A stretch of DNA of 64,000 nt. Origin: Pyrenophora tritici-repentis (taxonomy: Eukaryota > Ascomycota > Dothideomycetes > Pleosporales > Pleosporaceae). Location: NCBI RefSeq assembly GCF_003171515.1, contig NC_089396.1, positions 1,302,001 through 1,366,000 on the forward strand, read 5' to 3'. Of the stretch, positions 1 through 64,000 are shown piece by piece; positions within the stretch are counted from its first letter, which is position 1; each line of letters begins with the position of its first letter. Both the position numbers and the translations under genes were made by a program. The notes below the pieces were generated by a model. That model did not search any database, was not told where the DNA came from, and was given only the letters and a program-made list of their open reading frames with translations.

Positions 1-133
1 TTATTGTATCTTAAATTGCCTCTTGTTACTTTTCCGTTTCTCTCTCTAAAAAGCAGTTATTGTACTGCATCGATCAAAGGCGCAAGCCACGAAATACTAG
101 AATATTGTAGGAAAACGGCTTTAAATAGCGGGA

Positions 134-511
134 TGTGAAGGTCGTCCGAAGATGATCTTGGGTTGGTTCTCGGGGATGGAGTGATGCGATGGACACGAGG
201 TTGTATAGCACGATTGGTAGATCGATGTAATATACGGGGAGTTGAGAATCAAGTACTAATCCTTAGATTTCGAAGTTGAACACAATGAACCGTAAGGGCT
301 CATTGCCTACTGTTATATAATAAGCGTGCCCTCCATTGTGGCCTTTCCCTCCATGGAGGTCGCACCCTCCGTGGAGGTCGTGCCCTCCATGGCGGTCATG
401 CCAAGGTTGGAGGGCAGGTCACGTGACTGCGCGGCACAAGCTTACCCGCTGTGCCCCGCCTTCAACGTTGTCCTGCCGTTGTTGCTTGTCCTCCTCCTTG
501 CAATCGTAACA
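134..511 (-). mobile_element. Solo LTR of a Ty3/gypsy family
   Basis: Begins TGTGAAGG and ends CGTAACA, and is flanked by a perfect 5-bp target duplication CGGGA (129-133 and 512-516). The first ~170 bp match the LTR at 62782-63199, which adjoins a gypsy pol end, so this is the same family in the same orientation. The middle differs: here it holds several CCTCC/GGAGG inverted motifs (about 326-410). A TCACGTGA-like site is kept in both copies. No internal region is present, so this is a solo LTR left by LTR-LTR recombination. Confidence 0.88.
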
Positions 512-516
512 CGGGA

Positions 517-838
517 GTCCTTTTCACGAACATGTATATAGGCAGGACATCACTCCCCTTAGATACAAAACACCTAGGAATAGGTTCCACGAGGCAAGTG
601 CGACAGCACTATAAGACCACGGCGGGACCCGCCCGAATACCCTATAGGAGGTTACAGATAGGGCGTTAAACCATAATCAACATCAACATCAACCAAAGCT
701 CACATCACGTGGCCGCAACGTCAACCTCCTATTAAAATATAGATAGTACAAGTTGATCGCAAGCATCTAATTACTCCCCCTCTATAAATTCTTATAATAA
801 CAGCTTATATACGTGGCTTAATAGCTTCATTTTTGAAG
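517..838. other. No gene recognised
   Basis: About 320 bases of mixed composition between the solo LTR and the Fot1-like transposon. I see no convincing coding frame, RNA gene or repeat partner elsewhere in the window. Confidence 0.5.
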
Positions 839-840
839 TA

Positions 841-2713
841 ACGTACCTAACGGGCGAGTGGGCCACACGGGCGAGTGGGCCACCTGCGCTAAGACCCCAT
901 TAAAACCACGACTGTACACGACTATATAGCACCGTCAAAGATAGTAAATAGAAATCGTAATAGGCTATTCTACTCAGAATCTATCGCTGCTTCTTGCCTA
1001 CATGTGCGCATATTATGTCCTGCCTCGCCGCAGCGTCCACAGCGTCGTTGGCTAGGCTCGCCTGCCTCAACGCGCACTCTCTTCTTCGCCTTCTTCCTAT
1101 CACTACATGCCCCAAACTCCTTAAGAGTCGTCAGTCGCACGCCCTCATCAATTGTTAAGGTCCCTTGCTGCTGTAAGCGCTTCCTTTTATATGATCTACG
1201 CTTACTTGAGGCCTCGTTGGCGGCTTGGAGCTCAGCGTTGCGCTTGGTCATTAACACCAGAGAATGCGCTATCATCTCTGCACCTTTTGACAGGCTTTTG
1301 ATCGCCTCAACCATATACGTAGGTGAGCTATCTACATGTCTTCGAATCCTCTCTTGAATCAGCTTTGATTGCGACCCAAGTTCTAGGGTATTGCTTGGAG
1401 TTTGCGACTGCCAGGGACCGTCCTCGACGGTAGGTAGCAGTGGAGTGCGCAGCCGCACGTCAAGCGTCGATATCACAGCCTCTGGATTAAATGGGACTAA
1501 GCCAGCGCCTCGAAAGCTTCCTTGTATATTGGCCTTTGTAATCGCAGCGTCAAAAGCGCCTTTAAAGCACGGTAGGAACTCTAGTTTAGTGATATGGGTG
1601 ATCTTGTTGCGCATTAGATCCTCGGCTTGGCGGCCATACGCTGTCTTCAAAGGCGAGAAACACCCCACATCAAGAGGCTGTAGTAGGTGCGACGAGTGAG
1701 GAGGCATGCAGAGAGTAATAATGTTGTGATCCTTGCAGTACTGCTGGAAATCGAGCGAGTCGTGGCTCTCGTGGCCGTCGATAATAAGCAGACGATAGTT
1801 TCCTACAGTCCTCTTCTTTGTGTGAGCGTCAAAGTGCTTTAACCACTCTAGACCAAGCTTGTTTGTTGTCCAGCCGTTCTCAGAGACTGCAATAACCCAG
1901 TCGCGAGGTAGGTTATCTTCCTTGTACCAGGCAGAGAGGTGGTTCTTGCCTTTGAAGATGATAAAAGGTGGGATTGCCCACCCAGTCGCGTTGATACCCT
2001 GGATCACTGTAGCCCACTCGCGATTGCCCTGCTGAACGCTCTTTGGTCGTCCTCGACGCTCAGAGCCTGTGACTACTGCTCCAGTTGATATCATGCCCAT
2101 CATGAAGCCAGACTCGTCAAAGTTGTGGGTGTCCTCATCAAGGATACCGTACTTGGCCTTTGTGTTCTCCACAAGTCGGAACCAGCCTTGTATAACCTCA
2201 GGATCCTCACAGAGGGCTCGCTTGTAGTCATACTTGCGATTGAATTTGACCTTAAGCTCAGGGCGACGTTTGACGAAGGTTGCAGCCCAGTTCTGACCAA
2301 CAGGGTCGCGGTGGCGCTCAGCCAACAAAGAATTAGCCATATCCTGCACAGCAGCAAGTCGGGGCGGAAATCCTCGCGCGTCGAGGTCAAGGATATGCTG
2401 GACAATTACATCCTCCTCTGTCTTAAGGAGGTTCATTGAGTTAGGCGTACAATCGCTCCGAAGAGGTATTCCAGCGCGTCGGCGCCCAAGAGTTACTCGA
2501 GATACGTTGTAGATAGCTGCAGCGCGTCTCTGCGACAGCGTCGCGTCGCGTTCGATAGCCTTGAGAGCAAGCTGTAATCGAGCCTCTTTTAAAGCTGGTA
2601 GATTGTTTTGTTGTTGGCTCATTGTGAAAGTACTGTAGGTAACAGTATGTTTTGGTGGGGTCTTAGCGGAGTGGCCCACTCGCCCGTGTGGCCCACTCGC
2701 CCGTGAGGTACGT
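841..2713 (-). mobile_element. Fot1/pogo-like DNA transposon, complete
   Basis: The element is 1873 bp, flanked by TA (839-840 and 2714-2715), the target duplication of Tc1/mariner-pogo transposons. Its terminal inverted repeats are about 55 bp and start ACGTACC. Each contains two direct copies of CGGGCGAGTGGGCCAC. One intact minus-strand transposase gene lies inside. Length and layout fit fungal Fot1-like elements such as Molly and Pixie (family knowledge; identity not checked). It looks the youngest of the Fot1-like copies in this window. Confidence 0.93.
970..2622 (-). CDS. Fot1/pogo-type transposase
   Basis: A 550-residue DDE_1-family transposase that should cut and paste its own element in the nucleus. 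The first in-frame ATG is at 2622; upstream codons (GTG) fall in the inverted repeat. The order is an N-terminal psq/CENP-B-like helix-turn-helix (about residues 10-130, with RRAAAIYNVSRVTL), the catalytic core with Asp in NFDESGFMMG, IIDGHESH and QPLDVGCF, and a C-terminal CCHC zinc knuckle (RRCGRCGEAGHNMRTC). The frame is uninterrupted. A homologous copy at 38980-40635 has TAG where this one has TGG in HLSAWYKED, so this copy could be active. Confidence 0.92.
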   Translation of the reverse strand: MSQQQNNLPALKEARLQLALKAIERDATLSQRRAAAIYNVSRVTLGRRRAGIPLRSDCTPNSMNLLKTEEDVIVQHILDLDARGFPPRLAAVQDMANSLLAERHRDPVGQNWAATFVKRRPELKVKFNRKYDYKRALCEDPEVIQGWFRLVENTKAKYGILDEDTHNFDESGFMMGMISTGAVVTGSERRGRPKSVQQGNREWATVIQGINATGWAIPPFIIFKGKNHLSAWYKEDNLPRDWVIAVSENGWTTNKLGLEWLKHFDAHTKKRTVGNYRLLIIDGHESHDSLDFQQYCKDHNIITLCMPPHSSHLLQPLDVGCFSPLKTAYGRQAEDLMRNKITHITKLEFLPCFKGAFDAAITKANIQGSFRGAGLVPFNPEAVISTLDVRLRTPLLPTVEDGPWQSQTPSNTLELGSQSKLIQERIRRHVDSSPTYMVEAIKSLSKGAEMIAHSLVLMTKRNAELQAANEASSKRRSYKRKRLQQQGTLTIDEGVRLTTLKEFGACSDRKKAKKRVRVEAGEPSQRRCGRCGEAGHNMRTCRQEAAIDSE

Positions 2714-2715
2714 TA

Positions 2716-3695
2716 GTGGATATGGTGTTCCCCGCGCATCACGCGAATCCGCGCATCACACGCACGGACACGTTACAGTAGGGTCCCAATCTGTAAGGTC
2801 ATCATGAACCGACGGAAAATTTGAGTTGGAGCGGTCAGCGATCAATCACTCGACTAGAGCAGCTGCGCCTCTAACCGAGACACCACGATGATTGTTAGCT
2901 CCACGACGGGTGCTTGTGGTGGTGATGATCGCCGCGGGGGTTGTTAGCCGAAAGAAGAAGGAGATAACTAGAGGATCTGCACGGCGCCAAGAGAGAGACA
3001 CAAGAGAAGTTCAGAATTCCATAGTATCCATGAATCGCACCTTCCTACCTTTCCCGCCACGCAAGCGACAGCACTAGTTGTTCTTCTCCGGTTTTATGGG
3101 CTTAAGTCGCTCTGTGCTTGCGCTTTCATCGAAGACCTGCGACGTGACCCGCACGGCCACGGAACTCGAGCCGACAGGCGACCCCGCGCTTCAACTACCA
3201 GCTTACTCCCTTAACATCCAACTTGATATAGCCCCTCCAACCCTTCTACCGTTTTCAAACGGGAGGGTTTCCGGCTACGTTGCGATACTCAGCCCATACT
3301 TCGTGTTCTGTTTGTGGAATGCCACCACTCACGGGCTGCAGTGACCTAGCGACGCATGAAACGCCAATTGTGGCTCGTAAATTAGATTGCCGAGACATAC
3401 GCCCCTAGGCGATGAAAGAAGATTTCCTCCGTACCGACTTCCGCATGCACGTGCCGAGCATCCCATTTCCACCATTGAGATATCACAATAAGGCGGAGAT
3501 GGCAATCTCGTTTCTCCACTCCTGGCTCATTCCGAGGGTTTCGCGAGGGTCCACACGGGCATCCTTCGCAACTAGACAAGCACTGCCATGATATATAGTG
3601 TCTGTTCACGTCGACCATTTGTTTCTACCCTGTATCCGCTTCTTCCGCCTACTCCGGCCTACTTCCATCCGCTGTGGTTAGTTTGTACCGCCAGG
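2716..3695. other. Intergenic, no gene recognised
   Basis: About 980 bases between the Fot1-like element and the GH43 gene. Short open frames exist but none resembles a known protein. The last ~150 bases would hold the GH43 promoter; I see no clear TATA box. Confidence 0.5.
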
Positions 3696-4710
3696 ATGCG
3701 CTGCTCTATCGTTGTTTCCATTCTGTCGGTCGTGACGGCGGTATACGGTTATGCTGATCCCATGGCATGCTCTGGTGTTTGCACAAATGCTCACGATCCC
3801 GCCCTCATCCGCCGCGCTGATGGCACGTACTACCGCTTCTCGACCGGTGGCAAGATCGCTATCCACACGGCGCCATCTATCACCGGACCCTGGACCTACA
3901 AAGGTGCTGCCATCCCTGCTGGGTCGAAGATCAACTTAGCTGGCAAGGACGATCTATGGGTATGTCTTCTATGAGACACGCAATCACTTGGTGACGTGCT
4001 AACCCAGTTGCAAGGCTCCTGATGTAACCTTAGTTGGCGATACGTACTACCTATACTACAGCGTGTCGTCTTTCGGTGTACAGAACTCAGCCATTGGAGT
4101 CGCAACCAGCAAGGATCTCAACACTTGGACTGATCATGGCGCAACTGGCATTGCTTCGAGTGCCGGCAAGAATTATAATGCTATTGATGGAGCGCTCTAC
4201 TGGGACGGTTCCAAGTTTGTCATGTCCTTCGGATCGTTCTGGTCGGATATCTTCAGCATCAACATGGCCAACCCACCCCTCAAGACCAGTTCCTCAACCA
4301 TGACCAACATTGCATTCAAACCCGGGGGTACTCATGCTCAGGAAGGTCCATACATTGCGCTCAACGGAAACTACCATTACCTCTTCTTCTCTGTCGGCCA
4401 GTGCTGCGGCTTTGACAGCAATAGGCCCGCTGCTGGTCAGGAGTACAAGATTCAAGTCTGCAGATCAAGAAGCGCCACTGGCGGCTTCGTCGATAAGAAC
4501 GGCGTGGATTGTACCAAGGGTGGCGGCACCACGGTTCTCGAGTCTCATGGTTGGGTCTATGGACCTGGTGGCCAAGGAGTTTACTATGATCCTAAGCTCG
4601 GCCCTGTCCTCTACTACCACTACGTCGACACACGTATTGGCTACGCCGATGGTCAAAAGAAATTCGGCATTAACCGTATCAACTTCTCAAGCGGTTGGCC
4701 GGTAGTATGA
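3696..4710 (+). CDS. Secreted GH43 endo-1,5-alpha-L-arabinanase
   Basis: Two exons, 3696-3959 and 4015-4710, give 319 residues. The 55-nt intron (GTATGT, CTAAC branch, AAG) joins DDLW to APDV in phase 0. An N-terminal hydrophobic stretch (residues 1-18) is a likely signal peptide. The five-bladed propeller family shows the general base Asp34 (NAHDPAL), the modulating Asp146 ([10 protein letters not shown]) and the acid Glu198 (AQEGPYI), and it ends in [14 protein letters not shown], as arabinanases do. It should cut the arabinan side chains of pectin outside the cell. Length is normal and the frame is intact. It is a plant cell-wall enzyme and is not obviously part of the polyketide cluster. 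Confidence 0.92.
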
Positions 4711-4741
4711 ATATAATCATTTACCTCTTACTTTAGGTATA

Positions 4742-5125
4742 ACGTACCCCACGGGCGAGTCGGCCACACGCCCGAGTCGCCCACCTTTGCTAAGACCCTA
4801 CTAAAACCTATACCCTTTAATTTCTAAACGTGATGCCTCAACAGACTAACATGTAATCTTCTTAAAATAAAAACTAGATAACGTACCTCACGGGTTGGCG
4901 AGACACCTAGGTTAGCCTGACACTTTTGCCAAGCCCTTACCAAACTCTACCTTCCTACGCAATGCCTTAACAACAACACTAGATAGAGCCTTCTAATAAA
5001 CGTTAGATATAGAATGCCCTTTAAGCTCTTAAACAAGACGCGACACTCTCCTTACAACGCGCTGCAGCTATCTATAACGTCTCTCTAGCAACTCTAGCTT
5101 ATTAACGCGCTAGACGACCTTCATA
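4742..5125 (+). mobile_element. Two truncated Fot1-like relics, back to back
   Basis: At 4742 a TA is followed by a degraded terminal repeat (ACGTACCCCACGGGCGAGT) and the start of a transposase frame (ATGCCTCAACAG), which breaks off near 4880. At 4881 a second repeat of the other subfamily begins (ACGTACCTCACGGGTTGGCG), followed by a decayed transposase N-terminus (LKQDATLSLQRAAAIYNVS with interspersed TAA) that ends near 5125. Neither has a right end. Both are oriented plus, and the TpA-rich changes suggest RIP. Confidence 0.75.
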
Positions 5126-5180
5126 AGTAGTGAAAGGGGCCGGCCCTGAGGGCAATTGCCAGAAAGAATCAGATGAATTC

Positions 5181-5415
5181 TGTTGCAGTATATGCAGTCA
5201 ATCAAAGTGTAACCGCGCGAGGCAGTCATCAGAGTATATTGTGTTCTGTTGTTGTTGTGCTGTCATGGCCACCTTATATGTAGCCATAATCAGGGTCTAT
5301 TTACATGGCGTATCTCTGATGCTGGTGAGGGGAGAAGGTGCTCATGGAGGGGAGGGAGGAGCGCCAGGACAACGCACGTGACATGCGCAATACCCTTGCC
5401 TCACAAACCGCAACA
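5181..5415 (+). mobile_element. Solo LTR, family A (copia-type ends)
   Basis: A 235-bp unit beginning TGTTGCAGT and ending ACCGCAACA, flanked by the perfect 5-bp duplication AATTC (5176-5180 and 5416-5420). Near-identical units lie at 7832-8067 (inverted) and 45232-45467, each with its own 5-bp duplication. TG...CA ends, a 5-bp duplication and the constant length fit a solo LTR better than a MITE. No full-length element of the family is in the window. Confidence 0.82.
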
Positions 5416-5420
5416 AATTC

Positions 5421-6299
5421 GTTAACCTAAGATCTATGGAGGGCTATCCGGCTATATAGTTTCTTCGGATAGATATCCGGCTTCCGGATATCTTTACCGG
5501 TAACCAATTTGTCGGGCGGGTCCTTCGTCCGGTATCGGCAGGTTCTGATGTTCTGGTCTCCGAGGCTTCCAGCCGAGTCTTATTCGACTGGGCCTAGCCC
5601 ATTACACTGCCTAGCTCCTAGGCCCTTATAGGTTAGCTTCCTAATGCTAACATTCTTTCTTAGTCTTAATTAAACAACTATTTAGTAAATACCTTCTATA
5701 AAGTCTATAGGTAGTTAAAGTGTTACACAGAGGGGCTATACTGCTCTAATCCTAGTCTACACTAAGGCAGGCGAGACTAACGTTAAAGCTCTTGTCAGAT
5801 ATAATGAGATATTGCACAAAAGTGATGGATGTTGATGATTGTGTGTATTGTGTTCTGTCTATCGTGTGTCCGCGCTTGTGGCCCTCTTGAGGGGCGCACT
5901 GACCCTCTCTACGCTGATTGGTTGCTGCCAACGTCGAGTAACCCTGCTATCTGACAGCTCTACGTGGTTTGTCTAGCGACAATGTAGGATAGTAGGTATT
6001 TAGTAATAATAATCTAATTCTATATAAACGATAGAATAACTTTGGTATTAATCTAGGTAAGAGAAGAACTTATAAGAGAGTTGACCACAACGAGTGTATT
6101 AAGGGAATCCTCCACAACTATATACTCGTTGCCTTTGTCCTGTGCCATCACAGCTAAGGCCTGCTATCACCGATGTCAGCCCTAGTATGTGATGGCACCG
6201 TCTTGGCGTGATAGCAGTCACGTGATCCTTGGCGCGCCCCGCGCGGGTCATCACCTTGTGACTTGCGCGACGGTTAGCCTCCAACCTTGCATCCTTTGT
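5421..6299. other. Non-coding stretch around a solo LTR
   Basis: No gene recognised apart from the LTR at 5793-5956. Around 5440-5510 there are several inverted ATCCGG/CCGGAT motifs that could form hairpins. The stretch from 5957 to 6299 leads into the decayed NACHT-WD40 gene and may hold its lost N-terminus beyond recognition. Confidence 0.4.
5793..5956. mobile_element. Solo LTR, TGTCAGATA family
   Basis: A 164-bp unit with ends TGTCAGATA and TATCTGACA, flanked by the perfect 5-bp duplication GCTCT (5788-5792 and 5957-5961). The same terminal nine bases are found on the 216-bp unit at 37376-37591, but the interiors differ. Confidence 0.78.
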
Positions 6300-7690
6300 C
6301 TAGGGAAGACATCTGGTATTTGTTCGTAACACGCTCGTGGAACAGCTTAAAGACTTGGACGACCTAGAGTCGGTGCGGGAGATTGTTAGCTTCTATAGGT
6401 CGTTTCTTATCTTGCGAGAAGATATAGTCTACTTTGTACATTAGTCTGTAAAAGACTTCCTCTTTATAAAGGCTTATAGGAAAGCCTTTCCCGCTAGAAG
6501 CAAAGCTGTTTATCGTACGGTTTTCTTAAGGTCACTAGCGATTCTATCTAGGACATTGCGCAGGGACGTGTACAGCTTAGAAGCGCTAGGATATCCTATT
6601 ACGAACGTTAAACTACCTAAGGCAGACTCGCTAGCAGTGTCACGCTACCCGTGCATCTACTAGATCAACTTTATGTGCGACTCAAAGCCAGAGTCTTTAG
6701 TAAATAGGGTAGATAACGTGCAAGTTCTAAGCGCAGTTGAAGAGTTTCTAAGAGAGAAGTATCTCTACTAGCTAGAGGGGCTTAGTCTATATAAGAGCGT
6801 AGGGAAAGGCGTCGTCTCTATAGAAAAACTGTGGTTGCTAGTGCAGGTGTGTCGCAAGAGATCTACATGCCTTTAGTTCGACCTAGATGCTAACGCCAGC
6901 AGGAGATGTGTGACCAAGACAGACTTACTCAGCTTGTTCAAGACGCACGGCGATTCATTATGTACCACAAAGGGGCAATCAAGGGCTACCCTCTTCAGAC
7001 CTATGCATCCGCACAGTCCGCAACAATCAATTAAGTGGGTCCTAGAAGGTTCAGATTGGATTGATTGATTACCGCTTTAAGCCTAGTAGTTACCTATAGG
7101 AGTTTAAGCCCTACCTAGATAGGTAAGTGGGTCTAGGAGAGTGACCGGATTGAATTGATTGTTGCGGAGTCTATGCATCCGCACTCCAGTTCAGTCTAAC
7201 AGGTAGTCTAATTAGACAGCTGTTCCAGCACGAAGAGCCAGAAGCAATTAGTATTAGGCCAACTCTAAGCGACGGGTAGAGCGCGTGTCTGCAGACGCTC
7301 GAGGGCCATAGCCGTCCTGTTAGCTCAGTGGCCTTCTCGCACGACTCAACGCGGCTGGCGTCGGCGTCCGAGGATAGGACTGTCAAGATCTGGGATGCGA
7401 GCAGCGGCGCGTGTGTGCACACGCTCGAGGGCCATAGCAGTCATGCCAGCTCAGCTAGTCTCGTCTCTATCCTTGCGTTGCAGTACTCAGACGAAATTGT
7501 GACGACTAAACCCCAGCAACCTGTCCGTCAGGCAGTAATGATTAGCTCTGATAACATGTGGATTTCTGATAATGCTCAAAAGCTGTTGTGGCTCCCAACA
7601 AAGTATCGATCAGCGAGCGCAGCTGTGTCAGGCAGATGTGTTGGTGTAGGTACCGGGTCTGGAAAATTTTGGATTTGTCGCTTGGAGTGA
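6300..7690 (+). pseudogene. Decayed NACHT-WD40 (HET-E-like) NLR gene
   Basis: Fragments of a STAND-type NLR read in order. A post-NACHT region contains VYFVH*SVKDFL, I-Y-*-I-N-F and LY*LEGLSLYKSVGKG. After a MITE comes IRQLFQHEEPEAISIRP, then WD40 repeats (LQTLEGH, VAFSHDSTRLASASEDRTVK, IWDASSGACVHTLEGH), and the usual C-terminal cap (KLLWLPTKYRS ... GSGKFWICRLE) ends at 7690. Several stops are TAG where Trp or Gln is expected, as RIP would produce. The NACHT P-loop is not visible. Family members act in fungal self/non-self recognition; this copy cannot make a full protein. Confidence 0.85.
7012..7173. mobile_element. 162-bp hAT MITE, copy 1
   Basis: Ends CACAGTCCGCAACAATCAA / TTGATTGTTGCGGAGTCTA, flanked by a perfect 8-bp duplication TGCATCCG (7004-7011 and 7174-7181), as hAT transposons leave. 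By eye it is identical to the copy at 49013-49174. The inner terminal bases CCGCAACAATCAA are shared with the complete hAT element at 9473-12741, its likely helper. It is inserted in the NACHT-WD40 pseudogene. Confidence 0.9.
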
Positions 7691-7831
7691 TATCTATAGT
7701 CTAGATTTTTTATTACAAAATCAGCGCTTATAGAGGGACGGAGATGTACGTGTATATGTATGTCATTTGTTTGCCACATCGAAGCTTCAAGAATCCCTAC
7801 AGAACGGTAGTTTTCGCAACATTACTGTAGG

Positions 7832-8067
7832 TGTTGCGGTTTGTGAGGCAAGGGTATTGCGCATGTCACGTGCGTTGTCCTGGCGCTCCTCCCTCCCCTC
7901 CATGAGCACCTTCTCCCCTCACCAGCATCAGAGATACGTCATGTAAATAGACCCTGATTATGGCTACATATAAGGTGGCCATGACAGCACAACAACAACA
8001 GAACACAATATACTCTGATGACTGCCTCGCGCGGTTACACTTTGATTGACTGCATTGTACTGCAACA
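7832..8067 (-). mobile_element. Solo LTR, family A, inverted copy
   Basis: The 236-bp reverse complement of the family A unit (TGTTGCGGT ... ACTGCAACA), with a perfect 5-bp duplication GTAGG (7827-7831 and 8068-8072). It lies just downstream of the NLR pseudogene. Confidence 0.82.
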
Positions 8068-8072
8068 GTAGG

Positions 8073-9049
8073 CATGGCATAGCACGTTACGCCATTGAGT
8101 AGTGTTGCACGATGCAGGCAGACTGAGCGCGAGAGCGTAGATGCCTCTAGAAAGCCGCCGGCATGCGCCACAGTTATCTTTAGAAACCTACCTAATGCAG
8201 GAACCGGCCTACGCTTGTCTGCGCTACGACGTGAAAGGAAGGAGAGCGCTCAAACTCGGCGATCTGCTCACGCTGACTGACTCATTCTACGGCTCTTCCA
8301 TCAGCCACCCGGCATTACAACCGCATCCCGTTAGGTCTCACGTGAAAGAGACTCCGAAAATACAGCCTTGCATGTTGCCCTGTCGCCATCAGGCGCTAAC
8401 CGGCATCTTGGCATGCGGCAGAGGAGCACAGTTGTCAACAAGCAAGTAAGTGGGGCTCAGAAACCGCCTTTCCAAGCCATGATAAGCACTTGCAAGAGTA
8501 CATGTCAGCTCTGTAGCCTCATAGCACATTGTGGGCTGCTTGGATGTTTGGTAATCTCACCATAGCCAGTCAAGGCGGTCAGATTGTCTTAGCGGCGGAT
8601 CACGAAATTACAGCTCACACTTGACTTGCTTGTCGCCTATTTGAGCCTAGTAGTTACCTATATAAGCTTAGCTGTTACCTCGTTGGGTTAGCGGCTGGTT
8701 TTGAGCGACGACTTGACTTGCTTGTTGACAACTGTGCAGAGGAGGCTCGGGGCCACTGAAAACAGCAGGCGAACGATTGTGTCGCCTAGACCTGTACTAC
8801 GGACCCGCCGAGCCGATTAGAGAACGGCCAGCTCGAGAGCGTGGAGTGCTACCATAGAGGGAACCTCTGCAGGGTGCCCTGTAAGATGACTTGACAATGC
8901 ATCTGTATAGTGGCATCGCTTGTAGCTTCCCGACCGGCTGAATAGAATGTCAGGAATGCTCGCACTGCCTACTGTTTCGAAAGCCTTCCAACCAACAGAC
9001 CTCATTTCATGCTCTCGTCTCCTCGTCTCCTTCACATTGAGCACATAAC
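8073..9049. other. Upstream region of the Myb gene, with a MITE
   Basis: No gene recognised. The 310-bp MITE at 8427-8736 splits the region. The ~300 bases from 8745 to the Myb start codon would hold its core promoter and 5' leader; no clear TATA box is seen. Confidence 0.45.
8427..8736. mobile_element. 310-bp hAT-type MITE
   Basis: Inverted ends CACAGTTGTCAACAAGCAAGT / ACTTGCTTGTTGACAACTGTG, flanked by the perfect 8-bp duplication CAGAGGAG (8419-8426 and 8737-8744). It has no coding capacity. The interior shares the short string AGCCTAGTAGTTACCTATA with the 162-bp MITEs, but the ends differ, so it is a second non-autonomous hAT family. It lies about 310 bases before the Myb ATG. Confidence 0.85.
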
Positions 9050-12000
9050 ATGATGCGGAAATCACCAAGAAGATGGACTGCGGAAGAGGACTCGATTCTA
9101 TACCGAGAAGCAATGAAGCAGTGTAAGTCACATTCAGAATGGCTCACTCCACATTGAGAAGCCATCGAATCAAATTGCTGTCTGCTAAGACCCGCCTGCA
9201 TAGCCCCCGATAGTATCTGGGATTGGAACCGGATTGCCGCAAACTTTACAGACAGATCCAACAAGGACTGTCGGAAACGCTGGGTCAACCACGTCGGTGG
9301 GGGACTCAAGAAAGGCCCTTGGTCTGAAGAGGAGAACTCCAAGCTCCGGGAGGCTGTGCAAATATTTGGACAACGGTAAACACGCCCATAGATTTCAACA
9401 CCTTCTGACCTAACCCTTTCAACCAGTTGGACTGTTGTAGCGGATGCAGTTGGGTGCCGAAGCGCGGACCGTCAGACTCCGCAACAATCAAATCAATCAA
9501 TCTTAAGGTTGTCGATTGGTTTGATTAGCTTGCGGCGACGCTGCTGCAGACTCCGCAACAATCAAATCAATCAATCTTAAGGTTGTCGATTGGTTTGATT
9601 AGCTTGCGGCGACGCTGCTGATTGATTGCGGATTGATTGTTAGGGTTTTTGAGCAGATTGATTGCGATTGATTGGTTGATTGGCTGATTGATGCTAAGAA
9701 GTAGTATACAGGGGGTTATGGTGTTGTACTCCAGCCTTCTATATCGTACTGTTGTACAATCTCCTCATCTTTGACGTCACTCCACTTATCTTCATCATCA
9801 CCGTTGTTGTACAAGCCGTCAAAGCCAGCTCGTCTCCACGAACGTACAAGCTGAAGGGCAGCAAGTAACTCGCTGCCAAGAGCTCGCCGGCGCGGCTCAA
9901 GTAAATCGCCAAGCTCGCTAAAGAGCCTCTCGCAGTCGCAACTAGATGCTGGTATCGTGAGTATATCAATCGCAAACTGGCTTAAACACGGGTATTTTGA
10001 GCGTAATTGAATCCAGTACTTGACTGGGTGGCCATCGCTAAGATACTGTTCGCTTGTCCACTCTGGCTCTTGAGTTCTCCAGCGCTCGTACTCATCGTCG
10101 TGGGCAGCCTCTACCTGAGCCTTGTTGCGCCGTACGAGGGCGCCAATCACATCATCTATTCCTCTATGCCTTGGTTTTGCAGTTGTTTGAGATAGAGGAC
10201 GTGTACGTTGAGGCTTATACGACTGCCAGAGCTGCAGGAAGCCAGCGTTGGCTGATGTTAGCCATTCTGGCTTATCCACCCAGCTGTTCTCGCAGTAGTA
10301 TTTGTAGTATGGATGGAGGCAGGTAGCAGCGTAGTATGCTGGCGATCGATCGAGCTTGTTGTAGTAATCGTTGGCCTTACTCCAGGCGGCGCGGAGGTTA
10401 ACAAAGAGGTGATCTTCAGGCGCATCAGGTGGGTTGAAGTCAACTTGCTCGTACGAGCGCGTACGGGCTTCGAGCGCGCCAAGTACGTATTCAAATACAG
10501 GAATAGTCTCATATATAGCGCCGTATTTGCCTGCCTTTCCGCGACCCTCAAGCTTCTCCGTAGCAAGCTTAAGCGGCTCTAGGCAGTCCTGATACTCTGT
10601 TATCACCGCCCAATCAGCAGCTGTAAGTCCTGTTGATCTCATCCAACTAGGTGCTTCAGGGAGTTTATTGCCACGTTGACAAGCGCGGCGATCTTCAAGG
10701 GAGAGTGCGTTAATGTAGTGCTCAGCGTAAGAGTTGTATGCTGCCTGGAGTTGAGTTGCGCGTTTGAAGGCAGCGTAGTAAGAGTTCCAGCGTGTAACAA
10801 CAGGCTTCACAGGCTCAAGTACGTGGAGGCGCTCTCTAGCTGGCAACTCGGCGTTGGCGGCGGTTTGGAAGCTTCGGAAAATTTCGTGTTGTTGAGGCGT
10901 TTTTATATGGTTGATAACGTCGATAAGTACACCTAAGGGCCCTTCTTGACGCCACTCCTGCATGTACACCTCCTCTGTTTGGAGCTGCTCGTCGTTGTTG
11001 TTGTTGTACGCCTCTTGATTGCTGCCAAAGATAATTGCCTGGCCAATAAGGTTAAGCGTGTGAGGGCCGCAGCGGAGGCGTCGGTGAGCAGCGTTGAAGT
11101 CGTACGCGTGGGCGAGCGAGGAGACTGCAGTATCGTTGTTTGCAGCATTGTCGAGGACGAAGTAGCCGAGTTTATCACTCCCAATACTGTATTCTTGGAG
11201 CGTCTTTTTAATTGTATCAGCGATAGCATCACCAGTATGAGAGCCTGCGAGATGTGGGAGGGCGATGGGGAGATCTTGTATCACTCCAGAGGCGTTAGCA
11301 AAGTGTGCAACGACTCTAAAGAATCCACGCTTGCCACCCTTTGTCGTCCAACCATCAAAGCTTATGTGGATCTTGCTTGCAGCTTCTGACAGAGCGCAGA
11401 CAATCTGTGGCTGCATATATTGGAAGAGGCGCATTGCGTAGGTAGCTACACTGCGAGGACTTACCCACAAAGCTGCCTCTGCCTCTGGGTTTGCAAGGCT
11501 AATCATCTCGCGAAAGGACGGCCTTGCAAGTAGCTCCATTGGCAAGTTGTTATCAAGAAGGCAGAACACTGCAACTTCACGAAACTGCTGGATGTTGAAG
11601 TTGCCCATCGCGTTGGCAGCCTCTTGAGAGACTGCAACACCAGTCTCCAGCGTCTGTCGTAGAGAGAGTTGCTGCCCTGTTCTTCGAGGCTTCAGGCCGT
11701 CTTTTGTAAAGCCATGGCCTCGTTTCTGAAGGCCAAGATGAGCTGCAGCTGAGGAGGTGGCCTTTGATACGTCAAAAACTCCACTGCCGCCAGTGTCAAT
11801 GACCTTGTGGATGTGGCAGTATTTGCATACAAACCACACTCGATTCTGATCGTAGAGCTCAACAACGCGATATCCATGTTGAAAGATCCAACTCTTGACG
11901 CGCCGCCCAGTTGTAAGAGGCTTCATGAACCGAGGGAGGCGATCCCAGTTAATGCCGTCAAAGTTATCGCCATTATCAGGCTCTGTATCAACACTAGCCT

Positions 12001-13732
12001 CTGTTGTTGCTGCTGTACCAGCCTGGCTGCCCTCAGCCGCACCCTCCTCCTCTGTTTGCGACTCGAAAAATTGCGACTCAAACGTTGTGGCCTGGCTTAC
12101 GGCGGCGCCAAGGGTTTCCTGAGGCGACAGCGATCGCTGAGATAGGACAGAGGGCCTTGATAGGCGCGCCCGTTTGGCGGCGGCGGCGGCGGCAGCAGTA
12201 TTGGTGGGAACTCGAGAGCGTTTGGCCATCGTGGGCGATACTAAACACTAAAGAAAAATGTCTGTATAGGTAGCTAGGCAACTAGTGTTGTGTGTAAGGG
12301 ATTATTAGGGAACTGAGTGAGCGAAATCGTTGTTGTATTAAGAACAGCGAAGGACTAGCTATATAGGTGCGGGGTGAAGCCTAGAAGAGGCTAGCCCCTA
12401 AGCAGAAGGAGCTAGTCCTATAAGAGGAGAGCTAGCTGGTGAGAAGTGAATGCATAGAGACTGGCTTGCCCGGCCGACAGGGATCACAAGCTAAGCGAGA
12501 TAGGGGTCCAAGATAACTATCTTCAACACCAAAAACCTTCTCTTAATACGACACTACTCGCCTTACAACTCGTTAATAATAAATCAATCTAACTAATCAA
12601 ATCAATCAATCTGACCTTCGCAAGTTGATTTGATTAGCTATTTTGAAAAGCTTAGATTGAGTTGATTGAGTTGGTAAAAACTCCAAATGACCAATCAAAT
12701 CAATCAATCTGACCAATCTGGATTGATTGTTGCGGAGTCTGCGGACCGTAAGTGGACTATCCGCCAACAGCGACTCAACACTCACTAACGTTGTTTGGAG
12801 AATGTGCAAAGAGATGGCAGCATCATTTGGATCCTCAGTTGAATCTGAAGGAGTGGACGAAAGATGAGGTTAGTGATACGAGATGCGTGCGGGAGGGGCT
12901 GCGGGTGCAACCTTGCAAGTGTGCGGCACAGCTGATGATAGACCAGGATGAGCAATTACTGCAAGCCTTGCAGAAAATGGGACGGAACTGGAAGTCGATT
13001 CGAGACCAAAGATTCCATGGCCGCTCTCGCAACGACGTGAAGAACAGATACACGATCCTCACTCGACGCGCATCATCGTCGACATCGGCAACCACCAAGC
13101 GGAATACACCAGATACGGAGAATGACGAAGATGATGAGCATGATAGGGCTTTCAGTGTCCCAGAAGATGATGGTGAAGAGGAGGAAGATGACGACTATGA
13201 TGACGAGGACGGCGACAATCACCACAACAACAACAACAACAACATGATTTACGATAATGGAGGAGACGTGCGGGATACAAATATTGATTTTGCGTCCAAG
13301 GCAGCTGGTCAAGACACTATGGATCTCGGTCCATTTCCCACCCCCTTTTCATCTTATGATTTCGGCACAGCAACCATGTCGCCAACCGAACATGCCTTTT
13401 CTCTTTCGTTCTCGATGGACGACATTATAGATCTTGACAACCCCCAAGTCGACCATAGTTACCCTTTTGATGCCTCACCGGACCAATTCGACTTACTGAA
13501 CATGACTCACGTCGAGCCGTCCGTCAACGACATGCTTGGAGTGGACAATAAGGCGCTGTGGCAGGAGGACTCGTGCATCTCTCCCATGTCGTGCGGTCGG
13601 CAATCGGCTGGACAATCGACGTACAAGCGAGTTACGCTGGTTTTGGAAGACTACGACAAGGGATTGATGGACCAGTTGCTTCACATTGTGAGCACGAGTC
13701 AAGGGAAATCACAGATAGAGATTATGCCTTGA
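9050..13732 (+). CDS. Three-repeat Myb protein gene, split by a hAT element
   Basis: Exons 9050-9122, 9204-9375, 9427-9470, 12801-12868 and 12947-13732 join in frame to 380 residues. Three Myb repeats are seen: RRWTAEEDSILYREA ... CRKRWVNHV, then KKGPWSEEENSKLREA ... CAKRWQHHLDP, then KEWTKDEDEQLLQA ... NDVKNRYTIL. An acidic, poly-Asn linker (about residue 170) and a long C-terminal tail follow. A hAT transposon (9473-12741) sits on the exon 3 donor: its target duplication CGGACCGT spans the last exon bases and the GT. The left copy still reads ACC|GTCAGA, so a 3.3-kb intron removing the whole transposon is formally possible. The right copy keeps the original GTAAGT. The protein should be a nuclear DNA-binding factor; whether it controls the nearby cluster is unknown. 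Confidence 0.8.
9473..9620. repeat. Tandem duplication of the hAT left end
   Basis: The outer 74 bases of the element (9473-9546) are repeated directly and, by eye, without change at 9547-9620. Each copy starts with the full terminal repeat CAGACTCCGC. The outer copy abuts the target duplication, so it was the end used in transposition, or the duplication arose later. Confidence 0.9.
9716..12229 (-). CDS. hAT-family transposase
   Basis: 837 residues from an ATG at 12229. After a basic, Ala-rich N-terminus comes a BED-like zinc finger (about residues 130-172, VWFVCKYCHIH ... AAHLGLQKRGH). The RNase H-like core follows, with Asp in SFDGWTTKGG (about 292) and FVLDNAANND (about 360), split by the usual helical insertion. 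The C-terminal dimerisation region has SSCDCERLFSELGDLLEPRR (about 765). The frame is intact, so the protein may be active and could move the 162-bp MITEs. It resembles fungal hAT transposases of the Restless type; I cannot assign a named family. Confidence 0.93.
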   Translation of the reverse strand: MAKRSRVPTNTAAAAAAAKRARLSRPSVLSQRSLSPQETLGAAVSQATTFESQFFESQTEEEGAAEGSQAGTAATTEASVDTEPDNGDNFDGINWDRLPRFMKPLTTGRRVKSWIFQHGYRVVELYDQNRVWFVCKYCHIHKVIDTGGSGVFDVSKATSSAAAHLGLQKRGHGFTKDGLKPRRTGQQLSLRQTLETGVAVSQEAANAMGNFNIQQFREVAVFCLLDNNLPMELLARPSFREMISLANPEAEAALWVSPRSVATYAMRLFQYMQPQIVCALSEAASKIHISFDGWTTKGGKRGFFRVVAHFANASGVIQDLPIALPHLAGSHTGDAIADTIKKTLQEYSIGSDKLGYFVLDNAANNDTAVSSLAHAYDFNAAHRRLRCGPHTLNLIGQAIIFGSNQEAYNNNNDEQLQTEEVYMQEWRQEGPLGVLIDVINHIKTPQQHEIFRSFQTAANAELPARERLHVLEPVKPVVTRWNSYYAAFKRATQLQAAYNSYAEHYINALSLEDRRACQRGNKLPEAPSWMRSTGLTAADWAVITEYQDCLEPLKLATEKLEGRGKAGKYGAIYETIPVFEYVLGALEARTRSYEQVDFNPPDAPEDHLFVNLRAAWSKANDYYNKLDRSPAYYAATCLHPYYKYYCENSWVDKPEWLTSANAGFLQLWQSYKPQRTRPLSQTTAKPRHRGIDDVIGALVRRNKAQVEAAHDDEYERWRTQEPEWTSEQYLSDGHPVKYWIQLRSKYPCLSQFAIDILTIPASSCDCERLFSELGDLLEPRRRALGSELLAALQLVRSWRRAGFDGLYNNGDDEDKWSDVKDEEIVQQYDIEGWSTTP

Positions 13733-14047
13733 ATTTCAAGAATATTTACAAATGCAAACTACTACACATTATGCTTTGCATGCGTGTTGGAGTGGTAGTT
13801 GTATTGATGTGTCGTGTTTTTTTAGACTGAGATGTCCGTGATCTAAGCTTATATACATGAAGTGGTGGGCTGATTGGCTGGTGGATAATCCACGTGACCG
13901 TGCAAGGTGCCCTGGGCTTACAAGTATTAATGAACGTTTCTGTGAAACGGCTCCGACTTCGGCAGATCTCGGGACAATCCCATGGGACAAATCCCATATG
14001 ATTGCGCCACCAGCGGTCGGCAAGGTGGAAAGCCCGTCGGACTTGGA

Positions 14048-15326
14048 TCACGGCCAATGCGCGGCCAAGAAGCTCTGCACGTCATCCATCAACTTCGGCC
14101 CGCTCCGATGGTAGAGGATTGCGTGACCAGTATTCGCATAGACCTTGACGTCGTGAGCCGAGGCGGTTGGGAATTTGTCGTACACGGCGTACGGCTGGCT
14201 GCCGCACTTGGGGCCGCCACAAAACGTCCCGTCATCTAGATATGGTCAGCCACTCTGCCCCCAATCGAGCATTCGTTGTCGAGGTTGTCTTACTCTCGCC
14301 AATGCCTAGGAACACGGGTCCGGTGAAGTGAGGAGCGTCGACCAAGTGGTAGGTAAAAGTTATGGCGGCGCCGAGGGTGTCAAAGTCTCGCGTGGCAAAG
14401 TCGGCAGCCAAGGCGTCCTTTTCGTAGTCCCCGTAGAAGCATGCGACTTCGCGTGCTTCGATTGTTGGTTGGGTCTGGTAAAACGGCTCGAGATGACCCC
14501 AGCGGTCGGGGTCTATGGTCCGGGCTGAGGTCTGCAGGCCGGCTATGGATAAAAAAGCCGGGTAGATCCATGTCAGATCCCAGGAGATGCCGATCAGGAC
14601 GTAAACATCGACATCGTGGGGGTACTTGTCGGCCAATCCATTTGCGATGATACCTCCAATGGAAAAACCAACAAATGCCATCTGCTTAAACTGACGGCCG
14701 ACGTACTGTCCTTCGCGTATGAGGCGGATGACCTCGTGCATGGCCTGCACGGCCGTCTCTGTCTGCGCCTCCTTGAGTCCGTCAGGAAAACTGCTGTTTC
14801 CAGCACCTGTGCGCCGCCAAAGATTAGATGAGCGTCCACGATGGTGCACGGAAACACGTACCGATGAGGTCAACGGCAACGGTGGTGTATCCCGCATTCG
14901 TCATTCGCCGTGTCCAGCTGTGCTCTTCGGGCTTGTAGGGGAAATCCCACATCTTTTTGTTGAAGGTGGCGCCGTGGGCGAGTATCTGTACCGTGTCGAG
15001 GGCGGCAACATTAGTAGGTGGCTTGCAGACACGGGCCGAGATGTTGTAGTCTGCTGCAACAAGGGTCTTGCGAGCGGCCAATGCAAAGAGAATATTGACA
15101 TCGTAGCTTCCGGTGAAGTTGCCCTCGGCTGACTTTGCAACATGCACAGGGATGACCACGTCGTGGCACAGATCAGCTAGTTATGGTACGTACTCGTTAG
15201 ATTCTGTCAAACGCGATGCGTAGGGAGCGATCTACCTTGGCCTGAAACGACATCAGCCGCATGGACGGCAGCGGCAGCGATAAGCTGACAGCTAGCCAAT
15301 GTCAGAAAAGCGCGGAGAGGTCTCAT
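14048..15326 (-). CDS. Secreted alpha/beta hydrolase (lipase/esterase-like)
   Basis: Four exons, 15326-15236, 15176-14862, 14806-14294 and 14235-14048, join in frame to 368 residues. Residues 1-23 form a signal peptide (MRPLRAFLTLASCQLIAAAA). The fold is recognised by the oxyanion region ILAHGATFN, the nucleophile elbow FVGFSIGG and a C-terminal His in YANTGHAI. The substrate is unknown; in a polyketide cluster it could cleave or form an ester or lactone outside the cytosol. It is the left-most gene of the alternating cluster and shares a 275-bp divergent promoter with the FAD oxidoreductase. Membership of the cluster is inferred from spacing and the shared promoter motif. Confidence 0.85.
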
Positions 15327-15601
15327 GTTTCCAGGAGTAGCAAAGAACACGGCGTTGGGATGGTCAGTTGAGATATAGGTAAGCGAGCCACTCATGTGAC
15401 TTTATAGCCCAGGAGATCCATCGGGACCCGCGTACCACAGCCCAGGTGTGAATCGGTTCGCGCCACGCACCGGACCGGAGTTTGTCCACTCCAATCGAAT
15501 CCCAGGCGCATCCAGGCGGACTAACACGTACATATGAAAGCACAAAAGGGCAATTGCCATGGACGCTCGCATCAACTTCAAGGTTCATTACTGGCGCGAG
15601 C
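15327..15601. promoter_or_regulatory. Divergent promoter with CGGACCGGAGT motif
   Basis: 275 bases between the start codons of the hydrolase (minus) and FAD oxidoreductase (plus). CGGACCGGAGT lies at 15471-15481. The same or nearly the same string occurs at 23445-23455 and, inverted with one extra G, at 20240-20252. CGG-containing pairs are typical of Zn2Cys6 regulators (family knowledge); no such regulator gene is seen in the window. Confidence 0.55.
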
Positions 15602-17412
15602 ATGTTCGTCGAGACGCTAGCCACTGCACTTGCCCTGTTTGGCACTGCGACTACATTGTCGTATCAGGATCCCGCCGTAACGCAATGCGTGAGAACGTCC
15701 CTCTCCAGACGCGTGACTCGCCACTCCTAACACTTGCAGTGTTCGCAACTCGCGGCCCAGTTGCCCAATACGACCTTCCCGCGAGATGGCTCTAGTACCT
15801 CCACGTACTACCAAACCAAGACCTCGTTTTGGTGTAAGTCTGCTCTATCTTCGGTGTCTTTGTAGATCGTGCTCTCTGTCGTCTAATCAAGCGTCGCAAA
15901 CACCACATATCCCGAAGCTAACCGCCGCCTGTAGCGGCAACCGAGTGGCTAGACCCGACCTGCGTCTTCCTCCCCACAAAGGCCTCCGATATTGAGGCCG
16001 CCGTCTCCATCTTCACTGCAAATGACTGTCCCTTTGCTATTCGCGGGGGTGGCCATAGCGCAATCCGTGCTGCAGCCAATATCGACCATGGCATCCTGGT
16101 GAGCATGAAGCACGTCAAGGACATCACCTTTAGCGAAGACCTCTCCACTGTCACCGTCGGCGCCGGCCTCACATGGGCTGAGGTCTATGAGGCTACAGAG
16201 GCTCGCGGACGCATGGCCGTTGCAGGTCGTTTCGGCACTGTTGGCACTGGTCTTGTGCTGGGCGCTGGCTTTTCCTACCTGAACAATCGCCACGGTCTGG
16301 GCGTTGACAACGTTGCCGGACAGCACGTGGTTTTGGCCAATGGCACAAGCGTATACGCCAATGCCACCCATCACTCTGAACTTCATTGGGCTCTCAAGGG
16401 TGGCGGCAACAACTTTGGTGTCGTCTCACACTACGATCTCGTCCTGCACCCCAGTGATGGCTGCTTTGGTGGACGCTATACCTACCCGCACACCTCCATC
16501 GGGGCCATGAAGAAGGCAACGTACGACTATCACGTCAAGACCGCCATTGAGGATGTAGACATGCACGTCCTTCCGACATATGTCTTTGCTGACAACACAA
16601 CGTATGGCTACACCCCCGTCGTGTCCAACCGAAACGCGACGGCGTTGCCCAAGTCACTGCGTGCATGGGACGAGATTCCTCACACAAACCAGACAATGAA
16701 ACCGAGAAAGTACGGCGACTTGGCTAACCATCTTGTCGCCGGCTTTCCTGACGGACTAATGTGAGTTTGTTTCGGATCTCCCTTTGCCTGATCAAGAAAG
16801 AACACTGACACTTGGTAGCCAATCCCATTACACCTTCACAGTGTACCCAGACGAAGCCTTCTTCGGCGAACTTTTTGATCTATGGGAGAAATTCTGTATT
16901 TCAATGGCTCATATTGATGGCTTCAATGGCTTGCACACGGTCATGCCTATTACGCCTCGAGCGATTGCCGAGGGCATAAAGAACGGCCACAACGCTTTGG
17001 GCATTGACCAAGCAAAGCCTAACACGACTCTTTCTGGTAAGCCCGTAGCTCAACACCCACCTGCTCCGTTTTTTCTGACTCGCCCAGTCTTTTATCTCGG
17101 CGTCACCTTCAACAATGCAGCCGACAGCGAGGAGGTCTTCCCCGCATGGGAGACGTTTGTGCGCTCCCTGCAGGTGCGAGCAAAGGTTTTGGGTATCCTG
17201 TTTCCGTACATGTAAGCTGACAAGCTCCGACACTTTTTCCTCTTGCAGAGACTGACTGTCGCAGAATGATGAACTACTCCGACCACAATCAGCAGGTGTT
17301 GGCGTCTTATGGTGCCAAGAACGTGGAGCGTTTGCAAGCAGTCCAGAGGCAGTACGATCCCTCTCTGGTCTTCCAGCGCTTGGTCACCGGAGGTCAAAAG
17401 CTCCCTTTGTAG
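15602..17412 (+). CDS. Secreted FAD-linked oxidoreductase (BBE/VAO family)
   Basis: Five exons, 15602-15688, 15740-15833, 15935-16760, 16819-17211 and 17265-17412, join in frame to 515 residues. A signal peptide (MFVETLATALALFGTA) precedes the FAD-binding PCMH domain, which has the flavin-attachment motif IRGGGHS, a GxGxxLGAGFSYL loop and KGGGNNFGVV. The C-terminal berberine-bridge-enzyme segment has MMNYSDHNQQVL and QRQYDPSLVFQRL. Such enzymes carry out oxidative ring closure, coupling or alcohol oxidation with oxygen. BBE-type oxidases are common tailoring enzymes in perylenequinone and other polyketide clusters. I see no second Cys attachment motif next to the usual position. The frame is intact. 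Confidence 0.9.
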
Positions 17413-18166
17413 ATGGCACATGGTACCACAGTCTGTATAATCCATTGAGCGCCCTGCAAATACTCTGCAGCCGCAAGACAAAGACTTTGCCCTATTTACT
17501 CCAAAACTTTGAGCTACCCGTGCCAGAAATCGCGTAAAATGACTTGAGCATCTTGCCAAAGGCAGGGCAATCACTATGCTGAATTTCGCTTTTGCTTTAT
17601 ACCTCTCTCTCTCTCTCTTGCTATGGAAGGAGAGATCTTGAGGTTTTGTAGCTAATTGGGATTAGCGGCTTGGCACCGCCTGCCTATAGATAGCCGTTGA
17701 GGCTCTGCAACGCAGACTCAACCTTCGAATCCACTGTACTATATCCCAATCCTTTTGTCGCTCTTGGGCCTCGGCCGTTGCATCTCTCTCTCTCTACAAC
17801 GGGTCCGTTGTCTGCTTGTCTGCCGCGGCATTAAAGACTCTTTTTGAAAACGAACCAAGATGAAAAAGCAGCAAAGTGCAGCACGAGCAGTCTATCTAGG
17901 TAAATTTCCATAATCATGGCGCGACTGGCTTCGAGCACACCACCACCACAACCACCACATCAAACCAAAGTAAATAGAATAGCTTTAGTAACGATTTATA
18001 TTACCTTATATGGATGCTAGAATATATTTCCCCAACACGTGAAGCCGCACAATCTCTCCATCCGGTGTGTATCCTTACCCGAGAACACGGCGCAACATGC
18101 CATCTCCGTCTCGATTGGCTATTTGTGTAATGTGAAGTTGGCATCACCTCGAGACGAGACATGTAT
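17413..18166. other. Convergent 3' intergenic region
   Basis: About 750 bases between the 3' ends of the oxidoreductase and the MFS gene. A short (CT)n tract lies near 17601-17620. No gene recognised. Confidence 0.5.
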
Positions 18167-20114
18167 TTATTGGCTCTCTGACTCATCCGCTTCCTTGACA
18201 CGGCCAGCATCCTTGTCCGTGAGCGCGGACTCTGAGTCGGACGGGGAACTCGCGTGCATCTGTTTGTGCTTTGCAGATGTTAGGGGGCGAATGGCTGTTG
18301 ATAAGACGAGAGGACTTACTGGTAGTATGACAGAAAGAACCAGACACAATGCAGCTGCTGCGTAGCATGGTATGAATCTACCGAGCAAGGTCAGTCAAGG
18401 AAAGGCTGTGCATTTTGGCACATGACGTACGTCTTTCGCAAAGAATTGACCAGCGCGTTGGAAAGCGCAGTCTGCGACGATTTATCGAGACCCGAGAAGA
18501 GTTCGCCTGCTGCCCCTTCTATGGCATGCTGAACTTGTTCGCTTGACAAATTGGGGAGAACGGTAGCGATTGAGGATACGGCGTCGTTGACGAAGATTGC
18601 ACTGGCGATAGCTAGGCCAAAGGTGATGCCACAAAGTTGCGCTGGGTCAGTGTCAGCAAATACATATGCGACTGGAAAGTGAGTCAGGTCCCGTACCTAA
18701 CATCATGAAACTAGTACCAAAGGCCATGTCTTTTGGCTCGAGGATGGAAAAGAGGACAGCGTAACCGGCTTGCACATAGGCGCCCGAGCCCAAACCAAGA
18801 AGTATTTCGAAACCATAGATATTGCGTGTCGGGGTGTCGATCGTTACTCGAGCTGCTAAAGTGTGAGATTGCGAAGCATGTAGGGCACGAGGACGCTTAC
18901 ACAAGAGAACAGTGGCTATGAGTGCGAGTGCACTTCCGACGACGTACCATGCCTTGTAGTGACCCACCTTGGACATGAAAGCCCCATTCGCCAGCATGGC
19001 GGCACTGAGAAGTGCAATGTAGGGAAGAAGTCGAACACCTGACTGGAGAGCGTCATCGCCACGTGTGAACTGGAAATAAAGAGGAATGTAGTAAATCGGT
19101 ACGAAAGTGAAGACATCGCATGCAGCTGCAATGACAGCTAGAAGCACAGCGTGACCATTGGTCATAAAATGCATGGGGAAGAGCCGATCTCGTTCGTTCG
19201 TGGTAAAACTGAAATGTTGCTGTACCGCAAACACAACCAGAAATACGGCGGCGAGGACGAAGAGGACGATTGAGGCAGCGCTACTCCAGCTGAACAGCCT
19301 GCCTCCAAAGTCAACTGCCAGCACCAGTGGAAGCATGGAGGCGAGTATGAAGATGGTACCAAGCCAATCTAATCTGGCAGCGCGAGCGCGTTTCGAGGGC
19401 TTGTCAGCCGGCGATGCCGAAGGAAGGAGAAATATCCAGATTGGAGCGAGAACAGCGCCTCATTTCAGGTCAGTAAAGTCCTCCGGTCCATACACATGGA
19501 TGCATACCTGCACATAGATTGATATAGAAGGCCCATCGCCATCCGCCAGCGCCGGCACTTTCGAAGAGGCCTCCCAAGATAGGTCCGAGGACAGTACCGA
19601 CACCCCAGATGAGGCCATTGAGGCTCAAGTACACAGGTCTTTCTCGCGGCGAGGTGTTGAGGCACAAGAGGGTAACAGAACCCATGTATAACCCGTTTCC
19701 GCCGATTCCAGCCACTACGCGACCCACAATCATGGTGTTCATGTTGCGAGCCGCACCGCAAAGTGCAGAGCCGACGAAGAAAAGAAGTCCCGAAGCGAGG
19801 TAGACATATTTGGGATCGAAGAGGGCGTATATCTTGCCAAGGGGCAATAGAAGACAGAGACCTCCGGCAGTGAAGCCCACAGAAAGCCAGGCAAGCTGTT
19901 CAGCTTGGCCCAAGTCTTGAATGATGATGGGAACAATATTCGCGACGATGGTGTTATCCAGAGCGTATAGGCCGAGGCTGGATACGATGGCAAGTACGAC
20001 CAAAAACCACTGTTTTGGTTTGAGTTAGCTATATCATCGTAATGTCAAAACGGTGCAATGATTGTGTACCTTGAAGCCGTAGACGGCACGACTGGGTTCG
20101 GCAGAGTCGGTCAT
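18167..20114 (-). CDS. MFS drug:H+ antiporter-type exporter
   Basis: Six exons, 20114-20070, 20009-19508, 19458-18697, 18641-18431, 18377-18320 and 18268-18167, join in frame to 559 residues. The long row of hydrophobic segments and the length fit the 14-helix DHA2 class. The first helix carries LGLYALDNTIVANIVPIII, a DHA2 signature (LDxTIVNVALP-like), and GRVVAGIGGNGLYMGSV lies in the helix 4-5 region. The short cytosolic C-terminus is polar. A plasma-membrane exporter of the cluster product or self-protection is the likely role. It shares a 264-bp divergent promoter with the SDR gene. The frame is intact. Confidence 0.9.
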
Positions 20115-20378
20115 GTTGTGCTGAGAAGGATATTGGCGCAAGTGGGAATCAATTCCCCAGCAATCAACAATGTGATTTACCTTGGCTGGGACATGCGATA
20201 TTTTGGGACACACTCGCACTCTTCGTAGTTACGATGCATACTCCGGTCCCGGCCCTGGACTTTAACTCCGGGTTTCCCAACCCTTCACCACGCCGCACAA
20301 CAAAGAGCAAAGCTTTATAAACACGGCATCGCACCTAACTCCGTTGTTACCACAACCTCTCCGATTCTCAAAATCATC
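20115..20378. promoter_or_regulatory. Divergent promoter with two ACTCCGG motifs
   Basis: 264 bases between MFS (minus) and SDR (plus). ACTCCGGTCCCGG at 20240-20252 is the inverse of the motif in the neighbouring divergent promoters, and a second ACTCCGG lies at 20265-20271. Confidence 0.5.
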
Positions 20379-21227
20379 ATGGTAAAAGTCTGGCTCATTA
20401 CTGGATGCTCGTCTGGCTTCGGTCAGGAAATCGCCCTGGCCGCGCTGGCCCACGGCGACACAGTCGTTGCTACCGCGCGTGACCCCACCAAGCTTGCACA
20501 GCTCGCCGAGCGTGGTGCTATCACGGAGCAGCTCGATGTGCTCGATAGCGATGAAAAGCTGAGCAGCCGCATCGATGCAATTGTGAAGAAGACGGGCGGG
20601 ATCGACATTCTCGTCAACAACGCCGGCTACATCCTGGCCGGCGGGGTCGAGGAGTGCAGCCGCAGCGAAGTCGAGGCGCAATTCAGCACCAATGTCTTTG
20701 GCCAGCTCAACATCATCCGCGCCGTGTTGCCCGTGATGCGCAAGAAGCGCTCTGGCGTCGTCGCAAACTTGGGCTCCATTGGCGGCTGGGCTGGATCTCC
20801 TGCTGCGGGCTTGTACTGCGCCACCAAGGCCTGCGCCACCATCCTCGCGGAATCACTGCGCCAGGAGGTCGCCCATCTCAACATCAAGGTCACCTCCATC
20901 GAGCCTGGCTACTTCCGCACCAACTTCTTAAGCTCCGGACACAAGACCATGGCGGCTAACCGCATCGCGGACTTGGCCGCAGGCGTCGACGGCACGTACG
21001 CCGGTCTCGAGGCTTATAACCACAAGCAGCCCGGCGACCCACAAAAAGGCGCAAAGTTGATTGATGAAGCGCTTACGGGAACGGGCCGATGCGAGGGACG
21101 AGAGCTACCTGTGCGTCTGAGTCTGGGCAGCGATGCCTACCAGTTTGTGTCGGGTCACATTGACCGGTACAAGAAGGAGCTTGAGAGCTGGAAAGACCTC
21201 ACAACCACCACGGACTGCGACAACTGA
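20379..21227 (+). CDS. Short-chain dehydrogenase/reductase
   Basis: A single-exon gene of 282 residues. It is a classical SDR: cofactor motif TGCSSGFG at residues 8-15, NNAG near residue 83, and catalytic Ser and YCATK (Tyr and Lys) near residues 130-150. The second-strand end (ATARD) suggests NADP(H). It likely reduces a keto group or oxidises an alcohol on the polyketide. It is convergent with the methyltransferase gene and divergent from the transporter. Start and frame are unambiguous. Confidence 0.92.
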   Translation: MVKVWLITGCSSGFGQEIALAALAHGDTVVATARDPTKLAQLAERGAITEQLDVLDSDEKLSSRIDAIVKKTGGIDILVNNAGYILAGGVEECSRSEVEAQFSTNVFGQLNIIRAVLPVMRKKRSGVVANLGSIGGWAGSPAAGLYCATKACATILAESLRQEVAHLNIKVTSIEPGYFRTNFLSSGHKTMAANRIADLAAGVDGTYAGLEAYNHKQPGDPQKGAKLIDEALTGTGRCEGRELPVRLSLGSDAYQFVSGHIDRYKKELESWKDLTTTTDCDN

Positions 21228-21650
21228 AGGCGCTGATCGACGGGACACGGTTCACAGAGTCCATCGGAGGCTGTCACTGTGGCATGGCTCGTACAAGGTG
21301 CGAGAATCGTCGGTGATGCTAGAGCACGTCGAGTGGTGCCAGCGAGCACAAGGCAAGGGGCTTCGTAGGATGACCCCGGGAATTCAGCAATACCTCGGTA
21401 GTCAGAGAACATGATTACTTTCTGTGCCAATGGATTAAATGCAAAGATTGAGCATGTGACTTTTCTCCTGAGCATGCCGCATATCCGGGGCTCTACGTGC
21501 ATATACGCATGCACTGCGGCATGCTCCCATATGTAGCCCCATTTTCGACTTGAAAACACGTGACTTTGTAAGTTGTCCTTAAAATACTGACCAATCACCT
21601 GTCCCGCCACCATCACCTTTGTGTTACTCCGACACTTCAACAACCGCATC
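21228..21650. other. Convergent 3' intergenic region
   Basis: 423 bases between the SDR and O-methyltransferase stop codons. No gene recognised. Confidence 0.5.
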
Positions 21651-23295
21651 TTACACGAGCTCTGAATTTGGCAGTACAACCTCCACCAACGAAACCTGAC
21701 TACGGCAGTCCCATATCTTATGCAGCTTCAATCCCGCCTTCTCAACGATGACGCGGAATTCGCGAGGCGTCCGCTCAATGCCGTTCAACAACGCCATCAT
21801 CGCAAGGTCGCGTTGATGCGAGTAACGAGTGTAATAGCCCTATAGAGTCAGCGGATTATACGCTTCGCTGGCCTTTTAACTTACCCAGTTTGCAGGCAGA
21901 GGAGCAGGTGCAGCGGCAAGCTCCTCCGAACCCAACGTTGTGTTCATGACCTGATCGCAGATCAGAATCCGCGACCGCGGGCCCATGCTGGGCTTGATAG
22001 CCGTAAGAATCCGGACACAAAAGTCGTCCGACCAATCGTGTATCACGTATCGAAGCCAGTAAACGTCGGCGTTCTTGATCGGATTAGGCTCGAAGAAGTC
22101 GTGAGGGCAGAATTGCACCCTCTTTTGCGCGACGGCATCTGGGTTGTCTTTTGGCCAGACCACCTTCTCAGCTTGCTCCAGCATCGCCGCGCGATCCTGG
22201 ATGACAAATTGTAATTGCGGATGGACTTGCGAGAGCTGGAGACTGAAACCGCCCACACCTCCGCCCACGTCAACCACGAGCGCAGAGCCTAGCGACTCCC
22301 ATGGATAATCTAGGCAGATTGTTAGCTACCCTGTTGGCTGATGGTGATCTCTGATACTTGCCATATAGATGAGCCTTGCCAAAGACTTGACCTCCGCCAA
22401 CCATGGCGAGCCCGAAAATGGGCAGTTCAGGCCGCCCTACCAGGTCAGACGCGGATTTTCCTTGCACTGCCTTGTCGAGTTCAGACCCAAAAGGACCTGG
22501 ATAGCCGCTAGGTCCTCCGTCTGTTCCGCAACGTCCGTCCTGCAAGTTTTGCACCGTGACCTTTTCCTCTAGCCAGTCCCATCGTGCTTTTTGCGTATTT
22601 GCTGCTGCCTGGAAAGCTGTATCTATGACGTCGAAAGAAGGGCCCGTTTTCTTGTCAAAGAGCGATCGAGGTAGATGATCAGACGCCGAGTATATGTCAA
22701 AAGCGCTACGCACGTGTTTAGAATGCAATCTTTCTAAACGATCAGGAATGCCTTACAACATGACAATGTATGCTCTGAGTGGCTCGTTACCGACCAAAGC
22801 AGCCGACACATGGTTATTCGCGAAGCGGTCGGGCTGAACCTCTTTGAAGATATGGATGGAACACAAACAACGCATGAGTCGAGCTATATTCACAGAGTAC
22901 CCAATCAGCATGGCTGGCATCTTTCATGCACATACACGACGGTGGTACTGACATAGTTTTGTAGACTCGATGCCTACCTGCTTTGCCAGGTCCTCCACGG
23001 CAACGCCGCTTTCATCGGAACCGACAAGCATATCTGGGATTCGCTTCTCAGCTGCAATGTGCAAGGCACGCGCCTCAAAGTATTGCGTTGACACTTCCAA
23101 AAGACGGTTGCTTGGCGTGCTCACAAGCTCCGTGAGCATGCCTGCTGCGGAGAGAATCGTTCTTTGGGCATTGAACAACTCTTTGGGGGGGAGTGATTCC
23201 TTGCTCTGTTCACTGGATGTTATGAGTGTCGCCAAAGCCGACTGTACTAGCACACCGAGCTGAATGAGCTTCGCCGAGGTTGAGTTGGGGTCCAT
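21651..23295 (-). CDS. SAM-dependent O-methyltransferase (family 2)
   Basis: Five exons, 23295-22953, 22883-22757, 22705-22362, 22309-21885 and 21839-21651, join in frame to 475 residues. The N-terminal dimerisation helices (LAKQVGIESTKLSRLMRCL) precede the Rossmann methyltransferase domain, with SAM motif VVDVGGGVGGFSLQLSQ (about residue 285), QDRAAML, and LRYVIHDWSDDFCVRIL holding the catalytic His. It is typical of enzymes that methylate phenolic hydroxyls of fungal polyketides. Intron 3 (22310-22361) has a GC donor (G|GCAAGT) and is the only way to join LY to DYPWESLG in frame. The gene is divergent from the FAD monooxygenase. Confidence 0.9.
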
Positions 23296-23581
23296 GGTCA
23301 CGGAGAACTTTGTGCGTGTCCAGATAATTCGATCAAGTGTTGTGAATATTCATCCAAGTACATTCATGTCCAATCTCTAAATGTGTTTGCGATTTGGGTC
23401 ACCTAGATGCCGGAGTACGTTGTGTCGCTGATCAGAACTACCAGCGGACCGGAGTACAGCGGACCTCACCACCTCACCACCTCACTTTGATGTCAGACCC
23501 GGCGAACATTAAGAAATAGATTCGGTTATGAGATGGAGTGCGGCAGTGTATTGATTGATTCTTTCAGCTTTGTATAGAGAA
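23296..23581. promoter_or_regulatory. Divergent promoter with two CCGGAGT motifs
   Basis: 286 bases between the methyltransferase (minus) and FAD monooxygenase (plus). CCGGAGT is at 23410-23416 and again within CGGACCGGAGT at 23445-23455, followed by AGCGGACC. A CACCTCACCACCTCAC repeat lies near 23470. Confidence 0.55.
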
Positions 23582-25842
23582 ATGGCGAAATCGGTTGCAT
23601 CTTTCACGTGGGAGCGGGGGTTCCGAGAGCCTTCTGCCATTCCGCAATGGGAGACAGACAACGATATCGACGGTACCACACTTCCACCTTCCAAAGAAGT
23701 GGTGACGAGCTCCCAACATAATGACCTTGGAGTTAACGTCTTGCGCACATGGCCTACGCTTTACGATGGCACCAATAACCCGCATGGTATCCCAGCTTGG
23801 TGGAAGCCCCAAAAGGAAGTCGATGTACTCATCTGTGGAGGTTGGTACAGACTGCGACAGCTGTATGTTTTTATCACTGACACACGATTACAGCTGGGCC
23901 CAGTGGCCTCGAAGTTGCTGTCAGTCTTGCTAGACAAGGCGTTTCCTTTCGTATCATCGGTAGGTCAGCCATCTCACTACGATGAAAAGAAACTGAGAAA
24001 GTATAAGACAAGGCTGAGGGGCCTCTCATAGCAGGACGAGCTGATGGCGTTCAACCGCGATTCCTCGAAACCCTGGCAACTTGGGGCCTTGAGAAGGAGG
24101 TTGCAGAAGAGGGGCCTTTGATCGAACGAACTGCCATCTACAAGGACGGCAAAAAATTGCTATTTGGACCATCTCACCAGTCAGATTCGCGCTATCGAGG
24201 ACTTCACATCATTACTCAAGGGCAAGTCGAGAGGATCTACATCCGTGACCTGACACGCCACAAAGCGCTCGTCGAGCGCAGCACAATCATGAGTAAATTC
24301 GAGATGGACGAGTCATCTTCTCATTCGGTTCAAGCGACACTACGCAATTCTCGCACTGGAGCGGAGGAGCTGGTGAAGGCCAAGTTCCTCGTAGGTAGCG
24401 ATGGAGCGGCCAGCATGGTCCGAAAGCAACTCAATATCCCCTTCGACGGCATGAGCACGGATATCTATTGGGGCATCTTGGATTGTCGACTCGATTCAGA
24501 CTACCCGCACGCGTTTGTTTTCGGCTCTGTCATCAGCTCGAAACATGGAGGATGTGTCATCATACCTAGGGAGGATGGGTACATCAGGTGCGTGCATAAG
24601 ATTTCTTTTTGCAAAGGCACAGCTAATTTTCTAGACTTTACACGCAGTTGGACGTTTCGCAGACCGGCCCTCTCGCCGCGTCTCGTCAGGCTCAGGATGC
24701 ATCATTTAAAGAGGCAGGAGGCAGGGTCGACGTGCACACCATCACCCCCGAAGAGGTTCTAGAGCAGGCAAATAAGATATTTGCTCCATATACGCTCAAG
24801 TTTGCTGCGCCGTTGAGCTGGTTCGCCGTTTGGAAGAGTAGGTCCATCGACTGCCATGTGCGATACGCGCTGACAATGTGAAGTCTCGGAGCGAGTCGCT
24901 CGATCCTTTTCTTCACCAGACAATCGTGCTCACATCCTTGGAGATGCAGCACACGTTCATAGCGTTATGGGCGCTTTTGGCCTGAATGCCTCCATCATGG
25001 ATGCTGCCAATCTCGCCTGGAAATTGGGTTTTGTGGCCCGCAAAAAGGCGCAATTCGGAGCTTTGTTGCCTACCTACAGTTCTGAGCGGCGCCCTCATGC
25101 CGTCCGCATCATCAAAGTCTCCGGTAGATATCTGCGGTTCGTGTGCAACGCTGACCTCCATGTCGCTGCTGATATGCCCGACGAATTGAAGCCTATGCCG
25201 CTCGCCGAGGAACCCACTGGCGAATTCCCGGAGAGGGAGCTTAAATTCCTCGCCAGTTTCTTCCAAGGAAACGGCCACTTCCTGCTCGGTGTAGACGCAC
25301 CGTACGATGCTTCTGTCATCAGCCCGTCTCCGAAGCAAGGGAAACGCGTCGCCATAAACGTTCGCAACGGCGTACGCGCACCGAACCCACGAGTCTGCTT
25401 TTCTACCGCCGAGACCGGCTATCTGTACGATAAGCTCGTAGGCGCAGACAGGCTTCATATTGTCCTCTTTGCATCGTCACTCCGTGGCCCATCACGTCAG
25501 GCTATCAGCAAATTCGCCGAGGCCCTTGGCCCGTCGGGATTCTACCAACGCTTTGGCGGTTCTTCAATGTTTAATATCGTGGTGGTTGTGGAGTGTGTTC
25601 CGTTCGAATTGGACGAATTGTTGCCACATGATGGCATGGACAATCTGAAGCAGGTGGCCACTTTCGTCTTCGATGACCGCGCGCCTGATGAGAATGCACA
25701 CACTACTTGGGGTGCCGATCGTAAGAATGGTGGTCTGGCGGTAATACGCCCAGATCTGTGGGTCGGCATCACGGCGCCAATGGACGATGTCGAGATGTTG
25801 GACGAATACTTTGGATCGTTCCTTGTTCCTGCTGCACAGTAA
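23582..25842 (+). CDS. FAD-dependent aromatic monooxygenase (phenol hydroxylase type)
   Basis: Five exons, 23582-23840, 23894-23959, 24032-24587, 24635-24837 and 24884-25842, join in frame to 680 residues. The N-terminal FAD domain has the dinucleotide motif CGAGPSGLEVAVSLARQG (about residue 87) and AGRADGVQPRFLETL. The second FAD motif is HILGDAAHVHSVMGAFGLNA. The C-terminal part (about residues 500-680) matches the thioredoxin-like dimerisation domain of phenol 2-monooxygenases. Such enzymes hydroxylate phenolic rings using NADPH and oxygen, and may trigger decarboxylation or ring opening. The frame is intact. The ATG at 23582 is the first in frame. Confidence 0.9.
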
Positions 25843-25897
25843 GATGTATAGCTTGCATAACCTGAATGGATGTCGATGGGTAAAGGCCTTGTATTTA

Positions 25898-28800
25898 TTA
25901 TCTACTGTCTCTATCGTTACTGGACAAAAATCCCATCTCTTTCCATGCTTTGATGTACTTCACAATCAAATCCTTCTTCATCCCGCTAGCCTTCTGCAAA
26001 GTTGGCGATGCTAGCCTAGCTACTCGAGTATCTAACGATATTCTCCCACCTGAAAGTCTTTCAAAGTCGTTTTCGAAAAATTCGAGCAGTTCCTTGGCCT
26101 GTCCAGTTTCGCGAACCCTCGCAAGCCACGTCTCATACGGCAGCAATGGTTCGCGCAACCCCAACTCGTGTTGTATGATCATGGCTAGGTCCTGGTTTGA
26201 CTGACGAATTGGGTTCTCAACATGGTAAAAGACGGAATTCGGCGGGTCTGGTTGAAAGAGCAAATCAATCACCACTTTGGCAGCTCGGTCGGCCGGCAAC
26301 CACGAGTAGCTCTGCGCCATGTCAGAAAATTCACAAGATGGAGGGAATATGATAAACTTACGCCCTTTAACGCAGGAAAGGCAGACACCTGCTGCGATAG
26401 CTTGACGAGCGTGGGGAAATGCTCCTCAACCTTCCACACTCCAGCATTCTCAGCGCCACTCAATTGGCCGATTCTGACAATCATTGGATCGAACTTGTCG
26501 CCTTCATGATTCCCCATTGATTGAAGCAGTTGCTCACAAACCCACTTGGCCTCGGCGTATCCCATCGGAGCTGTGACTAGCGGATCGTCCACGGCTACTT
26601 CCGGCACCAGGTGGTTCTGCTCATTCTCGTACCGTGCGAGGACAGCAATCGATGAAGCAAACAAGAGCCGTGGTTTCAATTTTCGATCACTAGCCTCATA
26701 TGTAGCAATGGCCAGATCAGCCAGCGCTTTTGTGCCTTGCACATGAGGCTCAAAGCTCTTGAGGCTGCGTTTGAAGTCCATCGGCCAGGCGAGGTGCATT
26801 ATGTGCGTCACGCATCCTGTGAGACGACTATAGTCTTGTTTGGTGATGCCCAAATCTGACGCTTGCATGTTGGCGTCCAGGAACTCGACTTTTGCCCACA
26901 TGTCCACGGAGAGAGAAATCCCAGCAGCTGTATTAGCATCCGTCTGCCGGGAAGTCTGACTTGAGCGTACGCCGTTCCTATAACCTGGACGGTTCAAACA
27001 TAGGACTCGCTGGACTTGAGAGCTCATCGCCAATTGTCGTAGGACATGGACGCCCAGACTGCCGGTGGATCCCGTGAGAAGAACAACCGCACCAGAGTTC
27101 GCTACACTGGAACAACCATCGAGAAAGTGTGATAACATCGACCTCATCCGTACTTCTCGGCTCTGTTCTTGAACTGAAGGCTGGTACTCCCCCATAAGGA
27201 ACGGTTTCAGTGCGTGAGCAAGGAGCTTGAAGGTTGGGTTTCGGTAGACAAAATCGGGCTTGAGGACCGGTGGCTTCACTGTCGATGAGTTTCGCACAGA
27301 AGCGTTTATAGCGCGAGTGAGACGCACGGCTCCCAAAGAGTCCAGACCAGCCTCAAACATGTCGTCATTCAGATCAAGAGTCGTTGAAGCCCTTCCAGAC
27401 TCCACCAACAAGCTTTTGACCAAGTTGACTAGCTGAATACCGAGATTTTCCGGTTGCAGGATCTGAAGCGGAGCAGAAGACTCCAGAGCCTCGTAGGCCT
27501 GCTGTATTTCTGTCTTGAAGTCTTCCTGTACCTCTTTTCGCATCACCGATCCTTTGTCAGACCGTCGTATTTCTTTTCCTGGGGGTTTGGGAATGATCGC
27601 TGCCTTGGAAGATATGCGCGCGTGTTGGTCCAGCAAGGGATTGATATCGTTGACCAAGCTCCAAATGTGGTCAACGAAAGAATCCAGACTAAGCTCCACG
27701 GAACGAGCTGGTTCAACAAGTAGAACTAGTTCGAATGCTCCGTTGCCTAAGCAGATTGCGCTACGCACAGTAGGGTCTTTTAGCAGTGCCTCCTCCAATA
27801 ATCCGGGGGCCACTTTTTCCCCAGTCTTCAGCACAATCAGATCGTCGGACCTCCTCAGGATCTTGACCTCCACAAACTTTGATTCTGGACGCATTTCTAG
27901 CTCGTCTTGAATCTCAAATGGTTCGTCCCATGCACACGGAAAGCCTGTAAGCCTGTATGTTGGGGAGGAGCCGGCCTCACTCAAAGGTCGAAGTTGCAAG
28001 CCAATGTCCTGGCGCAATCTGAGGTACCGCCAATCATAGTCTTCCCCGGGTGAGAAGATGTAGGCAACGGCACCTATTTCGGTCGCTCCATAGTGATTAA
28101 GCAATTTGATATCGTTGCTTGCTAGTACTTCGCCAACTTGAGGTTTGATTGGACCACCACCTACAGCTACGAATCGCAATGTCGCGAGAGCCGTCATAGC
28201 TGCCTGTAATGGTTTACCTTCCATTGAGACCATGTCCTCCAATATACTCGGCACTGTCATCAAAGACTACGCCTGGAAAAGGTCTAATAGGCGTACGGTG
28301 GACTCTCCCGCCGGAATCGTGTTCGAAGGTGGGAAGCAGCATGTCATTCCTATTGACAGACTCAAACAAGGAGCTAGGAGCCCGAATCCGTGATACAACG
28401 GGAGTGTAGATAGATTGCGCCAATCTGTTTCCTCGTTCTCGGCGAAATCATGACAAGCTGCATAGCCCAGCAGGTAGCGATGTGCCAACCTTATGGGCTT
28501 CGGTAGGCCGGTCGTGCCGGATGAATGTAAAATCAATACATTTCGGTCCTTCTCATCACCAATGAGCTGGCGCCCCTCCAGTGAACTTTTGACGTCCAGA
28601 AAATGTCGGTATGGCTTAGCGTCTATTAGAGTAACCAGCGTCGCAGTCTGCGGCGAAAGACCTCGTCGAGTCCGAGAGGAGACAAGAAGTGTTGATGCGC
28701 ATGTCTCTTTTAGGAGATGATTGACAGCCGTCTCGCTGAGACGTGTAGAGAGAAGCACCACCTGAAGCAAATTTAGTGCCTCAGTTTCAATCTCGATGAA

Positions 28801-29202
28801 GATACTTACCGGAATGTTGGAAGCCAACAAGGCGGCGATGTAGATGAACAACCCCACATCTGACTTCATATAAAGCGCAACAGGGCACTTCACGCGTTGC
28901 TCAGACCCATCCCTACCCAGTCCAAGTTGTTCCTCAACCCACGAAGAGCAGGCTGATACGGCATTTTCCAGTAGTTTGAAGCTTATCGGAAGCGGATTCT
29001 CCGAGCTCTCTTGGCCTTGAATGCAAAAAATCCTGTCAGGGTTGTAGAGGGCATTGTGGCGAATGAGCTGGGGCAAAGAATTGATCGAGTCGCTTTCCAG
29101 GGCCTCGTCATTAGGAGGTGACCTAGGACTGAATCTTGGTCGAATGAAGCGATTTTCTGCGTAGCTGTCCCCCATTTCGAATGCGTTTGTATGCCCGTTC
29201 AT
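25898..29202 (-). CDS. NRPS-like A-T-R carboxylate reductase, with an in-frame stop
   Basis: Exons 29202-28810, 28761-26362 and 26311-25898 give 1068 codons. The adenylation domain has LHSSGTTGLPKPI (about 207) and NHYGATEIGA. The thiolation site is FEAGLDSLGAVRL (about 605). The reductase domain has LLTGSTGSLGVH (about 693) and GYAEAKWVCEQLL. Such enzymes activate an aryl acid and release it as an aldehyde, for example in cichorine- and ascochlorin-type pathways. The first intron (28762-28809) is 48 nt and lacks stops, but its removal restores the usual SNIPVVLLSTRLS. Codon ~296 is TAG (28269-28267), between LLDLFQA and SLMTVPSIL. A 30-nt intron could remove it but would be too short. The copy is probably inactive unless read through. 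Confidence 0.87.
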
Positions 29203-29551
29203 TCTTCTTTCCCTGTTCAAAACCTAGTATCATAAATCCGCAGATAACACGTTTCGCGCGGCAAGTCCAGGGCCCTGCGTACGCCAGTAGAGGCTGTACG
29301 CGGGTCCACGTCAACCGTTCCGTGTAAGACGATAACCGGACCTGCGTCGTTGACTATGTTCGCTGCACACATGTTGATATTCATTTTATGGTTTTACTTT
29401 TACAGTGGGATGTAATTCTACTGGCCAGATTCACTGACACGACACACTGTTGCTGCAAACACGTGATTTGTCATCCACATACTGTGAACCTACTGAACCT
29501 TCAATGCGGTTGCAACTATACTGCAATTTTATCACTGGTAATTGGTAACAG
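29203..29551. promoter_or_regulatory. Divergent promoter of the NRPS-like and PKS genes
   Basis: 349 bases between the two start codons. ACCGGACC lies at 29335-29342 and partly matches the motif of the other three divergent promoters. A shared promoter would couple expression of the synthase and the reductase. Confidence 0.5.
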
Positions 29552-32500
29552 ATGTCGTCCGAATTCGTACTTCTTTTTGCCGGCCAGGGATCAAGAGCGA
29601 CGTTTTCCTCGGCTTCAGCGACGACTCTGTTGAACCGGGTGGCACAGCACGACATCGCTTCCCTCATACTTCAACGCTGCCATGAATCCCTTTTACAAGA
29701 TTTCTCGACAATCGATACTAGCGAGAGGACGATTCTGACTGAAGAAGATGCCAAGTCACTCACAACACCCCAGGACCTGGTTAAGCCGTCAGCTACATTC
29801 GCCCAGAATCCAGTCATACAGGCGGTGACCTTCTACCTTCATCAAATTCTGGAGTATGTATTTTACGTACAGAGAGAACGAGAAGGATAACCACACGACA
29901 CAATTTCTGAAGCAGCTGGCTTCTGCTCTGGCATTCTGCCCGCACTCGTTGTCGCAGTGAACACCCCAATCGAATCCCCACAATTCCTAGAATATGCCGT
30001 GGGGACTTTTCGGCTGGCGTTCTGGACTTCCATAAGGAGCGCTTCATACTCCAAGTCTCTCGCTGGAGCGACATGGGGGGCCCTTCCCTGGTCTTTGGTC
30101 GTGGCGGGTCTCACCAAAGAGGCTCTGGAGACGGCATTGACAAGCGCTCAATCTCAAGTAAGATCCCAATCTTTGCTATGCATAAGTATATAGTACATGG
30201 CTAAATGATTTAGCTTTCACACCGAGTTCGCGTATCTGCGGTGCTCGGCGATGATATGTTTTCGCTTTCAGGAACTGGCGTTGATCTCGATCGACTTCGG
30301 AGTCTTTTACCAACGACTTCAACACACAGGCCTGCATTCATCCACACTTGCTATCATGGGGGGGAAGATATGGAGGAGGTGGTTCAAGACATACTTCGAG
30401 ACGTGAAGAGGCTAGAGATTCCTTTTCCAGACTGGGAAGCGTTGAAAATTCCAGTACGCTCAACAGTAGACGGCACTTTCCTCGCATCGACACAACCTCA
30501 ATCAGATACGCTCTTGGAGGCTGCCATCCGTTGTATGCTCATCCATCCAGTAGATTGGCAGGCGACCGCATCCAATATCTTGGACTCTGCATCGCAGCGC
30601 CTAGACATGAACGCCGAACTCTGCTCGAGGGTACTGGCTCTGGGTCCCAACGGGGGATCTCTCTTCACATCAGCAAAGAACACGGCTTTGCACCAAAGAC
30701 TACAGATTGAGCACAGGTACGCATCAACTTCATCTCGCAATTACCATATGCTTACTTTGAGAAGTACCTCGTCGAAGTCGATCGGATCAGAGAGCTGGCA
30801 CAAATCGGACATTGCAATCGTGGGAATGTCGGTGGATATACCGGGCGGTGAAGACCTCCACGCATTTTGGGACATGTTGCAGAACAGCACTAACGTTTCG
30901 ACTGAGGTAATGAATCTCTTCATGACTGCGTCTCAGGCTAACTTTCCAGATTCCATCGTCTCGTTTCAATCTCTTCGATTACTACGACAAAGATGCTTCC
31001 AACAATTCGAAGCCCCGCAAGATGGCCGCGAAACACGGCAATTTTTTAAAGAACCCGTTCCACTTCGACAATAGGTTTTTTTCGATATCCCCGCGAGAAG
31101 CAAAGTCCATGGATCCACAGCAGCGGCTTATATTGCAATCTGCGTTGAGGGCGTTGGATGACGCCGGGTACGCCCCAAATACGACCGAATCTTTCCAGCC
31201 GGACAAGATGGGAGTCTTCATCGGAGCTGCAACAGGAGACTACGTGGATAATACGCGAAGCGATATCGACGTGTATTACAGTCCCGGTATGTATTCGCAC
31301 TAAACACCAACGACAGAAAGCTTACCCAAGAAGGGACCTTACGAGCATTCCTTAGTGGGAGAATATCCTATGCTTTCGGATTCAAGGGACCATCTGTGGT
31401 TATTGATACCGCGTGCTCATCATCACTTGTGGCGATACATCAGGCCTGCATAGCATTGGAGCGTGGTGATGCTGTATCAGCGTTAGCAGGAGGAGTAAAC
31501 GTCATCTCCAGTCCAGATGTAAGAGCCCCGCTTGTGCCGTGTTATACGTGAGATTACGCCAAGGAAAGTTTACCAAGTTTTTGAATAATGTTAACGACAA
31601 GTGCTTTTGCAGATGTATCTCGGCCTCGCGCGCGCGCATTTCCTCAGCCCAACCGGTCAATGCAAACCCTTCGATGCTGCCGCCGATGGTTATTGTCGCG
31701 CAGAGTCTTCAGTGGTATTCGTGCTGAAACGTATGGAAGACGCCATTGCACACGGAGATCGGATCCACGGCATCATCAGAGGGACTTCGGTAAATCAGTC
31801 GGGTACTTCCAAGTCCATCACCCATCCTGATGCGGAAACACAAGCTCTGCTCATGCGAAGTCTTTTGGATCGAACCAAGATTCCCGCCCGGTCTATCAGC
31901 GTAGTGGAAGCACACGGAACAGGTACGTGTCGAGGGACTTTGTAGGTGCAGCATCGCTAACTCGTTCAGGTACCCAAGCTGGTGATCTTTGCGAGATTAC
32001 CAGTCTCCAAGCCGTCCTAGGACAGGGATCTGGACGCCAGCAACCTCTCTGCCTAGGCTCCATCAAAGGCAACATAGGTCATGCCGAAGCCGCATCAGGG
32101 GGCGTTGGCCTGGCGAAGTTGCTGCTCATGATGCAGAGGAAAAAGATCCCGCCCCAGGCATCATTCCAGCATCTCAATCCGCGTCTGTCGAGCATCGCCG
32201 ACCACAACATCATGATACCCACAAGAGTCATGGACTGGAATAGTACTCATGATAGCCCGAGGCGCGCTCTATTAAACAACTTTGGTGCTGCTGGCTCGAA
32301 TGCAGCCCTTATCCTTGAGGAGTGTCGCACTACGACTTGGGTAGCGTCGTCACATTCGAGGTCTACACATATCCTGAACATTTCAGCGAAAACTCAGGAG
32401 GCTCTGGTCGAATTACTCTCTCGCTATCTGGACCTATTGCGCAACAAATCTCATGAAAATATCATCCCCCTGGCCGATCTATGCTACAGTGCAAATGCAC

Positions 32501-35500
32501 GGCGACAACATCATGATGAGTTTCGCATCTCGGTCACGGGTAAATCCATCCAAGATCTCGCGGAACAGCTGGCGAACACAGATACGACTAAACGAAGCGC
32601 GAAGAAAGCACAACCTTTGAACGTTTTTGTATTTTCTGGACAAGCTAATCTTTACCGTGGCATGGGAGCTGAGTTGCAATCAACAGCACCGGTATTTCGC
32701 AAAACTGTGCTCCAATGCGACGCAAGCCTCCGACAGCAAGGAATCGAGGGCATCGTTCAGTATATAACCAATGATGGTCCCGGTATCAAGGGCAATGAGG
32801 AGGTTGTCTCTCAGTGCGCATGCTTTGTCGTTCAATATGCGCTTGCGAAGCTTTGGCAATCGTGGGGCATTGAACCAGACTTTGTCGTCGGACATAGGTA
32901 GGTGCCACATCGCTCTGCTGTATCGAGCGCACAACTAACGTCATCTCAGCATGGGCGAGTACGCCGCCCTTGTACTTTCAGAAGCTTTGAAACTCGACGA
33001 TGCTCTTAGATTGATTGCGCAGAGGGCTCAGCTGATTGTCACTCACTGCACCCCGGCCAAAACTGGAATGGTTGCAGTCAAGCTTTCAGCCGACGACGCC
33101 CGGGTCGAGTTGGCACAACTGTTTGGAACACCAGCACCGCTTACCGTCGCTTGCGAAAACAGCCCTGAGGATTGTGTTGTGGCTGGAGATATTGATCATC
33201 TCAGCACCTTCCTGCGACACTGCAAGGCTGTGGGCACCAAAGCGCTGCAATTGCAGGTTCCTTTTGGCTTCCACTCACCTGCCATGGAACCCGCAGTCAA
33301 TCCATACCGTGAGCTCTGTTCGGACATTAAGATGTCAGAAGGCAGGATTACCATCCTCTCCAGCCACCTTGGCAGGTTTGCTCGGCTGGAAGACCTTTCA
33401 GTAGATTTCTTGCCGAGTCACATGCGTCGCCCCGTGAGATTTTCCGATGCTATACGCAGCTTAGAGAGCGTCACGGTGGGTCGGAAGATGAGAGTTTTGG
33501 AGATCGGACACACATCAGGAAGTGAGTAAAGGTGCCACCCAGAACAGGTCCAGCCACTAACAGCTGATAGCAACTGCATTGGTTAAGAAGTCATTGAAAG
33601 AAGGTGAAGCAACTTACATGTCATCTCTTCGACCTACAGAGAGCCCTTGGGCTTCGATGTTGACAACCTTGAAAGCCCTCTTCTTGGAGTCTGCACCTGT
33701 CAAATGGAGCGAGGTGTATGCCGGATCATCGACTAGATACTTAGATGCTACGCCAAAGTATCCCTTGTTCCCAGCTGAATTCGTCATACCCTTCCGGGAG
33801 CCTCTTGTCGAGTCAACAGAATCGAAGAAGCCACTATCCGGTCCTGCGACAAGACTGTTTTTCCAGTTAGACAAGAAGTCCTCTACTGGGACAGCAATCA
33901 CGACCTTTGAAGCTAGGTTGTCATTGATGTCAAGTTTCATTAGGGCCCATATCGTTGGGGGCACACCACTTTGTCCTGCATCTATTTATCTCGAACTGGC
34001 TCTTCAGGCCATGGATCAGGTCCATCCGGCGCTACAGGGACAAACACAGGTGTTGAGAGACATCATATTCGAATCTCCACTTGTTCAATCCAGTGCCCTG
34101 GAGGATGAAGGCAGTCTTGCATTGGTCATGGAGAAAAAAGATGCTAGGGCTAAGGGTCATGGCTATGCCTTCAAAGCTGAGAAATCGGGCACATGCTACT
34201 GCACTGGCACGATAGATTTGGAAGCTGTTTCCAGTGTCAAGCCGCTGCTGAGCCGCAAGTCCGCTTTCCTCATGAAGCATGTTGAATCGATGATCAATGG
34301 GGGCCATGGAGCTGGCGATAGCTTCTCAACTCGCATGATCTACCACGTCGTTTTCCCACGCGTAGTGGCCTACTCTGACCCATTCTTGACTCTGCGGCGT
34401 CTCCGCATCAGTCCAAGTGGTCTCGAAGGATATGGTAGCTTTCGCCTCCCGGCCAATTCTTCCAACGCGGAGTTTGTCTGCCACCCCGCTCTTGTGGATA
34501 CATTATTGCATACGGCGGGCTTTGTTGCAAACAACTGGATCAATCGTGACCAAGCCTGTATATGCGTCAAAGTAGAGAACATCACGCTTCTCCACGACCG
34601 GATTTCTGCTTCAGTCGGTGACGATCTGAGCATTTATGCCAGCATGGTAGATTGTATCGATGGTTTCGTCATCGGAGACGCGTACGCGATGGACAGATCT
34701 GGACAGGTGATAGCGATAGCCGAGGGCATGCATTTCAAGAAGACGGGACTGAAGGGTTTCCAGAACCACCTGGCACGCCTGGCAGGAAACGGTCAGAGTC
34801 AGAGACCGGCACCTCCACGCCGCGACTCAGCAATGGATAAGCTGCACCAAGAAATGCCAAAACATCACTCAATTCGACAGAGAACGCCAGAACCGGATAT
34901 TAGAAGCGTCGTGCGTCACGAAGTCTCCAGGCTATGTGGCATAGCTTCCGAAATAGACGGCGATGCAGATCTTGCGCAACTTGGTGTTGACTCGCTTTTG
35001 TTCATCGAGCTCACACAATCCCTCTCTCAGAAGCTTGCTCCAACTGGATCCTCTGGTCTGGACCTGAGCCAGTGCTCTACTTTGCGCGACTTGGAAGCTG
35101 TATTCTTGGGTGCGACTGTTGCCCCGATATACTCTGACGAGATTGTTCGAGCGAACGAGGAGATCCTTCCTGCGCCTGCCAACAACAAGCCGATTGTTTC
35201 AACCAGATATTCGCCGTTACGAGTCGTGAAAGATATGGTGGAGCAAGTATGTGGCTGTGCGATCTTCGATTTGGACAAAGACATGTCTCTCGAGGATGTT
35301 GGTGTAGACTCACTGCTGTCTATGGAACTGGAACAAGGATTGCGACAAATGGGCGGGATCAGCATCGATGGCGATCACGGCACCATTTCCGAGCTCACCA
35401 TTGGCCAATTGGAGAGTCTGATCCTGTCAAAGCTCTCTCAGTCCCAGGCTCCAATCACACCGCAATTAACACCGAGTCCAGTCTGTGCAGCTGCAGCCAC

Positions 35501-36338
35501 AAAACTGCAGAACGGCAAGGACTCGCGAAGTCGGGTGTACCTATTCCACGATGGAAGTGGTTTAAGTCACCAATATGCAAAGATTGGTCCACTAGGTTGT
35601 GACGTTTTCGGAGTATCCAGCTTGGACTTTGCTGGCATAGACCCTTCAGTTCACAGCCTCGCCGATTTCGCTTGGCGATACATTTCCGAGCTTGGTTTGG
35701 CTGTTCATGATGCACAGGGCATCATAGTAGGTGGTAAGCTTCTCGATCTTCGCTCACCTACCGTGTCGAAATGAACTAACACATCATGCAGGATGGTCTT
35801 TTGGTGGCGTCCTCGCCTTCGAGATCGCGCGTCAACTGCAAGACCTCGGCACTCCTGTCAAAGGGCTGATTCTCCTCGACTCTCCATATCCAATCGATCA
35901 TGAGCTACTTCCGGACACGATCATCGAACACATCGCCGGTACCGCCTTTGAGGCACATCCTGATATCCGGTCCTGCGTAGCAGCGCAATTCAAAAGGAAC
36001 ACCGGCTTATTGAAGGATTACAAACGACCTCCTGGGTCGTTCCAAGTCCCAACAGTCATGTTGCTTAGTCGGGAGGCGTGTGACACGGCAACCCTCCGCG
36101 GATTGAAGTACGCCTGGTTGGACGACGAGGATTTCCGGAAGATGGCGACACAAATGTGGAGGACGCTTGTAGGCGACAAAATCGAGACAATGGATATCGA
36201 TGGAAATCACTTCAACATGTTTGAAGCTAAGCATGTAAGGCTCCGTCATACTAGTATTAAGAGTTGCTTTTGCTAACATGGCCACAGTTGCAATCTTTAT
36301 CGGAGAAGCTGCTCACAGCTTATAATGCATTGGCATGA
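29552..36338 (+). CDS. Non-reducing polyketide synthase, SAT-KS-AT-PT-ACP-ACP-TE
   Basis: About 2076 residues. Exons after the first: 29913-30157, 30214-30906, 30950-31286, 31334-31518, 31613-31922, 31970-32897, 32950-33521, 33571-35733, 35792-36234, 36288-36338. SAT (1-370) has [12 protein letters not shown] (380-810) has [14 protein letters not shown] and [13 protein letters not shown] (905-1190) has GHSMGEY split by an intron; PT (1285-1590) has His in [15 protein letters not shown] and Asp in [13 protein letters not shown]. The ACPs ([10 protein letters not shown] and [10 protein letters not shown]) are near 1650 and 1755. TE (1840-2076) has GGWSFGG. The domain order equals that of orsellinate synthases such as OrsA, so a small aromatic acid is a reasonable product guess. 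Exon 1 ends near 29853, but no GT-AG pair I can find joins LHQILE to AGFCSG in frame. Confidence 0.9.
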
Positions 36339-37375
36339 TTCGCATGTCGATGTTGGGGGATGCAAGGGCCACAATACCGTCATTGATTACGTGCGCAGAT
36401 TCGGTAGCAATGAAGATGTGTCGCAGGCCAAGCGCTGTCGGAAACCTTGTTACTAATAACGCCGTGCGATGACCTTTATATAAGCTCAGCTAGGAGGTTA
36501 CAAACAATAGAACATTCACTCTTTCCTAGTTTTTCTATCCACAATACCCGCACCCAACCGTGCGACAGTTATAAGCCCGGTCAACCTTCCTTCTGCAGCA
36601 CTATCAGCTTATGTAGACAGTACTATCTCTGTTAACTGCTCATTGCAAGCATGCCGCTAGTTGCGATTGTCGGCGCAGTCCCAACAGAAAGTGAGGGGTC
36701 GCATCCGCAACCCCGCATCCCCGCGATCGTTAGAACACTTAAGGGTTGAATAACAACAACTACCTTAAGGAGAAAGAAGATAAGTATTAAGAAGTAATTA
36801 AATACGTATCTATAATATTAGTAAGAGAACATAATCTACTAACACTGAACGCTTATAGTAATTAGATTAATTACAGTCGGGTGACAAAAAGAAAGAGACT
36901 TTTTAAAAGTTAACTATTTCTAAGCTCTATATCTAAAGAACTCGACTAGCTAGACTAATACATTTTAATTTTTTAGAAAGTTAAGAACTTTCTCTTCAGG
37001 TAGGGTTACTATGAAATATACTTAGTAAGCAAAGTAAAGCTAATCTAAGGCAGTAAAAGTAGAGTTCAAAAAGAGCTAGAAGAGAGTTAGGTATAACTTT
37101 TTACTGAGCGTAAAAAAATTTCTAAAAAGAGTTCCTAAGATACTGGCTTATATAAGCATTATGTAAGCAAATCTCTTTCTAAGCTTTCTTATCTAGTTAA
37201 TTTTAAAAACAAAGAGTAAAGAAAAGTACGCTAAAAAAAGTACGCTAAAATTACGTAATAATCTACTAGTGTTATTCTATATATCTTTCTCTTTCTACTT
37301 CTAAATTTTCTCTTCTCTATTATCTCTCTATGTCTCGAGAGCTTTCTAAATTCGAAAAAGAAGTTTATACTCTAT
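36339..37375. other. Intergenic region, AT-rich from about 36740
   Basis: 36339-36740 is ordinary non-coding sequence after the PKS. From about 36740 to 37370 the DNA is strongly AT-rich and dense in TA dinucleotides, with no open frame, like a heavily RIP-mutated repeat. The family cannot be recognised. Confidence 0.6.
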
Positions 37376-37591
37376 TGTCAGATAATAGCACTGTTGAAGA
37401 TGAGAGCGTACAGACGCTGGGTTAGACTAGCGCGACCCGGCATCTGAGAGAGCCAATCGGATCACAGGAAGGCTTGGCACCCCCCAGGTGTGCCCACAAC
37501 CGTAGACAGAACCAACAAACAATCAACAATCAATATCATCACCATTATTACCTATTTCATCAGTATTCCAGATGAGAGTGAATATCTGACA
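37376..37591. mobile_element. Solo LTR, TGTCAGATA family, second copy
   Basis: A 216-bp unit with ends TGTCAGATA and TATCTGACA and the perfect 5-bp duplication TCTAT (37371-37375 and 37592-37596). It marks the border between the AT-rich block and the nested Fot1-like elements. Confidence 0.8.
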
Positions 37592-38850
37592 TCTATCTTT
37601 GCAAAAAAAATCTACTAACATGATCCATGGGCGAGCGGCGCACCCCACCAACTTTTGCAACTTTAAAGCGATGCATCTCAACAACGCGATAATATTATTG
37701 CAAGATATTAGTACAGTAGATTACTCTATATTAATAGTATCAGTCTTGCATGTGCGCGAGTTGTGCCCAGTCTCCTTGCACCTAGTGCAGCGCCTTTGAG
37801 CCCGCTGGCTGAGGCCTGATCGCGCTCCTCCTTGACGCTCTTTATAAGCAATCTGCTAGTCAGCCTCATTTTAAGCTAGTATATCCTCTCTAGCTCCCTT
37901 TGTGAGTACTCTATGCTTCTGTATACGCCTTTTAGAGCGCCGCCTACGCTCTAAGGCTGCGCTGTTAGCCTTCTTAAGACTAGAGATCTAATCGCGCATT
38001 AGCTTAGCAGAGAGCATTATTACCTCGGCGCCCTTCTTTAGCTAGTTAATCGCCATAATAATTAAAGCTGGTGATAAGCTCTTATGCTGGCACACGCGCT
38101 CACGTATTAGGCTTAACTAAGCCTTAAGCTCACGCGCGTTGCTTGGCGTTTAAGCTACCTAGGGAGCCTCTAGCAGAGCTGCTAGAGGAGTAGGTGTACG
38201 CAGTTGTACATCTACCTTTAATAGAACAGCCTCTAGTTGTAGAGGAACAAGGCCTACGCCGTAGAAGGCTAAGTAAATATTAGCTAGCGTGAACGCTTAA
38301 TTAAATGCTGCCTTAAACGCTGGCAGAAACTCTAGCTTAGTAATATAGTTAATGTAGTTGCGTATAAGGCTCTCTACCTTACGGCTGTACGCGCGCTTTA
38401 ATAGCGAGAAGCAGCTAATATTAAGTAGCTAGAGTAGGTGAGATATGTAAGGAGGTATATAGAGCGTATAGATATTGTTCTCCTTGCAGAGCTCCTAGAA
38501 CGCTACAGATTAGTAGCTCTTATAGCTATTAATAATAAGCAGGCGACGCGCGCCTACACTACGAGCCTGCGTATGAGCGTTAAAGTGCTTTAGCTACTTA
38601 ACTCTAAGCTTATTATTCGTCCAGCTATTATCGCTAACTACGATCGCCTAGTTGCGTAGGATCTTAGCTTCCTTATACTAGGCTAATAGGTAGTACTAGC
38701 CAGCGAAGATAAGAAATAGTAGGACTAACTAGCTAGCAGCGCTAATAGTAGTAGTTAGCGTTACCTACTCGCGATTGCCTAGCTAAATACTCTTTAGCCT
38801 GCCTCTCCTCTCTGCTCCTATTATAACTAGCTGCGTTATAATCTTACCTA

Positions 38851-40715
38851 ACGTATCTAACGGGTTGGCGGGCCACACGGGTTGGCGGGACACTTTTGCC
38901 AAGCCCTCACCAAAACCACCCTCATTCTGGCGCAAAACAGCCCACTTTAGCCCTATATAGTATAATACAATATAAGATATCATTTAGAGTCTACTTCTGC
39001 TGCTTGCTTACACGTACGCGCGTTATGCCCAGTCTGATTGCACCGTCCACACCGCCTTTGAGATGGTTCACCTGCTTCAGCGCGCACTCGCGTCTTTAGC
39101 TTCTTCCTATCACTACGCGCCCCAAACTCCTGTAGAGCAGTTAGACGAGCGCCATCCTCAACCATCAAGGTCCCCTCTGCCTGAACCCGCTTCCTTTTAT
39201 GCGATCTACGCCGCGTAGCAGCCTCATTTGCCGCTCGAAGCTCTGCGATCTCCTTTTGCGCCAACACTAGCTTATGCGCGATAATTGCTGCTCCCTTTGA
39301 GACCTTCTCAAAGGCCTCCACCATAGACATTGGTGAGCTATCTACATGCCTCTGAATCCTTGCCTTCACAAGCGTCGATTGCGACCCTAGTTCAAGGGTA
39401 TTGCTTGGGGTTTGCGACTGCCAGGGCTCGTTGTTGATAGGCAGTGGTGGTGATGGAGTACGCAGCCGGACGTCAAGGGTTGTTATAACCCGTTCTGGGT
39501 TAAAAGGGACTAATCCAGCGCCTCGAAACCCTCCTTGGATATTACTAGAAGTAATTGCAGCATTATAGGCGCGTATAAAGCATGGTAGGAACTCAAGTTT
39601 CGTGATGTGAGTGATCCGGTTGCGCATGAGATCTTCGGCTTGGCGCCTATACGCCTTCTTCAAAGGAGCAAAACAACCCACATCAAGAGGCTGTAGGAGG
39701 TGCGATGAGTGCGGAGGCATACAGATAGTAATAATCTTGTTCTCTTTGCAGTATTGCTGGAATTTGAGTGAGTTATGGCTCTTATGGCCGTCAATTGCGA
39801 GCAGTTGGTGGCTGCCAACTACTCTCTTCTTTGTATGCTTATTAAAGTGCTTCAACCACTGCAGGCCAAGCTTATTTGTAGTCCAGCCGTTCTCAGAGAC
39901 TGCAATAACCCAATCATAGGGTAGGCTATCCTCCTTGTACTAGGCAGAGAGGTGGTAGTGGCCTTTGAAGACGATGAAGGGTGGAATAGGCCACCCTGTC
40001 GCGTTGATGCCCTGGATGACTGTTGTCCACTCTCTGTTGCCTTGCTGCACTGACTTTGGCCGTCCTCGTCTCTCTAAAGCTGTAACAACCGCTCCAGTTG
40101 ATATCTGGCCCATCATGAAGCCTGCCTTATCAAAGTTGTACGTGTCTTCATCCTGGATGCCGTACTTGGCTTTGATATTAGCTACTAGGCTAAACCAGCC
40201 CCGGATAACCTTCGGATCCTCGCAGAGCGCTCTCTTATAATCGTACTTGCGATTAAACTTTATTGTGAACTCAGGGCGGCGCTTAACCCACATACTGGGC
40301 CAGTTTAAGCCAACCTAGCCTAGATTGCGCTCTGCGCGCAAGGAATTGGCCATATCAGCTACAGCTGCGAGCCGAGGGGGAAATCCGCGCGTAATAAGCT
40401 CAAGTATATACTCAACAACTACGCTCTCCTCAGTCTTTGTCAGATTCAACGATTTAGGCCAGCAATCTGCTTGTGAAGGTCGTCCAGCGCGTCGATAGCT
40501 TAGTGTTGTTCGAGAGACGTTATAGATAGCTGCAGCGCGTCGCAAGGAGAGTGTCGCATCTTCTTCAAGAGCTTGAAGGGCAGTCTGTATCTGACGTTCA
40601 TTAGAAGGTCCCATCTGGTGTTGTTGTTGAGGCATCGTGTACATAGGTAGAGTTGGTGGGGGCTTGGCAAAAGTGTCCCGCCAACCCGTGTGGCCCGCCA
40701 ACCCGTTAGATACGT
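38851..40715 (-). mobile_element. Inner Fot1-like element, nested
   Basis: 1865 bp, flanked by TA (38849-38850 and 40716-40717), inserted in the outer element. The inverted ends start ACGTATCTAACGGGTTGGCG and hold two direct copies of the GGGTTGGCGGG motif, as in the relic at 4881. It is better preserved than its host element, hence younger. Confidence 0.9.
38980..40635 (-). pseudogene. Fot1-type transposase, two nonsense mutations
   Basis: The homologue of the intact transposase at 970-2622, reading from ATG at 40635 (MPQQQHQ) to SK at 38980. The frame is kept throughout but has TAG at 40314-40312 and at 39939-39937; at the second the intact copy has Trp in HLSAWYKED. Helix-turn-helix, all three catalytic Asp regions (NFDKAGFMMG has a changed neighbour, AIDGHKSH, PLDVGCF) and the zinc knuckle can be read. 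TGG to TAG fits RIP or deamination. Confidence 0.88.
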
Positions 40716-41430
40716 TATTATAAAGCTAGCTTTATTAAAGTTGTAGACGTCCTTATCGCAGATACCTAGCTTAGCCTTTGTCTCTTCTATAAGCTTAAAC
40801 TACCTCTTTATTAATGTTGCATCCTTATAAAGAGCTCTTTGCTTATTGTACGCTTAGTTAAAACACGTCTAAAGACTGTCTATACGCTTAACAAAGGTAG
40901 ATAGCTAGTTAACTCTAACCTACTCTCTACTATACGCAGCTAGCAGCTTATCAGCTATATTACGTATAGCTGTGTAAGTAGGCGCAAATCTACGCAAGTC
41001 TAGCTAAAGTATATAGCTAATAATTACCTCCTCTTCTCTCTAGGTAAGCTTCCTTAAGTTAGGCGGGCAATCGCGTTAGGCAGGTATACCAGCGCGTCGG
41101 CGGCGGAGCGTTGTTTCGGCTACGTTGTAGACTACTGCAGCAGTACAGGTACCTTAGATCTAGTGCGCATTAATAGATAAGATAGCAAGCTGAATATCTG
41201 CTTCATTTAATAGTAATTGAGTAGCGCTGCGTTGAGCCATTGTAGATTAAGATCAATAAGGTGAGTAAAGTTAGTGGGGTGCGCCGCTCGCCCGTGTGCG
41301 CCGCTCGCCCATGGATCATGTTATGCTATTGCTGTATCATGTAGTATACAAGTGTTGGCATAGTTAACGTGATACATTATAGAAGAGGAAGTTAATATCT
41401 ACTAACTACTAACTAATCTGCCGCACGATC

Positions 41431-44385
41431 TTAAAGTGTCGCGAGATCTTGGCGGAGACTACAACAACGCGGATGATCAGACCCAAAGCGCTCTTCGTAG
41501 CCCTCCAGCGCCCGCTCGTACATCTCTTCCGCCTTGTCTAGCTTGCCCTGATTAGCGTAGAGGGCGCCTAGGTTGTTGACCGTGTCAAGAGTCGACGTGT
41601 GATCGCGCCTAAGTGCCTTCTCCTTTCCTTGCAGCGCCCGCTCTTACATCTCTTCTGCCTTGTCTAGCTTGCCCTGATTCCTATAGAGATCGCCTAGGCC
41701 ATGAACTGCATCCATTATAGTTATGTCATCCTCCCGTCCCGTGAGCACGGTATTCACAGAGCTGTGACATTGGTTTGCGTGCCGAAGCAGCCGCTGCTGC
41801 GTCACCCAGTACTGCAGTGCGTCCGTACTAGGTACGTGTAGCCCCACACACCTCAGTGCAAGCCTGGCCATCCCATCATCCCATCCACCGTTTACCACAT
41901 GCTTCGTCCACGCGTGCCCACAGCTGTGCATGCCGTAGCCTCGTGACTCCTTGCCACCTTCTCCAAGCGTCGTATCTGCTTCGACTAGCGCATGGTCACA
42001 GAGCACTCTTACAGCCTTGTTAAACACAAGTCGATCTCGCGTCAGTTCGCAGAACCACTTTGGCGCATTGTCTCGGCCTTCTTGCAGAAGCTGCAGCCAC
42101 ACGTCTTGATTGTCAAAGTAGGCCCACAGCTGCAGAAGCTTTGTCGCGAGCGAGCTCTGCTTCTTGACATGGTCGAAAGAGATTCCCCACGTTGTGTACA
42201 GCGTCCTGTCTTCGTATGACAGCAGCTGCGGGGTGTCTTGCTTCAGTTGAGCCCACGACTCTTTGTACGATTGGAGATACTCCGCGAAGCTATCTGGTAC
42301 TAGGTGGAGGTAGGCGCCGGCCGTAGCAAAAGCCAGCGGCAACCCGTCCAGCTCTTCAGCTAGCCTCCGAGCGTCGACGTCTTGCTACTGTGTCAGCATC
42401 ACTCACGGCGAGGTAGGAAGGTGTCACCTACCAAGACTTAGCCTTTCTCGTCTGGACGTCTGCGACAGTATCTCCAGGCTGTGCTCAATGCCCCGCAGCT
42501 TCTTCACCGCGACGGGACGACCCAGATGCAGCTGAGACGACCGCGTCGTGATCAACACTGCTCCCTGGTCCGCTTTAGGAAGGAACGGCCGGATATCGAA
42601 CGTGCCCGGCCCGTCATGACCTGGCAGCTTCGGCGTGTCGTAGTTGTTATAGATGACCAGCCATCGGTCGTTCCCAGCGCTGCTCAGTCATCTTCTCACT
42701 GCCTCCGCCGCTTCGTCAAGATCGCTGCCTTGAGCGACAGCCTTGAGATGCACCAGCGACGGATGCTCGCGGTAGACGCGTCTCGCTGCGGCCGCATAAC
42801 CCTGCTTCAGCGTGTCAACGTCCTTGCTGTTGACCCAGAACACGGCCGAGTAGTCGTCTTTATGTTGTTGCGCGTATGCTAATGCTAGCTGTGTCTTGAC
42901 CATCCCACCTAGACCGTGTACGACTGCCGTCTTGCGAGACCCGTCATGCTCAAGCTCTCTGTGGATGGCATCCAGCTCCTCGCTCCGACCGACGAAATGG
43001 TCCACGCGCGACACCTCGGGCACGATAGACTGGACAGCGAACGACGCAACAGGCTCATTGGAATGGACTAAGAACAACTTATTACTACTACTACTACTTC
43101 TTCGCTAATATACTTGCTACTCTAAGACTACGTACCCACGTTTACTTTGGCCTCTGTATCACACCGCCCACCGATGCTAGTACCTGCTCTTGCTGCCATC
43201 ACCCGCAGGTGGCCTGACACCGTCCTGTACCCAGGGTCCGTCTTCGACTCGAACTTGACCATGTGGATGTGGTCCGCGTGTATCGCGATCGGCTCGCCGT
43301 CTGCTGCGCCTGGCACCACAGCCGATGCTCGGGGGACAACCTGATAGGCGTTAGCAAATAACTACTACGCTTCGTCCATCTTGAAGTAACTCACGATAAT
43401 CGACTTGCCTAACACCGTCGGCGTCGCGTACGTCTCGTACGCATACTTCGTTACAAAGTCCCCGCTAATCGGCTCGTACTGTCCCCAGCTGCTGCTGCAG
43501 CCACTCCGAGTCCCGCTCTAGGTGCTGCAGCAGCCGGTCGTCCGCCGCCATAAACACCGACGCCACGTTGACCATAAGCTTGCCTAGCGCGACGCCGCTG
43601 CCGCCTTGGTGGGGTGTTCCTATAAACAGGATGCCGTATGTCAACAGCTTGATGGCGCGGTGCTCTTTGAGGGCGCCTCGGCGGGCCGCGTCCGAGTGGT
43701 TGAGCACCTGTGCGTGTCAGTCGAGTGTTAATGTGCCTTTGTCAATCAAACGCGCTACAGAAGCTGTGGAAAGAGCACTCACGCTTTTGACAACAATGCC
43801 GCCCAAGCTATGCGCCACGAAGATGATCGGCCGCTTGCTCGTCTGCTCCGGCGTTAGTTCTTGCTATTGCACATAGTGTCTCGCTCATCGCGCACCTCCG
43901 TAATCTGCCTCTCCAGGCACAGGTCCGACACCAGCGTTCGTGCATGGTCGAACAAGTACTGGCAGCTCACTTGCGACCCACTGTGTGTGTTCGCATCATA
44001 GCCTCAGCAGAGTATGCGCGCGTTGGGAAGATCTTGTGGAAGGAGGTCGCGCAGCCAGTTGACGCTGTCGACGCTGTCGACGCCGCTGCCCGCCGTCCAC
44101 GTCTTCTCGCAGTGCCCGTGGACCGCGACGATGCTAGACTCATGTTAGCTGCTGAATGCGGCAACTAAGCAGCGAAGAGGAATACTCGATAACTGGGTTG
44201 ATGCCTTCACACACCACTTGTAAGCCCTGCGCAGCCGTGGCAGCCGGCTCTGTTGACCCTGAGGATGTTGAAGACAGCTCTGCAGATACCTGCCTGGGGT
44301 GTTAGACCGTGTGGAATGAAACGCGGTATAGGAGACATACCTTCGCCTTGCTCTTCTTCGAGCGGAAGTCAACGAGCCGTCGCAT
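41431..44385 (-). pseudogene. Decayed hydrolase/NB-ARC/TPR NLR gene (NLR-1)
   Basis: Reads from ATG at 44385 (MRRLVDFRSKKSKAK) through a DUF676-like alpha/beta hydrolase (IIFVAHSLGGIVVKS, then IGTPHQGG), an NB-ARC domain (DHFVGRSEELDAI, VVHGLGGMVKTQLALAY) and C-terminal kinesin-light-chain-type TPRs (NQGKLDKAEEMYERALEGYEE), ending at 41431. Lesions: TGA for the Trp after EAVRR (about 42685), TAA within AEEM-Y-ERAL (41643-41641), and a P-loop reading GGMVKT instead of GGxGKT. Intact relatives are fungal immune-type receptors. It is head to head with NLR-2, and their first ~600 bases are inverted homologues. Confidence 0.85.
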
Positions 44386-44759
44386 CGCGTTATCTTAGGC
44401 TAGGCCAGCAGATGCGTGGTGTAGGACGTAGAACATCCAGAAGTATCGCGCACGAAGGCTGTCGCAAAGCTGTCGCAAAGCTGTCGCGAGGCTGAGCTGC
44501 ACAGCGTCTGCGGCATGCTGGCGGTTCAGGCGATGAATGGCGCCTGAATGCTGTTGTCGTTAGCTGTCCGTCGCTCAGCCCGCTCAGCCCGCCGAACCCG
44601 CTGAACGGCGCTTACTGTAGTGGGCTGCTGTCACAGGCTACAACTCGCTTTTGGTGTCGACCACGATCGACGCCCTGGTCCTCAGACGGTCCCACAGTGC
44701 ACATCTGTCGCTCAGCCCGAATCCTACCCCAGTCCTGCGTAGGCTTTGTCGTTACTGAG

Positions 44760-45979
44760 ATGGCCCCGAAACCTTGCTGCCTCGCAGCATGATCTGATCC
44801 GGGATATGATTTCTGCCCAGACGCTTACTACTGCTCAGATGGCCGCCGTGGCTGGCTGCAGCGAGCGCTCAATCAAGGCAATAAGGTCCAATATCCGATA
44901 CTTCAATTCCACCAGGGCTCCTGCGAACGGAGGTGGGAGGCGTCAGTCCATCACACCGCCTATGTTAGGCGCTCTGTGCGACCATCTGCTCGAGAAGCCA
45001 GGGCTGTACCAGGAGGAGATGGCTGTCTTCCTGTGGGACGAGTTCGAGGTCCAAGTGTCGACACACAGCATCAGCAGAGCATTGAAGGACATAGGTTGGT
45101 CGAAAAAGGCTGCTCGGCAAATCGCGAAGGAACAGAACGCAGACCTGCGAGACTTTTACCTCTACAATCTGACACAGTTCCAGTCCTACCACCTTGTCTT
45201 TATCGACGAGTCTGGATGCGACAAGTGTATCTGTTGCAGTACAATGCAGTCAATCAAAGTGCAACCGCGCGAGGCAGTCATCAGAGTATATTCTGTTCTG
45301 TTGTTGTTGTGCTGTCATGGCCACCTTATATGTAGCCATAATCAGGGTCTATTTACATGACGTATCTCTGATGCTGGTGAGGGGAGAAGGTGCTCATGGA
45401 GGGGAGGGAGGAGCGCCAGGACAACGCACGTGACATGCGCAATACCCTTGCCTCACAAACCGCAACAGTATCGGCTTCAGGCGGACAGGCTGGTCGCCCC
45501 ACGGCGTAGCACCCGTCCAGGTTGCCAAGTTATACCGCGACCGGCGATATCAGATCCTGCCGGCGTACACTCAGGACGGGATCTTGCTCTCACGTGTGTA
45601 TCAAGGCTCGACAGATAGCGCCGTGTTTGAGGACTACATAGAGCAACTGCTCCCCCATTGTGGTAGATGGCCAGAACCAAAGTCTGTGCTCGTGATGGAC
45701 AATGCATCGTTCCACCGCACAGAGCGACTCGAGCAGATGTGCTGCGACGCTGGCGTCAAACTGATGTACCTGCCACCCTACTCGCCTGATCTGAATCCGA
45801 TCGAAGAGTTCTTTGCTGAGCTGAAGGCATTTATTAAGAGGAACTGGCGTGCTTTCGAAGACGCGCCGCAGCAAGGCTTTGATTCCTTTCTAGAATGGTG
45901 CATCGACGTTGTAGATGGGAAGCAGGACAGCGCTAGAGGCTACTTCAGACACGCTGGAATCACATTCGAGGAGTTCTAG
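44760..45979 (+). pseudogene. IS630/Tc1-type DDE transposase, broken
   Basis: The frame reads from an N-terminal helix-turn-helix (LTTAQMAAVAGCSERSIKAI) through FIDESGCDK, VLVMDNASFHR and LPPYSPDLNPIEEFF, the three catalytic D, D and E motifs of the DDE_3 family. Two lesions are clear. The ATG at 44760 is out of frame by one base (an extra A near 44770), and a 236-bp solo LTR with a 5-bp duplication is inserted after DKCI (45232-45467); without it the frame runs on through GFRRTGWSP. The next gene (46003-47511) is convergent and 23 bases away, as in the intact two-gene element at 51710-55103. Confidence 0.88.
45232..45467 (+). mobile_element. Solo LTR, family A, inside a transposase
   Basis: 236 bp, TGTTGCAGT ... 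ACCGCAACA, flanked by the perfect 5-bp duplication GTATC (45227-45231 and 45468-45472). It interrupts the DDE transposase between its first and second catalytic Asp. Confidence 0.85.
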
Positions 45980-46002
45980 GCTTGCACGTATAGGTATTTA
46001 GT

Positions 46003-47511
46003 CTAAGTAGAGTAAAAGTCACGTAAAGCTGCTACCTGCTGCTGGACCCAATACTCGATGTCGCGTATGAGACGCCGAGCGACACCAATCTTTATGCCCC
46101 GCGAGATGAAGAAGTCCGGGTCCTGGCCGTCGTGAAGTTGCTGCAGGTCAAGTCCGTGCTCTAGAGCCATGTCACACATGTTCCGAATGTCGTTCTTCTG
46201 ATCTTCTCTTCTGACTCGCGACTGCTGCCAATCACTATATTCCTCTACCGCAGCATCTAGAAAACCGGACACATCAAGACGAGGCTTGGCCTGCACTTCT
46301 GTTGAACCTGATGTTGGGTGAGACGGCCTAGGAAGTACGTTCGTTATATGGATTAGAGCATGATTCGCCGGGACGCTGTGACTGGCTCTTTGATATCTTT
46401 CTAGCTGCTGTTGCTCTTCTGCATAGATTTGCTGACGAATGTCTTCCGGCACGTCATCATGTGATAGCAACTGGCCCCCCTGCGCCACATGCCTTATCAA
46501 GGCTTTCAGCTGATGCGTCCTTAGCTTGTAGTGCTTCTTTCCGTGCGGGTCCCGCTAGCAGTGAGGCCCAAGACTGCATGGCGAGCCCGGACATCGCATC
46601 AGGTTGTATACATCCTGTCAAACAGACGGCAGGCTGGACGTTCCTTCCTCAGCATCGACCTGCGAGTCTCTTTCAGCAAGCATCTGCTGCGTGGCGGAGG
46701 GATATCCTCGCTTTCCACCTCGCTTTGATGCTACCGGCATTGGCTGTCCTATGTCTACATAGTTGAACGACACATCCACCCTCAGCTTCTTACCTGCACG
46801 AAACAACTCGCTCCACTGAGAGAGCTGTTTCTCCACCAAGAACCAGTCGACATCCACTTCATCAAAGCGCTTTGTCAAGTCACGTTTTGAGCGCTCAGTC
46901 ACTGACACGACAACGTTAGTGTCTTCACAGGCAACACGCTTACTCGGCGGCAGTTTCTTCTGCAGCAGCTTCTCTAGCTTCTCACGCAGAAACAGCGACC
47001 AGTAGAACCTGGGTGCTAGCACGAGATCTGGCTCCGTATCTTTGGAGAGGAACTTGTTGTTCAGCGTGACCTTCCACTCGATCGAGTAGTGGAGGCATGT
47101 CGACGGCTCCTCATTGTACGCCTCGTTTTCGTTCCACTCATCCAGATTTAGCAGCTCGAGCTTGCCTGAAAGCGGCCTTACATGTCCCACGGTACAAGTG
47201 CCCCTGCCTAGATCGCCGGCGATCGCTTCTTGGTACACTGCAGCCGGGAACGGTGAGTGGAGCACAAACGGCTCGCTCCGAGAGGACGACGGGTGTCCCG
47301 CTACCTGGGTATCAGGCATCTGGGACGCCGTAGACGCGCCTGAAAACTGGGATCGGCCGAGCGGGAACGAAACTGGGTCCATCGACGGACACGGGCTTGC
47401 GGTGGCGGCTTGTGTAGGCGGGTCCGGCGATCGGCCGTAGGGCTGCTGCGACCCTGAGGGGGGGGCTACATGAGACCCACGCCTGGATCTGGCTGTGCGT
47501 CGAACAGGCAT
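46003..47511 (-). pseudogene. Transposon companion protein, broken copy
   Basis: Reads from ATG at 47511 (MPVRRTARSRRGS) to 46003, about 500 codons. The order is a Pro/Ser-rich N-terminus, a globular part (YSIEWKVTLNNK; KRVACEDTNVVVSVTERSKR; LRVDVSFNYVD), a Cys cluster C-x4-C-x5-C (MRCPGSPCSLGPHC), HDDVPEDIRQQIYAEE, and a C-terminal domain (MALEHGLDLQQL; GVARRLIRDIEYW). TGA at 46620-46618 and TAG at 46557-46555 interrupt it, the latter just after the Cys cluster where its homologue has Trp. I know no function. It is homologous to the ORF at 51920-53593 and, like it, convergent with a DDE_3 transposase. Confidence 0.75.
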
Positions 47512-47860
47512 CGTCGGAGGGCTGTCGCGCTGCACAAGGCCGACGGCTGGCATGCACTGTCGTGACGTGGCAGGAGTGCTCCAACAGGAAGGCAGTTGGC
47601 CCTTGACAGCTAAGCGCGGTGCAGGCGGAGCGTGCGGGCTGAACGAAGGACAGCAAGCAACGACAGCCGACAGCAACAGCCAACGACAGCCATCAACAGG
47701 CCGCCCCCAACGCTGCATACAGCCAGCCCCTATCGCCAGCATGCCACCGCCTGCTTCCTCTGCCTTGCGACGTACCCCACGATGCACCTCGCCCACGATG
47801 GTGTTTGACATAGCCTACATCCCCTCGCACCACCTGGTGTCTCACCAAGGTTGACACCAT

Positions 47861-50091
47861 GCGACGACTCTTCCAGTTCGGGTCGAAGAAACACGGCGCA
47901 AGGGTACCTCAAACAAGACCGATCCCGCCTCTGCGCGCTCTAACGCACAGGCAGGCTCCTGTGAAACAGTCCACATCCTCGACAGTAGCAGCGCCTGCGG
48001 TCTCGCTGCCAGCACAAGCAACCGGTGCAGTTCTGCAGGGCTTACAAGTAGTGTGTGAAGGCACCGACCCAGTCATTGAGTGCGCTGTCCCGCCATGACG
48101 TTCCTGACTCGACAGCTGACACGAGTCTAGCATCGTCGCGGTCCACAGCCTGAACGGGCACTGCGAGAAGACGTGGACGGCGGGCAGCGGCGTCGACAGC
48201 GTCGACAGCGTCAACTGGCTGCGCGACCTCCTTCTACAAGATCTTCCCAACGCGCGCATACTCTGCTGAGGCTATGATGCGAACACACACAGTGGGTCGC
48301 GAGTGAGCTGCCAGTACCTGTTTGACCATGCACGAACGCTGGTGTCAGACCTGTGCTTAGAAAGGCAGATTACGGAGGCGTGTAGTGGATAGACCAGACA
48401 CAAGACAAAAGCTAAGTCATGGCAGACAAGCAAGCGGCCAATCATCTTCTTAGCGCACAGCCTGGGCGGCTTCTGCAAAAAGGTCGAGATAACGCCCCAG
48501 AGTGGTTCTGCGAATTAACGCAAGATGGACTTGTGTTCAACAAAGCTGTAAGAGTACTCTGTGACCATGCGCTGGTCGAAAGGGATGTCACGGCCCGAGA
48601 CAGCAGCATAGAGTCACAAGGATATAGTATGCACAGCTGCGTGCACTTATGGACAAAGCATGTGGTAAACGAGGAATGGGACGATGGATTAGCTAGCCTT
48701 GCCATGAATTGTACGGGATTGCACGTGCCTGATCAAAGCCGGCCTCAGTACTGGGTGACAAATCGGCGACTCGTTGCGCACGCTGCCCGATGTCTGGATT
48801 TTATCAGATGCAGGCGGATTGGAGAGCATGACAACGTGTTAGTGCCTGAGGCCATCATGAGTCTAGGTGTTCATTACAAAAGACAAGGGAGATTGAAAGA
48901 GGCAGAATAGATGTACAAACTAGGACTGGAAAGATGCGAGAAGGCAAATGGCCGAGACACGCTCACTATCGATATATTCAACAACCTAGGCAACCTTTTT
49001 CTGTCATCAGGCCACAGTCCGCAACAATCAATTAAGTGGGTCCTAGAAGGTTCAGATTGGATTGATTGATTACCGCTTTAAGCCTAGTAGTTACCTATAG
49101 GAGTTTAAGCCCTACCTAGATAGGTAAGTGGGTCTAGGAGAGTGACCGGATTGAATTGATTGTTGCGGAGTCTACATCAGGCAGACTTGAGGAAGCAATG
49201 GTGAGTTGTCAACAGGCACTAGAGAAATCTAAGGAAACATTTCCCCACAATCATCCATTAGCATTCCGCACAATCAACCATATAGGCGTCTGCTTCCTCG
49301 ATCAGGGCAGACTAGACGAAGCGAAAAGCATGCTCGAGCAAGCCTTAGAAGGACGAGAGAGGACACGAAGGCCCGATAGCCTGTCAACGCTTGAGACCGT
49401 ACACAACTTAGCCCAGCTGCACATGAGGCAAGGTAATATCTTTAAAGCAGAGAGCATGTTTCAATGGGCGTTGAATGGAAGAGAGGCAAAACTTCCAGTC
49501 AACCACATACTGACACTTGAAACCGTTAGCGACTTTGGCACTTTCTTCGGTCGTCGAGGAAAGCTGCCAGAGTCCGAAAATATGTTCCGTCGAGCATTGA
49601 AAGGGTTTGAGCAGGCGTTTGGACATGATTACCCATCGACACTTTATGCTGCCAATAAACTGGGTTGTCTCCTCTTGAGACGATATAAGTGTCACCAGGT
49701 AAAGAACATGTTCTTTCGAATGCGAGAAGAGTATGAGCAGGCCTCAGGGCCTCGTCGTACGTGGACATTTGAGATGATAAACAACCGAGATAGCCTCCGC
49801 GCAGATCAGGGCAGGTTAGATGAGGCCGAGCAAATATTCAAGTGGGCGCTGGAGGGATCCGAGAAGGTACTTGGGCCCGATCACACGTCAACGCTTGACA
49901 CGGTCAACAACCTGGGCATCCTCTACGCTGATCAGGGCAAGCTAGATGAGACGGAAGAGATGTACCAACGGGCGCTGCAAGGATATGAGACCAGCTTTGG
50001 GTCTAACCATCCGCGTTGTCGCAGTCTTCGTCGCGCTCTTGCTACGCTTCAAGATCGTGTAGTGACTCAATCACTAAGCACTAGAACTTAA
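47861..50091 (+). pseudogene. Decayed hydrolase/TPR NLR gene lacking NB-ARC (NLR-2)
   Basis: Starts MRRLFQFGSKKHGARVPQ (47861) and continues with GLQVVCEGTDPVIE and VAVHSLNGHCEKTW, then IIFLAHSLGG at about 48470. There it jumps directly to LLQKGRDNAPEWFCEL, a segment that in NLR-1 lies ~1.7 kb further on, so the NB-ARC domain is deleted. Several TPRs follow (SGRLEEAMVSCQQALE, DQGRLDEAKSMLEQALEG, DQGRLDEAEQIFKWALEG, DQGKLDETEEMYQRALQG) to 50091. Further lesions are TAG at 48908-48910 (GRLKEAE*MYKL) and a 162-bp MITE at 49013; excising the MITE with one 8-bp copy restores LFLSSGRLEEA. Confidence 0.85.
49013..49174. mobile_element. 162-bp hAT MITE, copy 2
   Basis: By eye the same sequence as at 7012-7173, with the perfect 8-bp duplication CATCAGGC (49005-49012 and 49175-49182). 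It is inserted in the TPR part of NLR-2. Confidence 0.9.
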
Positions 50092-51709
50092 CTTTCTCTT
50101 CTGTAATGTAGTACTAAACGTATGCAAGCAGTTGTACTCTACACCAAACAGCAATATTAGATGCATTGTGAGAAGCGTTTAACCCTTGATGTTTGATAAT
50201 TAGTCCTCGTGTACAAGGGTTGTGCTACCTCGTGGGTAAGCTCTACGCTCTGCTGTGTAAGGTGCTAAAGCGCTGTATTTGCGGTAAACTACACGTGTGC
50301 TGACGGGCTAGCACTAGGCTCGATCCGTTAGATAGGGCAACATAATCCCTGTCTGCGGTGTGGCGCAAACTTTGTTGCAACTGCGTTCGAGGGGAAGCCG
50401 CATTCGCTAAGCACTGTACGCGTTGCGGCACATTGCGCGCACGGATACGGTACCTAGGTAAGTATTTCGCACTAACCGCTTATTGAAGACGTATCAACAA
50501 CATTAAAAAGCAACTCTAAAAACAACACAAAGCCTACCTCTGCAACACTTGTTATCAGATTAACCTCTATCAGATCAATCTGATTGATATGATAAAATAG
50601 AGAGCTTCAATCTGATCTGATTTGACTGCCAAGCAGTCAGTCAATCATTCAATCAATCGGGCCAGATCGGATTTATTGTTAGCAACTCTGGACGGACGGT
50701 ACCAAAGTTTGAGGTGAAGCAAGCTAAGTGTTCCACGCAGACACACAGGTAGTGCATTCGTGGCCTAGTTATTTATTTGTGACGAAAGCGTTTCTGAGCG
50801 AAGTGTGCGCTTAGAATAGAGGAGCGCTCTTCGCGTTACTTCACGAGCTTTTCTGCATTGCAGAACAGATAGAGGTTATAACTGTTTCTTAAATCTCACT
50901 AAATTCCGTGAAAATATGCCCTACAAGTTTTTATCAGGGAAATCAACATGATGTGCGCTACTAAAGGACGAGACTTTTGGCCGTAATTAGGACTGCACCT
51001 GAACCACCCTAAGCTAGCCCGTTTCATTTACGCCCATCTTATCGGTCCTATTCTAGTCGATTAAACAACGCCGTGCTAGAAGTAGTTGCTATCTTGGAAC
51101 ACTAAAGGTTCGGGCTAGAACACCGCCGATAACGTGGGCGTAAATGAGGTGGGCTAGTAGGGTGTTCCTGTCACGAGAGGCAACGAGCAGTAATCTCAGA
51201 ACTTATGAAGAAGTTTGATTTGTGTGCTACGTACAGTACTCAAGTGTAAATACAAGACGTTGCGTGAAGAAAAGAAGTGGAGAGTTCCACCAGAGAAAGA
51301 TATAAAGCGGAAGGAAGCTTGTGTGACGTCATACAGATGTCGGGGCAGTAGCATACTGTCGAGGATAGTACATTGCGCTGTTGCGATAGGAGCGTACGGG
51401 TTAAGAGCAGGAGCGCATAGGTCAGAGGCAGGAGTGTCAAGGGGACCACGGTGGTTACCGTGACAGGTCCATGGAGAAGTCTCCGGCCGGAAGTCTCTCA
51501 GCCCACGCCGCACCAAAACTAGTTGCCATCTTGGCGTACTAAGATAAGGAATCACCGGTTTAAGGTAATTATTGAGACGTCTCTATCGTTCCTTCTATTC
51601 CCCTTTTTAACACTGTGCCAAGCTATCACTGTAGAAATCGTGGATCTAGAGCATAGCAATACTTCTTAATAGTACCGTAGGCTATAGTAAACTCTTGCAT
51701 ACTGTTGTA
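50092..51709. other. Gene-free region with repeat debris
   Basis: No gene recognised. Around 50560-50690 there are AATCAATC-rich strings like the subterminal parts of the hAT element, perhaps a relic. A palindromic unit lies at 50997-51172. The string GGCACATTGCGCGCACGGATAC near 50430 recurs in altered form near 55210. Confidence 0.45.
50997..51172. repeat. Palindromic MITE-like unit
   Basis: Left arm (50997-51055) and right arm (51126-51172) are imperfect inverted copies of about 50 bases. They include CTAGCCC, TCATTTACGCCCA and TTATCGG, so the unit can fold into a long hairpin. No target duplication could be fixed, so the class is uncertain. Confidence 0.55.
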
Positions 51710-51919
51710 TTGTGGTTTTCGAAATACCTTGAGCCGCCTGGATCTGGTTAGCTTGGTGCCCAAGAACATCAACTCCCATAGTAATTTGTTAGTAAATTAA
51801 TGCAGCAGCCGTTTCCCACCTCCAGAAGCCCATGAAGCTAGTCCTGTACTCTAAATCGTTCGTGTATAGCGTTTTGTTTGTGTGGAGCTTGTTGCGAGCT
51901 CAATCTAGCTGCTGTTGGG

Positions 51920-53593
51920 ATGCCGCCCAAGCGCCAGCGTAAGCCGAAGCAGCCATTCGATCAAGGCGTTAACCCGTCCTCCCAGAAGCGTAGAGCGCCA
52001 GCAACTAGACAAAATCCTACCCATTTAACGCCTAAACGTGTCCGCCGTGAGGCGCTGCCGTCGCCTCCAGCGACTGCCCCGCCGCGCCGTCAAAGCCCGT
52101 TGTCCGAGCCTGAGCTGCAAGCCACCCAAACAGCTGCCTCCGCGCAAGCTGAAGATATCGTTGGCGAGGATGAGGATACTTTCGAGGATGGAGATGGCGA
52201 TCCGCTGCCTGAGGATGAGGATGAGATCGCTGCTAAGGGCGCTGCCGGTAGTGTTGAGGATGAGGGAGAGCCAGCGTACCGACGTCAAGAAGGCACTCCA
52301 TGGCTGCCTCGCTCATCGCAAGCGCTAGAGGATGAGGTTAATCCTGTACTGCGCGTTAGGTGGAGGGCTTGCCTTGGTGGTGATATGGAGAAACACTTTA
52401 TTCCTGAAGCTGCCGATAGCGAGCACGGCGTACGGCTGTACTCGCTGCATTTCGACGACCTATGGCAGTGGGTAGATGACGTTGTTGCAGAATTACGGCC
52501 AAAAAGAGCGAAGATCTCATCTGTTTGCACTGTTGTTTACCCAGCTAAGCAGGCCAAACGCGAGCGCGCGATAAAGCGATTGCGGCGAGGTGTTGATGCA
52601 ACGTGGAATAGCTTTCAGCGCCTTGTTGTAGAGGTTGATAACTATGTCAGCGAGCCAGTAAACGTCGATTTCGAGCTCATCTTGGCTGAAATTCCAGGGG
52701 AGCAGCAGCCGTTGCCAACGGTTGTCGACGGTCCTCGTCGACGCACCGCAACGGTGATTCAAGAGGAGGGGCTTGCTGGTGTAATAGCAGCTGAACAAGC
52801 AGGTAGCGGGCATGCTATTGCTATCCGGGATAGATGGCGCTGTACAGATACCCATTGCGAGAACTATCCTTATTGCTGCTGGATGGCGCCAACAGCGAGG
52901 CAGCCAGCGCGCTTCGAAGATCACCTCTTTGTCAACGGCAACATTATCTCCATGTGGGCAAGAGCAATTACAGCGAGAAGGGCAACGTACGATGAGCCAT
53001 CTGATGATGTACGGCTTGCAATTTTGAGAGCAAAGGACCTGCGGGTGCATGAGAAAACGCGCAAGTTGCGGGCGGCTGGAGATGGCGACGATGATATCAA
53101 AAGCTTAACAAAACTGCTCATCGTTGGACAGCTTGAGCGGATGAACAGGCAACCTCAACAGGAGTCTAACTTGCAGGCAGCTGCACCAACGATAACAAGA
53201 GCTGAGGTATCTAGTGCATCTCAGTGGGCGCCTATCCGATATGATCATGAGCAGGAGATTAACGAGCATACTAGTAATTTCTTTAACTACCTTAAGTTAA
53301 AATTTCCTACAGTTGGAGAGGACATTAACGAGCTTTATAAGACTCTTGTTATTGACGGAGCTATGGATATCAACCTCTTGATGCAGCCATCTGGTGATAT
53401 CTTGAAGTTGTGGACGCAGCATTTCAAGCAGCCTCCTGGCTGGTTTTTCACGCTACAAAACACTGCAAAAGAATGGCAAGCTGGGTACCAGGGTCTCACA
53501 GATCGTAACTGGAGACGAGTCGAACGTTGTAAGAAAAGAGAAGAGATTGCGCGCAAGAAATTGGTGGTTGAACCGTCTAGCAGTGTTGTGTAG
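51920..53593 (+). CDS. Transposon companion protein, unknown function
   Basis: 557 residues from the ATG at 51920. The N-terminus is basic and Pro-rich (MPPKRQRKPKQPF), suggesting nuclear import, followed by an acidic stretch (about residues 85-120). A globular part has VLRVRWRACLGG, AKQAKRERAIKRLRRG and VNVDFELILAE. A Cys cluster C-x4-C-x5-C-C-W (RWRCTDTHCENYPYCCW, about residues 305-322) may bind zinc. The C-terminal domain has DGAMDINLLMQPSGDILKLW and a basic end. No known domain is recognised. Collinear similarity with 46003-47511, including identical Cys spacing, shows a family that travels with DDE_3 transposases. Possible roles are end binding, transposition control or cargo. The frame is intact. 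Confidence 0.8.
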   Translation: MPPKRQRKPKQPFDQGVNPSSQKRRAPATRQNPTHLTPKRVRREALPSPPATAPPRRQSPLSEPELQATQTAASAQAEDIVGEDEDTFEDGDGDPLPEDEDEIAAKGAAGSVEDEGEPAYRRQEGTPWLPRSSQALEDEVNPVLRVRWRACLGGDMEKHFIPEAADSEHGVRLYSLHFDDLWQWVDDVVAELRPKRAKISSVCTVVYPAKQAKRERAIKRLRRGVDATWNSFQRLVVEVDNYVSEPVNVDFELILAEIPGEQQPLPTVVDGPRRRTATVIQEEGLAGVIAAEQAGSGHAIAIRDRWRCTDTHCENYPYCCWMAPTARQPARFEDHLFVNGNIISMWARAITARRATYDEPSDDVRLAILRAKDLRVHEKTRKLRAAGDGDDDIKSLTKLLIVGQLERMNRQPQQESNLQAAAPTITRAEVSSASQWAPIRYDHEQEINEHTSNFFNYLKLKFPTVGEDINELYKTLVIDGAMDINLLMQPSGDILKLWTQHFKQPPGWFFTLQNTAKEWQAGYQGLTDRNWRRVERCKKREEIARKKLVVEPSSSVV

Positions 53594-53923
53594 GATGATG
53601 GCGAGAATGCTTGAAGCTTAGTGGCCTGAGCGTTTTTGGTGACAGCGGCCCGTGCCCGCTATAAGTTAGTGTTGAGGTTTTTCAGGCGTTTCAAATGCGC
53701 TGCAACAATAGTCTATTTGGATAGCCCTATGTACAACACTACAACGTTATGCGATTATAACAGGTTAACTTCCTAAGATAGTTCTATATGTATAGAAATA
53801 GCTCTTATTTTTTTAGAATTATTAAATCGCTTTTGTGGGTTGCGCATTAAGGTGTAATCGTTCGCATTTGTATGGTATCATCTACCTATAGAAACGTACT
53901 GTGGCATCCATTTAAAAGCACAA

Positions 53924-54898
53924 TTAATAGGGATAGCCACACCTATGGAACCAGCTTCTGCAGTTAATATTACAGCACACCAGCTGCGCTGCATACTCAA
54001 GAAAGACCCCAAAGTCAATGAAGTTCTCCGCTTGCGCTGAATTCCTTTTCATCCACCCCTTGAGCTGCTTAAAGCTCTTCTCGATGGGGTTGAAATCTGG
54101 TGAGTATGGCGGCAGATACTCAAGGAGTACTCCAGCACTTTGGCAAAGCACCCGTACACGCTCTGATCGATGGATGGAGGCGTTATCAAGCACGATTACT
54201 GAGGCTGGCCCTGGGTGAGGATTGCAGAACGGCAGCACTTGAAACTCTAAGAAGTCTTCTAGGATCTCAGATGTAATCGCGCCTTGAAAGATCTTATAGC
54301 TTATGTAGCCATCTATCGTCATGGCTGGCAGCAGCGACCACCGTTCTGATCGCCTGAAGCTGTGTGATAGCTCCACCGGCTCCCCGATTGGAGACCAGCC
54401 ATACTTGCGGTCGCCCGTACGCTCATTGCAGGCGCTCTCGTCCAACGCAACGATCTGCTCCGCCTTATAGTGTTGCGCCATCCTGGCAAGATAGAGGCGG
54501 CGGAGTGGCTCACTCTGCTCCTTTGCCCGCTTTGTTGCAAGCTTGCGAGACCATCTCATCTTCTCTAGCTCTCGGTAAACGCTCGCAAGGCTTATCCTAA
54601 CGTCGTACTCGTCGTACAAGAAGTCCCTCATCTCATCCATGTATGCGCCCGGTGAGCCATTGAGGTATGCCTGAAGGCCTTCGCGCTGAGCTTGCCGGAG
54701 TATAGATGGCCGCCCAAGTCGAACGCAGCGCGGCGGATAAGGCACGCCCCAAAACTCTAAGCTCAACCTCAGCTTTGCTACTGTGTTACGGCTCGCACCT
54801 GTAGCTCTAGAGATGGCTCGATCACTTTCGCAGGCAGCAATTCGGTCGAGGATAGCCTGGAGAACAGCGGGCTGCAAGCGGTGGCCGGTGCCTGGCAT
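53924..54898 (-). CDS. IS630/Tc1-type (DDE_3) transposase
   Basis: 324 residues from the ATG at 54898 (MPGTGHRLQPA). The N-terminal paired-type helix-turn-helix is ACESDRAISRATGASRNTVAKL; a second helical region includes YMDEMRDFLYDEYDVRISLASV. Catalytic residues are Asp in VALDESACNER, Asp in VIVLDNASIHRS and Glu in PPYSPDFNPIEKSF, with a D-34/36-E-type spacing. All motifs are present, so it is probably functional. It is convergent with the companion gene and lies next to the right inverted repeat. Confidence 0.93.
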   Translation of the reverse strand: MPGTGHRLQPAVLQAILDRIAACESDRAISRATGASRNTVAKLRLSLEFWGVPYPPRCVRLGRPSILRQAQREGLQAYLNGSPGAYMDEMRDFLYDEYDVRISLASVYRELEKMRWSRKLATKRAKEQSEPLRRLYLARMAQHYKAEQIVALDESACNERTGDRKYGWSPIGEPVELSHSFRRSERWSLLPAMTIDGYISYKIFQGAITSEILEDFLEFQVLPFCNPHPGPASVIVLDNASIHRSERVRVLCQSAGVLLEYLPPYSPDFNPIEKSFKQLKGWMKRNSAQAENFIDFGVFLEYAAQLVCCNINCRSWFHRCGYPY

Positions 54899-55105
54899 CG
54901 CGATGAGATGGGCTCGAGAAAATTGCAACACCAAAAACGCGAGTCAGTAGAGGCGATCGCAGCAAACAATGAACTTCAAATACGTTGTGGGTGTTAGAAA
55001 GCGTGGCTGCATCGATTTACTAACAAATTACTATAGGAGTTGATGTTCTTGGCCACCAAGCCAACCAGATCCAGGTGGCTCAAGGTATTTCGAGAAACAC
55101 CCATA

Positions 55106-55518
55106 ACGTTAGTGTTAGTTAATTATCATGTAATAGTCATGATGCCGGTGGGTTGCCGTGCTTAGTGATGGTGCACTATCCGATGAACAACAGCGCTACG
55201 GTATCCGAGGGCACATTGCACGCACAGATACAGTAGCTCATGAAGCCAAACTCGTAACAGAGATTGTATCAAGAAATTATAGGGCTTTAGAGTGACTTGT
55301 TTGCAAGACTAACGTTTGCGCGGCTCCTTCGTGACACACTACCCTTATCAAGGTAAATAAGAGCTCCTAAGCTGCTTGGACTATATAAGGCGGTTTCCAT
55401 ATGTATAAAGGTAGCCCTTCTCATCGCCTTCTTTCCATCATTCCAAACAGCTTCTTCATCACAACAACATCTTATAGCATCAACACAAACTCACCACTTC
55501 TTCTTCAGTCCAACAATC
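55106..55518 (+). promoter_or_regulatory. Upstream region and 5' leader of the small secreted protein gene
   Basis: About 410 bases between the two-gene transposon and the effector-like gene. A TATA box (CTATATAAGG) lies at 55381-55390. The sequence before the ATG is rich in CT and CAA (CTTCTTCAGTCCAACAATC), as in strongly expressed fungal genes. Confidence 0.65.
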
Positions 55519-55701
55519 ATGAAGTTCTTTATTACCCTCGCTTGTGCGCTTTTCACCTCTTCAGCGGTTGCCGCGCCTCTCCTTACTAAGGATATCGATG
55601 CACGAGCTGCAGCTCCTCAAGTTTGCGTTGGTACATGTGTCCCTGCCTCTTCCAACCCCCCTTCCAGGGGCTGCCTAGCTGTCAACAAATGCAGGGGTTG
55701 A
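55519..55701 (+). CDS. Small secreted Cys-rich protein, effector candidate
   Basis: 60 residues with a clear signal peptide (MKFFITLACALFTSSAVA, cleavage near residue 18-19). The mature part has four Cys at residues 36, 40, 52 and 58 (C-x3-C-x11-C-x5-C), enough for two disulfides, and ends KCRG. A TATA box 129 bases upstream and the ATG context ACAATCATG support a real gene. It stands alone in a gene-poor island between a DNA transposon and a copia element, a common place for plant-pathogen effectors. No homologue is recognised; small size leaves some chance that it is spurious or that a downstream exon is missed. Confidence 0.7.
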   Translation: MKFFITLACALFTSSAVAAPLLTKDIDARAAAPQVCVGTCVPASSNPPSRGCLAVNKCRG

Positions 55702-56374
55702 ATGGCAAACAACACTAATAAATGATCCTACCAGGATTGTAAGTACTTCTTTAAAGATTTCCAGCCACTATTTGGATATTACCTAGGTCCTAAAGACTTT
55801 TGCTAAACTTTTAATAGAAAGGTTACTAGCTACCCTACCGCACACCTCCTAGAGCAGTCTATCTTTACCGAACGCAAATCGATACTATAACTAGTTGTAG
55901 TAGATAGAATCGCTTAGATTAATTCATTTTTCCCGAGCAAAATTCTTCCACGTGCACTTACTATATTCTACCTTACTGCGCCTCTTAAGGCGTTCAGTTC
56001 CCCTAACACTAACACCTGTTCGCAAGAATTACATCGCATCTGCAGGTACGAAGCCGCAGGTTCTGGAACCAAAGAGCCACTAGCCCTGCCTACTTTCCTC
56101 CCGCTACCCCTACCCTGACCACCCCAGCCAGATGTCACAGCACCAACTCGGCGTTCTGTAGATCACGTGCCCCTATCCTTATCTCGGCCTAGCGCCTGCT
56201 CCCCCGCTGTAGATACCTCCTCCGCGCTCTCGTACATAGACCTTCACACTACAACTATGTTCTTACCTGCACCCTGCTATTCCGACCCGTGATACCAGGG
56301 ATAATGATGCGGCGACCATCGTCTTGCTTAAATCCTCTATATGTTCAAGGCATTTTTTGGGTTTTGTTTGTTCT
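55702..56374. other. Gene-free flank of the copia element
   Basis: The 3' side of the small secreted protein gene, then C-rich, non-coding sequence up to the copia LTR. No gene or repeat partner recognised. Confidence 0.5.
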
Positions 56375-56379
56375 AAGTT

Positions 56380-56551
56380 TGTCGGCCATAGGGCTTATCC
56401 CTTGGCTCCTCTTTGGGCAACCAGGCAGCCACCTATTTACCCGCTAGTACCTTTACGGCCTAGCTCCTTCTCTCCTCCCACTGCGTATATAGACCTCTTC
56501 CCGATAGCTCTAATACGACATGATGATTCTCCCCAACCTTGACGCTTGACA
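56380..56551 (+). repeat. 5' LTR of the copia element
   Basis: 172 bp, TGTCGGCC ... CTTGACA, with a TATA-like GCGTATATAGACC that would start the genomic RNA. Confidence 0.93.
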
Positions 56552-56563
56552 GGTTATGAGCCC
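56552..56563 (+). other. Primer-binding site (half-tRNA, initiator Met)
   Basis: GGTTATGAGCCC directly follows the 5' LTR. It is complementary to the anticodon arm of initiator tRNA-Met (GGGCUCAUAACC), not to a tRNA 3' end. Priming from a half-tRNA is known from Drosophila copia and relatives. Confidence 0.75.
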
Positions 56564-56795
56564 TCACCCGCTCCCGTAGTCGCTCACGATAATTCTATTA
56601 GATATTTTGACGACCCGCGCGCCTCATCACGATCATCACCCTCCCCGCAAAACAGCTCGGTGACGTCGCAATCGCGCGCCACTTTAGCAATCGCGACCCC
56701 GCAACTTGCAGCTCATCGATCGCTTGGACGACGACGAGCTCCTCGCTGCTCACCGCCAAAAATCGCTAGCCGAACGGTCTTCGACGTCCGCCGCG

Positions 56796-59700
56796 ATGGC
56801 AACTTACACCTCCTCCACAGCTGTCACAGCGCGCCTTGCAGCCGACGGCAAAAACTGGAAGGACTGGATTAAACAACTCATCAATTACGCAGCCGCCGAT
56901 GGCGCTGTAGCCGTCCTAGATGGCGCTCCGCGCCCAGAATTTGACGCTACAGACGACAAACATCGCATTACCGCCATGCAGCGCCCGATCACTCATCCAT
57001 TAGGCACCTCAACAGACGTTATCCAAGCCGAGCTTGACCGTGTCGGCAAACTCAACAAGACTATAGGACCGTTCAACAATGAGGCTCGACAGCTACTTAA
57101 AGAGGACAAGCTTGCGCTTGACTCATGGGTCGCCCGAGATGCCCGACTCCAAAACACCATACTCTCATCCATTGACAAGCCTCTCGTAGCTCAGGTGCGC
57201 ACTTGCCCCACCGCCCACGATATGTACAAGGCTCTCAAGGACCTAAACAGCAACGGTGACTACGCCAATGCTGCTCTCGCGTGGACTGCCTTCATCGACC
57301 TCCGCGCTGAGACCCAACCCACAGTCCGCAGCTATATTGGAAAGTTTCGCGAGACAATTAATGACATCACGGTACAAGGCATCACACTTGGATGGAAGAA
57401 GCCTTCAGCAGTACCTGGTACATCCGCCGACCGCGACATCGAAGACCTGCTCATCATCCACTTCCTTCACGGCTTAGCTCGTGTACTCCCACAGTGGGTA
57501 GAAGCTCGCAATAACGACCTCCGCCAAGGCCATACATGGTCTATCGACACGCTCGTCGCGTCACTCGAGGATCACCTACGCCATGCCCCAGATGAGCCCG
57601 TGAAGACTTTCCTCTCCGTCTCTAAACAAGCGGAGGAGAAGCGCGTTCTCACACGCCTAAATGGCCGCGGCAATGGCAACAACAGCAACCAGAACTCTAC
57701 TCCTACTCCTTCGTCTCTGCCGACGCGCAATAACAACCAACAGAAGCGTACTCCTCAGCCTGTTGGAATGTGCGATCACTGCAAGCGAGAGCACCCAGGA
57801 CCTAATGAGCTTTGCTGGAAACTTCACCCTTCTCTCACCCCAGATAATGTTAAGAAGCGCACCGCAGACAATGCCGCTAAGAAGGCCGCAGCTGCAGCAG
57901 CTCGTACAAACGTTACAGTGGCCAAGAACAGCAACGACGACGATGCTGATCAGTACGATGCTCACTCATACGTGACAGTCGCCACCTTCGTCTCTCCGAC
58001 TCTCCTCAAGAAGGCAGTCTCCAATCACGACTATCAACAGCGGTACTGCTACGACACTGCCGCTAACCGGCACGTCTTCAATAACCGCTCGAAATTTTAC
58101 GAATACGCTCCAATCGACAATGACGTACACGGCTCTACCGGATCAACCACCGCCGCCGGCGTTGGCACTGTACGCCTTGAAGTCGTCAAAGCCGACGGAA
58201 CAACAGAGAAGATCTCACTCCAAAACGTCCTCTACTGCCCCGATTTCGCCACCAACGTCATCTCCCAAGCTCCATTCAAGCGCGCGGGAGTGTGGTATCA
58301 CTCGGGCAAGGACAAATTGTACACTGCCTCAGATGAGGAGCTAGCTTACTTACCAGAGATCGACGGTATACCCAACTTTCTCGTAGTTACAGAATCCTCC
58401 AAGGCGCCGGCCGCTCTCTCATACGCCTCTCTTGTTTGCTATCGAAGCTCTGCCGATGAGCCCTCATCCTCACGGCCAGCCACCGACTGGCATCATATCA
58501 TGGGACACGCTGGAATAGACGCTATTAAGGACACTGCAAAAGTTGTACATGGGATGAAGCTCACTACTTCTACCGTCACCAACTGCGAGCCCTGCGGCCT
58601 CTCCAAATCAAAGCGAAATATCTCTCGAATTCAACAAACTCCACCCAATACAGCGCTTGGCAAGGTCCATGTCGATGTCGTCGGCCCCATCACTATACCT
58701 GGAAAAGATGGAGAGCGTTACTTCATGCCTATCACGGATGGCAAGTCACGCCGACAGTGGCTATTCACATCAGACAGCCGCGCTGTACTAGGCCAACAGC
58801 TTATTAATTGGTGCAAAGCTATGAAGGCCAAAGGCTTTACCATCACTATCCATACCGACAACGCTCGCGAGTTTATTAACGCCAGCAACAAGCAGTACTT
58901 CGATAGCGTGGGCATCGAGGTAGTTACGTCACCACCTTATGATGCCACTCGCAATGGTATTGCAGAGCGCGCCAACGGTATCACAGAGGATCGAACTCGC
59001 GGAGCTCTTATTGCAGCCAAGCTTCCTATAAAGCTGTGGCCCTACGCAGCCAAATATATGGCCCGCATTCACAACCTCGTCTCCAACAGCAACCTCCCAG
59101 GAAAGATCACTCCTTTAGAGGCCTGGAATCGCTCTATAGGCTACCCAAACCCAGTCCCAAACGTCGCCAAGATGCACGCTTTCGGCCATGTTGGATACGC
59201 CCATATACCCGCCCAGAAGCGCGTTAAAGGTGACAAATTTGCACCTCGTGCTCACAAGGGCCACCTCGTCGGTATGATCGGCGAGAACATCTACCAGATG
59301 TGGATCCCAGAGACTGATGAGATCGTTACCACCGCCTCCGTGCGGTTTGATAGCTACGACTCACCCTCCACTCCTCCATTGTCTCCCATCATCGGCCCTT
59401 CACCATCACCGAAGGTGCTCCCATTTAAACCTCTCATCAACCGCCTCGCCGACGCCGCTACAACTCCACCCGCTCCTCCGCAAGATGGTGATGGCGGCGA
59501 TTTGGACAATCATCAGCTACCTCGTGCTGATGGCGGAGATGGCTTTGATGGTTTCGAGGATGATGATGAAGCTCCACCAGCTCCTCCAACCCGTGGTAAC
59601 AACAAGGCAGCGCGTCGACATGAGATTAACGCGGACCTCAACCCAGCTCATATCATACACGGCCCTCGCAATCGCCGGGCACGTGCTTTCTTCACTTCAT

Positions 59701-61364
59701 CTACTTTTGATCGCTGCTTCGCCATGGCTCTCGTCAAGCCCACTCTCGGCTCAAAGCTTTCAGAACTTCCACCGGAGCCTCGCAACTATCGTCAGTTTCT
59801 CAAACATCCTCGCCGCGATGATCTACAACTCGCAATGGACGATGAGTACAACGCTCTTATCGCCAACGGTACTTGGCGCCCTGCTACGGCAGAGGAGATT
59901 GCCAAGTATGAGATCATCCCAGGTCAATGGGTGTGGACGTATAAAGGCAACGCTCAAGGCTATCACGTGAAAGACAAGGCTCGCATGGTGGCTTGCGGCA
60001 ACAAGCAACAAGAATCAATTTGGTACCGCGAGGTTTACTCCTACGTCGTCCGAACTTCTACGCTCCGCATCCTCCTCGCCCTTGTGGCTTACTTCGATCT
60101 AGAGTGTGAGCAGATCGACATGATTACTGCTTACCTCAACGCTCACCTCGACGACGATGACGTTGTCCTCCTTCGCCTGCCCGCAGGCTGTACTGGCTTT
60201 GGGAATATTGTTCGCCTTCGCCGCGGCATGTACGGCCTCCGTCAGTCAGCCCTATTGTGGTACAACGACCTCAAGGACTCTCTCAAAGATCTCGGCTTCG
60301 AGCCCATCGAAGCAGATCCCTGCGTCTTCGTCAACCCAACAACAAAGGCCATCATAGTCGTGTACGTTGACGACCTTATCCTTATTACACGTGACGTGAC
60401 CTCTATGAAGGCACTTAAGTCACAACTCCTCAATCGATACAAGGCTCGTGACCTTGGCCCAATTGGTTTCTACTTGGGAATTCGAATCCTCCGCGATCGT
60501 CCCAACCGCTCTCTCTCTATGACGATGGATAGCTACGTTGATCGCATTGTCGATGAGTATCACCTCGCCAACGCTCCAAAGGCAGACAACCCCCTCCCAA
60601 AGTCGGCCCTCACCCTCATCAAGCGTGATGACATCGCCGACAACAACCTTATACAGCAGTACCAATCGCTCGTCGCGAAGCTACTCTATCCTACCTCCAT
60701 TATTCGCTGTGACCTAGCTTGGCACGTGAACTTCATGGCACGCTTTGCAAACAACCCTACGTTAGAGCAACTGTCACTGCTAAAGCACATGCTCCGCTAC
60801 TACAACGGCACGGCAACTCTCGGCATCAAGTACCAAGGTGACCTTAAAGACGCTAATATGGACGACCCAGATCACATGATAGGCCTTAAGGCCTACAGTG
60901 ACTCCGCCCATGGCGACAACAACGAGCGCAAGTCGTCCTCCGGCTACGTCATCAAGATGGCTGGAGGCGTCGTCTCATACAAATCGTACCGCCAGCGCCT
61001 CGTTACTCTCTCCTCCACAGAATCAGAATATATTGCCATGACGTATGCTGCCAAAGAGATCAATTGGCTTCAACGCCTACTCTCTCAGGTTGGATACGTC
61101 GGTAACGACCTGAAGCCCTTCAAGCTGTACACCGATAATCAGCCAGCGCTTAATATGATCCGCAAGGACGGCCATCACGAGCGTACAAAGCACATCGACG
61201 CGTACTTCAAGTATACAAAGCAGCAGTACAAAGACGGCAACCTCAAGCTCGACTATCTCCCCGGCGTAGAGATGCCCGCCGACGGCCTTACGAAGCCTCT
61301 CGACAAACAAGAGCACGCTAAGTTCATTGGCCTCATCGATATGGTGAACGTTCCCCGCATGTAG
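56796..61364 (+). CDS. Ty1/copia Gag-Pol polyprotein
   Basis: 1522 residues in one frame from the first ATG at 56796. Gag contains UBN2/Ty-gag-like helices and a Cys/His cluster (CDHCKREHPGPNELC, about residue 325). The protease site reads CYDTAANRHVFN (about 420). Integrase has an HHCC region (WHHIMGHAG ... CEPC, 565-603) and D, D, E in HVDVVGP, HTDNAREF and GIAERANG (about 625, 686, 723). The reverse transcriptase has YVDD (about 1189). RNase H has YSDSAHG, STESEY and YTDNQPA (about 1367-1450). No lesion is seen. The order protease-integrase-RT-RNase H is that of Ty1/copia. Confidence 0.96.
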   Translation: MATYTSSTAVTARLAADGKNWKDWIKQLINYAAADGAVAVLDGAPRPEFDATDDKHRITAMQRPITHPLGTSTDVIQAELDRVGKLNKTIGPFNNEARQLLKEDKLALDSWVARDARLQNTILSSIDKPLVAQVRTCPTAHDMYKALKDLNSNGDYANAALAWTAFIDLRAETQPTVRSYIGKFRETINDITVQGITLGWKKPSAVPGTSADRDIEDLLIIHFLHGLARVLPQWVEARNNDLRQGHTWSIDTLVASLEDHLRHAPDEPVKTFLSVSKQAEEKRVLTRLNGRGNGNNSNQNSTPTPSSLPTRNNNQQKRTPQPVGMCDHCKREHPGPNELCWKLHPSLTPDNVKKRTADNAAKKAAAAAARTNVTVAKNSNDDDADQYDAHSYVTVATFVSPTLLKKAVSNHDYQQRYCYDTAANRHVFNNRSKFYEYAPIDNDVHGSTGSTTAAGVGTVRLEVVKADGTTEKISLQNVLYCPDFATNVISQAPFKRAGVWYHSGKDKLYTASDEELAYLPEIDGIPNFLVVTESSKAPAALSYASLVCYRSSADEPSSSRPATDWHHIMGHAGIDAIKDTAKVVHGMKLTTSTVTNCEPCGLSKSKRNISRIQQTPPNTALGKVHVDVVGPITIPGKDGERYFMPITDGKSRRQWLFTSDSRAVLGQQLINWCKAMKAKGFTITIHTDNAREFINASNKQYFDSVGIEVVTSPPYDATRNGIAERANGITEDRTRGALIAAKLPIKLWPYAAKYMARIHNLVSNSNLPGKITPLEAWNRSIGYPNPVPNVAKMHAFGHVGYAHIPAQKRVKGDKFAPRAHKGHLVGMIGENIYQMWIPETDEIVTTASVRFDSYDSPSTPPLSPIIGPSPSPKVLPFKPLINRLADAATTPPAPPQDGDGGDLDNHQLPRADGGDGFDGFEDDDEAPPAPPTRGNNKAARRHEINADLNPAHIIHGPRNRRARAFFTSSTFDRCFAMALVKPTLGSKLSELPPEPRNYRQFLKHPRRDDLQLAMDDEYNALIANGTWRPATAEEIAKYEIIPGQWVWTYKGNAQGYHVKDKARMVACGNKQQESIWYREVYSYVVRTSTLRILLALVAYFDLECEQIDMITAYLNAHLDDDDVVLLRLPAGCTGFGNIVRLRRGMYGLRQSALLWYNDLKDSLKDLGFEPIEADPCVFVNPTTKAIIVVYVDDLILITRDVTSMKALKSQLLNRYKARDLGPIGFYLGIRILRDRPNRSLSMTMDSYVDRIVDEYHLANAPKADNPLPKSALTLIKRDDIADNNLIQQYQSLVAKLLYPTSIIRCDLAWHVNFMARFANNPTLEQLSLLKHMLRYYNGTATLGIKYQGDLKDANMDDPDHMIGLKAYSDSAHGDNNERKSSSGYVIKMAGGVVSYKSYRQRLVTLSSTESEYIAMTYAAKEINWLQRLLSQVGYVGNDLKPFKLYTDNQPALNMIRKDGHHERTKHIDAYFKYTKQQYKDGNLKLDYLPGVEMPADGLTKPLDKQEHAKFIGLIDMVNVPRM

Positions 61365-61453
61365 TCTCTCAAGGCACCTCCAGCGAACGTCTCTTTACGA
61401 TTTCCTATACATTTCATTCACTCAGATGGCTTGCCACCTGGTTCCGGGGGGTG

Positions 61454-61625
61454 TGTCGGCCATAGGGCTTATCCCTTGGCTCCTCTTTGGGCAACCAGGC
61501 AGCCACCTATTTACCCGCTAGTACCTTTACGGCCTAGCTCCTTCTCTCCTCCCACTGCGTATATAGACCTCTTCCCGATAGCTCTAATACGACATGATGA
61601 TTCTCCCCAACCTTGACGCTTGACA
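61454..61625 (+). repeat. 3' LTR of the copia element
   Basis: 172 bp, identical by eye to the 5' LTR. A G-rich polypurine-like tract (CCGGGGGGTG) lies just before it at 61444-61453. Confidence 0.93.
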
Positions 61626-61630
61626 AACTT

Positions 61631-62781
61631 TTCCAGGTCAACGAAAGGTCGATATCCATCGATTTTTCATCAAAACAAGACTCAAATGCCTTCTTAAATC
61701 TGTTTTCCAGCGTCCTCTTCCGGCTGCAGGCGCTGTGGCAGGCGCGCTGGCCTCTTTTGTCTTTCATCTCCCTGGTGAGCTGAGATGTCTACAAAATGGC
61801 CCGTGCGCTACTCAGATTTTCACGTTCGGTCGAAGGCCACAACTACCGCTAAGACAAGGAGACAGCCTTGACACTCCTTGTTCTTGCAAGATATAGGCAT
61901 CTGCTAGGCCTAAATACAAAGGCTCTCCATGCGCAGAGCTACGGCACGACCCGACAGAGCACCAGCTCTCCACACCTACAACGACGAGAGCTGCCCGCAG
62001 CTCTCTAAAGACCAACGGTCAGAGTCCCCGACCTGACACAACACGCAAATAAGGCAGCCAGCATAGCCTTACATACAAATTAGAGACGGGAAGGACAACT
62101 TCTAGCATCGCCTTGCCTTCACACCCACCTCTCCTACACCTCGAAGGCCCTGTCCCTGCTTCATGCAGGGCCATGACACCTACACGACAGAGCACTGGCT
62201 CTTGACCGCAAATAAGGCAGCCAGCATGGCCTTACAGATTCGCAACTTTAAGAGATAAAGAAGAAGGACAGGCCTGGCTCTGCCTTCCTACTACACCTAT
62301 CTCCTTCGACACAGGCATCGCCAAGCCTAGCACAAAGGCTCTCCTCGCGCAGAGCCACGGCTCCGATTCGACAGAGCACCGGCTCTCCACACCTACGTAC
62401 CTTTTTCTTACTCTCTCTTACGGCACTTACCTGCCTCAGAACACAAGGGATCCACCCTAATGCCTACTAGCCCCAGAACAAGAGCTCTGCTTTATTGCTC
62501 AACACATCCCTGGCCCCACGGCCCAGAACCTAGATAGAGTCTTTTCAACTGGCGGAAATTACCCTACCAGACTGCACACACTGCCAACACCCAAAGAATA
62601 GGAGCACCTGAGTACCATACAGGGCGCTACCCGTCTTTCATGCCCCCTGGGAGGCTTTCATAGGACGTTAAACAATACATACATACATACATACATACAC
62701 CCTCGTGTCTATCGCATTACTCTATCCCTGTGAGGGATCGATCAAGAAAGATTGGATTTGACAAGATACAAGCTATCGAGC
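61631..62781 (+). repeat. Repeat region with ACAT tail, possible LINE 3' end
   Basis: No coding frame. Related segments recur inside it: AAGGCTCTCC-GCGCAGAGC ... GACAGAGCACCGGCTCTCCACACCTAC at about 61918-61980 and 62332-62397, and GCAAATAAGGCAGCCAGCAT at about 62046 and 62211. Near the right end is GGACGTTAAACAAT followed by a (ACAT)n tract at about 62676-62699. A simple-repeat tail like this ends many fungal Tad/R1-like LINEs (family knowledge), so a LINE 3' UTR is my guess. The last ~80 bases are plain. Confidence 0.4.
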
Positions 62782-63199
62782 TGTGAAGGTCGTCCGAAGA
62801 TGATCTTGGGTTGGTTCTCGGGGATAGAGTGATGCGATGGACACGAGGGTGTATAGCACGATTGGTAGATCGATGTAATATACGGGGAGTTGAGAATCAA
62901 GTACTAATCCTTAGATTTCGAAGTTGAACACAATGAGCTATAGAAGCTCATTGCCTAATGCTATATACCTATGGTGCTCGCTGTCCTCGCTCAGAGGAGT
63001 CCGAGGATTCCTCGGTGGCTGACGCGCGAGGAGTACTCCTCGGTGGCGTATGTACGAGGAGTGTGCCAAGACCTTTCCTCGTGCATGCCAAGCCGAGGAG
63101 GTCACGTGATTAAGTTCCCGTGTCACATATGGAGGGGTCAGCTATCCCGCCGACGCTCCTTAACTTAACCGCCGTGCCCCTTCCCACAGGTTCGTAACA
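62782..63199 (-). mobile_element. 3' LTR of a Ty3/gypsy element
   Basis: 418 bp; read on the minus strand it begins TGTTACGAA and ends CCTTCACA. The limits are set by the solo LTR at 134-511, which has a target duplication. The element's pol reads leftward towards it from the window edge, so this is its 3' LTR. The interior carries GAGGA/TCCTC inverted motifs where the solo LTR carries CCTCC/GGAGG ones. Confidence 0.85.
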
Positions 63200-63256
63200 C
63201 CATCCCCTTCCTTCCTAAGCTTGTCCTCAAGCTTGTCCGTGTGCTTGTGTCTGACG

Positions 63257-63772
63257 ATGTCCGTCCCCAGGTCTAAAGAACATCTTCGTCTTGCCCTTGA
63301 GATTCGTCGAAACGGCCTCCTTGCGCCCGTATCCTGCGATTACTGTTTTGCGAATAACCGTCAGTGCGTCGCGATGCCCGAAGTCGATGGCAAGCGTTTG
63401 AAGTGTTCGGAGTGTACTCGTCTAGGGCATCCATGTGTAAACATGTCGTGGGTGTCCCTAGATAAGACTCGTGAAGAGTATAAAAAGAAGGTGGAGGAGG
63501 ATGAGCAGTTGTTGGCTCAGGTGATTTCGCGCTTGATGCGAAATAAGAAGATCCTGAAGCAGGCCGAAGAGCGCGCTGCTAAGAAGGCGATATGTTTGGC
63601 GAATACCTTGCGCGATGGTGGTGATGACGTGGATGCGCAAGAGTCGATGAATTGCCCCGCGGCGGATGCCTTGGTGGGGTTTTCGCCGATGATGTGGGAA
63701 ACCCTTGGTTCCCTAGATGCGCTCGCGTCGCCCGCGAATCCTGGCGATGCTCCCGTTTTTTCCTCTAGCTGA
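63257..63772 (+). CDS. Antisense zinc-cluster-like ORF in a gypsy element
   Basis: 171 residues from the ATG at 63257. A Cys-rich region ([16 protein letters not shown] ... [16 protein letters not shown]) has six Cys in two CxxC...C groups, like a Zn2Cys6 or similar cluster. A Lys/Glu-rich coiled coil (about residues 75-125) and an acidic tail follow. It is antisense to the gypsy element, between the 3' LTR and pol, and overlaps the pol end by 60 bases. Its promoter could lie in the LTR on the opposite strand. Gene-like codon use and the ordered Cys pattern argue against chance; the function is unknown. Confidence 0.6.
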
Positions 63773-64000
63773 GGTTGCCTGGTATGTCTTTTTCTTATAT
63801 TCTTGAAGTAGTTGTCGGCAGTTCGTAAGGTTGGTGTCTGGTTCCCATGTGTTTTCGCTGTCTGGGTATCCTAACCATTTGACTAGATATTCGGTGCCGT
63901 TGTCCACGACTCTGTGTGTGACAATTTTCTCGACTTCAAATTCGTTTTCTTCTTCTGTTTCGTAGTGGAAGGTTTTCTGTAATGGCGTGTCTGGGTGTGC
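63713..64000 (-). CDS. Gypsy Pol C-terminus with chromodomain (partial)
   Basis: The last 95 codons of a Ty3/gypsy polyprotein, open to the window edge. The chromodomain reads [20 protein letters not shown], then [19 protein letters not shown], as in chromoviruses, where it steers integration to marked chromatin. A basic tail ends at 63713. Reverse transcriptase and the integrase core lie beyond the window. Confidence 0.9.

Follow-up and report, generated by a model that had tools for sequence, protein, structure and literature searches.

A Tc1/mariner element of Pyrenophora tritici-repentis with a convergent second gene that looks old and conserved

The 64,000-nucleotide stretch of the Pyrenophora tritici-repentis genome analyzed here (the window) harbors a two-gene Tc1/mariner element, which we explain, with somewhat better than even confidence, as a recently active autonomous DD34E transposon carrying an integral, old second gene. 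The whole element spans positions 51710..55103 (3394 bp), precisely the limits that the first-pass annotation had set from its inverted repeats and TA flanks, and lies between TA target-site duplications at 51708..51709 and 55104..55105. A local alignment pairs 95 nt of the left terminal inverted repeat (51712..51806, forward strand) with the right one (55006..55100, reverse strand), and 116 nt match at 85% when aligned without gaps. The transposase gene (53924..54898, reverse strand; ATG at 54898, stop ending at 53924) has an intact reading frame that encodes 324 aa from the first ATG, matches the Pfam families DDE_3 (E = 3.4e-29) and HTH_33 (E = 4.5e-6), and presents the DD34E triad as D153, D238 and E273. 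Convergent to it, the companion gene (51920..53593, forward strand; ATG at 51920, stop ending at 53593) is an intact open reading frame of 557 aa, and none of the three protein versions compared with the current Pfam matched a family at E ≤ 10, with HMMER filters applied. Reading frames and Pfam searches thus agree with the earlier description of an intact DDE_3 transposase facing an intact 557-residue frame that lacks a known domain. The DDE_3 domain with its DD34E triad, the TA duplication and the terminal inverted repeats place the element in Tc1/mariner (IS630-Tc1-mariner). It departs from the usual single-gene arrangement by having two genes at 51 of 52 loci, which does not exclude membership because exceptions are known in ciliates (PMC7325037).

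Copies of the element were searched for in the 40.9 Mb genome (41 contigs). The transposase returned 68 matches, 44 of them full length and free of stops, and the companion 63, of which 41 were likewise full length without a stop; in 35 of these 41 the open frame is 7 codons longer than in the window copy, giving a protein of 564 aa. After omission of seven of the 68 transposase rows as diverged relatives (≤45% identity), two of which correspond to the second transposase of the window, and merging of the pieces, 52 transposase and 51 companion loci were obtained. A convergent companion was found within 4 kb at 51 of the 52 transposase loci and every companion locus was paired (51/51), so that the second gene, as had been proposed, regularly belongs to the element. 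At C10:3919825, the only locus where the transposase stands alone, a single end motif is present in place of two. The 100 end motifs listed resolved into 49 facing pairs and two single ends. Forty copies were scored and 30 of them retrieved for delimiting. All 30 could be delimited, with lengths of 3389, 3393 or 3394 bp; a TA flanks each end in 29, and in the remaining copy one of the two flanks reads AT. These 30 copies comprise 11 distinct sequences with 15 variable columns in 3394, and both 10-nt flanks are common to just one pair of copies, L029 and L031. Complete delimitation, TA at both ends of all but one of the 30 copies and a single flank-sharing pair together rule out chance. Because both of their flanks are identical, L029 and L031 are probably one locus assembled twice. 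In our reading, an autonomous element multiplied in a recent burst to give these near-identical copies.

Some further features of the genome were recorded in the course of this search. The 22 kb contig C31, as judged from L029 and L031, may duplicate part of C7 in the assembly. In five cases, paired element ends are separated by 5.5 to 8.7 kb (C1:5284019-5292784, C10:1921054-1927162, C10:1936153-1942251, C10:3241352-3246830 and C13:31156-37258), and these are probably copies with insertions. A further DDE_3-like family is present in dozens of copies that scored weakly and whose open frames measure about 552 aa (e.g. C1:7561910-7562098).

An element of this kind has been described before. Manning et al. 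2013 (PMC3538342) report from P. tritici-repentis a Tc1/Mariner repeat whose terminal repeats enclose a second ORF, with 46 members, 31 of them near-identical and containing both coding regions; they also report transcripts, absence from a single non-pathogenic isolate and an Alternaria alternata BAC on which the two coding sequences stand in tandem. By this description, the element at 51710-55103 is very probably theirs. The two-gene layout, which the first-pass annotation took to suggest a distinct transposon family, is not supported as new, since such an element was published in 2013 as a transduplication (PMC3538342) and ciliates are known to have Tc1/mariner elements that carry extra ORFs. 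The TBE and Tec elements of ciliates are Tc1/mariner elements that encode a DD34E transposase together with further ORFs (PMC7325037; PMC4724952), and TBE carries a zinc finger protein, its three genes being under purifying selection (PMC7325037). They resemble the element studied here in being DD34E Tc1/mariner elements with extra ORFs, but they have three ORFs and ciliate hosts, and the likeness is one of description. The Tc1-Mariner of Cochliobolus heterostrophus is described as having potentially active copies with a single ORF (PMC4112212); such fungal single-ORF elements share the TA duplication, short terminal repeats and a DDE transposase with the element at 51710-55103, whereas the potentially active C. 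heterostrophus copies have one ORF against two here.

Our interpretation differs from that of Manning et al. 2013 (PMC3538342) on the origin of the second gene: there it is a captured ORF with the domain PF08946, whereas here it looks like a conserved transposon gene, in which PF08946 was not recovered. We consider it quite likely that the companion is an integral, old transposon gene and not a recently captured host gene. Capture of a host gene between the terminal repeats, followed by its multiplication as a passenger, has in its favor the published interpretation with its domain assignment, the absence from one non-pathogenic isolate and the capture of other genes by transposons, all reported in PMC3538342. 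Against it, all 51 companion loci in this genome are paired and no copy turned up outside an element, so that no free-standing source gene was found. The published annotation PF08946 (osmosensory transporter coiled coil) was not recovered at E ≤ 10 in any of the three protein versions. Companion relatives are, moreover, widespread and diverged, and a distantly related second companion in this window is likewise convergent to a DDE_3 transposase of its own, which supports an integral gene. For these reasons we regard transduplication as unlikely, if still worth weighing. No companion relative turned up in four contig scans, two viral and two prokaryotic. Counting against an integral gene, no companion from either family was found at four further loci of diverged DDE_3 type in the same genome (C7 near 2635 kb, C9 near 62 kb, C4 near 1513 kb and C7 near 37 kb).

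The second pair of the window consists of a diverged transposase (44758..45979, forward strand), whose HTH_33 and DDE_3 matches come in two pieces, and a companion convergent to it (46003..47511, reverse strand; hereafter family 2, the companion at 51920..53593 being family 1). At about 45.2-45.5 kb, some 0.24 kb bounded by GT..AG breaks up the transposase frame and may be an intron rather than damage; with this segment treated as an intron, the protein and the first transposase share 37% identity across 314 aligned positions. Two in-frame stops fall in the companion at places where its relatives have Trp. A broken pair had been annotated at 44760-47511, and this holds for the companion only, given that the interruption of the transposase may be an intron. 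The family 2 companion was found in a single copy in P. tritici-repentis. With its stops read as X, it retrieved 471 proteins at E ≤ 1, and none of the 120 of these that were listed had a precomputed Pfam domain. The hosts of the listed 120 include Alternaria, Didymella, Boeremia, Bipolaris, Parastagonospora and Lasiodiplodia, as well as Pseudogymnoascus, Lachnellula, Geoglossum and Colletotrichum, spanning what we take to be several classes of Pezizomycotina. Extrapolating from the one pair in this window, we infer that family 2 companions elsewhere may adjoin transposases. A search with the 557-aa family 1 companion gave 70 proteins among the matches listed, mostly named as P. tritici-repentis, and the remaining listed relatives come from Setomelanomma, Ophiobolus, Alternaria, Clathrospora and metagenomes, at 34-71% identity. 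With relatives of both families at hand, the conservation claimed for the second gene extends beyond this genome.

The first-pass annotation had further claimed that the two companions of the window are related, and had proposed a comparison of their predicted structures. We find them likely to be homologous, with good confidence, on the strength of sequence profiles and structure models. BLASTP gave no signal between the family 1 and family 2 companions, and a comparison of their full-sequence profiles was not significant, 25 of 100 column shuffles reaching its score. When the profiles were limited to the ordered regions, leaving out the N-termini that the models present as disordered (a choice made after the first negative result), the comparison scored 33.7 (E = 0.0016) over 305 columns. 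None of 60 block shuffles reached this score (maximum 21.0), and the reversed profile scored 18.1. Rotated profiles, in which local blocks are kept, reached the score in 29 of 60 cases without secondary structure and in 0 of 60 with it, and none of the 60 attained 305 columns; with the secondary structure of the models, the comparison of ordered regions gave a probability of 78.6% (E = 0.0021). The models of the two companions, built from separate alignments, present the same order of elements: two strands, a helix, two strands, a helix and a strand, after which both continue with helices up to the Cys cluster, further helices and a C-terminal helical part. PB1-type and SAM-type matches fall at equivalent points of the two. 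Both families conserve the Cys, Trp and His positions. The separate acquisition of two unrelated companions, whose resemblance in motifs and layout would be coincidental, could account for the silent BLASTP and full-length profile comparisons and for the different surroundings of the second pair, which is framed by imperfect inverted repeats of about 1 kb (43706-44737 and 47505-48576) and lacks established TA-flanked terminal repeats. We hold it improbable, however, in view of the ordered-region comparison with its shuffles, the parallel structure elements of the two models, the Cys, Trp and His positions in common and the identical convergent layout of both pairs. Homology of the two companions thus remains our reading, and a common layout of disordered N-terminus, PB1-like beta-grasp, Cys/His site, helices and SAM-like end is inferred from the models.

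In the family 1 companion, the predicted PB1-like beta-grasp domain covers residues 139-260 (52334..52699, forward strand) and the predicted SAM-like helical domain residues 446-520 (53255..53479, forward strand). Between them, the conserved C308, C313, C320, W321 and H335 (52841..52924, forward strand; residues 308-335) form a possible zinc site. In a set of 17 family 1 companions, all have C308 and C313, 16 have C320 and W321 (one gap), and position 335 is His in 15, Tyr in one and a gap in one. An alignment of 11 diverse family 1 members, with a mean column identity of 52%, includes some invariant residues near the N-terminus as well as C308, C313, C320, W321 and H335. In family 2, the three Cys, the Trp and the His are kept in 97, 98, 97, 98 and 94, respectively, of 99 aligned members. 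The cluster had been described as C-x4-C-x5-C with identical spacing in both companions; the spacing in fact differs, because it is the Cys immediately preceding Trp that is conserved as the third. Family 1 reads C-x4-C-x6-C-W and family 2 C-x4-C-x5-C-W, with a conserved His after the motif in each. The N-terminus of the companion is modeled without structure and is first basic, then acidic, residues 1-60 containing 15 K+R and 2 D+E and residues 61-140 containing 4 K+R and 25 D+E.

PB1 and SAM domains are self-association modules. The PB1-like and SAM-like parts, together with the basic-then-acidic N-terminus and the conserved Cys/His site, make a nuclear accessory protein or scaffold the role that we think most likely for the companion, although we propose it tentatively and at well under even confidence. 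Such a protein would self-associate through its PB1-like and SAM-like parts and act on the ends of the element or on chromatin, where it might assist assembly of the transposase complex or sustain expression of the element against silencing. One possible analogue is VANC, the product of a second gene in the Arabidopsis VANDAL elements that counteracts silencing (PMC5735166), a likeness by description only, VANC belonging to another transposon superfamily and a plant host; the extra ORFs of the ciliate TBE and Tec elements (PMC7325037; PMC4724952) are possible analogues as well. More speculative still is the broader proposal of a Tc1/mariner lineage, present in several classes of filamentous ascomycetes, in which a convergent, self-assembling companion would coat or bridge the element ends or chromatin and so enable transposition or escape from silencing. 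An integral companion gene with the role of repressing or regulating transposition, and not of assisting it, would entail the same pairing and conservation, and sequence alone cannot separate the two, but some 50 near-identical copies indicate that transposition has not been prevented recently and make this doubtful.

What is new with respect to the published element is that, from sequence comparison, the second gene looks old and conserved, unlike a recently captured passenger, and is probably common to two distant companion families. If this is right, the "transduplicated" ORF of P. tritici-repentis would be a transposon gene, several hundred domain-less fungal proteins (the 471 at E ≤ 1) would gain a likely identity, and fungal Tc1/mariner elements, though usually considered to require a transposase only, would have kept helper or regulator genes, for the study of which this element would offer a small test system. 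Were the broader lineage proposal true as well, the second gene would have been kept for a very long time in a multi-gene Tc1/mariner lineage outside ciliates, and a role could be assigned to hundreds of unannotated fungal proteins.

Within the inverted repeats that frame the second pair, 43895-44119 and 48154-48378 are 96% complementary. The left arm matches C7:2676149-2676839 at 70%. By eye, and without Pfam support, parts of these repeats look like the beginning of an alpha/beta-hydrolase NLR-type gene; just to the right of the 47505-48576 repeat lies a tetratricopeptide-repeat ORF (49156-50091; TPR_12, E = 1.1e-50) that may form the other end of that gene.
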